Shown here in pieces: positions 1 through 64,000 of a stretch of 64,000 bases of DNA. The first letter of the stretch is position 1; every line of letters begins with the position of its first letter. Both the position numbers and the translations under genes were made by a program. Below the pieces are notes generated by a model. It was not told where the DNA came from, searched no databases, and saw only the letters and a program-made list of their open reading frames with translations. The stretch covers positions 248,001 through 312,000 of the forward strand of contig JAHHHZ010000011.1 of assembly GCA_019359095.1 (NCBI GenBank), written 5' to 3'. Source of the DNA: Pleurocapsa minor HA4230-MV1. GTDB lineage: Bacteria > Cyanobacteriota > Cyanobacteriia > Cyanobacteriales > Xenococcaceae.

Positions 1-1
1 A

Positions 2-1975
2 AACAATCGCAGTTCTCGCTATCTTTTTAATCTTAAGGAATTGTGGTCGATCGAGCAGCAGAAACCCTATTTAATTTGGGGAAGTAAAAGACAGCAAAAG
101 CAAAAATTATTAGAACAGAGTAAACGGCGAATTTATGGGAGATATGGAAGTTTTGGCGGGGTTCTGTTGTTGGGGATGGGAATTTGGGGAGGGTTGAACT
201 ATACGCCTTGGGGACAACTGACGCAAATTCGTTGGAGGTTGGCTGATGTGAGCCAGCAAATCAGTAATGCTGAACACAAAGTTATAGCAGTTGCAGCCTT
301 TGCCAAAGATGAAAATTTCTCTCAAGCCTCTAAACTTGCCAACCAGATTAAGGATTACTCTGCCTTAAGAGCGATCGCCGAAGCTTATAGCAAGCTTAAC
401 CAACCAGAAAAAGCGGCTGACTTGCTGGCAAAAGCATTAACCTCTGCCAACCAGATTAAGGATTCCTCTAACAAAGCCTCTGCCTTAAGTGCGATCGCCG
501 AAGCTTATAGCAAGCTTAACCAACCAGAAAAAGCGGCTGACTTGCTGGCAAAAACACTAACCTCTGCCAACCAGATTGAAAATTCCTATTTCAAAGCCAA
601 TACCTTAAGTGCGATCGCCGAAGCTATTGGCAAGCTTAAGCAACCAGAAAAAGCGGCTGATTTACTGGCAAAAGCACTAACCTCTGCCAACCAGATTGAA
701 GATTCCTCTGACAAAGCCGATGCCTTAAGTGCGATCGCCGAAGCTATTGGCAAGCTTAACCAACCAGAAAAAGCGGCTGATTTACTGGCAAAAGCACTAA
801 CTTCTGCCAACCAGATTGAAGATTCCTCTAACAAAGCCTCTGACAAAGTCTCTGCCTTAAGTGCGATCGCCGAAGCTTATAGCAAGCTTAACCAACCAGA
901 AAAAGCGGCTGACTTGCTGGCAAAAACACTAACCTCTGCCAACCAGATTGAAAATTCCTATTTCAAAGTCTCTGCCTTAAGTGCGATCGCCGAAGCTATT
1001 GGCAAGCTTAAGCAACCAGAAAAAGCGGCTGATTTACTGGCAAAAGCACTAACCTCTGCCAACCAGATTGAAGATTCCTCTGACAAAACCAATACCTTAA
1101 GTGCGATCGCCGAAGCTATTGGCAAGCTTAAGCAACCAGAAAAAGCGGCTGATTTACTGGCAAAAGCACTAACCTCTGCCAACCAGATTGAAGATTCCTC
1201 TAACAAAGCCTCTGACAAAGCCTCTGCATTAAGAGCGATCGCCGAAGCTATTAGCAAGCTTAACCAACCAGAAAAAGCGGCTGATTTACTGGCAAAAGCA
1301 CTAACCTCTGCCAACCAGATTAAGGATTCCTCTAACAAAGCCTCTGCCTTAAGTGCGATCGCCGAAGCTTATAGCAAGCTTAACCAACCAGAAAAAGCGG
1401 CTGACTTGCTGGCAAAAGCACTAACCTCTGCCAACCAGATTGAAGATTCCTATTTCAAAGCCAATACCTTAAGTGCGATCGCCGAAGCTATTGGCAAGCT
1501 TAAGCAACCAGAAAAAGCGGCTGATTTACTGGCAAAAGCACTAACCTCTGCCAACCAGATTGAAGATTCCTCTGACAAAGCCGATGCCTTAAGTGCGATC
1601 GCCGAAGCTATTGGCAAGCTTAACCAACCAGAAAAAGCGGCTGATTTACTGGCAAAAGCACTAACTTCTGCCAACCAGATTCAAGATTCCACTAACAAAA
1701 CCTATGCCTTAAGTGCGATCGCCGAAGCTTATAGCAAGCTTAACCAACCAGAAAAAGCGGTTGATTTACTGGCAAAAGCACTAACTTCTGCCAACCAGAT
1801 TCAAGATTCCACTAACAAAACCTATGCCTTAAGTGCGATCGCCGAAGCCGAAGCCAGTCTGAAAAATTGGGGAAAAGTATTGGAAGTGACGCAACAATGT
1901 CCTGGTCAGGATTGTAAGGTTGATTCGCTAGCGAGGGCGTTAACGGTTTATGCAGAGCAAGAACATCCTAAATAA
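2..1975 (+). CDS. Membrane-anchored protein with 12-13 near-identical 40-residue helical (TPR-like) repeats, 5' end outside window
   Basis: The reading frame is open to the left edge, so the true start lies upstream; a TTG at 41 is only an internal candidate. About 50 residues of basic sequence lead into a hydrophobic segment (GVLLLGMGIWGGL), probably one membrane helix. Then come 12 full repeats and one degenerate repeat of a 40-residue unit with the core AIAEAYSKLNQPEKAADLLA, whose paired-helix pattern resembles TPR. In cyanobacteria such a basic stretch plus one helix before repeats is often the C-terminal part of a STAND-ATPase or CHAT/TIR-type receptor, but that is inference because the N-terminal domain is not visible. 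The last 45 residues are non-repetitive. Each DNA unit is 120 bp (two are 132 bp) and contains one HIP1 octamer. Function unknown; likely a protein-protein interaction scaffold. Confidence 0.8.
   Translation, partial: NNRSSRYLFNLKELWSIEQQKPYLIWGSKRQQKQKLLEQSKRRIYGRYGSFGGVLLLGMGIWGGLNYTPWGQLTQIRWRLADVSQQISNAEHKVIAVAAFAKDENFSQASKLANQIKDYSALRAIAEAYSKLNQPEKAADLLAKALTSANQIKDSSNKASALSAIAEAYSKLNQPEKAADLLAKTLTSANQIENSYFKANTLSAIAEAIGKLKQPEKAADLLAKALTSANQIEDSSDKADALSAIAEAIGKLNQPEKAADLLAKALTSANQIEDSSNKASDKVSALSAIAEAYSKLNQPEKAADLLAKTLTSANQIENSYFKVSALSAIAEAIGKLKQPEKAADLLAKALTSANQIEDSSDKTNTLSAIAEAIGKLKQPEKAADLLAKALTSANQIEDSSNKASDKASALRAIAEAISKLNQPEKAADLLAKALTSANQIKDSSNKASALSAIAEAYSKLNQPEKAADLLAKALTSANQIEDSYFKANTLSAIAEAIGKLKQPEKAADLLAKALTSANQIEDSSDKADALSAIAEAIGKLNQPEKAADLLAKALTSANQIQDSTNKTYALSAIAEAYSKLNQPEKAVDLLAKALTSANQIQDSTNKTYALSAIAEAEASLKNWGKVLEVTQQCPGQDCKVDSLARALTVYAEQEHPK
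353..1850 (+). repeat. Tandem 120/132-bp coding repeat array with 372-bp higher-order period
   Basis: HIP1 octamers mark the units at about 371, 491, 611, 731, 863, 983, 1103, 1235, 1355, 1475, 1595, 1715 and 1835. Spacing is 120 bp except for two 132-bp units that carry a 12-bp internal duplication (an extra Ser-Asp-Lys-Ala/Val). Unit types recur as triplets (AYSKLN, AIGKLK, AIGKLN/K), giving a 372-bp period for the first two triplets. The near identity of the DNA suggests recent unequal recombination or gene conversion. Confidence 0.95.
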
Positions 1976-2057
1976 ATCTTAGGTTTCATAGCATACATAC
2001 TCATTAAATTGCTCGACGCGATCGCCCTTTTGCCAACAGACAAAATCAAACATTTAC

Positions 2058-2279
2058 TTAATTTAGGTAGGTGGCAACAATTTTTTCCTCAACTAAGCGG
2101 TATGAGTCTGATTTGATGGAATGGCGATCGCTAAGTCTGGCACCTTCAATCCGAGTTGAGCAACCAATGCTTTCAATGGTTGTTACTTTTATTAATGCTA
2201 CTAACCGTTCAGGGGCCAACATTCCTAAAGCCTTCCAAAACCCTTTAAATTCATCAATTTCGGCGATGAGGTTGAGTAT
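2058..2279 (-). pseudogene. Fic-family protein, N-terminal fragment (decayed)
   Basis: Translated on the minus strand, this stop-to-stop stretch of about 73 codons reads ...LIAEIDEFKGFW... then TTIESIGCSTRIEGARLSDR, a very characteristic N-terminal signature of Fic/DOC-family proteins (usual form TIESIGSSTRIEG-LSDREV). A stop codon lies directly before the first codon, and the only in-frame ATG is internal. After LSDR the sequence no longer resembles a Fic protein, and no HPFx[D/E]GNGR active-site motif follows. This is therefore a remnant of a gene that has lost its catalytic part. A 24-codon minus-strand ORF (1979-2053) lies beyond it in another frame and could be a second scrap, but I cannot assign it. 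The rest of the gap 1976-2413 shows nothing else. Confidence 0.75.
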
Positions 2280-2413
2280 TTAGGAAGTTATTTTAAGCGT
2301 ATTAATATCCCTACTTGAAATCTCAATTGGATTTAGATCTATGACATCTAGATTGATGTGAAGTTAAGATGAAGGTTGATATTTGAACCTTATTATTAAT
2401 TATTAGTAGTGTT

Positions 2414-3655
2414 ATGAGTATAAAAAAAACTAGCAGTGGACGAAGATCTTTTTTGCTTGGTTTGGGTAGTTTAGGCGGTTTAGGAATAGGCACTCTGCTA
2501 CACAAATTAAACAGTGAATCAGTATTTGCCCAACAGGATAGTAAATATTTGAACAGTAAGAGTAATAAAGCCAATGACATAGAAAGTTTACGCCAAATAG
2601 CTGCTAGTAAAGGGATCTTATATGGTGGATTCCATCAGCGATCGCCTAGTGATTTCGCCCAAGATCTAAAGTTTCAGCGTACATTTCTTGAAGATTATGG
2701 TCTAATAGTAGGTGGTTTTTTTGGCGTAACAGTAGGGCCATTTGGTGCAGACAATTACAATTTTAATGAAATAGACCCTTTCTTTAATTTTGCTCAACAA
2801 AATAATTTGGCTTTCCGTGGTCATCCGATGATTTGGAATCAATTTAATTCCCCTTGGTTAGTAGAAAAGTTTAAGTCTGCTAACACTACTAATGCGGAGA
2901 TTGAGCAGATTTTTGCTACTCATATTTCAACTCTAGGCAAAAAATATGCAGGCAGGGTAAATTCCTGGGATGTGGTTAATGAAGTAATCAATGTCGAAGA
3001 TGGTAGACCAGATGGCTTAAGAGATACGATGGTGAGTGGTTTTAATGGTGATAAATATCCTACCTGGCTCAAGTTTTTAGGCCCAGGCTATATTCAACGA
3101 GCTTTTGTCCTCGCCCACGAAGCAGATCCTGGTGCTAAGCTAATTTTAAATGAAACCGCTCTAGAATATAGCAATGCTTTGGGAAACAGCTATTGGGAAA
3201 AACGACGGAGTGCCTTATTGGCTTTACTGACTAAATTAAAGGCTAACGGAACACCAATTCACGCTTTAGGTCTTCAAAGCCATTTATTAGCTCGATTGAA
3301 TAAAGATTTTGATGGTAATAAGTTCCGTAAATTTTTGAGCGATGTTGCCAGCTTGGGCTTAAAAATTATTATTACTGAGTTGGATGTCAGCGATATAGAA
3401 TTACCACAAAACATTGAAGTGCGCGATCGCATTGTAGCGGAATCATACTATGAATATCTTTCTGTGGTGTTAGATGAGCCTGCTGTCACTACCGTAGTTA
3501 ATTGGGGATTAACTGACCGCTATACTTGGTTGAGCGATTTTGCTCCCAGAAAAGATGGGGCCCCGGTACGTCCTTTACTGCGCGATCGTCAATATAACCA
3601 AAAGCCAGCCTGGAAAGCAGTTGCTAGAGCGCTGAACGAAGCTCCTACTAGATAA
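2414..3655 (+). CDS. GH10 endo-1,4-beta-xylanase, Tat-exported
   Basis: A 413-residue protein. The N-terminus has a twin-arginine motif (GRRSFLLGLGSLGG) followed by a hydrophobic stretch ending near VFAQQ, indicating Tat export and cleavage near residue 40. The rest is a glycoside hydrolase family 10 barrel. The general acid/base Glu is about residue 190 in SWDVVNEV and the nucleophile Glu about residue 322 in IIITELDVSD; the substrate-binding segment GHPMIWN lies before them. GH10 enzymes cleave internal beta-1,4-xylosidic bonds. In a phototroph the target could be environmental polysaccharide or the cell's own sheath polymer, which is inference. The gene stands alone, with repeats downstream. 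Confidence 0.9.
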   Translation: MSIKKTSSGRRSFLLGLGSLGGLGIGTLLHKLNSESVFAQQDSKYLNSKSNKANDIESLRQIAASKGILYGGFHQRSPSDFAQDLKFQRTFLEDYGLIVGGFFGVTVGPFGADNYNFNEIDPFFNFAQQNNLAFRGHPMIWNQFNSPWLVEKFKSANTTNAEIEQIFATHISTLGKKYAGRVNSWDVVNEVINVEDGRPDGLRDTMVSGFNGDKYPTWLKFLGPGYIQRAFVLAHEADPGAKLILNETALEYSNALGNSYWEKRRSALLALLTKLKANGTPIHALGLQSHLLARLNKDFDGNKFRKFLSDVASLGLKIIITELDVSDIELPQNIEVRDRIVAESYYEYLSVVLDEPAVTTVVNWGLTDRYTWLSDFAPRKDGAPVRPLLRDRQYNQKPAWKAVARALNEAPTR

Positions 3656-3715
3656 AATTGGCACTATCACAGCCATTTTCATTTGAATAGACTACGTTTT
3701 TAATTAGTTCATTTA

Positions 3716-3792
3716 AGTAGGTTGGGTAGAACGATAGTGAAACCCAACAAAATCTTTTAATCGTTGGGTTTCGTGCCTAAACCCAACCTACT
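3716..3792. repeat. Nested double inverted repeat (GTTGGGT / ACCCAAC type)
   Basis: The outer arms AGTAGGTTGGGT and ACCCAACCTACT are perfect 12-bp complements. Inside them, GAAACCCAAC and GTTGGGTTTC form a second perfect 10-bp inverted pair. The element lies 60 bp after the xylanase stop and can fold on either strand, so it may also limit transcription. Similar GTAGGTTGGGT palindromes are widespread in cyanobacterial intergenic regions. Confidence 0.8.
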
Positions 3793-3814
3793 GGCATATC
3801 CGCTTTAACTCCTA

Positions 3815-3945
3815 ATCCCTTTGCGCCTTTGCCGCAAACTAAGCGGGATAAACGTCTTTGTCCTAAAAAATTCCCTAAAGGGTTAGCTCGCAAGCTCGCG
3901 TCAGCTTCGCGTCCGTCTTTGCGCCTTTGCGTCTTTGCGCGAGAT
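3815..3945. repeat. TTTGCGCCTTTG-type repeat with CCCTAAAGGG palindrome and CTCGCAAGCTCGCG segment
   Basis: Short, related, GC-rich words (TTTGCGCCTTTGC, GTCTTTGCG) recur around a CCCTAAAGGG palindrome. No coding potential was seen. Together with the inverted repeat at 3716-3792 this accounts for most of the 330-bp gap between the xylanase and porin genes. Confidence 0.6.
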
Positions 3946-3985
3946 AAAATTTTTATTATCCTAACCTTTACTTCGACTGCTATAA

Positions 3986-5539
3986 CTAAAATCTAAAAAT
4001 AGTTCGCAAAGTGCCTACATAGATAGTGCTATTATCTGAATCACCATTAGGATCAAATAAAGCATAGCCGCCAGGGGTCAACTGAATAAAATCGTTGAAG
4101 CTATATTGATATTCCACGTTTAATAGATAGGGTGTATCAGGATCGTCAGCTACAGCGTTTCCGCCAGAACCTACTAGAGTAGGTGGTTGACCAAAGCTAA
4201 CAATAAAAGTCGAGCCTTCTTTTAATAGATCGATATAGGTTGCATAAGCACTCCAGTTAAAAATATCGGCATCAGCATTATCATCAATTGTGGTCGCGGT
4301 AGTGTAGCCTGCATAACCTCCAACAGCAAGTTTTTCTAAAACCTGAAAACTACTGGCAAGACCATAATTATTCGCCGAATTGGCTCGATCATCAAAGGGA
4401 TCTGTCGCTGCATCAGTCCCAGCAAAGCCAGCTAAATCATAGCCACTTCCTGCACCCTGATATGCGCGAAGATAAGCCAGAGCAAAGTTTAAGCGCTCAT
4501 CTAATAAGGCAATATTTAAGTTTGCCCCAGCAGCATAGTTACCATTAAATAAACCATTGCCAGCACTAGGATCTGCGGGATTAGTTGCCCAGTAACCCAC
4601 GGCTAAATTAACCGACTCTAACAGATCGTAATCCAGACCGAGAGCAGCACCACCACCATTAGCATTGTTGTAAATTAAGTTGTTGTAGGCACTAAAAAGC
4701 GAGAGACTATCATAAGTTACTCCCATGGTAGGTACAACGTTAAAGAAATCATCAACATCTACGCCATTAGTACCAACTAAAGCGGAAATTTTTTCGGTAA
4801 CAGGAAAAGTATAATACAGATCATTAATTTCAATATTATTGTCATTATTTCCCTCAAAGTTAAGCGCCAGGGAATTAGTACCGCCAGAGGTTGCAGGACT
4901 AGTAACGTTTCTTGCCTGTAAACGAACTCTTAAGCGATCTTCTCCCGTAAAGCTACTGTCAAAATTAAGCCGTACCCGACTGCTAAAAGTTATTTCGTTG
5001 TCAATGTCGCTACCGTCTGGCTTAGCATCGCCAAATGTTCCCAACACATAGTTGACAATTTCTGCATTGAGCTTAGTAGTAGTCGAAAAAGAACTGTCTT
5101 CTAATGCAGCCGTCCGACTTTCAATTTCATCAACTCGACCTCTCAAAGTAGTTAATTCCGCTGCAAACTCCTGATTCAATCTTTCGATGGTGGCCAGATC
5201 CTCGGTGGATACTGATTCTGAGCTAGCAATTAGACGTTCCATCTGATTTAAGCAGCTATTTAAACCTGCTGCAAATTCATAACGAGATAAAGGTTGACCA
5301 CCTTTATAGGTTCGATCGGGAAACCCTGAAATACAACCATAGCGATTTACCAAGCTTCTCAAGGCTTCGTAAGCCCAATCTGTAGGGACGATATCTCTCA
5401 ATTGATTGACGTTTGTGACCTGACCTAGATCATTAGGATAACTACTTGTAGACTGGGCGATCGCTTCAGTACAATAGCAAAAAATTACACCACAAGTTAT
5501 TGCACCCATAGGGAGCAAGTTGATTACACAATTGGACAT
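3986..5539 (-). CDS. SLH-domain outer-membrane porin (OprB / iron-uptake porin family)
   Basis: A 517-residue protein. A signal peptide ends near residue 28 (EAIAQ). It is followed by one SLH domain (about residues 40-105; DWAYEALRSLVNRYGCISG and PLSRYEFAAGL), which is thought to contact peptidoglycan-linked polymer. A short coiled coil (about 115-150) leads into a beta-barrel that ends in a C-terminal Phe (TIFRF), typical of outer-membrane porins. Cyanobacterial relatives conduct small solutes and inorganic ions including iron. A purine-rich TGAGGGGATA precedes the ATG. The gene starts 49 bp after the bgtB-like gene on the same strand, so co-transcription of an outer-membrane pore with an amino-acid transporter is possible. 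Confidence 0.9.
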   Translation of the reverse strand: MSNCVINLLPMGAITCGVIFCYCTEAIAQSTSSYPNDLGQVTNVNQLRDIVPTDWAYEALRSLVNRYGCISGFPDRTYKGGQPLSRYEFAAGLNSCLNQMERLIASSESVSTEDLATIERLNQEFAAELTTLRGRVDEIESRTAALEDSSFSTTTKLNAEIVNYVLGTFGDAKPDGSDIDNEITFSSRVRLNFDSSFTGEDRLRVRLQARNVTSPATSGGTNSLALNFEGNNDNNIEINDLYYTFPVTEKISALVGTNGVDVDDFFNVVPTMGVTYDSLSLFSAYNNLIYNNANGGGAALGLDYDLLESVNLAVGYWATNPADPSAGNGLFNGNYAAGANLNIALLDERLNFALAYLRAYQGAGSGYDLAGFAGTDAATDPFDDRANSANNYGLASSFQVLEKLAVGGYAGYTTATTIDDNADADIFNWSAYATYIDLLKEGSTFIVSFGQPPTLVGSGGNAVADDPDTPYLLNVEYQYSFNDFIQLTPGGYALFDPNGDSDNSTIYVGTLRTIFRF

Positions 5540-5588
5540 TATCCCCTCACTTTAAATTGATTTCTGGTGTTTAAAATTGTTGAGTTGG

Positions 5589-7136
5589 TTAGCTTGCTAT
5601 TTGTTCTGGAGTTGAATCTATTTGAGCTACAGCTTTTTTAGGAGAACGGCGCATTGGGTTAAGACGTTTTTCCAACCAGCTAAAGACTCTAGAAGCGATA
5701 AAAGTTAAAAATAGATAGATTAATGCCACTGCTGCATAAATTTCAAAGGCGCGATAGGTAGTTGCTACCATCAGCTGTCCCTGACGAAATAGTTCTTCAA
5801 AACCGATAATTGCCACCAAGCTAGTATCTTTAATCATGGTGATAAACTCATTACCCAGTGGTGGTAACATGCGACGAAAAGCCTGGGGAAAAATAATATG
5901 ACGCATGGTTTGCACCCATCCCATACCCATCGATTGAGAAGCTTCCCACTGTCCTTGGTCAATCGATTGAATACCACCGCGAATAATTTCAGCTAAATAA
6001 GCAGCAGAATTAAGACTAAGAGCTGTAACCGCAGCAGCAAAACGATTAAAGCTAAAATCTACGCCTATTTCCTGCAAAAGCGATGGTAAACCAAAGTAAA
6101 TCATAAAGATTTGAACCAATAGAGGCGTACCGCGAAAGAAATCGACATAGATACGACAGAGCCAGCCCAAAGGCTTAAAATCTGAAATTGAGGCAGTAGC
6201 CAATAAAGTTCCGCCAATCGTGCCAAAAAAGACTGAAAACGCTGTCAGCAAGATGGTGATGGTTGCTCCATACAATAAAGTGGGGAACATTGAAACAATA
6301 CTAAAGGCAGCAGTTTCTCCTTCTAAAGCTGGAGCAACTAACGGTAGTTTGGGCGGCTCTCCAGAGAACCATTTTTGGTAAAGATCGCGATATCTGTCAG
6401 TTTTGAGTAGTTCATCTAGGGCATCATTTACTTTGGCAACGTTGGGGGAGCCTTTGGGAAATGCTATCCCATAATATTCTTCGGTTAATAGCTCGCCCAC
6501 CACTTCAACATTATTCAGGTTACCAACTTTAATTGCATAAAGAGTTACAGGTGAATCGTTAACTACGGCATCAACCTTGCCATTACTTAGCTCTTGTAAA
6601 GCCAGTGCCGAGTTATCAAAAGTAAATAATTCTACTCCTGGTATTTTTGCAGCTTCCTGTGCGCCAGTTGTTCCGATCGCCACGGCAACTTTTTTGTTTT
6701 CTAAATCAGCAAAACTTGTGATTTCTCCTTTGTTCTCTTTTCTTACAGCGATCGCTAAACCAGACTGGAAATACGGACGGGAAAAATCTACTGTCTGTCC
6801 TCGTTCGGCGGTAATAGTCATTCCGCTAATGGCTGCATCAATAGTTTTTGATTGTAATGCGGGAATTAAGCCATCAAAAGGCATACTTTTAAATTGAATT
6901 TCTAAACCCGCTTCTTCACCAATTGCCTTAAATAAATCGATATCAAACCCAGTAAAACCTTTGCCATCTGGTGCCTGCATTTCAAAAGGCGGAAAGGCTG
7001 GTTCTGTGCCAACTCTTAAAACTCCTTGGGCATTTAAAGGAGAAATTAGATAATGGTTGAGGCCGGTTACTAGTAATAACCCGACTAAACATAAGCTCAG
7101 CCTTTGCAACCAAAATTGAATTTTTTTCTGATTCAT
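5589..7136 (-). CDS. bgtB: Fused substrate-binding protein and permease of a polar/basic amino-acid ABC transporter (BgtB type)
   Basis: A 515-residue fusion. A signal anchor (residues 8-36) precedes a family-3 solute-binding domain (about 38-265; GTEPAFPPFEM, GFDIDLFKAIGE). Then comes a permease domain (about 280-500) with the EAA-like coupling loop EASQSMGMGWVQTMRHIIFP. In Synechocystis, BgtB has this fused layout and works with the ATPase BgtA to import arginine, lysine, histidine and glutamine. The BgtA-type ATPase gene is divergent, 372-387 bp away depending on its start. Substrate preference cannot be read from the sequence with certainty. Confidence 0.9.
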   Translation of the reverse strand: MNQKKIQFWLQRLSLCLVGLLLVTGLNHYLISPLNAQGVLRVGTEPAFPPFEMQAPDGKGFTGFDIDLFKAIGEEAGLEIQFKSMPFDGLIPALQSKTIDAAISGMTITAERGQTVDFSRPYFQSGLAIAVRKENKGEITSFADLENKKVAVAIGTTGAQEAAKIPGVELFTFDNSALALQELSNGKVDAVVNDSPVTLYAIKVGNLNNVEVVGELLTEEYYGIAFPKGSPNVAKVNDALDELLKTDRYRDLYQKWFSGEPPKLPLVAPALEGETAAFSIVSMFPTLLYGATITILLTAFSVFFGTIGGTLLATASISDFKPLGWLCRIYVDFFRGTPLLVQIFMIYFGLPSLLQEIGVDFSFNRFAAAVTALSLNSAAYLAEIIRGGIQSIDQGQWEASQSMGMGWVQTMRHIIFPQAFRRMLPPLGNEFITMIKDTSLVAIIGFEELFRQGQLMVATTYRAFEIYAAVALIYLFLTFIASRVFSWLEKRLNPMRRSPKKAVAQIDSTPEQIAS

Positions 7137-7508
7137 AATTGATCTGTAAATTGTATTTAATTGAAACTATCTAGTAAAAAATAAAATTGAAAATCATAAT
7201 ATTGTTTAAATATGTCAATAATTATTAATTTGATCGACAGAAATATGCTCAAACTATCAATAGTAAACTTCGAGCAAATTTCATTTAATTCAATTTCAAT
7301 TAGCTGCGCAAGACAAAATTTACGCTATTTTTTAAAATATATCTAGCGATGTATATCTATAGATATAGACAAGATGAATCGGTAGTTATAAGATTAATAA
7401 TATTATTTTACCGTTGAAAAGATTATGACTACAAACAAAGATAATTAATGTAATCAATCTAACAGATATACAAGAAAAACCCATTTATTTTAGCTAAAGA
7501 TTAGCTAA
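7137..7508. other. Divergent AT-rich promoter region between bgtB and bgtA
   Basis: This 372-bp non-coding stretch is very AT-rich and separates the two divergent halves of one transporter, so it should hold both promoters. No clear NtcA box (GTA-N8-TAC), coding remnant or strong terminator was found by eye. Confidence 0.5.
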
Positions 7509-7523
7509 ATGAAATACATAATT

Positions 7524-8282
7524 ATGTCTACCTCTACCCCTGTTATTTCCTTTGATAATTTAAAAAAAAGTTACGGTACCTTAGAAGTATTAAGAGGCAT
7601 TACTGCTTCACTTTATAAACAGGATGTTGTTTCTATAATTGGTGCTTCTGGCTGTGGAAAAAGTACTCTATTGCGCTGCTGCAATCGCTTGGAAACTATT
7701 AATGGTGGCAAGCTAAAGGTAATGGATATTGACTTATCTGAAGCAAAAATTAGTTCACACAAGCTCAAGCAGTTAAGAACCAAAGTAGGGATGGTTTTTC
7801 AGCAGTTTAATTTATTCCCGCACCTGAATGTATTGCAAAATTTGATGTTAGCTCCTGCTCAAGTATTAAAAGAATCAAAATTAGAGTGTCGCGATCGCGC
7901 CTTACACTATTTAGATAAAGTAGGCTTGAGTAGTAAAGCGAATGCCTATCCCGAACAGCTTTCTGGGGGGCAAAAACAGCGAGTAGCGATCGCCAGAAGT
8001 CTCTGTATGAAACCTGAAATAATGCTCTTTGATGAACCTACTAGCGCACTCGATCCAGAATTAGTCGGGGAAGTTTTAAGCGTAATGAAACAGTTGGCTG
8101 AGGAAGGAATGACAATGGTGGTAGTTACTCATGAGATGCAGTTTGCCCGTGAAGTTGCCAACCGCGTAATTTTTCTCAACCAAGGAGTAGTAGAAGAAGA
8201 AGGCGACGCTAAAGAAATATTGACCAATCCTCAATGCGATCGCCTAAAAAGTTTCCTAAGTCGGCTCAACAGTCAGAATTAA
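7524..8282 (+). CDS. bgtA: Amino-acid ABC transporter ATPase (GlnQ/BgtA family)
   Basis: A 252-residue ATPase from the ATG at 7524; an in-frame ATG at 7509 would add five residues and neither has a good ribosome-binding site. Walker A ([10 protein letters not shown]), Q-loop ([12 protein letters not shown]), signature (LSGGQKQR), Walker B ([12 protein letters not shown]) and the switch His (VVTHEM) are all intact. The FNLFPH motif is typical of polar amino-acid importers. It is the energising partner of the divergent BgtB-like fusion protein. Confidence 0.9.
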
Positions 8283-8288
8283 ACCGTC

Positions 8289-8317
8289 TATAGCAGTCCT
8301 ATTTGATTCATGAACTA
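8289..8317. repeat. Single end of a TATAGCAGTCCTA-type element
   Basis: TATAGCAGTCCTATTTGATT and the following CATGAACTA match, in the opposite orientation, the right-hand ends of the elements at 57480-57563 and 36446-36573. Only one end is present here, between two convergent genes. Confidence 0.6.
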
Positions 8318-8404
8318 GGCTCGAAGCTGTGAGTCTAATTGCTAACGCATAAAATACTACACGACGACTCCTATTTTTTGCAACAGAACCACATTGTCCG
8401 TAAT

Positions 8405-9727
8405 TCAAGGAAGATTAACTGCTTCGGGACGGTAATAACGCTGATAAAACTCAAGATCGAGTTGATGCGCCTGATAAGCTAGCAGAGTGCGAAATGCGCC
8501 AGTAGTGGCAGGAAAACGACCGTAACGATTGTAAATATATTCGCAGCAGGCGATAGTAGCTGCGATCGCGCTGTCGGAATATTGGGGAATTGCTGCCTGT
8601 ATTGCTTTACCGTCTTGCCAGCCTGTTATCTCTCCTCCATCGCGAAACGTTCCCTGTTTGGCATTGTATTTATGGTCGATAAAAGCAAGTACCGCTTCTT
8701 CCATATTCTGATAATAGGGGGGGGCGTAATTTTTGAGCAGCACCTCACCATCTTTTTCTAAGCCGACAGCGTTGGGAACATTGGTGTCTTTGCCCATCAA
8801 TCGCACGATTTTACTCATCAAGGGATTCATTCCATTTAGCTTGGTAAAGGGGATTTTATTCATACGGAAGCCTAATGACTCAAACCAAATGTAGGGGTGG
8901 GCAGCGAAGTGAGGATAGCCACCTAAACCTAACATAGAAGCCATTAAGCCCAAATTCTGATGGATAGAACCCTGTTCCCAGGCGATAAATTCTGCCAGCA
9001 AAGTTTCTGCTGCACTTATGTACATAAATGACTCTTTGGTCAAGTCATCTTCGAGATGTCCGCCTTTAGATTTGCCAAACTTTTCTACTCCCGCCGGTTT
9101 ATAACCGTTGCGATCATCTACCATAAAAAAGCCAATGTCTTCACTAAACATTGCCAGCATAATATTAATATATAAGCCAGATAAGTCATTAACTGCCAAA
9201 AAATAGGTAGTACCAAGTATATTGGCAGCCCAGGTATTAAACGGCATCAAATAGGGAAGTTGTCGGGGAAGATCGACTCGGCGGTCGGCAATTTTTACGC
9301 GACTGCACTCGTAAAGCTCGACAAACTGTTGCTTTTGGGACAGATCGATTAAACTAGGGATATCGGTACGAGGATAATCTTGAGGACGCTTGAGCATCCA
9401 CGTCCCTTGGTCGTTCATCACAAAAACAACCACCCCATGAATCGCATCCGCACTGGCAACAGTACGACCGATAAAGTTAACCATAATATTGCCACCGCTA
9501 CCTATCGAATTTTCAACTGCGGTTGCGTAGGGTAACTCAGCTAAAGCATAACCCGTTACTCCTGAAGCAGCAAAGCCTAAAAGTGCTTCTTGTTCGAGAG
9601 TTAGTGGCTGCGGTTGATGTTGACTTTGATAATCTAAAGCTCCACCTAGCTTCATTCCTTTGCCAAAGCGACGCGATCGCCGTTTTAGCATTGCCTCAAT
9701 TAACGAATAATTCTCTTTACTTGCCAT
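8405..9727 (-). CDS. Conserved protein of unknown function (440 aa)
   Basis: I do not recognise a family with confidence. The protein looks soluble, with no signal peptide or membrane helix. The N-terminus (LIEAMLKRRSRRFGKGM, then LTLEQEALLGFAASGVTGYA) loosely recalls the start of nitroreductase-like FMN proteins, but no FMN-binding pattern can be confirmed. Later segments are rich in aromatic residues and Gly (MLGLGGYPHFAAHPYIWFES). The composition is normal for its neighbours and the frame is intact. It is convergent with bgtA, and upstream lies only decayed sequence and a MITE-like element, so context gives no hint. Confidence 0.65.
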   Translation of the reverse strand: MASKENYSLIEAMLKRRSRRFGKGMKLGGALDYQSQHQPQPLTLEQEALLGFAASGVTGYALAELPYATAVENSIGSGGNIMVNFIGRTVASADAIHGVVVFVMNDQGTWMLKRPQDYPRTDIPSLIDLSQKQQFVELYECSRVKIADRRVDLPRQLPYLMPFNTWAANILGTTYFLAVNDLSGLYINIMLAMFSEDIGFFMVDDRNGYKPAGVEKFGKSKGGHLEDDLTKESFMYISAAETLLAEFIAWEQGSIHQNLGLMASMLGLGGYPHFAAHPYIWFESLGFRMNKIPFTKLNGMNPLMSKIVRLMGKDTNVPNAVGLEKDGEVLLKNYAPPYYQNMEEAVLAFIDHKYNAKQGTFRDGGEITGWQDGKAIQAAIPQYSDSAIAATIACCEYIYNRYGRFPATTGAFRTLLAYQAHQLDLEFYQRYYRPEAVNLP

Positions 9728-9762
9728 AATTTCTCTGTTTCAAAAGGTACTAAGTTTTGAAT

Positions 9763-9930
9763 TTAGTTAACCCTTATACTGAAGCATTCATAACTTCTTA
9801 CCTCAGTAAATAAGCTCAACACCAACTTACCATTAGCAAGACGATAAGCTCCTTGAGGTTCAACAATCGGGTCGCCTGGTTGCCAACTGCTGTGATTACT
9901 TTTATGGCAAAGCCTTAAGATTAATTGCTT
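9763..9930 (-). pseudogene. C-terminal remnant, possibly of a filamentous-haemagglutinin-like secreted protein
   Basis: On the minus strand an open stretch of about 55 codons without a start reads SSWQPGDPIVEPQGAYRLAN, then GKLVLSLFTEV, before a stop. The PIVE.QG....ANG.LVL pattern resembles the C-terminal tail of cyanobacterial two-partner-secretion (filamentous haemagglutinin) proteins. No upstream body of such a protein exists here, so it is a scrap. The family assignment is tentative. Confidence 0.35.
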
Positions 9931-9944
9931 TTAACTTTTGATGT

Positions 9945-10067
9945 TATAGTCATTCCAATTAATTTCCGTATGCTAGTAGATGATGCGAAAAGCGATAATC
10001 CTCGTAGGGGCGATTCGCGAATCGCCCCTACTACAAAATCGTATGTTTTTTATTTGGAATGACTATA
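9945..10067. mobile_element. MITE-like element, 123 bp, TIR TATAGTCATTCCAA
   Basis: TATAGTCATTCCAA at the left end and TTGGAATGACTATA at the right end are perfect 14-bp inverted repeats that begin and end with TA, as expected for IS630/Tc1-type non-autonomous elements. The interior holds a perfect 28-bp palindrome at 10004-10031 (GTAGGGGCGATTCG and its complement). There is no coding capacity and no transposase in the window. Confidence 0.75.
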
Positions 10068-10071
10068 TATC

Positions 10072-10130
10072 CTTGTCCTAAAGGATACACCTTCGGATAT
10101 GGTACTTTTGACTTTTGACTTCCGCGAAGC
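10072..10130. repeat. CCTAAAGGATA / CTTCCGCGAAGCGG palindromic repeat patch
   Basis: GTCCTAAAGGATAC followed by CTTCGGATAT, and then CCGCGAAGCGG, resemble words found at about 20505-20533, 36485-36532 and 42381-42400. It abuts the 3' end of the small gene that follows. Confidence 0.5.
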
Positions 10131-10134
10131 GGTA

Positions 10135-10464
10135 CTAGTCGTCTAAATCTAAAGCTTTTTCAATTACTGGAGGCACAACAATTTCCTCTAAATTAAGTTT
10201 GTCTGCTGCTTTTTTATTGTCTAAATCTTCTGCGGCTTGTTTAGATCTTTCTGCTTGAATTTGATTACGATTTGCCTTAGCTGATTCATATTCGGCTTCA
10301 CTTAAAGAACCTTCTTCGGTAATACCAACTGCATCTCTTTTTAATACCTCTGCCAAAACGCGATCGCTATGACCGATTCCTAAAGTAAAACCAAAAAATA
10401 CGCTTAAGAAAATTAAGCTAATAGTCACAAGCTTACGAAGCTGAGTTTTTGATAAAAAAGACAT
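10135..10464 (-). CDS. Small exported or membrane-anchored protein, unknown function
   Basis: A 109-residue protein. Residues 13-40 form a hydrophobic signal or anchor (ISLIFLSVFFGFTLGIG, then LAEV). The remainder is highly charged and helix-prone (EAEYESAKANRNQIQAERSK), probably a short coiled coil in the periplasm or thylakoid lumen. No known domain recognised. It is divergent from the antiporter gene downstream, and the composition fits a genuine gene rather than a shadow ORF. Confidence 0.6.
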   Translation of the reverse strand: MSFLSKTQLRKLVTISLIFLSVFFGFTLGIGHSDRVLAEVLKRDAVGITEEGSLSEAEYESAKANRNQIQAERSKQAAEDLDNKKAADKLNLEEIVVPPVIEKALDLDD

Positions 10465-10648
10465 TGTTATATATAAGACTTTACTAACATTTCAATTTAC
10501 TATTAACTCAAGATTTAATATTTGTTGGCATCCTGCTGAAGATACACTCTTCTACTAATCGTTTGAATAGCACGATGCAACTATTAATAGATTTTACCTT
10601 CAGCGTAGTTGCGGTAAATTGAGGCAGCCTCAATCAAAAAAAAAAATA

Positions 10649-11887
10649 ATGGATAGTTATATTCTCAGCCTTTTAGTTATTGGAACATTGTTGCTGGGGG
10701 TGACATTGGGTTCTGGTTGGATTGAACGCCTACCTCTTTCCTATGCCTTAATTTATCTAGTAGTTGGTGTTTTATTAGGTTCATATGGCATGGGTTTAGT
10801 CAAAATTAGACCAGATGCTGAATTTTTGCAAAGATTAAGCGAATTTGTGGTCATTGTTTCGGTATTTGGCTGTGGACTAAAAATGAATCGTCCGCTCAAG
10901 CTTTGGGCATGGCAATCGACGATTAGATTAATTGGGTTATTAATGCCGATTTCGATCTTCGCCTTAGCTGTGATCGGTCACTATGCATTAGGTATGGGTT
11001 GGGGTGCTGCGATCCTGTTAGGAGCAATCCTGGCTCCCACAGATCCTGTGTTAGCTTCTGAAGTGCAGATGGGCGATGTGGAAGATCAAGATGAGTTGCG
11101 CTTTGCCCTAACTTCTGAAGGAGGTTTAAATGACGCTTTAGCATTTCCTTTTGTCTATTTTGGCATTTATGCCATCAAAGATTCTAACTGGGATAATTGG
11201 CTGAAAAGCTGGGTGGGGATAGATTTACTGTGGGCGATCGCTTCAGGAATCGTCATGGGTGTTGTAGTGGCAAATGTTGTCGTTTGGATTGATCATCAGT
11301 CACAAAAACGACGTTCCGTCGACGATTTGATGAAAGATTTTGTCGCCCTCAGCATTATCCTACTTACCTACTCGCTAACTGAATTAGTTAACGGCTATGG
11401 TTTTTTGGCGGTGTTTGTGGCTGGAATAGTAGTGCATCGTAGTCATTTGGTTCAGCGTGAAAAGCACATTGCCCAGATGGAGTTTACCGAGCAGATGGAA
11501 AAGCTATTAGAAATTACGGCAATTGTCATCTTAGGTACTGTTTTGCTATTTGAGCCGATCTTCAAGTATGCAGGACAATCTTTACTCGTTGCCGCATTAT
11601 TATTTTTAGTTATTCGTCCTCTGGGAGTCTGGTTAAGTACGCTGGGAAGCGGTTTACCGAAAAATACTCGCAACCTCATGGGTTGGTTTGGGATCAAAGG
11701 TTTAGGCTCAATTTACTATCTAACTTATGCTTTAGGCGAAGGAGTTACTGGTGAAACTGCCGAGCAAATTGCTTGGATTACCTATACAGTTGTAGTGTTG
11801 TCGATCATTATTTATGGGATCAGTGCGTATCCTCTCATGGCTTGGTATGAGAATGTTAAAAATAAGTCCCAAGTCCAGAGAGGATAA
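10649..11887 (+). CDS. Cation:proton antiporter, CPA1/NhaP type
   Basis: About 412 residues with 11-12 predicted membrane helices throughout. The conserved core GAILAPTDPVLASEVQ followed by LRFALTSEGGLNDALAFPF carries the acidic residues typical of CPA1 Na+/H+ exchangers. It should exchange Na+ or K+ for H+ at a membrane; which ion is unknown. I prefer the ATG at 10649 because the upstream TTG (10619) only adds a Lys-rich stretch just after an oligo-A tract. There is no cytoplasmic regulatory domain after the last helix. It is convergent with the HtrA-type gene, 5 bp apart. Confidence 0.88.
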   Translation: MDSYILSLLVIGTLLLGVTLGSGWIERLPLSYALIYLVVGVLLGSYGMGLVKIRPDAEFLQRLSEFVVIVSVFGCGLKMNRPLKLWAWQSTIRLIGLLMPISIFALAVIGHYALGMGWGAAILLGAILAPTDPVLASEVQMGDVEDQDELRFALTSEGGLNDALAFPFVYFGIYAIKDSNWDNWLKSWVGIDLLWAIASGIVMGVVVANVVVWIDHQSQKRRSVDDLMKDFVALSIILLTYSLTELVNGYGFLAVFVAGIVVHRSHLVQREKHIAQMEFTEQMEKLLEITAIVILGTVLLFEPIFKYAGQSLLVAALLFLVIRPLGVWLSTLGSGLPKNTRNLMGWFGIKGLGSIYYLTYALGEGVTGETAEQIAWITYTVVVLSIIIYGISAYPLMAWYENVKNKSQVQRG

Positions 11888-11892
11888 TGTTT

Positions 11893-13206
11893 TTAAGGTA
11901 TTTGATTTTCTAGATCGGCTTGAGCGGTGGGATATACCCCTGCTTTAACGGCTAAATTTAGCTCCTGTCCATTGCGCTTTAAATCTAACTGAAGATTTTT
12001 ACCCACTTGGCTATTTTCTACTACTTGCTGCAAGGTATCAGCGTCTTTAACTGCTTGACCATTAATTTGGCTGATAACGTCCCCAGCTCTCAAGCCAGCT
12101 CTGTCCGCAGGAGAATCTGGTACTACTCTAATCACCAAAACTCCTTGGTCATCATTTACAACTAAACCACTGTTAGGGTTCGAGTTAATCTCTTGTTTGA
12201 CCTCTGGAGTAAGGGTAGCCATTTGAATACCTAAAAAAGGATGTTCTACTTTACCTGAAGCAATTAACTGGTCAGAAATTCTTTGAGCGGTATCGATCGG
12301 AATCGCAAAACCCAGTCCTTGCGCCCCTTGAATGATTGCGGTATTGATCCCAATTACTTCTCCTCGCTGGTTGAGCAAAGGGCCACCAGAATTACCAGGA
12401 TTAATGGCTGCATCGGTTTGAATGAAATTAACTCGTTTATCGGGAATGCCCACCTGTCCCGAAGAACGACCCGTAGCACTAATAATACCTTCTGTAACTG
12501 TATTATCTAATCCCAAAGGATTACCAATGGCGATCGCCGTTTCCCCTGGCTGTAGAGCTTGACTATCACCAACTCTGACTACAGGTAAATTTTGGGCATC
12601 TACCTTAACCACTGCCACATCGGTAACGGGATCTCTACCCATTACTCTACCTTCAAAAGTACGACCATCTTTGAGAGTGACCGTAACCTTTTGGGCCCCA
12701 GCGACAACATGGGCGTTAGTTAAAATCGTGCCATTGTTATTAATAATAAATCCAGATCCCATTCCCCTTTGAACTCGTGTATCTGGCATTTGAGGCCCTT
12801 GAGAACCAAAAAAGTCACGGAAAAAAGGGTCATTAAACATCTCAGCATTAGGATTCTCGACTGTGCGAGATGAATCAATGCGTACTACCGCTGACCCTAC
12901 CTCTTTAACGATCGCCGCGATCGGATTGCTCGTCGCAGTCGCTGATGATTGGGCAGTAACTTGGTTATTAGCTTCTGTGACTGATTCTGTAGCTGATTGT
13001 GTAGCTGAATTAGATTCAGCCACGGCGGAAGTTCCTAAAAGTAAACTATTATGAGCCAACAGATAGTCTGCTCCTACACCAAGTCCTGCACCAAATAAAA
13101 CTAAAGCCAAAGCTGTGACTGATTTGCGAGATATTTGGCGACGACGAGGCGAAGAATTATTGATGATTACATCGCGATCGCGATCATATTGGGGAGAAGT
13201 TGACAT
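11893..13206 (-). CDS. HtrA/Deg-family serine protease (HhoA/HhoB/HtrA type) with PDZ domain
   Basis: A 437-residue protein. A basic N-terminus and hydrophobic segment (about 26-50) act as signal anchor, followed by a Ser/Thr/Ala-rich linker. The trypsin-like domain (about 95-310) has the catalytic triad His in ILTNAHVV, Asp in DPVTDVAVVKV and Ser in NPGNSGGPLLN. One PDZ domain (about 330-425; VVPDSPADRAGLRAGDVI) follows. Cyanobacteria usually have three Deg proteases acting in the periplasm or lumen on damaged proteins; I cannot say which paralogue this is. Confidence 0.93.
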   Translation of the reverse strand: MSTSPQYDRDRDVIINNSSPRRRQISRKSVTALALVLFGAGLGVGADYLLAHNSLLLGTSAVAESNSATQSATESVTEANNQVTAQSSATATSNPIAAIVKEVGSAVVRIDSSRTVENPNAEMFNDPFFRDFFGSQGPQMPDTRVQRGMGSGFIINNNGTILTNAHVVAGAQKVTVTLKDGRTFEGRVMGRDPVTDVAVVKVDAQNLPVVRVGDSQALQPGETAIAIGNPLGLDNTVTEGIISATGRSSGQVGIPDKRVNFIQTDAAINPGNSGGPLLNQRGEVIGINTAIIQGAQGLGFAIPIDTAQRISDQLIASGKVEHPFLGIQMATLTPEVKQEINSNPNSGLVVNDDQGVLVIRVVPDSPADRAGLRAGDVISQINGQAVKDADTLQQVVENSQVGKNLQLDLKRNGQELNLAVKAGVYPTAQADLENQIP

Positions 13207-13574
13207 AAACTTGCACCGTGAATTTTATAAAAAGAAACTATAGAATATTTTTTTAAGATAATAATGTTGTATGACTTTGGTGTGTCGTTTTAATGAAAGT
13301 TGCATGACTGTGATTTTTCTGATGATTTTTATTTTAAATTTTGACTCTGCAAACTGAATCAGTTAGGCGTGATCCCCGTTTTGAGTAGTTTGTAAGCTAA
13401 AAAAATATTGCCAATTGTAAATTATATTTGTTAAGCTACGACCGAAGCGAAAGTTTTTTGTCAATTGTTCTTCATAAAATTTAATTCTTTTGCTCACGTC
13501 TTTACGCTGATTTACCTGCTGCACATTATCTTTTCAAACATCACTGCAACCATTATTAATTAGAGATTTTTGCT
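13207..13574. other. Intergenic region between divergent Deg-protease and SDR genes
   Basis: A 368-bp AT-rich stretch between two divergent genes, so it should contain both promoters. I see no coding remnant, tandem array or strong hairpin. Confidence 0.4.
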
Positions 13575-14384
13575 ATGAAGTTATCACAGAAAACGGCTCT
13601 AATCACTGGAGCTTCTCGCGGGATTGGGCGAGCGATCGCTCTAGCTTTAGCCCAACAAGAACTTAAAACACTAATCTTAGTCGCTCGCGATCGCGCTAAA
13701 TTAGCAGAATTAGCTACAGAAATTCAAGCTTTATCCAGCATCGAAGTTGTTGTCCTGCCTTTAGATTTAACTCAAATTAAGGCAGTAAATATGACTGTAA
13801 TCAAAGCTTGGCGACAACATGGCCCAATTCAGTTGCTAATTAACTGTGCAGGAGTGGCACACCAAAGTAGCTTTTTGCAAACCAACCCTGCACAGATTGA
13901 GGCAGAGGTTTCTCTTAACTTAATGGGAACTTATACTATCACTCGTTTAATTGCCAAACGCATGGTTCATCAACAAGAAGGAACGATAGTCAATGTTTCT
14001 AGCCTGATGGGAAAAATTGCTGCCCCCACAATGGCTACTTATTCAGCTACCAAATTTGCTTTAGTCGGATTTACCCAAGCATTAAGAGCCGAATTAGCTC
14101 CTGAAAATGTGCAGGTAGTTTCTTTGCTGCCGACCTTAACCGATACTGATATGGTGCGGGGACTCAAACTATTTCGCCTAGTAAAACCGATGACCGCCCA
14201 AAAAGTTGCCTTGGCTTTGGTTGCAGGGTTAAAACGAGGCAAAGAAGAAATTTATGTTGGCTGGCAGAGTTATATAGCTTTGTTGTGTCAGCGTTTTGCA
14301 CCCTGGCTGCTAGAACTAATTTTATGGATCGCAACTCCTATGCCCAGAAAGCGATCGAAGTTTGTTTGGCTTTTCCGTGGCTAA
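13575..14384 (+). CDS. SDR-family NAD(P)-dependent oxidoreductase
   Basis: A 269-residue classical short-chain dehydrogenase. The cofactor motif is TGASRGIG (residues 12-19), the structural NAG-like motif is NCAGVA, and the catalytic Ser and Tyr-x-x-x-Lys are in VSSLMG and YSATK. A hydrophobic C-terminal segment (YIALLCQRFAPWLLELILWI) suggests membrane association, as in some steroid or lipid SDRs. Substrate unknown. It ends 21 bp from the convergent kinase gene. Confidence 0.88.
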   Translation: MKLSQKTALITGASRGIGRAIALALAQQELKTLILVARDRAKLAELATEIQALSSIEVVVLPLDLTQIKAVNMTVIKAWRQHGPIQLLINCAGVAHQSSFLQTNPAQIEAEVSLNLMGTYTITRLIAKRMVHQQEGTIVNVSSLMGKIAAPTMATYSATKFALVGFTQALRAELAPENVQVVSLLPTLTDTDMVRGLKLFRLVKPMTAQKVALALVAGLKRGKEEIYVGWQSYIALLCQRFAPWLLELILWIATPMPRKRSKFVWLFRG

Positions 14385-14405
14385 AAGTTGAGTGGCGGGA
14401 GTATG

Positions 14406-16826
14406 TCAATGAGAAACAAAATTTGACTGGGTTGTTTTTATATCAATAGCTGGTAAACACACTTGAAATTGACTACCTTTGCCGATCTCACTCTTAAGAT
14501 TGACAAAGCCATCGTGGTTTCTGACGATGCCGATCACTGTAGAAAGTCCTAAACCAGTACCTTTGCCCGATCCTTTGGTCGTAAAAAAGGGTTCAAAAAT
14601 GCGTTCTTTAATTTCTTGCGGTATACCACAACCCGTATCTGATATAGTGATAACTACATAGTTACCAATTTTTGCCTCCAAATTCTTTCTGACGTAGTTT
14701 CGATCAAAAAATTGATTCTCAGCAGCAATAGTTAAAATACCTCCATCAGGCATGGCATCACGAGCATTAACACACAGGTTGATTAACACCTGATATATTT
14801 GGGTGGGATCTGCCGAAATTGTCCAAAGCTCTGAAATCCCTTTACTGCTGATGATTTCAATCGAATTGGGAAATGTTTCCCTAGCAATATGCTCGATTTC
14901 TTTAAGTAAGTTTTTTAGCTGTATCACAACTCGCTTTTCAGGCTCTCCCTGGGCAAATAAGAGAATTTGCTTGACTAATTCTCCACCGCGTTTAGCGTTA
15001 TCTGCGATGATTTCTAACATCTGCCTATTTCGTGCATCTAGATTTGGAAGTTGGAGAGGAAGCAGTTGAGCGAATCCGATAATTGGTGTCAAGATATTAT
15101 TGATGTCATGAGCAATACCGCTGGCTAGAGTACCAAGGCTCTCTAAGCGTTGCGCCCGATAAAACTGTGCTTCAATTTGTTTTTTCTCAGTAATGTCAGT
15201 ATCAACGGTGAGGATCGATTTTGATTGTCCAGCTTCATCTCGCACTAAGGTCATTCTGCTACTGACGATCGCTTCTTGACCAGACTTGGTTAATTTTTGT
15301 AATTCTCCTTGCCACAAACCAACTTCGAGGACAGTTTTGATAGCTTTTTGGATTTCAAAGGAGTTTGGGCGGCACATAAGTTCGCTGGTTTTCTTGCCAA
15401 GGGTTTCTGCTACTGTCCAACCATATAAACGTTCTGCTCCAGAGTTCCAAAATAAGACCCGATGTTCTAGATCGCGGACATAGATAGCATCAGAGGCGAT
15501 ATCGAGTAAAGCTGCCTGTTCGCGGATTTTCTGTTCTGCACTTTTGCGATCGCTGATATCTTTCATAAAGCAATAGTGTCCAGTCAATTGCCCTTGTTCT
15601 TTATATACAGCAATCATGTTAAGTTGCTTGTAAAAAATTGAGCCATCTTGACGAATTCCCCTCGCCTCAACTTCCACTTTGCCTGTATTCAGCATTTGTT
15701 GATAGGCAGCCGTCACCATTTCGATGTCTTCGGGATGGACAGTTCGCTGCCATTCCATACCGATCATTTCTTCAGGTTGATAACCAACTGCCTGAGCGTA
15801 AGCTTGATTGACCATCAGATAACGACCCTGAGAGTTTAACTGCGAAATTCCGTCCACGGCATTGCTTAAAACAGCACTCATTTCTCGCAGTTCAATTTCT
15901 GCACTTTTGCGATCGCTAATATCTGTTACAAACCCTTCTAAAAATACTTGTTCCCTATCTTCTGCATAAACCCCCTGTCCGCGTTCCCAAAGCCATTTTT
16001 GAGTTCCCGATTTAGTGATAATGCGATATTCACATTCATAGGGCTTGTGAGCTGCGATCGCTTGCTGAATTTTATCCCAAAGCCAATTAGCATCATCTGG
16101 GTGGATCTCCTGTCCACAAGAAATAGTGCGCTCAACCAGATATTCTTCCTGCTTATATTCAGTGATGGCAAAAACACCTTGACTAATAAATTCTGGGGTG
16201 TAATTGCGATCGTTAGCGACTCTATACACATAACCAGGTAGGTTATTAATCAAGGTAGACAGTCTCCGCTCACTCTCTTGCACTGCTACTTCTGCTTGTT
16301 GACGTTCTTTAATTTCCTGTTGTAATTGTAAATTTGCTTGAACTAACTCCGCCGTGCGTTCCTCTACTCGTATTTTTAACTCTGCTGCATAAACTTGCAT
16401 AGCTGACTCTGCCTGCTTGCGAGCATCTAGCGCAGCTTGTTTTTCCCGCACATTTTCAATCACCAGACGCAGACTCTCTGGGATGAGATCTTGTTTAATT
16501 AAATATTCAGCAGCACCATTTTTGAGCGCCTGTACTGCTATCTGTTCATTGCCCTGACCTGTTAACATTACAACTGGAAAATTAGCTTGCCCAAACTGAA
16601 TTTTCAATTCGCCTAAAAACTCTAGTCCATCCATATCTGGTAGCAAGTAATCTAGCAAAATTACATCAGGAAACTTTTGCCTACATAATAAAAGAGCCTC
16701 TTCTCCAGTCTCGGCTTCTAAAATGCTATAAGAGTGATGTCGATCGCGGGATAAATAGCGACGGTAAGTTATTCGGTCTTCCACACAGTCATCAACAAGC
16801 AAAACTGTTTGCACGGTTAGATTCAT
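14406..16826 (-). CDS. Hybrid sensor kinase: REC - PAS x3 - HisKA - HATPase
   Basis: About 806 residues. An N-terminal receiver domain (about 5-125) has the phosphoacceptor Asp in DVILLDYLLP. A coiled coil (about 135-190) leads to three PAS/PAC modules (about 190-315, 320-440, 445-565). The phosphorylatable His is in GIAHDINNILTPIIGF, and the ATP-binding domain has N (NLCVNARDAMPDGG), G1 (DTGCGIP), F and G2 (GKGTGLGLS) boxes. A receiver placed before PAS sensors suggests input by phosphotransfer as well as ligand or redox sensing. The start at 16826 is chosen because GGAGGTGA lies six to eight bases before it. No cognate regulator lies next to it. Confidence 0.92.
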   Translation of the reverse strand: MNLTVQTVLLVDDCVEDRITYRRYLSRDRHHSYSILEAETGEEALLLCRQKFPDVILLDYLLPDMDGLEFLGELKIQFGQANFPVVMLTGQGNEQIAVQALKNGAAEYLIKQDLIPESLRLVIENVREKQAALDARKQAESAMQVYAAELKIRVEERTAELVQANLQLQQEIKERQQAEVAVQESERRLSTLINNLPGYVYRVANDRNYTPEFISQGVFAITEYKQEEYLVERTISCGQEIHPDDANWLWDKIQQAIAAHKPYECEYRIITKSGTQKWLWERGQGVYAEDREQVFLEGFVTDISDRKSAEIELREMSAVLSNAVDGISQLNSQGRYLMVNQAYAQAVGYQPEEMIGMEWQRTVHPEDIEMVTAAYQQMLNTGKVEVEARGIRQDGSIFYKQLNMIAVYKEQGQLTGHYCFMKDISDRKSAEQKIREQAALLDIASDAIYVRDLEHRVLFWNSGAERLYGWTVAETLGKKTSELMCRPNSFEIQKAIKTVLEVGLWQGELQKLTKSGQEAIVSSRMTLVRDEAGQSKSILTVDTDITEKKQIEAQFYRAQRLESLGTLASGIAHDINNILTPIIGFAQLLPLQLPNLDARNRQMLEIIADNAKRGGELVKQILLFAQGEPEKRVVIQLKNLLKEIEHIARETFPNSIEIISSKGISELWTISADPTQIYQVLINLCVNARDAMPDGGILTIAAENQFFDRNYVRKNLEAKIGNYVVITISDTGCGIPQEIKERIFEPFFTTKGSGKGTGLGLSTVIGIVRNHDGFVNLKSEIGKGSQFQVCLPAIDIKTTQSNFVSH

Positions 16827-16842
16827 ATCTTCACCTCCGATT
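16827..16842 (-). promoter_or_regulatory. Strong ribosome-binding site fixing the kinase start
   Basis: Read on the minus strand, CGGAGGTGAAGAT is followed directly by ATG. GGAGGTGA is an almost full anti-16S match. It favours this start over an in-frame ATG 17 codons upstream, which lacks such a site. Confidence 0.75.
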
Positions 16843-17104
16843 TTTACTAAAAACACCGAAATTTTATCGCTCCTCAAACCCCAATCATTTAAGCCAGAAT
16901 TTAGTTACTTTGGGACTAAATTTTGACTTTTTGACTAAAATATGTTTATTTTATAGTCTCAGTATAGAACTCATCAGGGATCATTTTTGCCCAAGGATCT
17001 ATAGCAGAGTTTATTTCTTATCTGTCTAATGAGTGCGATCGCTACATAGCAAAATAGGGTATGGGAAGTTTCACCCTTGGTTAGCAGAATTGACCTAATA
17101 CTTT

Positions 17105-17205
17105 GTCAATTAATTAATGATGGGTGAGCAAGTTGAGAGTAATAAGTAATGAGTTTTTGACCTACTACCTACTACATAACCTCAACCCATCAATTAATAT
17201 TTGAC
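17105..17205. repeat. MITE-like imperfect inverted repeat, 101 bp
   Basis: GTCAATTAATTAATGATGGGT on one side pairs with the complement of ACCCATCAATTAATATTTGAC on the other: 21-bp arms with a few mismatches. The interior contains a CTACTAC heptamer run. It lies in the roughly 400-bp gap between the kinase and exoribonuclease genes, where I see no coding remnant. Confidence 0.6.
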
Positions 17206-17224
17206 AGATTACTACTCTCCTAGA

Positions 17225-19234
17225 CTAAAAAGTTGTTGCCTGAATTTCTGCTTCAGTTATCTCTCTTAAGCGCACTTCATCCCGTTGAGGATCGGCGTGG
17301 GTTACTTGCATTTCCATCCTTTCCCCTAAAGTTACAGGGCGATCGAAGCGGTGGGGCAATTCCATACCCAGATCTTCAATTAAAATCAAGCCTAAATCTT
17401 CGTCTTCTCTCAGCCAACGTAGAACAACTACATCCCACACGCATTTAGAATTACGTCTGAGGTATTCTAATCCCCAGTAGCGGTTTGTTTGACGTTCGAC
17501 TAAAGTTGCTTCATAAGATGAGCTACTAACGCTGTAGACGATCTCTTGAAGTTCTTCGCGGGAAAAGGGTAATTCTGACCCTTTGAGATGAGCCTTAATT
17601 TGGAAATGGGAAAGTAAATCTGTGTAACGGCGAATGGGAGATGTTACTTGAACATAACTTTCTAAGCCTAAACTGGCATGGCGAATTGGAGACATGCTCA
17701 TTTCGCTACGAGGCATACAGCTACGGATAGCGCAAAAACGAGTAGGCCCAGCAGGCAACTGGAGTAATTCTTCTTCGGGTGGTAATTCTGGTTGCGGTTG
17801 ACCTCTATAAGGTAGGGGTAAATTATTTTCTGTGCCGTATCTGCCGCCAATCTGACCAGCTAAAATCATCATTTCCGCCACCAACTGACGGGAAGGAGAG
17901 CTATCAATCAGTTCAATAGTTACTTCTTCATCCTGAACCTTAATTACCGACTCAGGCATCTTAATTTGAATCGCTCCTTGGTCTTTGCGCCAGCTTCTTC
18001 TCAGATAAGAACTTTTAGCTAGATCGGCAATTTCGGGTTCGTTCTGCACTCCCAACTGCAACATCTCATCTACATCATCATAGGTAAGACGGTAAGTAGG
18101 CTTAATCAAACTAGGGTGGATTTCGTACTCTTGAATAGCTCCAGACTGATCCAAAATAACCCCAAAGCTAAGAGCAGAACAGGTTTTTCCTTCAACTAGG
18201 CTCATCGGCCCTGTCGCTAATTCTGGGGGAAACATCGGAACCATTCCTGTGGGCAAGTACAAGCTAGTACTACGACGACGAGCCTCTAAATCTAATTCGT
18301 CTCCTGGAGCGACTAGGCGAGTGGGATCGGCGATATGAATCCAGATTTTAGCCGTACCGTCTTTTAGATATTCAACGCTCAAACCATCGTCAATCTCGGT
18401 AGTACTTTCGTCGTCAATTGTACAAACTTTGAGGTGAGTCAGATCTAAACGGTTATCATTAGCTTCAGCAGGATCGAATTGAAGACGGGGTTGCACCACA
18501 TCAAGCACCTTTTTAGAAAATGTTGTTGGATAAGAGCTGCGACGCAAAAATAGATTTTCGTGCCTGCTCCACCATCCTATATCTACTAGTAGTTGCCAAG
18601 CTCCTTGAGCATCAAAATTTCGGCCTGCTGACTGTAATATTTCTTGAGCTAGTTTACCAGCGTTATTGCCCCCAAGAGCTACTTTTTCGATCGCTTCTAA
18701 TCTTAAGCGATCGCTTTCACTCCATTGAATCTTCTCCCCTGCTAACGCCTGTTTGAGATGAACAATAAACTGAGTTTTTTCTGATTCTTTCTCTGCTTGA
18801 ACTTCTAGCTGATGCTTAATTTCTTCTACTTGGGCAGCAGGACGAGGCTCGTAATGCTCAGATTTTTGCTTGAAATAAATTTTGTCCTGACTCAGAAGAC
18901 AATGAGCCGCATAACAAGCCACAGGACTTTGCTCTGAAAATAATAATTCCGCCATTTGTTGTGGAGTGACGGTATCATTATCTTCAATTAACATTTCCCA
19001 GGCGATTTCTAAGCTGCTGGGGTCTAAATAAGACTCAACTTCTGCTAGAAAGCCATTAATTTCCAAAGACTCATAAGTACCTTCAACGGTGTAATCAACT
19101 CTTTGGGGGCGTACCTTATGGGACTGTCCCCCTGCATCAATTACGATCCAGTCTTTTTTTCCTTCTGGTCTGTCGGCAACTGCAAGACGACGTTCTCCTT
19201 GCACTCTGAATTCAATCAGCTTTCCTTGTTCCAC
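17225..19234 (-). CDS. RNB-family 3'-5' exoribonuclease (RNase II/R type)
   Basis: A 669-residue protein. The RNB catalytic domain (about 250-580) shows the acidic cluster in TEIDDGLSVEYL and IHIADPTRLV, the LYLPTGMVPMFP segment, and RYTDLLSHFQIKAHL near the end. A short S1-like domain (about 600-665) closes the protein. The N-terminal part lacks typical RNase R cold-shock repeats, so it resembles the shorter cyanobacterial RNase II/Zam-type enzymes. It degrades single-stranded RNA processively and probably participates in mRNA or rRNA turnover. It follows rpmG and rpsR on the same strand. Confidence 0.9.
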   Translation of the reverse strand: MEQGKLIEFRVQGERRLAVADRPEGKKDWIVIDAGGQSHKVRPQRVDYTVEGTYESLEINGFLAEVESYLDPSSLEIAWEMLIEDNDTVTPQQMAELLFSEQSPVACYAAHCLLSQDKIYFKQKSEHYEPRPAAQVEEIKHQLEVQAEKESEKTQFIVHLKQALAGEKIQWSESDRLRLEAIEKVALGGNNAGKLAQEILQSAGRNFDAQGAWQLLVDIGWWSRHENLFLRRSSYPTTFSKKVLDVVQPRLQFDPAEANDNRLDLTHLKVCTIDDESTTEIDDGLSVEYLKDGTAKIWIHIADPTRLVAPGDELDLEARRRSTSLYLPTGMVPMFPPELATGPMSLVEGKTCSALSFGVILDQSGAIQEYEIHPSLIKPTYRLTYDDVDEMLQLGVQNEPEIADLAKSSYLRRSWRKDQGAIQIKMPESVIKVQDEEVTIELIDSSPSRQLVAEMMILAGQIGGRYGTENNLPLPYRGQPQPELPPEEELLQLPAGPTRFCAIRSCMPRSEMSMSPIRHASLGLESYVQVTSPIRRYTDLLSHFQIKAHLKGSELPFSREELQEIVYSVSSSSYEATLVERQTNRYWGLEYLRRNSKCVWDVVVLRWLREDEDLGLILIEDLGMELPHRFDRPVTLGERMEMQVTHADPQRDEVRLREITEAEIQATTF

Positions 19235-19325
19235 CAGCTTTGCACTCGATTGCTTACAACATTATCTTACAGTCTACTTTTCGCTGGCTGATTATCTCCA
19301 CCGAACTATAAAAATAGTGTTTTAT

Positions 19326-19541
19326 TTAACCTTCTGCATTCACAAAAGGCAATAAAGCGATCGCTCTTGCTCTTTTAACCGCTACAGTTAAATCTCGCTG
19401 CTGTTGAGCAGTTAAACCAGTGATGCGACGAGGTAAAATTTTGCCTCTCTCGGTAATAAATTTACGTAGCAATTCAATATCTTTGTAGTCGATAGGATCG
19501 CTAGGTTTAATGGGGGAAAGACGCTTACGATAATATGCCAT
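19326..19541 (-). CDS. rpsR: 30S ribosomal protein S18
   Basis: The 71-residue length fits bacterial S18. The conserved core [20 protein letters not shown] and [20 protein letters not shown] is present. S18 binds the 30S platform next to S6. It lies 18 bp after rpmG on the same strand, a common cyanobacterial pairing, and is followed 91 bp later by the exoribonuclease. Confidence 0.97.
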
Positions 19542-19559
19542 GATTGGAGATTACTTTTA

Positions 19560-19754
19560 TTACTTGATTTCTTTGTGGACAGTGTGGGTATTGCAATGTG
19601 TACAGAATTTCTTCAGTTCCATTCTGCCAGTGGTATTGCGACGGTTTTTCATGGTGGTATAACGAGATACCCCAGGGGAACGCTTATTGGTGTTAGTGCG
19701 ACACTCGGTACATTCCAATGTGATAACGATACGAACGCCTTTCTTGCTTGCCAT
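19560..19754 (-). CDS. rpmG: 50S ribosomal protein L33
   Basis: A 64-residue protein with the L33 fold: an N-terminal basic [18 protein letters not shown] stretch and the second Cys pair in FCTHCNTH. All four cysteines are present, so this is the zinc-binding (C+) form. It is the first gene of the rpmG-rpsR-exoribonuclease series. Confidence 0.97.
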
Positions 19755-19805
19755 AACTTTTGCTCAGGATTACTTGTGCGTATACTTATATTGACACGCA
19801 GCTTA

Positions 19806-20351
19806 CTATCTTCGCATATTCCGCTGGATTTGACCAAATATTTTTTTTAGTCTTAAATCGAGTGAAAAACCTCTGTCCGTCTGGATCATTAAAGTCTCAG
19901 CCACGCGGTCATGAAATGCCAAATTGTTCTCTTCATCTAACAAAGCCAAAGAGCAATCAATGAGCAAGGGAGCAAGGAGTAATAGCATCGATAAACCATT
20001 ACTAAAATTAATTTGTAAACCAGCGATCGCCAAAGCTGCACCACCACCCAGAATCAGTTCTCTCTTGCCTAAAGCCATCAGATCGGGTAAACGAGAGAAG
20101 CGAGAATCGATCACTTGAGTATCTAATGCCCAGCGTCCCAAGCTTTGACCGTGATTTTTCTCGGCAACTACTACCCGACAAATGATCCAAACAGACAGAA
20201 ATACGATCCATTGAACAAATAAGTTAGAAGCAAAAAAAGCACTAATAAACCAGACAACCAGAAAGTCGATCGCAAATGCGCCAACTCTTCTATCCATCGG
20301 CACTTTAGGATATCTTCTTAAATTAGATTCAGGTTTGTAATCGTCATACAT
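19806..20351 (-). CDS. RDD-family membrane protein
   Basis: A 181-residue protein. The N-terminal motif RRVGAFAIDFLVVWFI matches RDD proteins, and SLGRWALDTQVID plus LAFHDRVAETLMI are further family marks. Three or four membrane helices (about 25-45, 48-66, 100-120, 122-142) are predicted. RDD proteins are widespread and poorly defined; some have been linked to ion transport. It sits upstream of rpmG on the same strand but is probably a separate transcript. Confidence 0.85.
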   Translation of the reverse strand: MYDDYKPESNLRRYPKVPMDRRVGAFAIDFLVVWFISAFFASNLFVQWIVFLSVWIICRVVVAEKNHGQSLGRWALDTQVIDSRFSRLPDLMALGKRELILGGGAALAIAGLQINFSNGLSMLLLLAPLLIDCSLALLDEENNLAFHDRVAETLMIQTDRGFSLDLRLKKIFGQIQRNMRR

Positions 20352-20504
20352 AATATGTACGTTTGATTCTCATAGGAATATAGACTAAGTATATTGCGAG
20401 TCTTCAGCTCCCAGCTTGAGGCTATTGGCAATATTATTCTAACTTTTGAGCGATAGAAGTATCAGTATAGCCGTACGAACATTAGCGATAGGATCGGCTT
20501 TATA

Positions 20505-20566
20505 GGTAGTCCTAAAGGATACCGCTTCGCATATAGGTAGTAGGTAGTAGGTAATAGGTAGTCCTA
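20505..20566. repeat. AGTCCTAAAGGATA palindrome plus GTAGGTA heptamer array
   Basis: AGTCCTAAAGGATACCGCTT then CGCATAT is followed at 20532 by several 7-bp units (GTAGGTA with variants). This takes up much of the 291-bp gap between the divergent RDD and moeA genes, which must also hold both promoters. Confidence 0.65.
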
Positions 20567-20642
20567 ACATTGTCTAGTATTGCTATATCTCGATCGCCAA
20601 AGGCTTTAAAATGATTACTGCTCACTGCTCATTGTTAAATTT

Positions 20643-21896
20643 ATGTTGTCAGTTAAAGAAGCTGAATCAATCATTCTCAATTTAGTTAGAAGTCTAAATT
20701 CTAATCAAGATTTAGAAATAGTCGAGCTAGAAGCTGTCAACGGTAGAATTCTCTCTCAGCCTGTGACTGGCAAACTTGATATTCCTCACTGGGATAATTC
20801 GGCAATGGATGGTTATGCAGTGCGTTATCAAGACGTAAAAAACTGTAGCGCAGAACATCCTGTGACTTTAGAGGTGGTGAGCGAAATTGCCGCAGGCGAT
20901 CGCCCGCAAATTGAGATTAATTCAGGACAAGCTGCCCGAATCTTTACTGGAGCAATGTTACCGCCAGGGACAGATACGATTGTAATCCAGGAAAATGTCC
21001 ACAGAGAAGGCGATTACCCTTCGGGTACGCTTCGCGATCGCATTTCCATTGTCCAAGCACCAGCATCACAAGAATTTGTGCGCCATCAAGGGGCTTTTTA
21101 TCAAGCGGGAACACCTTTACTAGAGCCAGGGATCAAAATCGGGGCAGCGGAAATTGCCGTGTTAGCTACCGCCCAATGTACTCGGCTATCAGTTTATCGT
21201 CGCCCTAGGGTGGCGATCCTCTCGACAGGAGATGAGTTAGTCACGCCAGAACAAGCTTTGCAGCCAGGACAAATTGTCGATTCTAATCAATATGCTTTAG
21301 CTAGTTTTGTGGCAAACAACGGGGGAATCCCAATTAAGTTAGGCATTGTCCCTGATGATCCGCAAAAATTAACTGAAGCGATCGCCGAAGCTATTACCTC
21401 AGCCGATCTAGTTTTATCTACAGGTGGGGTATCTGTCGGTGACTATGACTATGTGGATCGGATTCTGACCGAATTAGGCGGTACGCTGCACATTCGTAGC
21501 GTAGCCGTAAAGCCAGGAAAACCCTTAACCGTAGCTACTTTTAATCACAATAACTGTTTGTATTTCGGCATTCCAGGTAATCCTGTATCAGCACTGGTTA
21601 GCTGCTGGCGCTTTGTGCAACCCGCCCTGAAAAAGCTTTCAGGACAAACCAACTACCAACCCCATCTGCTCAACGCCACCACTCGCCATAATTTATCAGC
21701 GGGAGGTAGCAGGGAAACTTATCTTTGGGGACAATTACACTTAGCTGATGGCAACTATGAATTTGCTTTAGCTGGGGGTAGTCATAGTTCGGGGAATTTA
21801 ATTAATCTGGCACAAACTAATGGACTGGCGATCGTACCTGTTGGTCAAAAATTAATTCCAGCAGGGGAATCCGTCAAAGTTATGCTGCTCGATTGA
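20643..21896 (+). CDS. moeA: Molybdopterin molybdotransferase MoeA
   Basis: A 417-residue protein of usual length. It shows the MoeA core: NSAMDGYAVRYQDV, GDRPQIEINSGQAARIFTGA, then the MoaB/Mog-like domain with STGDELV and STGGVSVGDYDYV, and KPGKPLTVATF. It inserts molybdate into adenylylated molybdopterin in the cytosol. The stretch DYPSGTLRDRI (about residues 124-134) looks like extra sequence and is encoded by a palindromic repeat (ACCCTTCGGGT then GCTTCGCG). No other molybdenum cofactor gene lies nearby. Confidence 0.95.
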   Translation: MLSVKEAESIILNLVRSLNSNQDLEIVELEAVNGRILSQPVTGKLDIPHWDNSAMDGYAVRYQDVKNCSAEHPVTLEVVSEIAAGDRPQIEINSGQAARIFTGAMLPPGTDTIVIQENVHREGDYPSGTLRDRISIVQAPASQEFVRHQGAFYQAGTPLLEPGIKIGAAEIAVLATAQCTRLSVYRRPRVAILSTGDELVTPEQALQPGQIVDSNQYALASFVANNGGIPIKLGIVPDDPQKLTEAIAEAITSADLVLSTGGVSVGDYDYVDRILTELGGTLHIRSVAVKPGKPLTVATFNHNNCLYFGIPGNPVSALVSCWRFVQPALKKLSGQTNYQPHLLNATTRHNLSAGGSRETYLWGQLHLADGNYEFALAGGSHSSGNLINLAQTNGLAIVPVGQKLIPAGESVKVMLLD

Positions 21897-22049
21897 CTAA
21901 CTACTCCAGAAATATAGCTTGTTTCGGTTATATTTTAAGCCAGCTCAAATAACTATCAATAAGCAATTAAATAGCAAGTGTCCAAAGTTTTTCTTTAATA
22001 TTGCCAGGAAAAAAGCTATTATGATAAATCGTGAGTTTTTATATTAGCC

Positions 22050-22415
22050 ATGAATGCTGAAGCAATTATACGTTCGATAGAATCGGAACATCTTAAATCC
22101 GACCTCCCTAACATTTATGTAGGGGATACGGTAGAAGTAGGAGTCAGAATCACCGAAGGAAATAAAGAGCGAATCCAGCCCTACAAAGGTACTGTAATCG
22201 CCAGACAAAACGGTGGCATTAATGAAACCATTACTGTACGTAAAGTTTTTCAGGGTGTGGGAGTAGAAAGAATATTTTTATTACACTCGCCCATGATTGA
22301 TAAAATTAAAGTCGAACGTCGTGGTAAGGTGCGTCGTGCAAAACTATACTATCTTCGCGATCGCGTTGGTAAAGCTACCAGAATCAAACAACGTTTTGAT
22401 CGGCCAATTAAATAA
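22050..22415 (+). CDS. rplS: 50S ribosomal protein L19
   Basis: The 121-residue length fits L19. The motifs [31 protein letters not shown] and [20 protein letters not shown] are diagnostic. L19 lies at the 30S-50S interface. It precedes tRNA-Trp and secE-nusG, a gene order common in cyanobacteria. Confidence 0.97.
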
Positions 22416-22474
22416 CTTAAAACTTTTTCCAGAAATCACTTCGGGAAAAATGCCCTAAAAATGCCATGATGCGG

Positions 22475-22480
22475 TATAAT
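22475..22480 (+). promoter_or_regulatory. Candidate -10 box (TATAAT) for tRNA-Trp
   Basis: A perfect TATAAT lies 40 bp before the tRNA 5' end. No good -35 hexamer is seen at the expected distance, so the assignment rests on position and the -10 match only. Confidence 0.4.
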
Positions 22481-22520
22481 ACATAAGGCTTTGACTTATT
22501 AGTTTAATCGAAGCCAGCGT

Positions 22521-22593
22521 GCGTCTTTAGTTCAGTTGGTAGAACGTCGGTCTCCAAAACCGGATGTCGAGGGTTCAAGTCCTTCAAGGCGCG
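22521..22593 (+). tRNA. trnW: tRNA-Trp (anticodon CCA)
   Basis: A 73-nt cloverleaf. The acceptor arms GCGTCTT and AAGGCGC pair with one G-U. The anticodon arm TCGGT-CTCCAAA-ACCGG has CCA at positions 34-36. The T arm has GGGTTCAAGTCCTT, and the D arm has AGTTCAGTTGGTAGA. The discriminator is G and the 3' CCA is not encoded. The placement before secE-nusG is typical. Confidence 0.95.
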
Positions 22594-22836
22594 TTATCAA
22601 ATCTTACTCATAGGCGCAGCTTATACCGTGGCAGTCTAGTCCGTTGACGGTTTACTGCTCTATCTGATTTGCTTTTGCCACCTGCAACCAGCAGATAAAT
22701 CTTGGTCGATCTTATAAGCTGTTGGTATTTACTTAATAATTAGTAAAGAGTTAAGCTAATCATATAGTAGTTGGCATTTTTCGACGAAGGCAACATTTAG
22801 ATTATACAAAGCGGATACTCGCGCGAGGCAATAGTT

Positions 22837-23073
22837 TTGGCTAAAAAAGATATAGTAAATAAAGAACAATCCGTAACCAAAGAAGCAGTAAAGACTAATA
22901 GTGCTGCTGAGTTTGCGATTGAGACCAAGGAAGAATTAGGCAAGGTTGTCTGGCCCTCCCGCCAGCAGTTAATTAGTGAATCGGCAGCCGTAATTTTGAT
23001 GGTTATTTTAGTGTCTACAGTTATTTATTTGATTGATAAATTCTTTGCCTGGGGAGCAGGAAAAGTGTTTTAA
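22837..23073 (+). CDS. secE: Preprotein translocase subunit SecE
   Basis: A 78-residue protein with a TTG start. The conserved cytoplasmic helix EFAIETKEELGKVVWPSRQQ precedes a single membrane helix (about residues 49-70), the minimal one-helix SecE of cyanobacteria and plastids. SecE clamps SecY in the translocon. It is followed 10 bp later by nusG. Confidence 0.93.
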   Translation: MAKKDIVNKEQSVTKEAVKTNSAAEFAIETKEELGKVVWPSRQQLISESAAVILMVILVSTVIYLIDKFFAWGAGKVF

Positions 23074-23083
23074 ACTATGAACT

Positions 23084-23764
23084 ATGACTAATACCGCAGA
23101 CATACCAGAAGAAGAGCAGTTTGAAGATTTTGAAAATGATGCTCGGCAGTTTGAAGATAATAATCAACCAGAACAAGTACAGGTAAACGTCAAAGCCAAA
23201 GGGAATGCTCGTTGGTACGCGGTACAGGTGGCTTCTGGTTGTGAAAAGCGCGTCAAAACCGATATTGATATGCGGATTCAGACTCTCGATCTTAGCGATC
23301 GCATTATTCAGGTGCGAATACCTCAAACCCCTAGCGTCAAAATTCGTAAAGATGGCTCTCGCTATACCAGTGACGAAAAAGTCTTTCCTGGCTATGTTCT
23401 AGTTAAGATGCTGATGGATGATGATGCTTGGCAGGTGGTCAAAAACACCCCCAACGTGATCAACTTTGTTGGCTCAGAGCAGAAGCGTCGCTACGGTCGA
23501 GGTCGGGGACACGTAAAGCCATTGCCTCTATCCCGAACTGAGGTGGAAAGAATCTTTAAGCAAGCTGAAGAGCAAGAGCCAGTCATTAAAATCGACATGG
23601 AAATTGGTGATAAAATTGCTGTACTCTCCGGCCCATTTAAAGAGTTTGAAGGGGAAGTAATTGAAGTTAGTCCAGAAAGAAGTAAGCTTAAGGCTTTATT
23701 ATCTATTTTTGGGCGGGATACTCCTGTAGAATTGGAGTTCAATCAAGTCGAAAAACAAAACTAA
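23084..23764 (+). CDS. nusG: Transcription elongation/antitermination factor NusG
   Basis: A 226-residue protein. An acidic N-terminal extension (residues 1-40, EEEQFEDFENDARQFED) precedes the NGN domain (about 43-150; WYAVQVASGCEKRVKTDI, FPGYVLVKM), which binds RNA polymerase. A KOW domain (about 170-220; GDKIAVLSGPFKEFEG) binds NusE or Rho. It is separated from rplK by only 3 bp, indicating co-transcription. Confidence 0.96.
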   Translation: MTNTADIPEEEQFEDFENDARQFEDNNQPEQVQVNVKAKGNARWYAVQVASGCEKRVKTDIDMRIQTLDLSDRIIQVRIPQTPSVKIRKDGSRYTSDEKVFPGYVLVKMLMDDDAWQVVKNTPNVINFVGSEQKRRYGRGRGHVKPLPLSRTEVERIFKQAEEQEPVIKIDMEIGDKIAVLSGPFKEFEGEVIEVSPERSKLKALLSIFGRDTPVELEFNQVEKQN

Positions 23765-23767
23765 AAA

Positions 23768-24193
23768 ATGCCTAGAAAAGTTGTAGCCTTAATCAAATTA
23801 GCTCTACCTGCGGGGAAAGCTAACCCAGCGCCTCCTGTCGGCCCAGCATTGGGTCAACATGGTGTGAACATCATGGCATTCTGTAAAGAATACAATGCCA
23901 AAACAGCAGATAAAGTAGGATTAGTAATTCCTGTCGAAATTTCTGTCTTTGAAGATAGAAGTTTTACCTTTATTCTCAAAACTCCTCCTGCATCTGTCTT
24001 GATTAAGAAGGCAGCAGGCATCGAAAAAGGAGCAAATGAACCCAACAAACAAAAAGTTGCGACCATCACCAGAGATCAGCTTAAAGAGATTGCTCAAACC
24101 AAAATGCCCGATCTCAATGCCAATGACCTAGAGGCAGCCATGAAAATTGTGGCTGGCACCGCTAAAAACATGGGTGTAGCGATCGCTGAATAA
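23768..24193 (+). CDS. rplK: 50S ribosomal protein L11
   Basis: A 141-residue protein with the L11 signature [20 protein letters not shown] (residues 9-28) and [18 protein letters not shown] in the RNA-binding C-terminal domain. It is part of the GTPase-associated centre that binds thiostrepton in other bacteria. Confidence 0.98.
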
Positions 24194-24308
24194 GCAGTGG
24201 TTCTGATGCAAAATCTGGCTCAGAATTAAATTAGCCAACATTACTCAATTACTCAGTACTTTAATGGGGAGAAGCAATTTGCTTCGCTAGTTACCCAAGG
24301 AAAATATC

Positions 24309-25028
24309 ATGGCAACAAAAATGTCTCGCCGTATGCGCGAGCTAGTTAAGAAAGTAGACCAAGACCAAGTTTATCAACCTCTAGAAGCTCTAAACCTTCT
24401 CAAAGAGACAGCTACAGCAAAATTTGATGAAACTGCCGAAGCTCATATTAAGCTTGGTATCGACCCCAAATACACCGACCAACAGTTAAGAACTACAGTT
24501 AGCCTACCCAAAGGGACAGGGCAAAGTGTGAGAGTTGCTGTAATTGCTCGTGGCGAACAAGTTAAAGAAGCAGAAGAGGCTGGAGCAGAAATTTATGGTT
24601 CAGAAGAACTAATTGAAGATATCCAAAAAGGCATGATGGATTTTGATATCCTAATTGCAACTCCTGATATGATGCCCAAAGTAGCAAAGCTAGGGCGCGT
24701 TTTGGGCCCCAAAGGTTTAATGCCTTCCCCAAAAGGAGGAACGGTTACAACCGATCTACAATCAGCAGTAGAAGCCTTTAAAGCTGGTAAATTAGAATTT
24801 AGAGCTGACAAAGCAGGCATCGTTCATGTTATGTTTGGTAAGGCATCTTTTTCAGCGGAAGATTTGTTAGCAAATCTCAAAGCTTTGCAGGAAACCATTG
24901 AACGAAATCGCCCTTCTGGCGCGAAAGGTCGTTACTGGCGTACTCTTTATGTCTCCGCTTCGATGGGTCCATCAATTCAGATTGATATCAGTGCTTTACA
25001 AGATTTAAGTTTGACTAACCTAGCCTAA
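24309..25028 (+). CDS. rplA: 50S ribosomal protein L1
   Basis: A 239-residue protein with L1 motifs ([20 protein letters not shown] then [18 protein letters not shown]). The start has a good AAGGAA-type site. L1 often represses its own mRNA; the 115-bp leader after rplK contains the hairpin GAAGCAA-T-TTGCTTC, but a true L1-binding mimic cannot be confirmed by eye. Confidence 0.97.
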
Positions 25029-25069
25029 ACGAAAATTCCTCAAAGAACACTACAAACAAATATCGAATC

Positions 25070-25258
25070 CATAGACGACTAACACCGAAGACAGTGGGTG
25101 TGTTAATTCACTTAATTTCCTGCCGAGGTCAATGTCTATCTGTTTTTGATCTTTACCCTCTTCGGTTGGTAATGGTCGTAAACATAGGCAACCTCTGGCA
25201 AGAAGCTGGAGGTTTTGTCGTGTTAGACCCAAAAGATCCAAATTCAATAGGAGGTGAT
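25070..25258 (+). promoter_or_regulatory. Probable L10 leader (autoregulatory mRNA region) before rplJ
   Basis: The 235-bp gap between rplA and rplJ has no gene but can form several helices, including ACCTCTGGC-AAGAA-GCTGGAGGT, and ends in the strong ribosome-binding site AGGAGGTGA. This is where most bacteria carry the L10 leader bound by L10-(L12)n. Placement comes from context; the kink-turn itself was not verified. Confidence 0.55.
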
Positions 25259-25263
25259 ACACA

Positions 25264-25794
25264 ATGGGGAGAACCCTCGCCAATAAACAAGAAATAGTAG
25301 CTGAGCTTAAGGAAAGCCTTGGTGATGCTCAGTTGGCTTTCGTCATTAACTATGAGGGTTTGTCAGTAGCAGAAATTACTGATTTACGTAATCGCTTGCG
25401 TCCTATTGGTGCTAGCTGCAAAATTACGAAAAACACCCTCATGAATATTGCCATTAGTGGCGATGAAAATTGGCAGCCGATGGAAGAATTCTTAAGCACT
25501 GCCACCGCTTTTCTACTCACAGGAGAAGAGATTGGTGCAGCTGTCAAAGCCTATAAAGGATTCCAAAAAGAAACCAAAAAAACCGAGGTGCGCGGTGGCG
25601 TAATGGAAGGTCGAGCTTTAACCAAAGAACAGGTTGAGGCGTTAGGTGACTTGCCTACCAAAGATGAGCTATATGCAAGAATTGCTGGCTCAATTAATGC
25701 TCTGGCAACCAAGCTTGCTGTGGGTATTAAAGAAGTTCCCAGTGGACTTGCCAGAGGGATCAAGGCTGTTTCTGAGCAAGAGAACAATAAATAG
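25264..25794 (+). CDS. rplJ: 50S ribosomal protein L10
   Basis: A 176-residue protein. The N-terminal RNA-binding part has VINYEGLSVAEITDLRNRLR and CKITKNTLMNIA. The C-terminal helix (about 140-170) is the binding site for L12 dimers. AGGAGGTGATACACA before the ATG is one of the strongest ribosome-binding sites in the window. L10 anchors the stalk to 23S rRNA. Confidence 0.97.
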   Translation: MGRTLANKQEIVAELKESLGDAQLAFVINYEGLSVAEITDLRNRLRPIGASCKITKNTLMNIAISGDENWQPMEEFLSTATAFLLTGEEIGAAVKAYKGFQKETKKTEVRGGVMEGRALTKEQVEALGDLPTKDELYARIAGSINALATKLAVGIKEVPSGLARGIKAVSEQENNK

Positions 25795-25843
25795 CTAGGA
25801 ACTATCTACACAACTAATTATCTATCTATACACGGAGTAAAAT

Positions 25844-26227
25844 ATGTCTGCTGCAACTGATGAAATTCTCGAAAAGTTGAAGTCTCTAAGTCTTTTAGAA
25901 GCTTCTGAACTTGTTTCTCAAATTGAAGAAACATTTGGCGTAAGTGCTGCTGCTTCTGCTGGTGTGGTTATGGCTGCTCCTGGCGCTGCTGCTGGGGAAC
26001 CTGCTGAAGAGAAAACTGAATTTGACGTTATTCTTGAAGATGTACCCAAAGACAAGAAAATCGCCATTCTTAAAGTGGTACGTACCATTACTGGCTTAGG
26101 TCTAAAAGAAGCTAAAGAAATGGTTGAATCTACACCCAAAGCTTTGAAAGAAGGCGTGGCTAAAGAAGACGCAGAAGAAACTAAAGCTAAGCTGGAAGAA
26201 GCTGGAGCTAAAGTTACTGTTAAATAA
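25844..26227 (+). CDS. rplL: 50S ribosomal protein L7/L12
   Basis: A 127-residue protein with three parts: an N-terminal dimerisation helix ([20 protein letters not shown]), an Ala/Gly-rich hinge (about 40-55), and the factor-binding C-terminal domain ([20 protein letters not shown]). It is the last gene of the operon and is followed by a clear terminator. Confidence 0.98.
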
Positions 26228-26258
26228 TTTAAGCAGTCAACTCAAATTAAAATGTTTA

Positions 26259-26292
26259 GGGATGTTCAAAACTAGAATGTCCCTTTTTTTTC
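26259..26292 (+). terminator. Intrinsic terminator after rplL
   Basis: GGGATGTTC pairs with GAATGTCCC (nine pairs, two of them G-U) across the loop AAAACTA, followed by a run of nine T. It starts 31 bp after the rplL stop. Confidence 0.85.
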
Positions 26293-26417
26293 GGTCAATT
26301 AAATATATAAAGAAGTCAGATACAAAATAAGGTGAGCATTGCCCACCCTGTTAATTTATTAATTTTAAGCTACAGCACCTCTAGATCAGACCTGAATATT
26401 CAAGTCATTTGGGCTAG

Positions 26418-26849
26418 TTATTCTTGACCCATAACCTGATTTTTTAGAGCTTGGAATTCTTGACCCAACTCTTGGCGAGAAGAGTTAGTGAGCAGATAGC
26501 GATAAACAAACCAGCCAGTGTAACCTAAACCTACTAGCTCGAAAGTAGGCGCAAGCAGAGGAATATCGTTAATCGCTGAAATGATGGCTAAAGTTACTTT
26601 GACTGCAATAATGCCTAAAAATATTAACAGTAGGTTAATTAGTGATTTTTGATTGCTGTCGACAAACTCTTTGAGATAATCAAAAATTTGACTCAAAAAT
26701 CTCGACCCAACGTTTAAATATTCTTGCACTGCATTATCTGTTGGTGATGGTTTTAAAGCAGGATTAGGGGTGATGACGCCTGCGGATTCACCATTTAAAC
26801 CTGTAGTGGTTTCTTGAGTTTCAATGACTTCTGGAGTATTTGATTCCAT
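26418..26849 (-). CDS. CAAD-domain (CurT/CURT1-like) membrane protein
   Basis: A 143-residue protein. After a disordered, Thr/Pro-rich N-terminus, an amphipathic helix (YLNVGSRFLSQIFDYLKEFV) precedes two membrane helices (about 68-90 and 98-117), and another amphipathic helix ends the protein. This is the layout of CAAD/CURT1 proteins, which bend thylakoid membranes in plants and cyanobacteria. Which paralogue this is cannot be told. Monocistronic. Confidence 0.8.
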   Translation of the reverse strand: MESNTPEVIETQETTTGLNGESAGVITPNPALKPSPTDNAVQEYLNVGSRFLSQIFDYLKEFVDSNQKSLINLLLIFLGIIAVKVTLAIISAINDIPLLAPTFELVGLGYTGWFVYRYLLTNSSRQELGQEFQALKNQVMGQE

Positions 26850-27176
26850 ATTTTCTGCTCTCCTGTTGTTTATATGAGTATTAGTCAGCTACTGCTGTTA
26901 CCTATTATGACGACTATACTTTTGCTCATAGTATCAAACACTTTTTACAGTTGATCTGATTATTCAAAGCAATGACTGACAGTCTCGAAATATCTTCTCA
27001 CAGTATAGTAGTCGGTCTAGGTCAGATTATAGAGATTAATTCGATATATTGCTAATTTTAGGCAGATTAAGGATATTATCTACCATTAACAGACCTGATA
27101 TAGTCGATTAATCTTAATTTCACCTTAATATTGAGGTAATGATTACTCAATATTGAGCCGTAATTCTAGCTCAATT
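26850..27176. other. AT-rich intergenic region upstream of the CAAD gene
   Basis: Very AT-rich and without coding signs. It contains TTAATATTGAGGTAATGATT then ACTCAATATTGAG, a small inverted repeat around TCAATATTGA at about 27128-27157. It should hold the promoter of the CAAD gene. Confidence 0.4.
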
Positions 27177-27214
27177 AAAAAAAAGATACCCTATTCCTAA
27201 TTAATAAGGTATCT
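27177..27214 (-). terminator. Intrinsic terminator after the tandem QueD gene
   Basis: On the minus strand AGATACCTTATT pairs with AATAGGGTATCT (12 pairs, one G-U) around the loop AATTAGG, followed by eight T. It lies about 50 bp after the stop codon. Confidence 0.85.
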
Positions 27215-27266
27215 CGACTAATTGGAAATTAAATCAACCAGAAGATTTAATTAGCTGATTTTAAGA

Positions 27267-28133
27267 TTAGGATGCCATTACCGTTTCTTGACTCGCTGGT
27301 TCAACTATGGCTTGAGAAGTGCGACAGTTAATCTCACAAGAGTTATTAGGACTTTCAATCAACTTAATTTTATCTAACTCAGCCCCAATTTCTTTAATTG
27401 GCGATCGCAATAAATCAGCAATTCTCACGGCAATATTTTCCGCCGTGGGTACAACCTCAGCAAAATAGGCAATATCTTTATTTAAGAAAGTGTGATCGAA
27501 AGGCTCGACAACATATTCATCAATTACATTTTGCAACGCACCCAAATCTACTAGCATTCCTGTACGAGCATCGATTTCTCCCGCTACAGTGACTTCTAAA
27601 TGATAATTATGTCCGTGACCATTCGGACGAGCGCACTTACCGTAAATTTCTTGATTTTCTTCAAAGCTCAGGCTAGGAATTGCCAAACGATGAGCTGCGC
27701 TAAAGTGAGTTTTGACTGTTAAAGTAGCTTCCATGTTGTTTCCTTGATAATCTGTCCAAAGCTGGGGATGCTCAAATAATCTAACGTTGACTAAAGGTAG
27801 ATGAGGGGCAAGTCTTTGCCAAATAATCCGCGAGATATTTTCCGTTGTGGGCAAAGTGGTTTGAAACTCTGGCCAAGCATCATTGAGATAAGAATAATTC
27901 AGTTGGCTAGTAACTTCTCGTTTGATTACCTGTTTTACTACAGATAAGTTTTCTACCATGCCATATTTGTCCAAATCTCCTTCTAAAGATGCGTACATGA
28001 CATAATTATGTCCATGTCCAGGAAAACGACTACAAGCGCCAAAAAGACGCTTATTTTCAGCTTCGTCTAATTCTGGCAACCAGTAGCGATGACTCGCGGA
28101 AAACTGAGCGCGGCGATTAATAGTGCATTTCAT
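27267..28133 (-). CDS. Tandem 6-carboxytetrahydropterin synthase (QueD/PTPS) protein
   Basis: A 288-residue protein made of two PTPS-fold domains. Domain 1 (about 1-130) has FSASHRYW, GACSRFPGHGHNY and LFEHPQ; domain 2 (about 135-275) has FSAAHRLA, GKCARPNGHGHNY and IESPNNS. Both keep the zinc His residues and the Cys before GHGHNY, so both could be active. QueD makes carboxytetrahydropterin for queuosine from dihydroneopterin triphosphate. Bacterial QueD is usually a single domain of 120-140 residues that forms higher oligomers, so a covalent dimer is notable. No other queuosine gene is nearby. Confidence 0.88.
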   Translation of the reverse strand: MKCTINRRAQFSASHRYWLPELDEAENKRLFGACSRFPGHGHNYVMYASLEGDLDKYGMVENLSVVKQVIKREVTSQLNYSYLNDAWPEFQTTLPTTENISRIIWQRLAPHLPLVNVRLFEHPQLWTDYQGNNMEATLTVKTHFSAAHRLAIPSLSFEENQEIYGKCARPNGHGHNYHLEVTVAGEIDARTGMLVDLGALQNVIDEYVVEPFDHTFLNKDIAYFAEVVPTAENIAVRIADLLRSPIKEIGAELDKIKLIESPNNSCEINCRTSQAIVEPASQETVMAS

Positions 28134-28246
28134 ATATTGAGTTGAGACTCGTTAAATGTAAAGTTAGGTAAAGCATTCGATCATTATAGCAAGCTGAGTC
28201 AATTCAAATCAAAGTAAACAAAGCGATCGCAATGTTACTAGATCTT

Positions 28247-30283
28247 CTAGAGTTCTCCTAATAAAATAATTGAGCAGTTTAAATTCTCTAGCAAAGGTTT
28301 AGTTGTCGCACCCAAAGCCAAACTATCTACACCAACACGCTGACGCTGCGATCGCAAAATTACTAGTTCATGAGTACGACTAGCAGTCAAGATTTCTCTC
28401 ACAAAATTGTTTTGCGCAGTAACTTTGACATCGACCGTTGCTTGTGCCAAAAACTTGTCTGCCACTGTCTCTAAACGCTGGTGAAGATTAGCTTTACGCT
28501 CTTTAGCAGTACGAGCAGGACAAACATGAAGTAGAGTTATTTCGGTTTCTTTGCTAATAATTAAGTTTTTAACAAAATGTACTGGACGTAAACCAACAGG
28601 ATTAATACTTTCTACTGGTACAAGGATACGTCTAATGGCTAGGGGTGAAGTTTGAAAACGAGCGACAACTACGGAACAGTGAGCCGACCAGAGGATACTG
28701 TCGGTCACCGAACCAAAAAAGCGAGAACGAAAACCAGTTAAACGGCTAAATCCTAAAATAATTAAATCAGCGTTGACTTCGCGACTAGCGTGGGTAATTC
28801 CCTGGGCAATATCATATTCCACCCTTAACTCAGGCTGAACGGAAATATTAAGCTCGGCGGCGATTGACTCTGCTTGAGTTAGTAGCTTAGTGCAACGCTG
28901 GAAATCAAGCTCAAGTTGTGGAGAATCTAGATGAGATTCTGCTTTGGCGATCGCTAGAGGGACAATTTTGCCCTGATTTTTCTTGGCTAGTAAAGATGCC
29001 AGCTCGATTAAATAACGCTGTGTTTGCGGATTATAAATTGGGACGACAACTCGATATTTGTCTTTTATTTTGAGAGCCAAATCAGGTTCTGGTTCAGCCT
29101 CTGGCAGATCGCCAGTAGTTAACTGAGGCGCAAAACGAGCAGTAATTAAAGGGCCAGCGATTGAAGTCACCAGCATTAAGAGAATAACGCTGTTAAAAAC
29201 CTGTTCATTGATGATTTCTGCCTGAAAAGCAATTAAAGCAGCAGCCAAAGTAGCAGCCACTTGGGGCAAAGATAGCGACCACATGGTTATAGTCTCAGTC
29301 CAACTATAGCGAAAGACTAATTTAGCGATACAGGCTGCCAAAAATTTACACAGCAATAAAGCAGCCAAAATTGCCAGAGGAATCTCAATCGCTCCTAAAA
29401 TATCTTTAAATGCCTTAAGATCGAGCAGCAAGCCCATATCAACAAAGAAAATGGGAATAAATAAGACCGTACCGACAAACTCCACCTTTTCTTTTACAGG
29501 ACCATCTCCAATCACATCGTTAACTGCCAAACCAGTTAAAAATGCGCCGACAATTTTCTCAATGCCGATCGCTTCTGCTCCTACTGAAGCTACAAATAAA
29601 GATAATAAGATAAACAGAAACTGATTACTCTGGTCATTTTTAGAACGGCGGAAGAACTCTCTTCCTAAACGATCTAAGCCAAATAACACCACTAACGTAT
29701 AGAGTGCCAAAGAGCCTAATAAGATGCCTAGATCTACTGCGCTGAAATCTCCTTGATTTACGCCCAAACAGATCGCCAAAACCAATAACGCACCGATATC
29801 GGTAAAAATTGTTGCGCCGATAGTGACCGTAACAGCTTCATTATTCACTACCCCTAAACGCCTGACAATGGGATACGCCAGCAGGGTATGAGAAGCCAAC
29901 AAAGAACCGATTAAAACAGCGGTATTCCAACTAAAACCAAATACTCGTCCGACTAAAATACCTCCAATCAAAGGAACGGCAAAGGTAGCGAAACCAAAGG
30001 TTAGGGAGCGATTTTTGGTACGTCGAAACTGTTCCAAGTCAATTTCTAATCCTGCCACAAACATCAGATAAATTTTACCGATGTCTGCCAACAAAATCAT
30101 AGTTTCTGATTTACTGTCGAGTAAACCCAAGCCACTAGAGCCAAATAATACTCCCGCCGCCAATAAGCCCACTAGCCCAGGCAGCTTAATTTTTTCAAAA
30201 ATTGGTGGTACTACTAAGATAATTGCTAACAGTAGAGCAAAGGTAAAGATCGGTTCTCGTATCGTTTCCGAGATGGATTCCAT
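28247..30283 (-). CDS. CPA2-family cation:proton antiporter with two universal-stress domains
   Basis: A 678-residue protein. The first 390 residues are a Kef/NapA-like antiporter with about 12 helices (LPGLVGLLAAGVLFGSSGLG, GSLLASHTLLAYPIVRRLGV). Then come two USP-like domains (about 410-555; NADLIILGFSRLTGFRSRFF, and about 555-675). The first USP keeps the G-x9-G-S type nucleotide loop (GFSRL...RSRFFGSVTD). It should exchange K+ or Na+ for H+, possibly gated by nucleotide. It is on the same strand as the SLC13 carrier, 110 bp apart. Confidence 0.88.
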   Translation of the reverse strand: MESISETIREPIFTFALLLAIILVVPPIFEKIKLPGLVGLLAAGVLFGSSGLGLLDSKSETMILLADIGKIYLMFVAGLEIDLEQFRRTKNRSLTFGFATFAVPLIGGILVGRVFGFSWNTAVLIGSLLASHTLLAYPIVRRLGVVNNEAVTVTIGATIFTDIGALLVLAICLGVNQGDFSAVDLGILLGSLALYTLVVLFGLDRLGREFFRRSKNDQSNQFLFILLSLFVASVGAEAIGIEKIVGAFLTGLAVNDVIGDGPVKEKVEFVGTVLFIPIFFVDMGLLLDLKAFKDILGAIEIPLAILAALLLCKFLAACIAKLVFRYSWTETITMWSLSLPQVAATLAAALIAFQAEIINEQVFNSVILLMLVTSIAGPLITARFAPQLTTGDLPEAEPEPDLALKIKDKYRVVVPIYNPQTQRYLIELASLLAKKNQGKIVPLAIAKAESHLDSPQLELDFQRCTKLLTQAESIAAELNISVQPELRVEYDIAQGITHASREVNADLIILGFSRLTGFRSRFFGSVTDSILWSAHCSVVVARFQTSPLAIRRILVPVESINPVGLRPVHFVKNLIISKETEITLLHVCPARTAKERKANLHQRLETVADKFLAQATVDVKVTAQNNFVREILTASRTHELVILRSQRQRVGVDSLALGATTKPLLENLNCSIILLGEL

Positions 30284-30393
30284 GTATTAATGAGGGGCAA
30301 GAGTTGAGACAAACGAGTGACTAGCCGCTTTAGACAGTCTATTGCCTTATCAATAAAAGTGCATACATCCCGAGGCTTATTTAACTTTGACTA

Positions 30394-32184
30394 TTACAGC
30401 CCATAGAGCCACATAATTAGTAAAGGTGTGAAAATTGTCATGAGCAAATTCAAAGGTGCGCCAACGCGGAAAAAGTCCCAAAATTTATAACCACCAGGGC
30501 CATAAACCATAGTATTGGTCTGGTAACCAATAGGAGTCATAAAGCTATTAGAAGCGGCAAACGTTACGGCAAACATCAATGATATCGGACTAAGACTGAG
30601 AGCTTTGGCTACTTCGGCAGCGATCGGCAGTAATAGCACTACAGTGGCATTATTAGAAAGTATTTCTGTCAACAAAGAAGTAATTATATAGAAAAATAAT
30701 AAAATCCAATAACCGCTAAAATTACCACCTAATACCATCAAATTATCCGCTAGCCATTTTGTTGCCCCAGAGTTTTCCATTGCTGTACCCAAAGGAATTA
30801 ATCCAGCCAAGAGAAAAATTACGTCCCAACGTACAGCACCATAAACTTCCCCAGGCTTGATAACTCCTGTTACAATCATCAATACAACTCCCATTAAAGC
30901 ACTGACCAAGATTGGTAATAAGTCAAACGCAGCGATTAAAACTACTCCCAAAATGATCGCGATCGCCAGCCAGGCTTTATCACGACGAATTGCTTCTGGC
31001 TCTTTTTGTTCGATAACTAATAGTTCTCTGGTAGTTTGTAAACCGAGTAAACTTTGTTTGTCTCCTTGGACTAATAATAAATCGCCAAATTTTAGTGGGA
31101 CTCTACCTAATCTCTCTCTAAGTAATTCTTCTCCACGACGCAGAGCTAAGACTGTCAGGTTGTAACGCTGACGAAAACGTAAATCTTTGAGAGTTGAACC
31201 GATCAAACGAGAGTTAGACAAGATCAAAACCTCGGCAACTCCTTCATCACTTGAATTTAACTCTGTGGCTAAGGTTTTTTGATTGAATTTAACATCGGGT
31301 AAGATATCTAATCCTTGCTCTGCTCTAATTTTCAGCACATCATCGGTCTTACCTCGCACCAACAGAATATCCTCGGCGCGAATAGTTCGACTGGTTACAG
31401 GTTGAGGCAAACGCTCTCGATCTCGAATGATTTCTAATACATCTACCTGAGAATCCCGCTGTAATTGCGCCGAGCGAAAGGTTTGACCAATCAATTTAGA
31501 AGTAGGAGAAACAATCACTTCAGTTACATAGTCTTCTAAGCCATAACCTTCACTAACCAAATCACTTGTCAGATTTTTGCGATTGGGTAATAGACGTGGG
31601 GCAATCAAAGCCAGATAAGCTAAACCGATGAGAAAGGTGATAATACCTAGGGCGCTAAACTGAAAGAGACCGAATTCTCCATAGCCCAAATCTTTAGCAA
31701 TACCACTGGCTAAAACGTTAGTTGATGTTCCGATCACAGTAATCATCCCGCCTAAAACTGTGACAAAAGATAAGGGCATTAAAAGTTTAGAAGGAGATAT
31801 ACCCCGTTTTTTACACCATTCTTCGACAATCGGCAGAAAGATCGCTACTACTGCCGTATTGTTAATAAAGGCTGAGATAGGCCCGACCAGTATCCCCATG
31901 ACTAGAATCTGACGAGTAACACTTTTCCCGCCCCACTTTAGGAGTAAATCGCGAAAAACTTGAACTACTCCAGTACGCGTAATGCCAGCGCTCAGAATAA
32001 ACATTGCCATCACGGTAATAGTGGCAGAATTACCAAATCCTGCAATACCTTCATCAGGAGTAACCAACCCCAAGACAATTAGAACTACTGCGATACAGAG
32101 AGCCGTAATATCTACTGGTAGCCATTCAGTAATAAAGCAAATTAAGGCGGCTACCACCACACCTAATGTCAGAAATATAGTCAT
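30394..32184 (-). CDS. SLC13-family permease with two RCK_C (TrkA-C) domains
   Basis: A 596-residue protein. Two membrane halves (about 1-195 and 400-596) carry the DASS signatures INNTAVVAIFLPIVEEW and SNNATVVLLLPIA. Between them lie two RCK_C domains (about 210-290 and 300-380), each ending in a DILLVRG- or DLLLVQG-type strand. This architecture is typical of bacterial SLC13 carriers for sulfate or dicarboxylates; the ligand cannot be deduced. The gene lies upstream of the antiporter and they may be co-transcribed. Confidence 0.88.
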   Translation of the reverse strand: MTIFLTLGVVVAALICFITEWLPVDITALCIAVVLIVLGLVTPDEGIAGFGNSATITVMAMFILSAGITRTGVVQVFRDLLLKWGGKSVTRQILVMGILVGPISAFINNTAVVAIFLPIVEEWCKKRGISPSKLLMPLSFVTVLGGMITVIGTSTNVLASGIAKDLGYGEFGLFQFSALGIITFLIGLAYLALIAPRLLPNRKNLTSDLVSEGYGLEDYVTEVIVSPTSKLIGQTFRSAQLQRDSQVDVLEIIRDRERLPQPVTSRTIRAEDILLVRGKTDDVLKIRAEQGLDILPDVKFNQKTLATELNSSDEGVAEVLILSNSRLIGSTLKDLRFRQRYNLTVLALRRGEELLRERLGRVPLKFGDLLLVQGDKQSLLGLQTTRELLVIEQKEPEAIRRDKAWLAIAIILGVVLIAAFDLLPILVSALMGVVLMIVTGVIKPGEVYGAVRWDVIFLLAGLIPLGTAMENSGATKWLADNLMVLGGNFSGYWILLFFYIITSLLTEILSNNATVVLLLPIAAEVAKALSLSPISLMFAVTFAASNSFMTPIGYQTNTMVYGPGGYKFWDFFRVGAPLNLLMTIFTPLLIMWLYGL

Positions 32185-32362
32185 ATGTTTTAATTGGTTA
32201 TTTAATTGTCTTATTTGACAATACTGGAAAAATGATCTGCGATCGCGTCATGATTTAATTGTTTTAACTGAACTAAATATCAGCCTTGGTTGTCCTTAGT
32301 CGGCAAAATAATCATCAATCATAATTACTCAACTAATTTGAATGTTTAAGTTTACTTATGAA

Positions 32363-32390
32363 TTGACAAAAAAAAATAAAGTTATAATAT
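32363..32390 (+). promoter_or_regulatory. Sigma-70-type promoter for the small membrane protein
   Basis: TTGACA (32363-32368) and TAATAT (32385-32390) are separated by 16 bp, within the otherwise featureless 314-bp gap. The predicted transcript start is about 100 bp before the next ATG. An overlapping TATAAT would give a 14-bp spacer. Confidence 0.55.
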
Positions 32391-32498
32391 CTTATTAGTT
32401 ATGGTTAATTTTTGTTTAAGCATATTTTTGGTTAGGCAAATCTACTTTTATTAAAAGTGGAAACTACGCCATAATCTAATCACAAGAAGAATAACAAC

Positions 32499-32717
32499 AT
32501 GCTCACTCTTTCATTGGTCACTCTGTTCGTAGCAGCGATCGCGCTATATGTCAGTTACATAATTAATGACGATGTTTTTCAAGCAGCAATGCGGTTTACA
32601 GCGTTAACATTTTCTTTAGTTGCCTTACTTTGCGCTCCTTGGCTATTAAAGTTGGTTTTAGTCGCTATTCCTTTGACGATCGCTAGCTGGAATTCTTTTG
32701 CTACAGAAAATTTTTAG
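32499..32717 (+). CDS. Small two-helix membrane protein, unknown function
   Basis: A 72-residue protein, almost wholly hydrophobic, with helices at about 3-23 and 33-62. ATG is preceded by CACAAGAAGAATAACAAC, a weak site. A good promoter lies upstream and the sequence looks protein-like, so I treat it as real, though I cannot name it. Confidence 0.6.
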   Translation: MLTLSLVTLFVAAIALYVSYIINDDVFQAAMRFTALTFSLVALLCAPWLLKLVLVAIPLTIASWNSFATENF

Positions 32718-32858
32718 TTTGGATGTAATGACTAATATTTGTGCTTCATCAAAGTCATAATCCAGCAATCGATCGAAGACTTGAGCGCTAGTATTTAAGA
32801 ATGCAGCGATCTTTGATAAGATTGCAGAGCATTATAGCTAAAAATTATTTTTCCAGAT

Positions 32859-33059
32859 ATGAATTTATTATTTGCAGTAGCGGGTGAATTTCCCACCTAT
32901 TTTGTAGCAGTTTATGCAGTTGGATTTATCGCTGCGGTTACCATCGGTTCAATTGCTTGGTATAACTCGAAACGTCCTGCGGGTTGGGAAAATATGGAAC
33001 GTCCTGATATTGTACCCAAGGTAAATAGTAAAGATGATTCTGGGGAACAACAAAGCTAG
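32859..33059 (+). CDS. Small membrane protein resembling Psb35 (Ssl2148), photosystem II-associated
   Basis: A 66-residue protein with one membrane helix (about 13-35; YAVGFIAAVTIGSIAWYNSK) followed by KRPAGWENMERPDIVPKV and a polar tail. The helix plus the RPxGWE...RPDIVPKV segment is, from memory, the pattern of the cyanobacterial PSII-associated protein Psb35. The assignment is tentative. Its stop is 4 bp from the end of the convergent ABC exporter gene. Confidence 0.6.
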   Translation: MNLLFAVAGEFPTYFVAVYAVGFIAAVTIGSIAWYNSKRPAGWENMERPDIVPKVNSKDDSGEQQS

Positions 33060-33062
33060 TGA

Positions 33063-34880
33063 CTAGTTAAAAACTTCTCCTGTCTCTTGTAAAGAATGAA
33101 GACGGTGATAAATGCCACCCTGACTTAATAATTCGGCGTGGCTGCCAACTTCGATAATTTTACCTGCATCCAACACCACGATTTTATCTGCTTCGCGAAT
33201 TGTACTAAGACGATGAGCAATAATTATGGTGGTGCGAGTACCTAGAATTGACTTCATTGCTAGCTGAATTGAACGCTCCGACTCGTAATCTAAGCTAGAT
33301 GTCGCCTCATCAAAAATCAAAATATCAGGATCGACGATTAAGGCTCTAGCAATACCCAGTCGCTGCTTTTGTCCCCCCGAAAGTCTGACTCCACGTTCGC
33401 CAACTATTGTTAGGTAACCTTGAGGTAGATCGTGGATAAATTCATCAACTCGGGCAATTAGACAAGCTTGTTTTACCTGTTCGCGATCTACCTGGGGATT
33501 ACCATAGGTGAGATTATCCCAAACTGTACCGTTAAAAATATCCACGTCCTGATGGACAATTGCTAGACGGCGACGATAACGAGCAATATCAAGGTTGCCA
33601 ATATTCTCGCCATCAATTTTAATCGCTCCCTGATGGGGTTCAAAATAGCGAAATAGCAATTTAACCAGAGTAGACTTTCCTGAGCCAGAACGACCCACTA
33701 GAGCAACAGTTTGATAGGGTTCTATTAATAGGTTAATATCGTGCAAAATTGGGCGATCGCGATTGTAACCAAAGCTAAGATGACTAAATTCTAATTTGCC
33801 ATCAAACTGATAAGGATTATCTGCTGCATCTTCTATTACTAAACTGGCGGCATCTGCCCCAACATCAAGCTGCATAAAGTCGTGTAATCTGCGCATGGAG
33901 GCATAACGACGGGCAAATATTTCGGCTAACTGGCTAATAGGTTCAAGTTCCGCATAAGCCATACTGGAAACCGTCAGGGTAGTAACAAAGTGTCCCAGGG
34001 TAATATTGCCTCTCACGGTGGGGATCAGCGTAAATAGCAAAATTAAAAAGACACAAGTTTGAATTACGGTGCGTGACCAAGTAATTAGATTAACATAACC
34101 CCGATGAATACGATAGGTGACATATTTAAACTCGCGCTCCAAACGTTGTTGCTGTCGTTGATACTCTTGAGCCTCCGTAGCGAAAGACTTAACAGTTTTA
34201 ATATTGGTAATAATTTCCGAGGTACGGCTTTCAGTATTCTCCTGATGTTTGTCTAATAATTCTTCTTTGGCAATCAGAACCCGTAAATCTTTTAAGGTGT
34301 AGGTCAAAATTACGACAAAAGAAGCAAAAAAAGCGATCGCAATTCTCGCGTCAATAAATAAAATCATCACAAAGATACCCAGAATCCGCGCTAATTTGGG
34401 AATTAACTGCCCCGCAACTTCAGGATACGTCCAGGTATGATTTTCGATTCCCCGTGCAATTCTACCTGCAATCCGCCCAGGATTATTCTCATCGTAATAG
34501 CTTAGAGGTAGGGTGAGAATCTTGCCTACCACCTTATTAAAATTATCTCGCCTAGCTTTGAGGGCAATTGCCCAATGATGCCACACACCAATCCACGGCT
34601 GAATCGGCGATCGCACTACTGTAACCACAAAAATTATGCCTAACAAGACACCCAGGGACAACCACTTGCCAGGCGGAAAATTCCCTAGGTTTTGCACCAC
34701 AGTAATGAAACGCGCCAAAGGTTTATCTAAAGGCTGTGAAGACAGTACATTTAAAATTTGTCCAATAGTATAGGGAACTATCAGATCGATAATTTCAAAC
34801 AGACTAGAAGCAGCAATGCTAAAAATCGCGATCGCTTTATACTTGCTAAAATAACCAACAATATTGCGCCAAGAAGACAT
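33063..34880 (-). CDS. ABC exporter, fused membrane and ATPase domains (MsbA-like)
   Basis: A 605-residue half-transporter. Six membrane helices (about 15-320) precede the ATPase domain with Walker A (GRSGSGKSTL), Q-loop (VHQDVDIF), signature (LSGGQKQR), Walker B (ILIFDEATSSLD) and switch His (IIAHRLSTI). It should act as a homodimer exporting a lipid, peptide or drug; the substrate is unknown. It stands alone. Confidence 0.9.
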   Translation of the reverse strand: MSSWRNIVGYFSKYKAIAIFSIAASSLFEIIDLIVPYTIGQILNVLSSQPLDKPLARFITVVQNLGNFPPGKWLSLGVLLGIIFVVTVVRSPIQPWIGVWHHWAIALKARRDNFNKVVGKILTLPLSYYDENNPGRIAGRIARGIENHTWTYPEVAGQLIPKLARILGIFVMILFIDARIAIAFFASFVVILTYTLKDLRVLIAKEELLDKHQENTESRTSEIITNIKTVKSFATEAQEYQRQQQRLEREFKYVTYRIHRGYVNLITWSRTVIQTCVFLILLFTLIPTVRGNITLGHFVTTLTVSSMAYAELEPISQLAEIFARRYASMRRLHDFMQLDVGADAASLVIEDAADNPYQFDGKLEFSHLSFGYNRDRPILHDINLLIEPYQTVALVGRSGSGKSTLVKLLFRYFEPHQGAIKIDGENIGNLDIARYRRRLAIVHQDVDIFNGTVWDNLTYGNPQVDREQVKQACLIARVDEFIHDLPQGYLTIVGERGVRLSGGQKQRLGIARALIVDPDILIFDEATSSLDYESERSIQLAMKSILGTRTTIIIAHRLSTIREADKIVVLDAGKIIEVGSHAELLSQGGIYHRLHSLQETGEVFN

Positions 34881-34886
34881 ACTAAA

Positions 34887-34918
34887 TGATTACTGATTAC
34901 TGATTACTGATTACTGAC
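34887..34918. repeat. GATTACT heptamer array
   Basis: Four consecutive copies of the 7-bp unit GATTACT lie just upstream of the ABC exporter start. The same unit recurs at about 42353, 44848, 48977 and 51480. Confidence 0.85.
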
Positions 34919-35157
34919 GTTGTAACGTTGTGGTGTTACTAAGGATTAATTTTTCCCTTTTCCCTTTAACCTTTAACCTACTCTTAACCGATCCCTTTAG
35001 GGCGGTGAGGAGTCAATAAAACCAGTGACTTATTAATGAAGTGTTGCTAATTTCTTTCTTAACTGGTTAATCCATCGAGAGAAAAGCTGCTTAGATAATA
35101 TAGAGGGGGTTTCATCGGCTGACCATACAATCCCACATTCACATTAATAATATACAC

Positions 35158-36423
35158 ATGTCTTCCAATTCCACTTTAGCTATTCCTAACTTATATCGCT
35201 CAGTATTAGCCAATGGCATTACCCTTATAGTTGTCGAGAACCAAGCAGCAGATATCATTTCAGGTCGATTTTTTTTCAAAGGTGCAGGCTCAATTATTGA
35301 AACCCCAGAGCAAGCGGGATTAGCTAATTTAGTCTCAGCAGTAATCACTAAAGGCACGGAGAATTTATCAGCTTTAGAAATTGCCGAAAAAGTCGAGTCG
35401 ATTGGAGCTAGTTTGGGGACAGATGCTTCAACAGACTATTTTTCTCTGAGTTTAAAAACTGTATCGGCAGATTTCCCGTCAATGTTACAGCTTTTGGGAG
35501 AGATTATGCGATCGCCAATTTTTCCCGAATCAGAAGTAGAATTAGAGCGCAAGCTAACCCTACAGAGTATTCGCTCTCAAAAAGAACAGCCGTTTAATGT
35601 CGCTTTTAATCAACTCCGTCAGCAGATGTATCCCCAACATCCCTATGGGATCTCGGTATTAGGTACAGAAGCGAGCGTTAGTAGTTTAACCTGCAACCAG
35701 CTACAGCAATATCATCAAACTTATTTCCGCCCCGATAATTTAGTCATCAGCCTATCAGGAAGGATTACTCAAACGCAAGGGCAAGATTTAATTGCTGGAG
35801 CCTTTGGCGACTGGAAAAACCCAGATCGACCTTTACCAATTTCTCAGCTACAGTCACCGATGCTTAATCCCTCGCAACAAGAAATTATTCAAGACACCCA
35901 ACAATCAATCGTGATGCTGGGTTATTTAGGCACGAAAGTAAATCTTGATGATTACCCTGTTTTAAAATTAATTAATACTTATCTAGGCAGTGGACTTTCC
36001 AGCCGTTTGTTTGTGGAACTACGAGAAAAAAGGGGTCTAGCCTATGATGTTTCGGCATTTTTCCCAACTCGTTTAGATACAGCGCCGTTTATTACTTACA
36101 TGGGAACAGCGCCAAGCAATACGGAAATTGCCATTGAAGGTTTGAGTACCGAAGTCGCCAGACTCACTAAAGAAATTTTAAGCGTTGAGGAAATTCAAGG
36201 GGCTAAAAATAAACTATTAGGACAATATGCTTTAGGAAAACAAACCAATAGCGAGATTGCTCAAACCTATGGTTGGTATGAATCTCTTGGACTAGGAGTC
36301 GAGTTTGATCGTACTTTTCAAGCCGCAATTGAGCCTATTACTCCCGAACAAGTGCAGGAAGTAGCTAATAAATATCTAAGTCAACCTTATATCTCGATTG
36401 TTAAACCCGAATGGAAACAGTAA
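35158..36423 (+). CDS. M16-family (insulinase-like) protein lacking the zinc-binding motif
   Basis: A 421-residue protein with the two-lobed M16 fold. Where active members have HxxEH (as in AHFLEHMLFKGT), this one has AGLANLVSAVITKGTENL, so the zinc ligands are missing. The C-terminal lobe with LIFVELREKRGLAY-type sequence (SRLFVELREKRGLAYDVSAF) is intact. It therefore matches the non-catalytic partner of paired bacterial M16 proteases. The active partner is usually adjacent but is not seen in this window. Confidence 0.88.
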   Translation: MSSNSTLAIPNLYRSVLANGITLIVVENQAADIISGRFFFKGAGSIIETPEQAGLANLVSAVITKGTENLSALEIAEKVESIGASLGTDASTDYFSLSLKTVSADFPSMLQLLGEIMRSPIFPESEVELERKLTLQSIRSQKEQPFNVAFNQLRQQMYPQHPYGISVLGTEASVSSLTCNQLQQYHQTYFRPDNLVISLSGRITQTQGQDLIAGAFGDWKNPDRPLPISQLQSPMLNPSQQEIIQDTQQSIVMLGYLGTKVNLDDYPVLKLINTYLGSGLSSRLFVELREKRGLAYDVSAFFPTRLDTAPFITYMGTAPSNTEIAIEGLSTEVARLTKEILSVEEIQGAKNKLLGQYALGKQTNSEIAQTYGWYESLGLGVEFDRTFQAAIEPITPEQVQEVANKYLSQPYISIVKPEWKQ

Positions 36424-36445
36424 AAGTAGTATATATTAATTCTAC

Positions 36446-36573
36446 ATGAAATGAAAAATTTCTACTACCTACTACCTATTTGCGAAGCTTATCCTTTAGG
36501 ACTAGCTACGCGTCGTCCTTTAGGACTACCTAAAAAATTAATGTAGTTTCATGAATCAAATAGGACTGCTATA
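36446..36573. mobile_element. TATAGCAGTCCTA-type MITE-like element, copy interrupted by another repeat
   Basis: The left part ATGAAATGAAAAATTTCTAC and the right part ATGTAGTTTCATGAATCAAA then TAGGACTGCTATA match the compact copy at 57480-57563. The outermost left end has diverged. The middle is filled with CTACTAC heptamers and two CCTTTAGGACTA palindrome words. Confidence 0.65.
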
Positions 36574-37087
36574 GAAGGCGATCTTATTCTGATTCAGAAT
36601 CTAAGCGGTGTAATTTTTGCTTCATAATATTAAAAGTTGTTTAGTTTGTAACGTAAATTACAGATTTAATAACAACTTTTATACAATAGTATTTTCTTTT
36701 AACTTTACAAATATACTATTATCATACTATAAGTTATTTTTTCTTGACTTTATAAATACAATAATGTAATCATCTAAATAATAGCTTTAAGGTAATAAAA
36801 TTAAATTTACGTATAGAAGCATTTGCAGCAATATAATTGATTTACGATGAATATGAGGAAGAAAATACTAAGACTGTACTTTTCTATTTGTTGTGGTCAA
36901 TAAGTATAGCTTTAGTTAAGTAAGCTTTTGTTCTTTTTTCAAACTTTATTTTTAAAACAAATCAAGATTGAAATAAATAAAAAGTTTAAAATTTATATTC
37001 AAATAAAATACTTTAAAAATAAATTTTTAGGGTGTTTTTTATTGGAAACCAAACATTTTTACTTGAGCATTTAAAAATTTAAATATT
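36574..37087. other. Very AT-rich non-coding region before the sugar cluster
   Basis: Over 500 bp dominated by A/T runs, the most AT-rich part of the window, with no convincing gene. It probably contains the promoter of the downstream cluster. I looked for a JUMPstart/ops element (GGCGGTAG) and saw none. Confidence 0.5.
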
Positions 37088-37162
37088 ATGCCCAATCAGC
37101 GAAGTAGACGGAGCAAGATAAAAAATTTTTTTTGCCCTCTTTGTGAGCAGAGATTATCATGA
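37088..37162 (+). CDS. 24-codon ORF with Cys-x-x-Cys, overlapping the epimerase start (leader or truncated gene)
   Basis: ATG at 37088 opens MPNQRSRRSKIKNFFCPLC, then EQRLS and TGA. The TGA overlaps the epimerase ATG (ATGA), a typical coupling arrangement. The basic start and CPLCEQRL look like the first half of a zinc ribbon, so it may be the cut-off N-terminus of a longer protein or a coupling leader. No good ribosome-binding site is seen. Confidence 0.35.
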   Translation: MPNQRSRRSKIKNFFCPLCEQRLS

Positions 37163-38208
37163 AAGTGTTAGTTACTGGAACTGAAGGATATCTCGGATCG
37201 CTCCTAGCTCCAATTCTGATCGAGCAAGGATATGAAGTCCTGGGGGTAGATACTGGCTTCTATAAAATAGGCTGGTTGTACAACGGCACCGAACTGACTG
37301 CCAAAACGCTGAATAAGGATCTCCGCCAACTCACGGCGGAAGACCTCAAAGGAATTGATGCAGTCGTGCATATGGCTGAACTTTCCAACGATCCTGTCGG
37401 ACAGCTAGCCCCTAATATTACCTACGAGATCAATCACAAAGGCTCAGTTTACTTAGCAAATCTGGCAAAAGCAGCAGGCGTGCGTCGGTTTGTTTATATG
37501 TCATCCTGTAGTGTTTATGGTGTCGCCACTGAAGGAGATATTACTGAAGATTCTCCAGTAAATCCCCAAACCATTTATGCCATTTGTAAAACCTTGGTAG
37601 AAAAGGATATTAAGTTGATGGCGGATGAGAGTTTTTCGCCAACTTTTATGCGGAATGCAACTGCTTTTGGCACTTCTCCGAGAATGCGTTTTGACATTGT
37701 TTTAAACAATCTGGCGGGATATGCCTGGACGACTAAGGAAATCAAGATGACTAGCGACGGTACTCCTTGGCGTCCATTAGTTCACGCATTAGATATTTGC
37801 AAAGCAATTGTTTGCGTACTCGAATCGCCACGCGATCTAGTTCACAATCAGATTTTTAATGTGGGGGACACAGCTTACAACTATCAAGTTAAAGAGATTG
37901 CGGAAATCGTAGCTGAGGTATTCAGAGGATGTAAACTTAGTTTCGGCGATAACGGCTCGGATAATCGCAGTTATCGCGTTTCCTTTGAGAAAATCAACCA
38001 AACTTTACCTGGGTTTAAGTGCGAATGGGATGCTAAACGCGGGGCAAAACAACTATTCGATCTGTTTACTCAAATTGATATGTCTGAAGAAACCTTCTTT
38101 TTCCAAGGGTTTACGCGTTTAAAACAATTAGAATATTTGATTCGCACTCAGCAAATCGATCGCGATTTCTTTTGGACTAGAAAGCCATCATCTTATGGCG
38201 ATCGCTAA
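37159..38208 (+). CDS. NAD-dependent sugar epimerase/dehydratase (extended SDR)
   Basis: A 349-residue extended SDR. The cofactor loop is TGTEGYLGSLLAP (residues 7-19), the catalytic Ser is in YMSSCSVYG, and Tyr-x-x-x-Lys is in YAICK. NATAFGTSPRMRFDIVLNNL matches nucleotide-sugar binding segments of the family. It should act on a nucleotide-activated sugar (epimerisation, dehydration or reduction). It opens a same-strand cluster whose next gene is 43 bp away. Confidence 0.88.
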   Translation: MKVLVTGTEGYLGSLLAPILIEQGYEVLGVDTGFYKIGWLYNGTELTAKTLNKDLRQLTAEDLKGIDAVVHMAELSNDPVGQLAPNITYEINHKGSVYLANLAKAAGVRRFVYMSSCSVYGVATEGDITEDSPVNPQTIYAICKTLVEKDIKLMADESFSPTFMRNATAFGTSPRMRFDIVLNNLAGYAWTTKEIKMTSDGTPWRPLVHALDICKAIVCVLESPRDLVHNQIFNVGDTAYNYQVKEIAEIVAEVFRGCKLSFGDNGSDNRSYRVSFEKINQTLPGFKCEWDAKRGAKQLFDLFTQIDMSEETFFFQGFTRLKQLEYLIRTQQIDRDFFWTRKPSSYGDR

Positions 38209-38251
38209 ACCTTGATTGGCAAGAACATTTTATTTACTAAATCGGTAATTT

Positions 38252-39538
38252 ATGGATCTAACGATTAAAGACAGCAAAGAATTCCCAACAAGCGATAACA
38301 CACAAAAACACAGCTCGAATTGTCGATTTTGCGGAACTTCTCTCAAGCATACGTTTGTCGATCTGGGCATGTCGCCGTTGTGTGAAAGTTACGTAAGTTC
38401 CGAACAGCGCAACCAGATGGAACCGTTTTATCCGCTTCACGTATATGTATGCGATCGATGTTTCCTGGTGCAACTGGAAGCCTATGTAACCCCAAAACAT
38501 ATTTTTACCGAATATGCTTACTTTTCTTCTTATGCTGACTCCTGGTTACAGCACGCCAAAACTTATACAGATTTAATGATAGAACGGTTTCACTTAAACG
38601 AACAAAGTCATGTTGTTGAGTTAGCTAGTAACGATGGTTATCTATTGCAGTATTTTGTTGAAAAACAGATTCCCTGTTTGGGAATTGAACCAGCAGCCAA
38701 TGTTGCCCAGGTGGCGATCGAAAAAGGAGTGCCTACTTTAATCGAGTTTTTTGGAGTCAAAAGCGCTCTAAGACTGGTCGAGCAAGGAAAACAAGCCGAT
38801 TTGTTATTAGGTAATAACGTCTTAGCTCAAGTTCCAGATGTAAATGACTTCGTTGCTGGTATGAAAATTCTCCTCAAACCAGAAGGAGTCATTACCGTAG
38901 AATTTCCTCACCTGATGTGCTTAATGGCAGAAAATCAGTTTGACACGATCTACCACGAGCATTTTTCTTATTTTAGTTTTATTACCACTCAAAAGATTTT
39001 TGCAGCTCATAGTTTGACTTTATTTGATGTAGAAGAACTATCAACTCATGGTGGTTCATTGCGAATTTATGCCTGCCATCAAGAAGATAAATCCAAAACA
39101 GTTAGCGATCGCGCCATGGAGTTACTCAAACGTGAACGAGAAGCTGGTTTTACTGAAATGAGTTGCTATGCTAACTTTGGCGAACAGGTAAAAGAAACTA
39201 AACGCAAATTATTAGATTTTTTAATTAAGGTTAGACGAGAAGGAAAAACAGTCGTTGGTTATGGAGCGCCAGGTAAAGGTAACACCTTACTCAACTACTG
39301 TGGTATCCGTGCTGATTTCATTGATTATACAGTCGATCGCAACCCTTATAAACAAGGCAAGTTTTTGCCTGGAACCCATATTCCCATCTATCATCCCGAC
39401 AAAATTTTAGAAACTAAACCCGATTACGTCTTGATTTTACCTTGGAATTTTAAGGATGAAATTATCAAGCAAATGTCATCAATTAGAGACTGGGGCGGGC
39501 AATTTGTCGTACCAATTCCTGAAGTGAAAATTTATTAA
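38252..39538 (+). CDS. Class I SAM-dependent sugar C-methyltransferase with N-terminal zinc-binding domain
   Basis: A 428-residue protein with three parts: an N-terminal zinc-binding domain (Cys pairs in CRFCG and CDRC), a Rossmann methyltransferase domain (about 95-230; VVELASNDGYLLQYF), and a C-terminal domain with VGYGAPGKGNTLLNYCGI. This is the architecture of NDP-sugar C-methyltransferases such as TylC3/NovU-type enzymes that make branched sugars. It probably methylates the product of the neighbouring nucleotide-sugar enzymes. Confidence 0.88.
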   Translation: MDLTIKDSKEFPTSDNTQKHSSNCRFCGTSLKHTFVDLGMSPLCESYVSSEQRNQMEPFYPLHVYVCDRCFLVQLEAYVTPKHIFTEYAYFSSYADSWLQHAKTYTDLMIERFHLNEQSHVVELASNDGYLLQYFVEKQIPCLGIEPAANVAQVAIEKGVPTLIEFFGVKSALRLVEQGKQADLLLGNNVLAQVPDVNDFVAGMKILLKPEGVITVEFPHLMCLMAENQFDTIYHEHFSYFSFITTQKIFAAHSLTLFDVEELSTHGGSLRIYACHQEDKSKTVSDRAMELLKREREAGFTEMSCYANFGEQVKETKRKLLDFLIKVRREGKTVVGYGAPGKGNTLLNYCGIRADFIDYTVDRNPYKQGKFLPGTHIPIYHPDKILETKPDYVLILPWNFKDEIIKQMSSIRDWGGQFVVPIPEVKIY

Positions 39539-39571
39539 TTTCCGCAATTTAATTAAAACGAGGAGAATCAG

Positions 39572-40438
39572 ATGAAAGTTGTGCTGTTTTGTGGTGGTTT
39601 TGGAACGCGCTTGAGAGAGTATTCGGAAACTATTCCCAAACCGATGGTAGATATCGGCTATAGACCAGTAATTTGGCATTTAATGCGTTATTATGCTCAT
39701 TTTGGACACAAAGATTTTATTTTGTGTCTGGGTTATCGAGGTGACTATATCAAGAACTATTTCCTTCATTACAACGAATGTTTATCAAATAATTTTGTTC
39801 TCTCAAATGGTGGCAGAACTATACATCTTTACAATAATGACATCGAAGATTGGCGAATTTCCTTTATTGATACAGGATTGCAAAATAATATCGGACAGCG
39901 ATTGATGGCAGTGAAGCCTTATTTGGAAGAAGAAGAAGTGTTCATGGCTAACTATGCCGACGGGTTAACCGATTTAGATTTAAATCTCTATCTCGATCAT
40001 TTCTACAAGGCTAATAAGATTGCGAGTTTTCTGTGCGTACAACCTTCCCAATCTTTTCACGTCGTGTCTGTAGAAGATAATGCTCTAGTAGAAAAAATCG
40101 AACCTGCAAGCGAATCCGATTTGCGGATTAATGGCGGCTTTTTCGTCTTCAAAAAAGAAATTTTTGATTATATTCAACCTGGAGAGGAGTTAGTGATGGA
40201 ACCTTTTCAGCGTTTAATCGCGAAAAAAGAACTGATCGGCTACAGAAATCCAGGTTTTTGGGCATGTATGGATACTCTCAAAGAAAAAATGATGTTTGAC
40301 GAGATGCACACGCAAGGAGAAATGCCTTGGGCTGTTTGGGAATCTTATTCTAACTCCGATCGAGATAAAAGATTATCGTCAAATCCAAAATATTATACTA
40401 CTCCAAATGGTTCTTCGTATATTGGATTAAAAAATTAA
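39572..40438 (+). CDS. Sugar-1-phosphate nucleotidylyltransferase, glucose-1-phosphate cytidylyltransferase (RfbF) type
   Basis: A 288-residue protein. The activation loop GGFGTRLREYSETIPKPMVD and the IGYRPVIWHLM segment match RfbF-type cytidylyltransferases rather than RmlA. Later segments FMANYADGLTDLDL (Mg-binding Asp) and FWACMDTLKEKMMF also fit. The length is slightly above the usual 257. ATG follows a good GAGGAG site. It would make CDP-glucose or a related activated sugar. A CDP-glucose 4,6-dehydratase (RfbG) is not adjacent. Confidence 0.88.
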   Translation: MKVVLFCGGFGTRLREYSETIPKPMVDIGYRPVIWHLMRYYAHFGHKDFILCLGYRGDYIKNYFLHYNECLSNNFVLSNGGRTIHLYNNDIEDWRISFIDTGLQNNIGQRLMAVKPYLEEEEVFMANYADGLTDLDLNLYLDHFYKANKIASFLCVQPSQSFHVVSVEDNALVEKIEPASESDLRINGGFFVFKKEIFDYIQPGEELVMEPFQRLIAKKELIGYRNPGFWACMDTLKEKMMFDEMHTQGEMPWAVWESYSNSDRDKRLSSNPKYYTTPNGSSYIGLKN

Positions 40439-40570
40439 TGTCAATCTGACTCAGAAAATTGGAGCAATTATAAATTTTAAATAAAAAAGTTTTTTTAGAG
40501 TTTTTTTATTGATTATGCGCCAACAATTCTATTAGTTACTTGCTCATTTAATTCATTCTAAAAAGAGAAA

Positions 40571-41215
40571 ATGCTTAAACTTGATTTTGGTAATTCACTT
40601 CAACAAGTTTTATGTCTTGGAGCGCATAGTGATGACATCGAGATTGGTTGTGGTGGTACTATTTTAAACCTAATAGAAATGTATCCCATGGTAAATATTA
40701 CTTGGGTTGTTTTTGGTGCGACAGGAGAAAGAGAAATAGAAGCGCTTAAAAGTGCTGAAAACTTTCTTAGTTTTGTTACCAAAAAAAAGATCATTGTTAA
40801 GGGATTTAAAGATGGTTTTTTTCCCTATATTGGAGCCGAAATTAAAGACTACTTTGAAGAACTCAAAAAAGAAGTAAATCCCGATTTGATTTTGACTCAT
40901 TACCGAAAAGATTTACATCAAGATCATCGAATTATTTCAGAATTAACTTGGAATACTTTTCGCAATCATTCAATTTGGGAATATGAAATTCCTAAATATG
41001 ATGGCGATTTGGGTTCTCCCAATCTTTTTGTTCACTTGAGCAAGTCTATCTGCCAACAAAAAATTAAACATCTTATGACTTATTTTCAAACTCAAAGTAA
41101 CAAACAGTGGTTTACAGAAGAAACTTTTAGTGCAATTTTAAGAATAAGAGGTATTGAAGCAAATGCGACCGAACAATATGCAGAAGCTTTTTATTGTCAT
41201 AAAATATTATTTTAA
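40571..41215 (+). CDS. PIG-L family deacetylase
   Basis: A 214-residue protein. The metal-binding motif GAHSDDIEIGCGGTI (residues 17-31) and the distal TH-x6-HQDHR (residues 117-129) are intact. These enzymes remove N-acetyl groups from amino sugars. It is the fourth gene in the same-strand cluster, 132 bp after the nucleotidylyltransferase. The AT-rich codon use resembles its cluster neighbours more than murG downstream. Confidence 0.88.
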   Translation: MLKLDFGNSLQQVLCLGAHSDDIEIGCGGTILNLIEMYPMVNITWVVFGATGEREIEALKSAENFLSFVTKKKIIVKGFKDGFFPYIGAEIKDYFEELKKEVNPDLILTHYRKDLHQDHRIISELTWNTFRNHSIWEYEIPKYDGDLGSPNLFVHLSKSICQQKIKHLMTYFQTQSNKQWFTEETFSAILRIRGIEANATEQYAEAFYCHKILF

Positions 41216-41302
41216 ATTATTTTAAATATTTATATGTCCAATGGTTTAGACAATTAATCTATTATGGGATTCCAGTCTAGTTAAAATTGGGAGCAAATAT
41301 CT

Positions 41303-42367
41303 GTGGGATCGCCAACTCGTCTATTGATAGCAGCTAGTGGTACAGGGGGACATTTATTTCCAGCGATCGCTTTAGCCCAACAGCTACCAGATTATAAAAT
41401 AGAGTGGTTGGGTACGGCAAATCGTTTAGAAACCAGTCTTGTCCCCAAAGACTATCCTCTCAATACCATCTCTGTCGAAGGATTTCAGCAGAAGTTGAGC
41501 TTAAACACTCTCAAGATTATGGCGGGCTTTTTAACGTCGATCTGGCAGACTCAAAAATTAATCAAAGAACATCAAATTGATGTAGTGTTCACCACAGGGG
41601 GTTATATCGCTGCCCCAGCAATCTTAGCTGCCCGTTTACAAAAGAAACCTGCCATCATTCATGAGTCGAACTATATTCCTGGTAAAGTGACTAAGTTTCT
41701 CAGTCGTTGGTGTGATGCTGTGGCATTGGGTTTTGCGGGAACAGCCCAATATTTACCTCAAGCCAAGACAGTTTATGTTAGTACACCAGTGCGATCGCAA
41801 TTTTTCACCCCCCAGCCTTTAGATCTCGATCTTCCCGATGATGCCGTGGTAATTTTAGTTGCAGGTGGCTCACAGGGAGCGATCGCAGTTAATCAACTGA
41901 TCCGTAAGGCTGCCCCTGCTTGGTTCGAGCTTGGTGCTTATGTGGTACATCTGACAGGGAAAAACGATCCCGAAGCCGATAGTTTACAACATCCGCAATA
42001 TATCTCTTTGCCTTTTGTCGATAACATGGCGGGATTATTACAACGGGCAAATTTAGCCATTAGTCGAGCGGGTGCTGGCACAATTACCGAACTAGCTTTT
42101 ACTGGCACTCCTGCGGTACTAATTCCCTATCCCTTTGCCGCCGAAGATCACCAAACCTATAATGCTCAAGAATACAAAGATGCGGGGGCAGGAGTCGTTT
42201 ATCAACAAGCAGAATTAACGGTGGAGACATTACGAGAACAGGTTTCTCAGTGGTTGCGATCGCCTGAATTAATACAAGACATGGCAGTTAAAGCTAAGGC
42301 GTTAGCCGTTGACGATAGTGCCGAAAGATTAGCTAAGTTAGTAAGTGGTTTGATTACTGATTACTAA
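41303..42367 (+). CDS. murG: UDP-GlcNAc--lipid II N-acetylglucosaminyltransferase MurG
   Basis: A 354-residue GT28 protein. The N-terminal glycine loop ASGTGGHLFPAIALAQ, the lipid-binding TGGYIAAPAILAA segment and the UDP-GlcNAc site (SRAGAGTITELAFTGTPAVL) are all present. GTG is the likely start, preceded by a GGGAGC site. It makes lipid II at the inner face of the plasma membrane. It is on its own here, outside any division-and-wall cluster. Confidence 0.95.
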   Translation: MGSPTRLLIAASGTGGHLFPAIALAQQLPDYKIEWLGTANRLETSLVPKDYPLNTISVEGFQQKLSLNTLKIMAGFLTSIWQTQKLIKEHQIDVVFTTGGYIAAPAILAARLQKKPAIIHESNYIPGKVTKFLSRWCDAVALGFAGTAQYLPQAKTVYVSTPVRSQFFTPQPLDLDLPDDAVVILVAGGSQGAIAVNQLIRKAAPAWFELGAYVVHLTGKNDPEADSLQHPQYISLPFVDNMAGLLQRANLAISRAGAGTITELAFTGTPAVLIPYPFAAEDHQTYNAQEYKDAGAGVVYQQAELTVETLREQVSQWLRSPELIQDMAVKAKALAVDDSAERLAKLVSGLITDY

Positions 42368-42403
42368 TTACTGATTATTTGCGAAGCTATCCTTTAGGAC
42401 TAA
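42353..42403. repeat. GATTACT heptamers followed by TATCCTTTAGGACTA repeat
   Basis: GATTACTGATTACT and relatives begin inside the last codons of murG and continue past the stop. They are followed by TTTGCGAAGCTATCCTTTAG and GACTAATTACG, the same word as at 36480-36520. Confidence 0.7.
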
Positions 42404-42467
42404 TTACGTAATAATTTACAATAAGTATTAACTATTCAGTCTGACAACATCAATAAAAGCGATCGCC

Positions 42468-43577
42468 ATGACAACTGTTGAACAAGCATCAGCATCCTCA
42501 GAAATGGATGTTGCTAAAAAAGGTCTACCCGTAACTATCATCACAGGTTTTCTTGGTAGCGGTAAAACTACTCTACTCAACCACATTTTGACTAACCAAG
42601 AAGGAATTAAAACCGCAGTTTTGGTTAATGAGTTTGGGGAAATAGGTATTGATAATGAGTTAATTGTTTCTACCGACGAGAACATGGTGGAATTGAATAA
42701 CGGCTGTATCTGCTGCACCATCAATGAGGATTTGGTCAATGCAGTCTATAAAATTATGGAACGAGGCGAAAAAATTGATTATTTGGTGGTAGAAACCACT
42801 GGATTAGCCGATCCCCTGCCTGTAGCCTTGACCTTTTTGGGTACAGAATTGCGCGACATGACTCGTCTTGATTCAATTATCACAATGGTAGACTGCGCTA
42901 ACTTTAGTCTAGATTTGTTTAATAGTGAAGCAGCTTTAAGCCAGATCCAATACGGTGATGTGATTGTGTTAAACAAAACCGATTTGGTAGACGAAGCTGA
43001 TGTTGATGCACTAGAAGTTCGAGTCAGAGATCTCAAGAAAGATGCCCGTATTCTAAGGACACAAAAGTCACAGGTATCTCTACCTTTGATTTTAAGTGTT
43101 GGTTTATTTGAGTCTGATAAATATTATGAGCAGACAGAATCTACCGAACATCAGCACGAACATCATGACCACGACGAGCATAAACATGAGCATGAACACC
43201 ACAATCATGACCATCATGGACACGATCACGAACATCACGATCATTCCCACCATTTAGAAAACGATGGTTTCACCTCAATTTCTTTTCAGTTTGACAAACC
43301 GTTTAACATTCGTAAATTTCAGTACTTTTTAGACAATCAGCTTTCAGACAGTATCTTCCGCGCCAAAGGAATTTTATGGTTTGATGAAAGTCCTCAACGT
43401 CATATATTCCATTTAAGTGGTAAACGCTTTACCCTAGAAGACGAAGAGTGGCGCGGTGAAAAGAAAAATCAACTGGTTCTAATTGGTCAAAACCTCGATG
43501 AAGCAACTATTAGAGAACAAATCGAAAATTGTGTATGTTTACCAACTAGCGATCGCGCTAAAGGCTTTGGCAAGTAA
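42468..43577 (+). CDS. CobW/COG0523 metallochaperone GTPase with His-rich insert
   Basis: A 369-residue protein. The P-loop is GFLGSGKTTLLN (about 26-37), the metal-binding CxCC is NNGCICCTINE (about 83-93), and NKTD is the guanine motif. Between the GTPase and the CobW C-terminal domain lies a run of about 40 residues dominated by His, Asp and Glu. COG0523 proteins deliver zinc or cobalt; the His-rich loop favours zinc. The next genes do not tell which protein is served. Confidence 0.92.
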   Translation: MTTVEQASASSEMDVAKKGLPVTIITGFLGSGKTTLLNHILTNQEGIKTAVLVNEFGEIGIDNELIVSTDENMVELNNGCICCTINEDLVNAVYKIMERGEKIDYLVVETTGLADPLPVALTFLGTELRDMTRLDSIITMVDCANFSLDLFNSEAALSQIQYGDVIVLNKTDLVDEADVDALEVRVRDLKKDARILRTQKSQVSLPLILSVGLFESDKYYEQTESTEHQHEHHDHDEHKHEHEHHNHDHHGHDHEHHDHSHHLENDGFTSISFQFDKPFNIRKFQYFLDNQLSDSIFRAKGILWFDESPQRHIFHLSGKRFTLEDEEWRGEKKNQLVLIGQNLDEATIREQIENCVCLPTSDRAKGFGK

Positions 43578-43676
43578 TTAGCACTAAACGTCTATTAAAT
43601 TAAATGCGCATTTTAGGTGGAAGTTTTTTTGCCCAACTTTGCGCTACTTAGATCATTTATTAAAAATTCTTAAACA

Positions 43677-43710
43677 GCTAAGAGCTAAGAGCTAAGAGCT
43701 AAAAGCTATA
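43677..43710. repeat. AGCTAAG heptamer array
   Basis: About four and a half copies of the 7-bp unit (AGCTAAG with a final variant) lie in the 264-bp gap between the CobW and oxidoreductase genes. Confidence 0.85.
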
Positions 43711-43841
43711 AACAGTTTCCTCATTGGTTTCGTAGCTTAGATCCGCAATGCCATAATTTTCCATCTTAACTATCGACTGATCTAGACGAATGCCAAGATG
43801 GTTTAATGGGTTAGCTATTAACTTGATAAATAACTTTAAGC

Positions 43842-44846
43842 ATGACTAATAGTAGCGATCGCTCTTTAGCAATAACCTCCTGTATTATCGTCGGTGGAGG
43901 AATCACGGGATTAATTGCCGCCACGATTTTGCATCGCAGAGAAATTAATGTCACCGTACTAGATAAAGGCAAAGGTATTGGTGGGCGTCTAGCAACTCGG
44001 CGTATAAGTAACGAAAATTCTACGGAAGGCGTGTTTGATTATGGCACTCAGTATTTCAGCGCGAAAAACCCCCAATTTCAGGTTTGGGTCAATGATTGGT
44101 TAAAGCATGGCGTAATTAAAGAGTGGTGTCAGGGTTTTGGCGAGATAGACGGTAAGCCAAGATATTGTGGCGTTAATGGCACTCGCGGTATTGCTGAATA
44201 TCTAGCTCAAGGTTTAAATGTTCATACCAATACGAAAGTAGTTGAAATTGGCTATGATGGCGTCTGGTTAGTCAAAACAGAGGATGAACAACAATATCAA
44301 GCAGAGATGTTGCTGCTGACTCCTCCCATACCTCAAACTCTAGATTTACTAGATGCTTCTTTAATGGTTTTACCATTAGATGTGAGATTCGCTTTAGAAA
44401 ATATTGCTTACCATCGCTGTATTACTGTGTTGGCTTTGCTCGAAAAACCCAGTAAGATTCCTGCACCTGGAGGAATAGCGTTAGAAGACAACTATTTAAC
44501 TTGGTTGGCTGATAATCACCAAAAGGGCATTTCTCCTAATGGTTATGCCGTAACCCTGCACGCTAATCCTAGTTTTAGCGATGATTATTGGGATAGTGAT
44601 GATGCAGAAATTGCTTATAAGTTACTGTCCGCAGCAGCCGATTATTTAGATTCTCCCGTAATTAAATATCAGGTACATCGCTGGCGTTATAGTCTGCCTA
44701 AAACTTTTCATCCTGAACCTTATTTGGCTTTGTCGGAAATTCCTTTGTTAATGGCAGGAGATGGTTTTGTCTCACCTAACATTGAGGGGGCAGTATTGTC
44801 GGGAATTGCTGTCGGGGAATTAATTGGTAAGCGGTTTAAAGGGTAG
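43842..44846 (+). CDS. FAD/NAD(P)-dependent oxidoreductase, renalase-like
   Basis: A 334-residue protein. The dinucleotide motif VGGGITGLIAA (about 18-28) and DKGKGIGGRLATRR (about 41-54) are hallmarks of the COG3380 renalase-like family. A C-terminal GDGFVSPNIEGAVLSG segment contacts FAD. The substrate in cyanobacteria is not established. It lies before the P450 gene on the same strand, 157 bp away, so a functional link is possible but not shown. Confidence 0.85.
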   Translation: MTNSSDRSLAITSCIIVGGGITGLIAATILHRREINVTVLDKGKGIGGRLATRRISNENSTEGVFDYGTQYFSAKNPQFQVWVNDWLKHGVIKEWCQGFGEIDGKPRYCGVNGTRGIAEYLAQGLNVHTNTKVVEIGYDGVWLVKTEDEQQYQAEMLLLTPPIPQTLDLLDASLMVLPLDVRFALENIAYHRCITVLALLEKPSKIPAPGGIALEDNYLTWLADNHQKGISPNGYAVTLHANPSFSDDYWDSDDAEIAYKLLSAAADYLDSPVIKYQVHRWRYSLPKTFHPEPYLALSEIPLLMAGDGFVSPNIEGAVLSGIAVGELIGKRFKG

Positions 44847-44847
44847 T

Positions 44848-44885
44848 AGTGATTAGTGATTACTGATTACTAATTACTGATTACC
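44848..44885. repeat. GATTACT heptamer array
   Basis: Several GATTACT units and variants start directly after the oxidoreductase stop codon. Confidence 0.85.
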
Positions 44886-45003
44886 ACGGTTAAAGCACCC
44901 AAGATAATCGTTAATACTCCAAGGGTGCAATGTCAGTATGCAGGTTTAAGAGAAAACTCATTAAACTATAAGTAATTTGCTTAATTATTCTTAATCTAAG
45001 GTC

Positions 45004-46371
45004 ATGAAATTAATCCCCAGGCTCAAACAATCGTCTTTAAAGCAGAGACTACAGTGGATCGCTCAACCCGATAAATATATGGATTCGGCAGCTGAGCAAG
45101 CTCCTGATATATTTCTGGCGGATATTGCGGGGGGAGATGGGTATGTCTTTGTTAATCATCCTGAAGCAATGCGACAGATTGTTACTAGCGATCGCTCTAA
45201 ATATTTTGCGTCTAGCAAGGATAACGCTCTGTTACAGCCTTTGGTAGGAGATAATTCTCTCTTAATGATTGAAGGCGATCGCCATAAGCAACGGCGTAAA
45301 CTATTATTACCTCCCTTTCATGGGGAAAGAATGCAGGCTTATGGTGAGTTAATCTGTAATTTGACTCGCAAGATTATCGATCGATTAGAACCAAATCAAA
45401 CTTTTGTTGCTAGACACGTAACTCAAGAAATATCCTTACAAATAATTCTCGAAGCTGTTTATGGTTTGCAGGATAGCGATAAGCCTAACGGCATGGCTTC
45501 GCTACGCTCTTCAGAATTCAAGCAACGCATTACTAGGCTGGCTAATATTTTTGAATCCCCCCTCACCTCCGCCTTTTTATTTTTTCCTTGGGTACAGAAA
45601 GACTTAGGTGCTTGGAGTCCCTGGGGTAATCTTATGCGTCAGCAAAAAGCGATTGATGAAGCGATTTATCAGAAAATTGCCACTAGAAGAACGGAAGATT
45701 GTAGTCAACGTCAGGATATTCTTTCGCTGATGATGTCGGCGCGGGATGAGTCGGGGGAAGCGATGAAAGATTATGAACTGCGGGATGAATTAATGACCCT
45801 GATGCTGGCAGGACATGAGACCACCGCTACGGCGATCGCTTGGGGATTATACTGGTTACATCGTTATCCTGAGATTAAAGCGAAGTTACAGGCAGAAATA
45901 GCTAGTTTGGGAGCAAATCCTGACCCAATGGCGATCGCTAAATTACCCTATCTCACTGCCGTTTGCCAAGAAACCCTAAGAATATATCCTGTGGCAATGT
46001 TGACCTTTCCCAGAACTGTCTTAGAACCTACAGAACTGATGGGATACAAGCTGGAAATAGGACAGGTATTGATGGGTTGTATTTATCTGATGCACCATAG
46101 AGAAGATGTTTATCCCGAACACCATCAGTTTAAGCCAGAACGCTTTTTAGAGCGAGAATTTGACTCTTATGAGTTTTTCCCCTTTGGTGGTGGTAAACGT
46201 CGCTGTATCGGCGAAGCTCTAGCCATGTTGGAATTGAAGCTGGTATTGGCAACAATTGTGACTGAATATAATTTGGAATTAAATAGCGGTCGCCCTGAAA
46301 TTCCTGCCAGACGAGGTGTTACCCTTGCACCAAAAAAGGGAGTACCTATGGTTTTCCAAGGTAAGAGGTAA
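45004..46371 (+). CDS. Cytochrome P450 (CYP110-like)
   Basis: A 455-residue soluble P450. The I-helix is LMLAGHETTATAIAW, the K-helix ExxR is in QETLRIYPVAM, and the heme loop is FFPFGGGKRRCIGEALA with the proximal Cys. Overall character resembles CYP110, which oxidises fatty acids or terpenoids in filamentous and unicellular cyanobacteria. Around residues 160-171 an unusual KPNGMASLRSSE stretch is encoded by a palindromic repeat word (GGCATGGCTTCGCTACGC), probably an in-frame insertion. No dedicated ferredoxin lies beside it. Confidence 0.92.
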   Translation: MKLIPRLKQSSLKQRLQWIAQPDKYMDSAAEQAPDIFLADIAGGDGYVFVNHPEAMRQIVTSDRSKYFASSKDNALLQPLVGDNSLLMIEGDRHKQRRKLLLPPFHGERMQAYGELICNLTRKIIDRLEPNQTFVARHVTQEISLQIILEAVYGLQDSDKPNGMASLRSSEFKQRITRLANIFESPLTSAFLFFPWVQKDLGAWSPWGNLMRQQKAIDEAIYQKIATRRTEDCSQRQDILSLMMSARDESGEAMKDYELRDELMTLMLAGHETTATAIAWGLYWLHRYPEIKAKLQAEIASLGANPDPMAIAKLPYLTAVCQETLRIYPVAMLTFPRTVLEPTELMGYKLEIGQVLMGCIYLMHHREDVYPEHHQFKPERFLEREFDSYEFFPFGGGKRRCIGEALAMLELKLVLATIVTEYNLELNSGRPEIPARRGVTLAPKKGVPMVFQGKR

Positions 46372-46498
46372 TGTGAATGTTATCTAACCTCAGAATGCTG
46401 ACCTTCTTCAAGCTTGAGCAATCTTCTCATCTGAAAAGCGGCTATATCAAATGTTTGTATTTTAGGCAAGAATTATTAAAGAATGTTAAGATTTAAAC

Positions 46499-46816
46499 AT
46501 GAACAAATTAAACATTTCCAATACCATCACCCTTGAAGATAAGGTAATAGCGCATCATACTAGTGATGGAAGTGAATTAATCCCCGCTGAGGTACGAGCA
46601 GGTACCAGAGAAGAACTCAATCAACGTCAGAATAAATCATTGAAAGCTGGTTATACCGTTGATGATGAAGGGATCATTAATAACTATGCAGCCGAACCTA
46701 ATACGTCCTTAGCAAACTATCCATCCCCAGAACAGCAAAAACGTTATATCTTCCTAGGAATAGGGGCTACGTTGTTTGTTACTGTCTTATTAGCGATCGC
46801 ATTTACAGTCAGCTAA
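46499..46816 (+). CDS. Ssl1498-family light-harvesting-like protein (Psb34-like) with N-terminal extension
   Basis: A 105-residue protein. The last 55 residues (YTVDDEGIINNYAAEPNTSL, then YPSPEQQKRY and one membrane helix ending FTVS) match the Ssl1498/Psb34 family, which binds photosystem II assembly intermediates near CP47. The first 50 residues, with ELIPAEVRAGTREELNQRQ, are an extension not found in the typical 55-60 residue protein. It precedes NblA on the same strand by 100 bp. Confidence 0.75.
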   Translation: MNKLNISNTITLEDKVIAHHTSDGSELIPAEVRAGTREELNQRQNKSLKAGYTVDDEGIINNYAAEPNTSLANYPSPEQQKRYIFLGIGATLFVTVLLAIAFTVS

Positions 46817-46916
46817 AGCTAACTAGAGCTAGATATTTCGTTCCAATCTAAAAATATCTAGCTAGGAGCAACAATGTTCTGAATATCGTTTGTAAGTATT
46901 AGCAAAGGAGCAAAGA

Positions 46917-47141
46917 ATGAATCAATCAACTAGCTTATCTATAGAACAAGAATTTCACCTCAAAAGCTTTGCTGCTCAAGTGCAGCGTATGTCTCAAGCA
47001 CAAGCTCAGGAATTTTTAATTGAGCTTCATCGGCAAATGATCATTAAGGAAAAAATATATCAACATCTGATCCAGCAAGAATGGAACCTAAATTCAAACA
47101 AGTCTTTAAATGAAGATGAAACAGAATTTTTCCCTGCTTGA
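46917..47141 (+). CDS. nblA: NblA-family phycobilisome degradation protein
   Basis: A 74-residue helical protein. LSIEQEFHLKSFAAQVQRMS followed by QAQEFLIELHRQMIIKEKIY matches the NblA core. NblA marks phycobilisomes for Clp-mediated degradation during nutrient starvation. ATG follows a good AAGGAG site. No NtcA or NblR box could be confirmed upstream. Confidence 0.92.
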   Translation: MNQSTSLSIEQEFHLKSFAAQVQRMSQAQAQEFLIELHRQMIIKEKIYQHLIQQEWNLNSNKSLNEDETEFFPA

Positions 47142-47277
47142 CATTTAGTGTCTTAGTCAACATTACACAAGGACAAACCCTTCTTTACGCTTGTGTATGT
47201 TGAAGCAATTTCTAATTAAATCTACTTTGCAAGTATTTAAGGTTTAGCCATTATCTAAACATCGCGACAGGAAACTC

Positions 47278-47640
47278 ATGACTATATTTTCTCAACTCAT
47301 TCCCATTCCCGAACCAATTCAGAATAAGTCTAGTGTTAATACTCTAAAAAAATGCCTTGATTGGGGTAAACCTGCCCTAACTATCATTGATGTTAGGTCT
47401 AGAGTACTGTTCAATAGTACTCATATAACGGGTTCTATTCCTATGCCAATAGATGAACCTGCCTATCTCACTCTTTCTAATCTCGAATTGAACCGAGATA
47501 TCTATGTTTATGCAGAAACAGACGCGCAAACTGCTTTAGCGGCAACCAAACTACGTCAGGCTGGTTATCAAAAAGTTTCTGAACTACTTGGTGGTTTACC
47601 TGCTTGGAAAAAGGCTAAATATCCGATTGATTGCGGTTAA
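47278..47640 (+). CDS. Rhodanese-like domain protein without the catalytic cysteine
   Basis: A 120-residue single rhodanese domain. The landmarks IIDVRSRVLFNSTHITGSIP and LLGGLPAWKKAKYPID are present. The active-site loop, normally C(K/R)xGxR(S), reads YAETDAQTALAA, so the sulfur-carrying Cys is absent. It probably binds a partner or has a structural role. It sits between NblA and an SPFH protein on the same strand. Confidence 0.85.
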   Translation: MTIFSQLIPIPEPIQNKSSVNTLKKCLDWGKPALTIIDVRSRVLFNSTHITGSIPMPIDEPAYLTLSNLELNRDIYVYAETDAQTALAATKLRQAGYQKVSELLGGLPAWKKAKYPIDCG

Positions 47641-47726
47641 TTACTTCAAGATATTCTCATTAAGAACTAGATATTAACTACTGAAAATTTTTGCTGATCA
47701 TCAATTAATCTTTTGGAAAGAAAAAC

Positions 47727-48569
47727 TTGAAAAAACAATTTTCTCTAAGCGATCGACTGATAATACCCATCAGCTTGATCATATTGATCCTCTTCGTTGG
47801 GTTTAATAGCTTTGTCATTCTCAATCCTGGACAGGCTGGAGTAATCAGCATCCTAGGAAAAGCCAAAGATGGAGTTTTACTTGAGGGAATTCATTTTAAA
47901 CCACCTTTAGTTTCCACTGTAGACACTTACGATCTAACAGTGCAAAAATTTGAAGTGCCAGGACAAAGCTCCACTAAAGATCTTCAGGATTTATCAGCGC
48001 GTTTTGCAATTAACTTTCGACTCGATCCTATTCAGGTAGTTGAAATACTTAGAAAACAGGGAACATTAGCTAATATTGTCTCCAATATCATTGCCCCTCA
48101 AACTCAAGAATCTTTTAAAATTGCTGCTGCCAGAAGAACAGTTGAAGAAGCTATCACTAAAAGAAATGAACTTAAGCAAGACTTTGATGATGCTTTGAGT
48201 GAAAGACTTGAAAAATATGGAATTATCGTACTCGATACCAGTGTAGTCGATTTAGACTTTTCCCCAGAGTTTGCCAAAGCAGTAGAAGAAAAACAAATCG
48301 CCGAACAAAGATCTAAAAGAGCTGTTTATGTGGCTCAAGAAGCAGAACAAACGGCACAAGCTGACATTAACCGCGCTACGGGAAGAGCTGAAGCTCAAAG
48401 GTTACTAGCTGAAACCCTCAAAGCTGAAGGTGGTCAACTAGTATTGCAAAAAGAGGCAATTCAAGCCTGGAGAGAAGGTGGTTCTCAAATGCCCAAAGTC
48501 TTAGTAATGGGAGGAAAAGAGCAAGCAGGTGTTCCTTTTTTGTTTAATCTTGGCGGTGTTGAGCAGTAA
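47727..48569 (+). CDS. SPFH-domain (prohibitin-like) membrane protein
   Basis: A 280-residue protein with a TTG start. One N-terminal membrane helix (about 11-33) is followed by the SPFH/band-7 domain (ILNPGQAGVISILGKAKDGV, LEGIHFKPPLV) and a long coiled coil (about 150-240) rich in Glu/Lys/Ala. Prohibitin homologues form membrane-bound rings; in cyanobacteria some associate with membrane proteases. The 86-bp gap to the rhodanese-like gene allows co-transcription. Confidence 0.88.
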   Translation: MKKQFSLSDRLIIPISLIILILFVGFNSFVILNPGQAGVISILGKAKDGVLLEGIHFKPPLVSTVDTYDLTVQKFEVPGQSSTKDLQDLSARFAINFRLDPIQVVEILRKQGTLANIVSNIIAPQTQESFKIAAARRTVEEAITKRNELKQDFDDALSERLEKYGIIVLDTSVVDLDFSPEFAKAVEEKQIAEQRSKRAVYVAQEAEQTAQADINRATGRAEAQRLLAETLKAEGGQLVLQKEAIQAWREGGSQMPKVLVMGGKEQAGVPFLFNLGGVEQ

Positions 48570-48610
48570 CAACTAATAAGCTTAATAAGCTGTTATTTAG
48601 ATTTACACCT

Positions 48611-48919
48611 TTATCCTTCCAGTATTGTCTGTAAGCGTTTACGAAACTCACCTTTAGGATGTCCTCCTTTAACTTCTCCCATAATTTTAAAGTCATCATC
48701 AGGAGATTCGCAGACAATATAGGTTGGCCATCCCATGTCTTTCTTATCAGGATATTGCGCCATCAAAATTTGACGATACTTACGATAGGTAGCAGTATCC
48801 TGCATCTTGACATCAATAAATTCTAGCTCTAGTTCTTGTGCCACCTTAGCATCATAAAAAGACATCTTGTGGCACGTTCCACAGTCTTCTGAAGAAAATT
48901 TAACTACGGCTTTGGTCAT
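48611..48919 (-). CDS. Thioredoxin-family protein
   Basis: A 102-residue thioredoxin fold. The active site is SSEDCGTCHKMS (residues 9-20), a CGTC rather than the usual CGPC, and the cis-Pro is in GWPTYIV. It is cytosolic, with no signal peptide. The CGTC centre and Lys after it suggest a dedicated rather than general thioredoxin; the target is unknown. Confidence 0.85.
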   Translation of the reverse strand: MTKAVVKFSSEDCGTCHKMSFYDAKVAQELELEFIDVKMQDTATYRKYRQILMAQYPDKKDMGWPTYIVCESPDDDFKIMGEVKGGHPKGEFRKRLQTILEG

Positions 48920-48976
48920 TTTAGCTATTTTTAAAAATCAGTAAAACTAATTTATCGATTATAAAATTATTCGCGT

Positions 48977-49009
48977 GCTGATTACTAATAATTACTAATT
49001 ACTGATGAC
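48977..49009. repeat. GATTACT-type heptamer array (degenerate)
   Basis: Degenerate GATTACT/AATTACT units lie in the short gap between the thioredoxin-like and VanZ genes. Confidence 0.7.
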
Positions 49010-49022
49010 TTTTATTTTGACT

Positions 49023-49406
49023 TTAAGACTGCTGAGTATCAAGGGAAAATAATCGTTTTAAAATTTTAGCAATAATAAATCCACAGACTAAACCAGCAAT
49101 ATTCGCCAACAAATCTTTAAATTCACAGTATCGATTGACGTAGGGTTGAAGTAATTCGATCGCGCCACTACAGGCAATAAAGAAAAGAGCAATTGCGAGC
49201 CAATATTTCGGTTGTCTTAGAGCAGTAGGCAGCATCAAGATAGCATAGGCGATCAAATGATGAGTCTTATCTGTCCCAGGTACAGGAGGTAATGTCGGTA
49301 AGGGCCGAAGTGAAAGAATAGTAATTAAGGTCAAGATAAACAAACTGGAGAATATCCAATACTTTTTAATCGAAGTGAGCAATATGTTCATTAAATGTCT
49401 CGGCAA
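49023..49406 (-). CDS. VanZ-like family membrane protein
   Basis: A 127-residue protein with four helices. The family motifs are DKTHHLIAYAILMLP (about 46-60) and AIELLQPYVNRYCEFKDLLANI (in two parts, about 84-105). VanZ itself is linked to teicoplanin tolerance, but most VanZ-like proteins have no known role. An internal ATG six codons later is an alternative start. Confidence 0.85.
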   Translation of the reverse strand: MPRHLMNILLTSIKKYWIFSSLFILTLITILSLRPLPTLPPVPGTDKTHHLIAYAILMLPTALRQPKYWLAIALFFIACSGAIELLQPYVNRYCEFKDLLANIAGLVCGFIIAKILKRLFSLDTQQS

Positions 49407-49510
49407 ACTGATTAGCGCCAGTACATTTTAAACATTAAACCAGCTAACAGCAGTTAGATTTAGCTCACAGTCAATTAATTTTTTACCAAAAAAAGTTAGG
49501 GCGAAGCCCT

Positions 49511-50383
49511 TTAATGCCCTACATAACGCCGTAAGAAACTTTCTAATGATTCTAGTTTGAGATTAAAGGTAGATTCTAGAAGAGCAATTTCATCTCTAGT
49601 GCAGAAAAATTCATGAGCTAATAGGGTGCGTAAAGTTCCCAAGGATTTGTTTAACTGAGGATTAATCAAACCAACAGTAAACCGTAAACCATCAAAAAGT
49701 TGCAGCGGAGGATTGATTACAACTGGCTCTTGGTTAAATAAACGAGCGAAAATACGGGGAATATCTTCTCGCTTCAAAATATCTGGCCCACCCACAGCAA
49801 AGATCTGATTTTTAGCTGCCTCAATTTTAGTAGAGGCGATCGCTATTTTAGCTAGGTCATCTGTACTAATAATTGAAGAACGATTTTCCTGTTCACCAAT
49901 GGAAAAGTAAATTCCCGTATCACGAAATCTCTCGGCTAAAGGGATTAAATTATTGGCAAACCCAGAAGGGCGTAAAATTGTATAGTTTAGACCGCTATTG
50001 ATTAAGTATTTTTCAACTTCTCGCTTGGCTTTAAACGTGGCTGAATCTTGATAACCGCGATCTACTCCCAACACCGAAATAAAGACAAAATGTTCGACGT
50101 TATTGGCGATCGCTCTATCGATTAAGTCAATATTTGCTCGATAGTCGATGGCTTGAGCATCAGTACCACCATGACTACTAATGATGTATTTGACTCCTTC
50201 ACAGGCTTTAATAATGTCTCGTTCAATTTTGAGATCGCCAATAAAAATCTCCGCGCCACGATCTTCCAATTCGCCAAAATGGGATGATAAACGCACAAAA
50301 GCTCTAACTGGCTCTCCATCTTCTCTTAATTGTCTGACAATTCTACGTCCCAATGATCCCGTTGCGCCAGTAACTAAATACAT
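49511..50383 (-). CDS. NmrA/Ycf39-like NAD(P)-binding protein (atypical SDR)
   Basis: A 290-residue protein. The dinucleotide loop TGATGSLGRRIVRQL (residues 5-19) and GDLKIERDIIKACEG fit atypical SDRs of the NmrA/Ycf39 group. The Tyr-x-x-x-Lys catalytic pair is not conserved, so it may sense or bind cofactor. Ycf39 relatives act in photosystem II assembly, but this member is not close enough to name. Confidence 0.8.
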   Translation of the reverse strand: MYLVTGATGSLGRRIVRQLREDGEPVRAFVRLSSHFGELEDRGAEIFIGDLKIERDIIKACEGVKYIISSHGGTDAQAIDYRANIDLIDRAIANNVEHFVFISVLGVDRGYQDSATFKAKREVEKYLINSGLNYTILRPSGFANNLIPLAERFRDTGIYFSIGEQENRSSIISTDDLAKIAIASTKIEAAKNQIFAVGGPDILKREDIPRIFARLFNQEPVVINPPLQLFDGLRFTVGLINPQLNKSLGTLRTLLAHEFFCTRDEIALLESTFNLKLESLESFLRRYVGH

Positions 50384-50570
50384 TAATACACCTATTGTTT
50401 GATCTCGGTAATAAGCTATGAGCAGGAAAAATACTTCTTTCTTAACTTCTCTCTTAAAATTCTAGAGAAAAATTAATCAGCCTGACAATCTGTAGATTGG
50501 TATAAGCTGTTCAGTTAACAATTGTTGTTTAAAATTTAGGGACTTGGGGCAATAATTAATTATCTCCCCA

Positions 50571-50607
50571 CCTCCTACTTCCTACTTCCTACTTCCTACT
50601 TCCTACC
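50571..50607. repeat. CTACTTC heptamer array
   Basis: Four to five copies of the 7-bp unit CTACTTC lie directly after the stop codon of the minus-strand SDR gene. Confidence 0.85.
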
Positions 50608-50612
50608 TCAGC

Positions 50613-51395
50613 TCAAATATTTTTAAATTGCTTACCCACTACATTGACTAGCAAATCTCTTGGCATCAGTCTGGGTAAATTGACAATAATTTGGTTGGTA
50701 AAGCCACCTACTACAGCGGTAGAATGATTTTTTGCCAAAGCTTTCAAGCTCTCTTGAACAACTCTCTCTGCCGAAGCCGTGGTCGTTTTGTTTAATGCTG
50801 TTGCTGAATCAGGAAAATTTGCCCGCTCGTAAAATTCTGATTCCGTTGGGCCAGGACAGACCGCTAAAACCTTGACTCCCAAATCTTTGTTTTCGGCCCA
50901 CAATGCCTCACTAAAATTCAAGATAAAGGCTTTGCTTGCTGCATAAACAGACATATAGGGAATGGGCTGAAAAGCAGCGATCGACGAGACATTAATAATA
51001 GCCCCGTCTCTTCTCTCTTGCATCAGAGGTAAAAACAAGCCTGTCAGTTCAACTACAGCAGCGATATTCAGCTGCACCATGTCCATCATCTTGCTTAAAG
51101 AGCGATCGCTAAAAGCACCATAATCGCCAAATCCCGCATTATTAATCAATAAATCAATAGTTAAACCCTGTGCCTGAACCTTGTCAAATACGGCTTGTCT
51201 TGCGCCTGCTGTGGTCAAATCTTGCGCAATTACGGTCGTTTTGATTTGGTATTGATTGCTTAATTCTGTGGCTAAGTTATCTAACTTAGCTTGCGATCGC
51301 GCTACTAAAACCAAGTTAGTTTGTCTAGATGCTAATTCTCTGGCAAATTTCTCGCCAATTCCCATTGATGCCCCAGTAATTAAAGCCGTTGTCAT
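50613..51395 (-). CDS. SDR-family NAD(P)-dependent oxidoreductase
   Basis: A 260-residue classical SDR. The cofactor motif is TGASMGIGEKFA (residues 7-18), NNAGFGDYG is present, and the catalytic Ser and YAASK are intact (INVSSIAAF, YAASKAF). FILNFSEALWAENKDLGVKV matches the short-chain acyl or ketone reductase group (DltE/YqjQ-like). Substrate unknown. Confidence 0.88.
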   Translation of the reverse strand: MTTALITGASMGIGEKFARELASRQTNLVLVARSQAKLDNLATELSNQYQIKTTVIAQDLTTAGARQAVFDKVQAQGLTIDLLINNAGFGDYGAFSDRSLSKMMDMVQLNIAAVVELTGLFLPLMQERRDGAIINVSSIAAFQPIPYMSVYAASKAFILNFSEALWAENKDLGVKVLAVCPGPTESEFYERANFPDSATALNKTTTASAERVVQESLKALAKNHSTAVVGGFTNQIIVNLPRLMPRDLLVNVVGKQFKNI

Positions 51396-51479
51396 AATCC
51401 TAAAAACTAAATAATTCCTTGATTACGGATTGTAACGCAGGTTTGATTTTTTATTCAGCAGCCCAAAGTCGTATTTTTA

Positions 51480-52129
<650 letters not shown>

Positions 52130-52342
52130 TTAATGATTTGTGGTTTTTAATATGATATGTCTGTTATATTAATCTATTTTTTGACGCAAAATCATTTCTG
52201 AGCAGAAAAACTCATGATGACAAAGGTAAACTAAGTTTTTTACTGACAAGCAGAGAAAGATTTGAACCGTCGAAATTGATCTCGCCAATGTCCAGCTGAT
52301 TGTATTTAGAATTCTGCTGGACTGTAATGATACGATAGAAAA

Positions 52343-53257
52343 ATGCCATCCATAACCATACTAACGACACCTCATATCTATGAGCTAACTGCACCTGTCG
52401 TCGACTCGAAACGACCTGTACTGGTATTTGTGCATGGTTGGCTGCTCAGTCGTCGCTATTGGCAGCCGTTGGTACATCTTTTACAATCTGAATATCAATG
52501 TTTAATTTACGATGCTAGAGGCTTTGGGGAGTCTCAACTAAACCATTTAGCTGAATCTCCGTCAATTGTCACTCTTCAGCATTCTACTGTTACTGCGGGT
52601 GAGTTGTTAGACCCTAAAAAATATAGTTTGAGAGCTTATGCAGAAGATCTCGGTTATTTACTGGAAAGTTTGTCAATTAAACATGCCTGGGTAATAGGAC
52701 ATTCATTGGGAGGAAGTGTCGCCTTGTGGGCAGCCGAACTTTATCCTGAAGTAGTTAAGGGGGTAGTTTGTCTTAATGCGGGTGGCGGTATTTATCTTAA
52801 GGAAGAATTTGAGCGTTTCCGCAATGCAGGTCAACAGCTAGTTAAATTTCGCCCACGCTGGCTGTCTTATGTTCCTTTTCTTAACTTAATATTTTCTCGG
52901 ATGATGGTGGCACGTCCTCTCCCGCTGGAATGGGGTCGTCAAAGAGTGCTGGATTTTATTCAGGCTGATGAACAAGCTGCGATGGGGGCATTACTCGAAT
53001 CTACTACCGAGACTGAAGTACATTTATTACCTCAGTTAGTTTCTCGTTTACAACAACCAGTTTATTTTATTGCTGGCGATCGCGATCGCGTGATGGAAAT
53101 TAAGTATGTCAAGCATCTTGCCAGTTTTCACAGTTTATTTGCTTCGGAGGATAGCAATGTCTTTCAAATTGATAATTGCGGTCACTTGGGTATGATTGAA
53201 GCACCTGATGAAGTGGCATCTATTGTCCAGGGAATTTTAAGTAAATATCAAAATTGA
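52343..53257 (+). CDS. Alpha/beta hydrolase
   Basis: A 304-residue protein. The oxyanion segment is FVHGWLLSRRYW, the nucleophile Ser is in VIGHSLGGSVALW (about residues 124-136), the acid is in IAGDRDRVME and the His is in DNCGHLGMIEAP. All three catalytic residues are present. Its specificity is unknown. It is followed closely by the inverted heptamer array and the four-helix-bundle gene. Confidence 0.88.
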   Translation: MPSITILTTPHIYELTAPVVDSKRPVLVFVHGWLLSRRYWQPLVHLLQSEYQCLIYDARGFGESQLNHLAESPSIVTLQHSTVTAGELLDPKKYSLRAYAEDLGYLLESLSIKHAWVIGHSLGGSVALWAAELYPEVVKGVVCLNAGGGIYLKEEFERFRNAGQQLVKFRPRWLSYVPFLNLIFSRMMVARPLPLEWGRQRVLDFIQADEQAAMGALLESTTETEVHLLPQLVSRLQQPVYFIAGDRDRVMEIKYVKHLASFHSLFASEDSNVFQIDNCGHLGMIEAPDEVASIVQGILSKYQN

Positions 53258-53261
53258 CTGG

Positions 53262-53297
53262 AGAAAATAGGAAATAGGAAATAGGAAATAGGAAATT
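53262..53297. repeat. GGAAATA heptamer array, left side
   Basis: About four copies of GGAAATA in plus orientation run up to the stop codon of the four-helix-bundle gene. The matching array on the other side is in inverted orientation. Confidence 0.85.
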
Positions 53298-53721
53298 AAG
53301 ATTTAGATTTGGTTTTGATCTTTTGTGTGGTGGCTACCAAAATACTAATTATTTCGTTTAATTCTTGAAGAAGCAAGTCGAATTTTTGCTTTGAAATAAC
53401 ATCTGATTCAATCATTATCTTAATCCAGTGAATGCTGGAGCATTCCGACAGCTTCGCTGGCGATTTGGCTGCGCCAAATGTTTCACTGGCTTCTTTTAAG
53501 GCGATATAGTATTTTGAAAGATAATCGGCTGTTGACTGAGCGAATCTAGCCTCTGCGCAGTTCGCACCAATGCTCGTACCGCTTCTAAGAAATTGTTTTG
53601 ACAAAACTTTTGCTGCGTCATCAAAATGCCTTTTATTTAACTCACAATAAGCTTTAATTACTCGAACTCCAAAAGCTCTAGTTCTGTCTTGTATATAGGT
53701 ATTATTATTCATCCGAATCAT
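53296..53721 (-). CDS. Four-helix-bundle protein (23S rRNA-IVP family) with palindromic insertion
   Basis: A 141-residue protein. LSKQFLRSGTSIGANCAEAR and YLSKYYIALKEASET match four-helix-bundle IVP proteins, which in other bacteria are found in rRNA spacers or beside diversity-generating retroelements (Avd). No retroelement or variable region is present here. Between ASET and HWIKIM lies an extra stretch FGAAKSPAKLSECSSI, encoded by a palindromic element (53425-53489) that stays in frame. The gene is bounded by inverted heptamer arrays. Confidence 0.8.
   Translation of the reverse strand: MIRMNNNTYIQDRTRAFGVRVIKAYCELNKRHFDDAAKVLSKQFLRSGTSIGANCAEARFAQSTADYLSKYYIALKEASETFGAAKSPAKLSECSSIHWIKIMIESDVISKQKFDLLLQELNEIISILVATTQKIKTKSKS
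53425..53489. repeat. Triple-hairpin palindromic element inserted in a coding frame
   Basis: Three adjacent palindromes (GAATGCTGGAGCATTC; CAGC-TTC-GCTG; ATTTGGC-TGC-GCCAAAT) lie within an outer inverted pair CCAGTGAA/TTCACTGG. The length is compatible with the reading frame. Confidence 0.75.
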
Positions 53722-53747
53722 CGAATTATAGTCAAAGCAATTCTACA

Positions 53748-53801
53748 GGAAATAGGTTGTATAACTTCCTATTTCCTATTTCCTACTTCCTATTTCTATT
53801 T
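53748..53801. repeat. TTCCTAT heptamer array, right side (inverted relative to left)
   Basis: About five copies of TTCCTAT run into the 3' end of gcvP. This is the reverse complement of the GGAAATA unit on the other side of the four-helix-bundle gene. Confidence 0.85.
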
Positions 53802-56720
53802 ATAAGCCGCCATTCCTGTACAAGAACAGATCAAGTTGCGATCGCCATAGGCATTATTGATTCTACCTACAGTAGTCCAGAATTTGTGTTCTTTAGTCCA
53901 GGGTGCTGGATAAGCTGCCTGCTCACGGCTATAGGGATGCGACCAGTCGCCACAGATAATTGATTCTGCTGTATGAGGGGCATTTTTGAGCGGATTATCT
54001 TCGGGGTCAATCGAACCATCGGCGATCGCTTGTGCTTCTTGATAGATCGCTAGCATGGCATCACAATAGCGGTCTAGTTGCTCTTTGGATTCGCTTTCGG
54101 TAGGTTCAATCATGACCGTACCAATTACGGGCCAAGATACTGTAGGCGCATGGAAACCAAAGTCCATTAGTCTTTTGGCTACGTCGTCTACTTCTACCCG
54201 CGCCATTTTTTTCAAGGGACGCAAATCGATAATACATTCGTGAGCGACAAAACCTGATTCTCCTTTAAACAGTACCGAGTAACAGGGTTCAAGACGTTTT
54301 GCCATATAATTAGCGTTGAGAATGGCAACTTTAGTCGCTTGAGTTAAACCAGCCTCTCCCATCATGGCAATATACATCCAGGAGATCACCAGAATACTGG
54401 CACTTCCCCAGGGTGCAGCGGAAATAGCGCCAATTGGTTGAGCATCTTTTGGTGTGCTAGGGGTAGCAGGTAAAAAGGGTACTAAATGAGGCATTACACC
54501 AATCGGGCCTACTCCTGGCCCACCGCCACCGTGGGGAATACAGAAGGTTTTATGTAGATTTAAATGACAGACATCTGCACCAAAGTCTCCAGGACGACAT
54601 AAGCCAACTTGAGCATTCATGTTTGCCCCGTCCATGTAAACCTGTCCGTCATATTGATGCACGATCGCACAGATGCTTTTGATTTCTGCTTCAAATACTC
54701 CATGAGTTGAAGGATAAGTCACCATCAAGGCTGATAACTTGTCTTTGTGTTTCTCGGCTTTAGCCTGGAGGTCTTTCAGGTCGATATTGCCATCGCGATC
54801 GCATTTTACTGCTACAACTTTCATCCCACACATTACGGCACTGGCAGGGTTTGTCCCGTGAGCGGATTCGGGAATCAGACAGACATTGCGGTGTCCTTCT
54901 CCTCTGGAAAGATGATATTGGCGGATGACCTGTAGTCCTGCATACTCTCCTTGTGAGCCAGCATTGGGCTGTAAGGAGATCCCAGCAAAACCTGTAATTT
55001 CTCCCAGCCATGTTTCCAGCTCATTAAAGAGCTTTTGATAACCCTGAGTTTGCTCTAAAGGCGCAAAGGGATGAATATTGCCAAATTCCGCCCAAGTTAC
55101 GGGAATCATTTCTGCTGTGGCGTTAAGCTTCATCGTACATGAACCCAAAGGAATCATCGAGGTAGTTAGAGATAAGTCCTTGGTTTCTAGCTGATGTAAA
55201 TAGCGTAGTAGTTCTGTTTCCGAATGATAGCGGTTAAATACCTCGTCGGTTAAATACGAGCTGGTGCGTAGCTGTTCTGGTTTAATTGTTACGGACTGAG
55301 CATCGATTAATTCACAATCAAAAGGTAAATCCTGACTGCCAGCAAAGATCCGCCAAAGATCGACCAAGTCTTGCTCGGTAGTGGTTTCATCTAGGGAAAT
55401 ACCGATCGCATTGGTATCAAGCCAGCGTAAATTGATGTGATTACTCGCTGCAATTTGCACCAGATCTGCTGCGCTGTTTTCCCCTGTATTGACCCTAATG
55501 GTATCAAAGAAAGACTGGTTGGTAACTTCATAACCTAATTGCCTTAAACCTGTAGCTAAAGTAGCCGTGAGTAGATGAATTCTGGTGGCGATCGCCTTAA
55601 TTCCCGCAGCACCGTGATACACTCCATACATTGAGGCGATTACTGCTAATAAAACTTGAGCGGTACAGATGTTACTGGTAGCTTTTTCTCGGCGGATATG
55701 TTGCTCTCTGGTCTGTAGTGCTAAACGTAATGCAGGCTTGCCGTGTACGTCTTGAGAAACCCCGACAATACGACCAGGTACTTGACGCTGATATTTTTCT
55801 TTAGTCGCAAAATAGGCTGCATGCGGCCCTCCATAACCCAAGGGAACACCAAATCTTTGAGTGCTGCCGACAGCGATATCTGCGCCAAATTCTCCAGGAG
55901 GAGTCAATAGTGTCAGACTGAGAATATCTGCTGCTACGGTGGCTAATGCGCCAGCTTCATGAACCTGTTCGATAAAAGAACCATAGTCATTGATTGTGCC
56001 ATCTGTAGCAGGATACTGAAGTAAAGCACCAAAAATCGGCGTAGAAAAGTCAAAATTAGTGTAATTATCAATTATCACCTGAATACCTAGAGGTAAGGCG
56101 CGAGTTTTAACGACCTCGATAGTTTGAGGATGGCAACCTGCATCAATAAAGAAAGCATTAGCTTTAGTTTTGCACGCTCCATAACTCAGGCTCATGGCTT
56201 CAGCGGCGGCTGTCCCTTCATCCAGCAAAGAAGAGTTGGCAATTTCTAAACCAGTCAAGTCCACAATCATCGTCTGATAATTGAGTAGTGCTTCTAGTCT
56301 TCCTTGGGCAATTTCCGCCTGGTAGGGAGTGTAGGAAGTGTACCAGCCAGGATTTTCTAAAACGTTACGTAAAATTACCGCAGGAGTAATGCAGTTAGAG
56401 TAACCCCTGCCAATAAAAGAACGGTATACTTGATTTTGCTTGGCGATCGCTTTTAACCTAGCTAAAGCAGCAGACTCACTTTGGGCAACTGGCAACTGTA
56501 ATGGTTTATTAAGGCGAATTGCTGCGGGGACAGTTTGTTCAATCAGCGCGTCTAAACTATCAACCCCCAATATTTGCAGCATCTGGTTAATTTGCTGCTC
56601 ATTTACACCAATATGCCGTTGAGCAAAAATAGCAGTAGATTGGTTTACAGCACTTTGAGCGCTCGAATTTACTGAACCTGTAGCAATTTGAGATTCTGCT
56701 GCCAAATTTAAGTTAACCAT
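53796..56720 (-). CDS. gcvP: Glycine dehydrogenase (decarboxylating), P-protein
   Basis: A 974-residue single-chain P-protein, both halves fused as in most cyanobacteria. [17 protein letters not shown] opens the N-terminal half. The PLP-lysine region [20 protein letters not shown] (about 710-729) and [20 protein letters not shown] are intact. It decarboxylates glycine and passes the aminomethyl group to GcvH in photorespiratory glycine cleavage. gcvH lies immediately upstream, separated by 176 bp containing a terminator-like hairpin. gcvT is not in the window. Confidence 0.97.
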
Positions 56721-56747
56721 ACAAGCTTTAAAATTAGATTTTTAGAT

Positions 56748-56788
56748 AAAAAAAGGGTGGCTTATTGCCAATAAGTTAGCTCAACCAC
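56748..56788 (-). terminator. Terminator-like hairpin just upstream of gcvP (possible attenuator)
   Basis: On the minus strand GTGG and CCAC enclose the hairpin CTTATT-GGC-AATAAG, followed by seven T. The T run ends only 27 bp before the gcvP ATG. It could end gcvH transcripts or attenuate gcvP. A separate hairpin CTACTC-CTTAAAAT-GAGTAG lies upstream. No glycine-riboswitch core was recognised. Confidence 0.6.
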
Positions 56789-56896
56789 TATTAACAACGA
56801 TTTGTAATAAATAGTAACAAACTCTACTCATTTTAAGGAGTAGCCAATTTGTCAATAATTCAAATATTTATTGCCGTGCTACTGAAAACATACAGT

Positions 56897-57295
56897 TTAT
56901 TCTTCCACTCCTTCTACCTGAGCGCGATATTCAGCAGCAGAAAGGGCATCTTCCAGTTCAGCGTCAGGATCGTCAACTTTGACCTTGATTAACCAACCTT
57001 CGCCATAGGGATCTTGGGCAAGGGTTTCTGGAGCATCAATGGCGACTTCGTTGCGCTCTACAACTGTCCCTGAAACGGGAGGATATAAATCTTCAACTGC
57101 CTTAACAGATTCGATAGTGCCGATAGTTTCGCCAACTTCCACTGCATCACCAACTTCAGGAAGCTCTAGAAAAACGACATCTCCTAACTGATCGAGAGCA
57201 AAAGCACTAACTCCAATGGTGGCAACTTCGCCATCAAAACGAACATATTCGTGACTATCTAGATATTTTAAGTCTTCTGGATATTCTATCTCCAT
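56897..57295 (-). CDS. gcvH: Glycine cleavage system H protein
   Basis: About 132 residues from the ATG at 57295; an upstream ATG (57319) would add eight residues. I prefer 57295 because [20 protein letters not shown] matches the usual start and AGAAGGGTA lies just before it. The lipoyl-lysine is in [18 protein letters not shown]. It shuttles the aminomethyl group from GcvP. Likely co-regulated with gcvP downstream. Confidence 0.95.
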
Positions 57296-57479
57296 AATTA
57301 CCCTTCTAATCGTAAGCAAAGACTAGTTTACAACGAATAATCTAATATTTCCTCCTTCCGCTTGAAGCTAGCAAAACTAAAAACCCTGTTGGGAGTAAAA
57401 CGAGCAAAATAATTTACCAAAAAAGCTTTGAGCTTTTAGTTATTAGCTTTTAGCTCTAAAGATTACCTCAGTAAACAGC

Positions 57480-57563
57480 TATAGCAATCCTAAATGAAAT
57501 GAGAAATTTCTACTACCTAAAAACCAATCAATGTAGTTTCATGAATCAAATAGGACTGCTATA
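57480..57563. mobile_element. TATAGCARTCCTA-type MITE-like element, compact 84-bp copy
   Basis: TATAGCAATCCTAAATGAAA at the left and TTTCATGAATCAAATAGGAC then TGCTATA at the right form imperfect terminal inverted repeats of about 27 bp beginning and ending in TA. The element has no coding capacity. Related ends occur at 36573 and 8289. Confidence 0.75.
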
Positions 57564-57598
57564 GGTAGCTAATAGCTGATAGCTCCAAAAGTAGCCCT

Positions 57599-59020
57599 TT
57601 ATAATCCTCTCGATATTTGCCAGTATTTTTGCACCAACTGATAGCGGAAAGTATACATACTGCCTGAAAGATTATCTTCTTGCACGAGATAATAGTCTTT
57701 GAGCAACAGGCGTAAAACTGTGCGCGCCATTTCCTTATCTTTGGTTTCGGGTTCACTTTTGAGATATTGCCAAAGTCGCGAAAAAGAAGTGGCAGGATTG
57801 ATCGATAGGATATCTAAAATTTCTAAGGCGTAAGGTTTTTGCTCTTCACTGTAGTAGTTGTCGATCCGCTCACGATAGTGATCCATTTTCCAGAGATTTA
57901 ATGAGCTACGCAGACATTCATTGACCGTTCTGGCAATAACTTCTGAGTCAATTTCGCTCTCTACAGCTTTAAATTGATTGATTAAGTGATGGATGTAAAA
58001 AGGAATACAGTCGGCAGCCAAGGCTATATTCTCAGCAGTTTGCTGTAAATCAACTACAGGTATGTCTTCCCCTTGCAACAGATTAATAGTCAGTTGAGTC
58101 GCTTCCTCCAGGGATAATGGTTGTCCCTCAATCGGATACATATCGTTAGTCGGATCGTTGCTATAACCTGCTTTCTGAAGGTTTTTAATAATATGGTGCA
58201 ACCCAATTGAGCCAGAAAATACCATCCGCACATCGGGATAAGTTTGACGGAGCGATCGCAAACTATCTAAAATTTCCATAGCTGTTTCGTCGCTAAAGTT
58301 GCCCAACATATGCGGCATCTCATCCCAAATTAAGACAATTTGTTTGTCTTGGAGAGTAACTAAATCTTCAATAGTTTTAGTCAAGAGAATTTTCCAATGT
58401 TCGGCTGCTACTTCAGGAAATTGATAGCCGTCAAAGTAACTTCCTGTTAGTTGACTCAGATATTCTCGGACTCTTCTGGCTGTACCAACATCCCTCAAAT
58501 ATGTCTCGGTATCTTGCCAAACTGCTTCGACAAATTCAATCGGTGTTCTAATTCCTTCTAAGTCTCGATAGATTGGCAGCATATCGGCTTTGGCTTCAGC
58601 CGTCATTTTCTTGAGGATGCTGCTTTTCCCAATTCTGCGCTCACCGCTAAAAATTAGACTTTGCTGTTGCAGATGTGACCAAAGACGCTCAATTAACTCT
58701 TCTCTGCCGACAATTTCATCTGGAGCAATTTGTCCCCCTGGATTGGCTTTAAAATCTTCTCGTTTAAACTTAAAGCTCTCAATTTGATCGTTCCATTCTC
58801 TTTCTGGTTGAGAAGCGCTATTCCAGTCGAGATTTAATTCTTGACACAGGCGAATGAAGGTATTTAGAGCTACAGGCTTACAGTTGATAAATTTAGAAAC
58901 TGAAGAACGGGATACTTCTAGACGTTCGGCAAGAGAACGTTGAGTTAATTGCTTGATTGCTAGAGATTCTTCGACTTTCGGTATCCATTCGCTGTTTAAC
59001 TGTAAGGAGCTACGTACCAT
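57599..59020 (-). CDS. HTH-AAA ATPase of unknown role (STAND-like regulator)
   Basis: About 473 residues from the ATG at 59020; a start at 59107 would add 29 residues unlike the family. The N-terminal helix-turn-helix (about 10-65; LTQRSLAERLEVSRSSVSKF) resembles the one at the start of cyanobacterial NB-ARC and AAA-like proteins. An ATPase domain follows with VGREELIERLW, Walker A GERRIGKSSIL, Walker B IVLIWDEMPHML and sensor FSGSIGLHHII. The C-terminal part (about 340-473) is helical and could be winged-helix. It has no visible partner gene and sits in a repeat-rich pocket. It may be a solitary sensor or a defence-type ATPase; neither is shown. Confidence 0.8.
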   Translation of the reverse strand: MVRSSLQLNSEWIPKVEESLAIKQLTQRSLAERLEVSRSSVSKFINCKPVALNTFIRLCQELNLDWNSASQPEREWNDQIESFKFKREDFKANPGGQIAPDEIVGREELIERLWSHLQQQSLIFSGERRIGKSSILKKMTAEAKADMLPIYRDLEGIRTPIEFVEAVWQDTETYLRDVGTARRVREYLSQLTGSYFDGYQFPEVAAEHWKILLTKTIEDLVTLQDKQIVLIWDEMPHMLGNFSDETAMEILDSLRSLRQTYPDVRMVFSGSIGLHHIIKNLQKAGYSNDPTNDMYPIEGQPLSLEEATQLTINLLQGEDIPVVDLQQTAENIALAADCIPFYIHHLINQFKAVESEIDSEVIARTVNECLRSSLNLWKMDHYRERIDNYYSEEQKPYALEILDILSINPATSFSRLWQYLKSEPETKDKEMARTVLRLLLKDYYLVQEDNLSGSMYTFRYQLVQKYWQISRGL

Positions 59021-59304
59021 ATTGCTTTGATATTGCTTTGCTAGTCTTGTCAAGATAACCGCAGAAATTGAGCTTGGGGGATGCGTGGGCTGACCGCGCA
59101 TATCCAACCATGCTGTTGAGACTGTATTAAGCTATCACAACTAATGTTAATAAATTGAAATTGTTGAAAATCGTTGCTTTAAGCCTCGATCGCGAGCTAG
59201 AAAAAATGGCGATCGCCAAGATAAAAATGCGATCGCCATCTCATACTAAATCCGATTCTCAACAATAACTTTGTGGTAAACAGTTTAATTCCGCTGAAAC
59301 TTTA

Positions 59305-59327
59305 TTACCCATTACCCATTACCCATT
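59305..59327. repeat. TACCCAT heptamer array
   Basis: Three copies of TACCCAT run into the left arm of an 18-bp inverted repeat. A related pair occurs just past the right arm. Confidence 0.8.
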
Positions 59328-59365
59328 GGTGACAAGTTAAGGGACTACGTTGTTTGTCAATCGTT

Positions 59366-59397
59366 TTTAGCTTCTAGCTTCTAGCCTCTAGCTTTTG
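59366..59397. repeat. AGCTTCT heptamer array
   Basis: About four 7-bp units (AGCTTCT with variants) within the inverted-repeat-bounded region. Confidence 0.8.
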
Positions 59398-59485
59398 AGG
59401 GATTTTGAAGGAAAGCTTCTTCAAAGAGTGGCGAGCGCGAATTTAGTCTAGCTTTAATCCATATTTTAGTTGTCAGCAATTCAAT

Positions 59486-59521
59486 CGTTACTTGTTACTT
59501 GTTACTCGTTACTCGTTACTC
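59486..59521. repeat. GTTACTC/GTTACTT heptamer array
   Basis: Five 7-bp units, two GTTACTT followed by three GTTACTC, within the same inverted-repeat-bounded region. Confidence 0.85.
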
Positions 59522-59612
59522 AGTTGACAACTAGCTCTTTTGCTTAACTTGTCACCAATGCCTATTACCCATTACCTTTGCTCAACTTTTAAATGTTGTA
59601 TCCCAACAGGAT

Positions 59613-62309
59613 TTAAGAAGCTTCTTTTTTAGCAGTAGTTTTTTTCTTAGCTGTAGTAGTTTTCTTTTTCGTGGTGCTAGTCTTTTTCTTAGCTGTGGTA
59701 GTTTTCTTTTTCGTGGTGCTAGTCTTTTTCGTTGCTGCTTTTTCGTCCAACAACTCCAACGCTTTTTCTAAAGTTATTTCTTCTACAGTTTCCCCTTCAG
59801 GTAAGCCGACGTTAATCTTGCCATACTTGATATAGTTACCGTAAGGCCCTTGATAGATGTTAATTGGCTCTTTATCCCCTGGATGCACACCTAATTCCCG
59901 TAAAGGAGTCTTTTTGCTGCCACCACGACCACGTTTAGGTTGTGCCAGTAGTTCCAAAGCACGTTCCAGGGTAACAGTCAGCACATCATCTTCTGCTTTA
60001 AGCGATCGGTAGTCTCGCTGTAATTTGGTGTCCTCTGGGCCTTTAAACTCGTGAACTACATAAGGGCCAAAACGACCGAGAGCAGCTTTGATTTTCCCTT
60101 CTGTTGCAGGGTGCTGTCCCAATAGGCGGGGTAGAGATAATAACCCAACTGCCATTTCTAAAGTCACATCATCTTTAGTGGCATCAGTTTTACTATCCTT
60201 TTTCGGGATCGAACTCATTTTGGGCTTAGGATTCTCTTCAGTTTTATCCCCCAACTGGACGTAAGGGCCATACTTACCGACCTTGAAGTAGATTGGTTCC
60301 CCAGTTTCAGGGTGAAGACCAACTTTTTCGGGCCCTTCTTTTTTCTGGCGAATTAAAGCTTCAATTTGCTCTGGATTGAGATCCGCTGGAGTCAAATCGT
60401 CGGGAATGGATACCTTGATAACTTCGCTGGTTCCATCTTCGGCAATTATTTCGATGTATGGGCCATATTTACCAATACGGACGATCGCATCCAGATTTTC
60501 TAGATGAATTGTCTTGGCGATCGCTGGTTCGATCTCTTCTGTTTTGACATCAATTTGGGTTTTTAGACCTGTTTCTCCCTGATAGAACTTTTTGAGGTAG
60601 GGAATCCATTCTGCACCACCACGGGCAATTTCATCTAGAGTCTGCTCCATTTTGGAAGTAAACTCGGTGTTGACCAAATCGGGAAAGTGTTCTTCCAACA
60701 GCGCCGTCACGGCAAAGGCAGTAAAGGTGGGAATTAAAGCTTTACCCCGCATTTGAACATAACCGCGATCGACAATCGTTCCCATGACGGTAGCATAGGT
60801 ACTTGGACGACCAATACCTTCTTTTTCTAAAGTTTTAACCAAAGATGCTTCGGTGTATCTAGCAGGGGGTTGGGTTTCATGTCCAATGGCTTCTAATTCT
60901 TTACATTCAGGCTTGTCTCCCTTTTTAAGAGGAGGTAGAGGAACGGCTTGATCTTCTAAAGCGACATCAGGATTATCTGAACCCTCGACATAGGCGCGGA
61001 AGAAACCAGGAAAATCAATTTTTTTACCGTTGGCGCGGAATACAGCATTGTCCACCGTGACATCAACGGCAATTTGGGTCAAGCGCGCATCTGCCATTTG
61101 ACAGGCGACAGTACGCTTCCAAATTAGGTCGTAAAGCTTAAATTCCCGATCTTTGAGCTTGGTTTCGCTGGGAGTACGAAAAGACTCTCCCGCAGGACGG
61201 ATGGCTTCGTGGGCTTCCTGTGCGCCCTTACTGCTAGTGCTGTATTGACGAGGCTTAGAGCTAAGATATTCCTTACCATATTTCTGCTCAATACATTCCC
61301 GTGCAGCGGCGATCGCCTGTTGGGACAAATGTACTGAATCGGTTCGCATATAGGTAATAAAGCCTTTTTCATAGAGCTTTTGGGCTACGCTCATGGTTTC
61401 CCTGGCAGATAGACCTAATTTACGATTGGAGTCAATCTGTAGGGTGGAAGTGGTAAAAGGAGCATAAGGCTTACGCTTAGAAGCCTTTTCTTCTCGATTA
61501 GTTACTGTCCAAGTCTGGTCGATCACTCGCTCTTTGAGCTTGTTGGCTTCTGTCTCATTCAGCAGCACCACATCTCGACCTTCGGCGATCTTGCCTGTAT
61601 CAGGGTCGAAGTCGCTACCCGTGGCTAATCTCTTGCCATCTAAAGTAATTAGTTTGGCTTCAAACGGCTCTTTATTCTGTTCCAAATCTGCTTTGAGATC
61701 CCAATAACCTCCAGACTGAAACGCCCGACGTTCTCTTTCCCTGAGAACAGTTAAGCGCACTGCTACCGATTGAACTCGTCCTGCGGATAAACCCCAAGAA
61801 ATCTTTTTCCACAATAGAGGGGAAACAGTATAACCTACCAGGCGGTCTAAAATACGGCGTGTTTCTTGAGCGTGTACGAGATCTTGATCCACCTCACGAC
61901 AGTCTAGTAAAGCTTTTTGAATTGCCTCTTTGGTAATCTCATGAAATACCATGCGTTTGACTGGCACTTTAGGCTTCAAAATCTCCAATAAATGCCAGCT
62001 AATGCTTTCCCCTTCACGATCTTCATCCGTCGCCAGAATTAGCTCGTCTGCGTTTTTCAGGGCGGTCTTTAATTCTTTAACTACCTTCTTTTTCTTATCA
62101 GGCACAACGTAGATCGGTTGGAACTCATCTTCGATGTTGATGCCTAAAGTAGCCCACTTCTTATCTTTAAAGGCAGGAGGAATCTCTTTGGCTGAGGGGG
62201 GCAAATCTCGGACATGACCCATTGATGCCTCAACCTGATAGCCAGAGGGCAGATAATTACGAATAGTACGCGCTTTGGTAGGAGACTCGACAATAACTAA
62301 TGTTGACAT
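59613..62309 (-). CDS. topA: DNA topoisomerase I
   Basis: An 898-residue type IA topoisomerase. The Toprim domain (1-140; LVIVESPTKARTIRNYLPSG, DEDREGESISWHL) and the active-site Tyr in GFITYMRTDSVHLS (about 312) are intact. Instead of C4 zinc ribbons, the C-terminal part has four or five repeats of the type GKYGPYIEI / GRFGPYVVHEF, as in cyanobacteria and some others. The last 40 residues are an almost pure Lys/Thr/Ala tail that probably binds DNA and is encoded by tandem repeats. It relaxes negative supercoils. Divergent from ndhB. Confidence 0.97.
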   Translation of the reverse strand: MSTLVIVESPTKARTIRNYLPSGYQVEASMGHVRDLPPSAKEIPPAFKDKKWATLGINIEDEFQPIYVVPDKKKKVVKELKTALKNADELILATDEDREGESISWHLLEILKPKVPVKRMVFHEITKEAIQKALLDCREVDQDLVHAQETRRILDRLVGYTVSPLLWKKISWGLSAGRVQSVAVRLTVLRERERRAFQSGGYWDLKADLEQNKEPFEAKLITLDGKRLATGSDFDPDTGKIAEGRDVVLLNETEANKLKERVIDQTWTVTNREEKASKRKPYAPFTTSTLQIDSNRKLGLSARETMSVAQKLYEKGFITYMRTDSVHLSQQAIAAARECIEQKYGKEYLSSKPRQYSTSSKGAQEAHEAIRPAGESFRTPSETKLKDREFKLYDLIWKRTVACQMADARLTQIAVDVTVDNAVFRANGKKIDFPGFFRAYVEGSDNPDVALEDQAVPLPPLKKGDKPECKELEAIGHETQPPARYTEASLVKTLEKEGIGRPSTYATVMGTIVDRGYVQMRGKALIPTFTAFAVTALLEEHFPDLVNTEFTSKMEQTLDEIARGGAEWIPYLKKFYQGETGLKTQIDVKTEEIEPAIAKTIHLENLDAIVRIGKYGPYIEIIAEDGTSEVIKVSIPDDLTPADLNPEQIEALIRQKKEGPEKVGLHPETGEPIYFKVGKYGPYVQLGDKTEENPKPKMSSIPKKDSKTDATKDDVTLEMAVGLLSLPRLLGQHPATEGKIKAALGRFGPYVVHEFKGPEDTKLQRDYRSLKAEDDVLTVTLERALELLAQPKRGRGGSKKTPLRELGVHPGDKEPINIYQGPYGNYIKYGKINVGLPEGETVEEITLEKALELLDEKAATKKTSTTKKKTTTAKKKTSTTKKKTTTAKKKTTAKKEAS

Positions 62310-62635
62310 ATGAGATGGGATTAACGCAGTAAGATAGCTGGGATGAATTTTCTCTAGAGATTTTTTTGATCTATTTTTCTAATCTATAGTTATATTCCCT
62401 TAAACGACAAATATCTTTGTTGATTGATTGCAGAGCAGAATTGGTGAATCAATTAGCCTACTCAGCTTTAGCCTGGTTTTTACCATAACCTAAATTAACC
62501 TCTAGTTAATCTTCCGTTTGTTAAATAGCCAAAACATAATAAGCTGAAACAGGATCGGGATAGAGAGTTACAATCCTTTGTATAGCTCCTACAGCAATTT
62601 TTCAACTGTATTTATATCTGACTGTATCTAAATCT
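62310..62635. other. Divergent promoter region between topA and ndhB
   Basis: A 326-bp stretch with no gene or repeat, between two divergently transcribed genes, so it should hold both promoters. I see no unambiguous -35/-10 pair. Confidence 0.4.
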
Positions 62636-64000
62636 ATGGATTTTTCTAGCACTGTAGCCTCTCAGCTTCATGCAGCGACAATTGTACCCGAAGGTATTGT
62701 GACCGTGACGCTCATAGCTGTTCTCATTGGCGATTTAATCTTTGGGCGTAGCTCCTCCCGCTGGTTGCCCTATCTAGCTATCTTCGGATTATTCAATACC
62801 CTTGTAGCTCTCTTTTTTCAATGGAGTAATCCCAATGCGATCGCTTTTTTGGGATCGTTTAATGGAGATAATCTTAGCATTGTCTTTCGGGGCATAGTTG
62901 CCCTCTCGGCACTGGTTACAATTCCCATGTCTATTCGCTATATTCAGCAATCGGGAACATCTTTGGCAGAATTTATTGCCATTATGCTCACCGCTACTCT
63001 AGGAGGTATGTTCCTCTGTGGAGCGAATGAGTTAACGATGGTGTTTATCTCTCTAGAAATGTTGAGTATTTCTTCCTACTTGATGACGGGCTACATGAAG
63101 CGCGATCCCCGTTCTAATGAAGCTGCCCTCAAGTACCTACTAATTGGAGCTTCTAGCTCGGCAATCTTCCTGTATGGCATGTCTTTACTTTATGGTTTGT
63201 CGGGAGGAGAAACAAATCTTAACAGTATCTCCGCTAAGGTCACGGCTGTTAATGGTGTAGAGTCTCTTGGTTTAGCTATCTCTTTGGTATTTATCATTGC
63301 GGGTATTGCCTTTAAGATCTCGGCTGTTCCTTTCCACCAGTGGACACCAGATGTTTACGAAGGTTCTCCCACTCCTGTAGTTGCTTTCCTCTCTGTTGGC
63401 TCAAAAGCTGCGGGTTTTGCCCTGGCAATCCGTCTCTTGACCACTGCCTTTGGTTCACTTACCGAACAGTGGCACTTTATTTTTACCGCCCTAGCAATTC
63501 TCAGTATGGTATTGGGTAACGTAGTAGCCCTCGCCCAAACCAGTATTAAGCGGATGTTGGCTTATTCTTCCATCGCCCAAGCTGGGTTTGTGATGATTGG
63601 TTTAATTGCAGGGACAGATAATGGCTATTCCAGCATGATCTTCTATCTGTTTATTTACTTATTTATGAACTTAGGAGCGTTTAGCTGTATTATTCTCTTC
63701 TCTCTACGTACGGGAACAGATCAAATTAGTGAATACGCGGGCTTATATCAAAAAGATCCCTTGCTTACCCTGTGTTTAAGTATTTGTTTGCTTTCTCTCG
63801 GTGGTATTCCTCCCATGGCTGGCTTCTTCGGCAAAATTTACCTATTTTGGGCAGGTTGGCAAGCTGGACTATATGGACTCGTATTACTTGGCTTAATCAC
63901 CAGTGTCATCTCAATTTACTACTACATTCGAGTGGTCAAAATGATGGTAGTCAAAGAACCCCAAGAAATGTCTGAATCCGTCAAAAACTACCCCAAAATC
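62636..64000 (+). CDS. ndhB: NAD(P)H-quinone oxidoreductase subunit 2 (NdhB), 3' end outside window
   Basis: The frame opens at ATG 62636 ([20 protein letters not shown]) and stays open for 455 codons to the right edge; NdhB is usually about 520 residues. Multiple helices and the conserved segments [40 protein letters not shown] and [19 protein letters not shown] identify the proton-pumping antiporter-like subunit. It is part of the thylakoid NDH-1 complex for cyclic electron flow, respiration and CO2 uptake. Confidence 0.97.

Follow-up and report, generated by a model that had tools for sequence, protein, structure and literature searches.

The element and its host gene

What is a run of three palindromes doing inside the reading frame of a four-helix-bundle gene, and does it have counterparts elsewhere? 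The question was raised by the initial annotation of the window (the whole 64-kb stretch of DNA analysed here), which described a triple hairpin at 53425-53489, closed by an outer inverted pair and inserted in the gene. The sequence is as described, and the extent had to be shortened. On the minus strand, three hairpins of 17, 17, and 16 nt follow one another without any spacer from 53479 to 53430 (Table 1). The two outer hairpins have 7-bp arms without mismatch (53463-53469/53473-53479 in hairpin 1 and 53430-53436/53439-53445 in hairpin 3), and the middle hairpin contains a single C.T mismatch. The outer pair is for the most part coding sequence of the host gene itself (codons for A-S-E and H-W), and the element therefore measures 50 nt, not 65 nt. 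An adjacent hairpin triple of this kind occurs only once in the window, and no comparable triple was produced in 60 Markov shuffles (3.84 Mb). RNA folding gave a z of -2.63.

Table 1 Features of the triple-hairpin element and its host gene in the window.
Feature	Position	Strand	Evidence
Host gene, four-helix-bundle protein, Pfam 23S_rRNA_IVP, 141 aa including the insert	53296..53721	-	ORF; PF05635, E 2.3e-14
Triple-hairpin element, 50 nt	53430..53479	-	Covariance model match, 62.1 bits, E 8.3e-12; net 45 nt missing in all aligned host-gene homologues
Hairpin 1, ATTTGGC-GCA-GCCAAAT, 7 bp	53463..53479	-	Inverted repeat I3; stem variable and covarying in relatives
Middle hairpin, CGCCAGC-GAA-GCTGTCG (inner stem CAGC/GCTG), constant C.T mismatch; conserved core of the family	53446..53462	-	Exact 18-mer core recurs in relatives, with two flanking palindromes in every cyanobacterial case
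Hairpin 3, GAATGCT-CC-AGCATTC, 7 bp (or 6 bp with a TCCA loop)	53430..53445	-	Inverted repeat I2; variable, covarying stem
Outer inverted pair, left half CCAGTGAA, overlapping hairpin 3; mainly host codons, outside the element	53425..53432		Inverted repeat I1
Outer inverted pair, right half TTCACTGG; host codons (A-S-E), outside the element	53482..53489		Inverted repeat I1

The host protein passes the curated Pfam cut-off for 23S_rRNA_IVP (53.9 bits against 33.8), and its reading frame runs ...KEASET-FGAAKSPAKLSECSSI-HWIKIM.... KEASET and YW are separated by one residue in the homologues and by 16 residues in the window gene, which amounts to 15 residues, or 45 nt, gained on balance, and the last I of the insert sits where the homologues have their single residue before YW. 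The alignment bore out the clean gap expected of an insertion, since none of the aligned homologues from the same genome or from relatives contains the 15 residues. Four further 23S_rRNA_IVP matches were identified in the same genome, all without the insert, one of which is a C-terminal fragment. The window copy is in frame with the gene and stop-free over its 45 nt. We infer that the IVP protein tolerates the additional 15 residues, with no adaptive function implied; structure prediction of the host protein from its single sequence was of low confidence (mean pLDDT 47). A chance palindrome, or the ordinary divergence of a single gene in a family that evolves fast, might be entertained for a family that is multi-copy with many decayed copies, yet it is hardly credible in view of the clean gap, the shuffled sequences without triples, the recurrent core, and the dozens of copies of the same architecture described below.

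The KEASE/YW site appears to be a hot spot for insertions into the IVP gene. In the gene of a related genome (G006, locus L175), the KEASET/YW site contains a decayed copy of the same element type, and unrelated hairpin-rich inserts are found at KEASE/YW in other species (L171 of G002, ~448-508, 60 nt; L173 of G011, ~494-539, 45 nt). IVP genes are scattered among species without synteny. Orthology between the window gene and the G006 gene was not demonstrable because their neighbor genes differ, and shared descent is thus inseparable from independent hits. Two other features were observed. Copies of a GGAAATA-type heptamer tandem repeat lie on both sides of the IVP gene in inverted orientation (53265-53297 and 53748-53795), and three other IVP homologues (L181, L182, and L183) have longer inserts with stops near GANCxEA and mark a second place at which the IVP family is interrupted.

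A dispersed family with a conserved core

The initial annotation expected the same DNA at other places. In its literal form this expectation failed, as a plain DNA search of the genome with the window element found no further copy, but the same core and architecture recur in the genome and in relatives. The plain search returns the window copy alone because conservation is limited to these two features. Pieces of the middle hairpin do reappear in relatives, each with two more palindromes of very different sequence alongside. When 84,980 species were scanned for exact matches to the 18-nt core, 41 stretches were identified, with no Rickettsia record among them. The matches from cyanobacteria (uncultured Pleurocapsa and a Hyellaceae MAG) have the flanking hairpins; those in unrelated bacteria and one viral contig have none and were set aside as chance matches. 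Of all the evidence, this exact-core sample is the least biased, as it was selected without regard to the flanks, whereas the selection of copies by a model favors paired stems; the sample is small.

The covariance model search identified at least two copies in the genome of origin, the window element and G000:C3:41260-41313. Furthermore, clear copies were found in seven other species of the genus, with at least ~25 in the richest MAG, and at least ~15 copies in a species from a second genus within the same family, all counts from model searches being lower bounds per genome. Clear copies were seen in two genera of one cyanobacterial family, and no convincing copy outside this family was present among the matches listed for 196 genomes of the order. 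The sole weak match outside the family in that set (L290) is missing the palindromes and shows no covarying triple, and no covarying triple was found in the weak model matches from other families (L130-L132) either. The non-subscription literature that was searched has no description of this element.

We read the window element as a member of a family of mobile DNA elements of pleurocapsalean cyanobacteria that are 48-58 nt long and non-autonomous, would move in trans, and would have their stems rewritten, and give this reading a probability of roughly 80%. The low copy number in the genome of origin speaks against it. The triple-hairpin element appears to be a very small mobile element of a kind not described before.

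A related element was observed in sister genera (G013, G020, and G019; centers of L263-L289). It has the form GCGATCGCG-NNN-GCGCCAGCGAAGCTGTCCGC-NCTGCGCCTCG(variable)CGAGATCGC, a double hairpin adjoining HIP1 octamers, in which the core is the same and the second hairpin covaries, and is present in 7-12 copies per genome, against 0 for the reversed control pattern.

Hypervariable stems that remain paired

The copies of the family, 48-58 nt long, are built of three abutting hairpins around the constant frame TCGCC(hairpin)GTCGG. Their general plan can be written as Y-[H1, 7 bp, loop 2-4]-CGCC-[inner stem 4-7 bp, loop mostly 3]-GTCG-[H3, 7 bp, loop 2-4]-R, in which the CG/CG pairs and the C.T mismatch, both in the middle hairpin, are invariant. 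All three stems are hypervariable yet paired. Among 41 distinct copies, in which the H1 arm has 21 versions and the H3 arm 25, 722 of 732 pairs are Watson-Crick and only four are G.T. All 108 pair cells of the six seed copies are paired (108/108), with a covariation exceeding that of all 500 shuffles and all slid registers. The arms are reused in differing combinations and at both outer positions (for example, AATCGC ten times and GCGGAC five times), which suggests that they are exchanged as modules. In two species, a Tn3 transposase gene carries a copy at the same position; these two copies (L134 and L126) have their stems in common and their loops inverted (CGTAG/CTACG and TCCA/TGGA).

Perfect covariation is normally taken as proof of a functional RNA. 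A transcribed three-hairpin RNA, either mobile or regulatory, with stems held paired by selection through ordinary compensatory evolution, would explain both the covariation and the fixed stem lengths, and movement via RNA has reportedly been suggested for the small repeats of Nostoc. However, G.U pairs, the usual intermediates of RNA covariation, are nearly absent from the 732 pairs, no Rfam family was matched in seven element-bearing loci, and the element lies inside ORFs in both read directions and various frames. We regard such an RNA as unlikely. The scarcity of G.T suggests that pairing is maintained in the DNA itself, through rewriting on a hairpin template or whole-module swaps, and not by selection on RNA. 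For the mobile DNA family proposed above, the stems may be altered by DNA hairpin-templated (quasi-palindrome) rewriting together with module exchange, which would keep them perfectly palindromic on both strands. A further, tentative possibility is a mobile element defined by shape and not by sequence, with stems ever rewritten as perfect Watson-Crick palindromes, recognition through a constant mismatched core, and residues dropped into proteins; the rewriting might then be templated by the target, or the hairpin might copy itself during insertion.

Insertion sites and the possible mode of movement

Besides the window gene, about ten ORFs are interrupted within or next to Pfam domains. The copies interrupt or adjoin conserved domains of C5 DNA methylase, AAA, Tn3 and IS1 transposases, tyrosine integrase, Uma2, DUF5895, and toxin-antitoxin genes, and two TnpB paralogues are hit at positions a few nt apart. 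Copies inside ORFs are read in either direction and in different frames, and others lie in intergenic DNA and in TTAGCCA-type heptamer arrays. Nesting was also observed, as L156 and L162 hold a copy within the middle hairpin of an element that otherwise resembles the un-nested L140. In the YhaV and PemK genes, the flanks were not joined across the copy.

Pre-insertion sites were recovered at about ten loci, with a net gain of 45-50 nt: 45 nt in the window and at L124, 46 nt at L147, 48 nt at L144, L135, L161, and L134, and 50 nt at L217, L148, and L141. The gain is divisible by three at six of these loci, a proportion that partly reflects our choice of loci, and the remaining ones are frame-shifting or lie outside a confirmed ORF. 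The window copy is in frame, but insertion is not inherently so: several copies shift the frame, such as the one in an IS1 gene and one of the two in a gene for a Tn3 transposase. The gains that are not multiples of three show that no frame mechanism is built in. The parsed copies leave 5.56 of 6 reading frames open, compared with 4.49 +/- 0.24 for composition-matched random arms, an excess that is suggestive only since copies with shared arms are not independent. The peptide of inserted copies is not conserved, except for the core part.

At most pre-insertion sites, 4-6 nt of the target are unmatched. The first pairs had pointed to a constant replacement of 5 nt of target, an idea abandoned when further sites gave 4-6 nt, and no general target duplication was found at the approximately ten loci. 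The youngest site (L217, ~90% identity) shows a clean 50-nt gain after AATC, and the other sites do not read so. The element does not have the conserved terminal inverted repeats and target-site duplication of a MITE: its ends are not conserved, the net gain goes with 4-6 unmatched nt of target, and L217 alone could be read as a 4-nt duplication.

The footprints of insertion bear on how the element would move. Microhomology template switching during replication needs no transposase: the polymerase would jump to a distant element and back, leaving variable small target losses. The replaced 4-6 nt and the absence of general duplication are consistent with it, as are the likeness at L217 (empty target AATCGCTTGGAG against element start AATCGCTGGAG, with AATC at the element end) and the fact that hairpins are hot spots of template switching. 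We consider this process somewhat unlikely, as the remaining empty sites bear no likeness to the element ends, and the clustering of copies near one spot in the TnpB paralogues and in heptamer arrays suggests a target preference.

Alternatively, an IS200/IS605-type (Y1, HUH) transposase or a RAYT might mobilize the hairpins in single-stranded form, a mechanism proposed for REP/REPIN, which are short palindromes thought to be moved in hairpin form by Y1-type transposases and which include GTAG types in cyanobacteria (PMC3116915, PMC3733652). The element consists of hairpins only and leaves no general target duplication, L217 is compatible with insertion 3' of AATC by an element ending in AATC, three copies lie within TnpB-type genes, and the second copy in the genome of origin forms the end of an ORF read by eye as an IS200-like transposase. 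IS genes, however, are frequent neutral targets. Most REPs lie outside genes, and they have a conserved stem and a tag, GTAG or CGTC; the triple-hairpin element shows none of these: its stems are hypervariable, its flanks are Y...R, and the hairpin foot bears neither tag. We consider such a transposase an unlikely agent. Elsewhere in the window, a perfect 13-bp palindrome at 10004-10031, GTAGGGGCGATTCGCGAATCGCCCCTAC, starts with GTAG and resembles a GTAG-tagged REP.

In the mobile-family reading, copies would insert into genes, intergenic DNA, tandem heptamers, and one another, moved in trans by a putative enzyme or a replication-linked process, which may recognize the folded hairpins or the core and not the sequence of the stems.

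Relation to known small elements

The small dispersed repeats (SDRs) of Nostoc were reportedly described by Elhai et al. in 2008 as hairpin-forming repeats of 21-27 nt with compensatory changes, which reportedly lie in heptamer tandem repeats and nest in their own kind. The triple-hairpin element resembles them in being very small, dispersed, cyanobacterial, associated with heptamer repeats, and self-nesting, with compensatory changes in its hairpins. Unlike the SDRs, it measures 48-58 nt, has three abutting hairpins with every stem variable, is common inside coding domains, and occurs in only two genera of one family.

The Nostoc repeats are cited in PMC3116915 and in PMC4390886, the latter for the insertion of SDR5 into HIP1.

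The likeness to Rickettsia palindromic elements, raised in the initial annotation, is a partial one. In both cases palindromic DNA lies in frame in unrelated genes and adds a peptide (PMC10969869), and the present element is often found in frame inside conserved domains. The Rickettsia elements, by their description, are ~150 bp long and conserved in family sequence and peptide (PMC10969869), whereas the element described here has 50 nt, belongs to another phylum, has no conserved peptide beyond the core, has several copies out of frame, and gave no core match in the Rickettsia records scanned. Adjacent hairpins and apparent mobility are also shared with the double-hairpin elements of Allomyces mitochondria, for which flanking duplications are not reported, and with the repetitive hairpin elements of sponge mitochondria (PMC2800124); by description, these differ in being mitochondrial and double, not triple.

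The triple-hairpin element would rank among the smallest mobile elements and would be a cyanobacterial parallel to the Rickettsia palindromic elements. Not every coding domain that it enters is broken, and its stems change while the palindromes stay, with hardly any G.T intermediates. The family makes it testable whether DNA-level hairpin rewriting, instead of selection on RNA, may be a source of perfect covariation.
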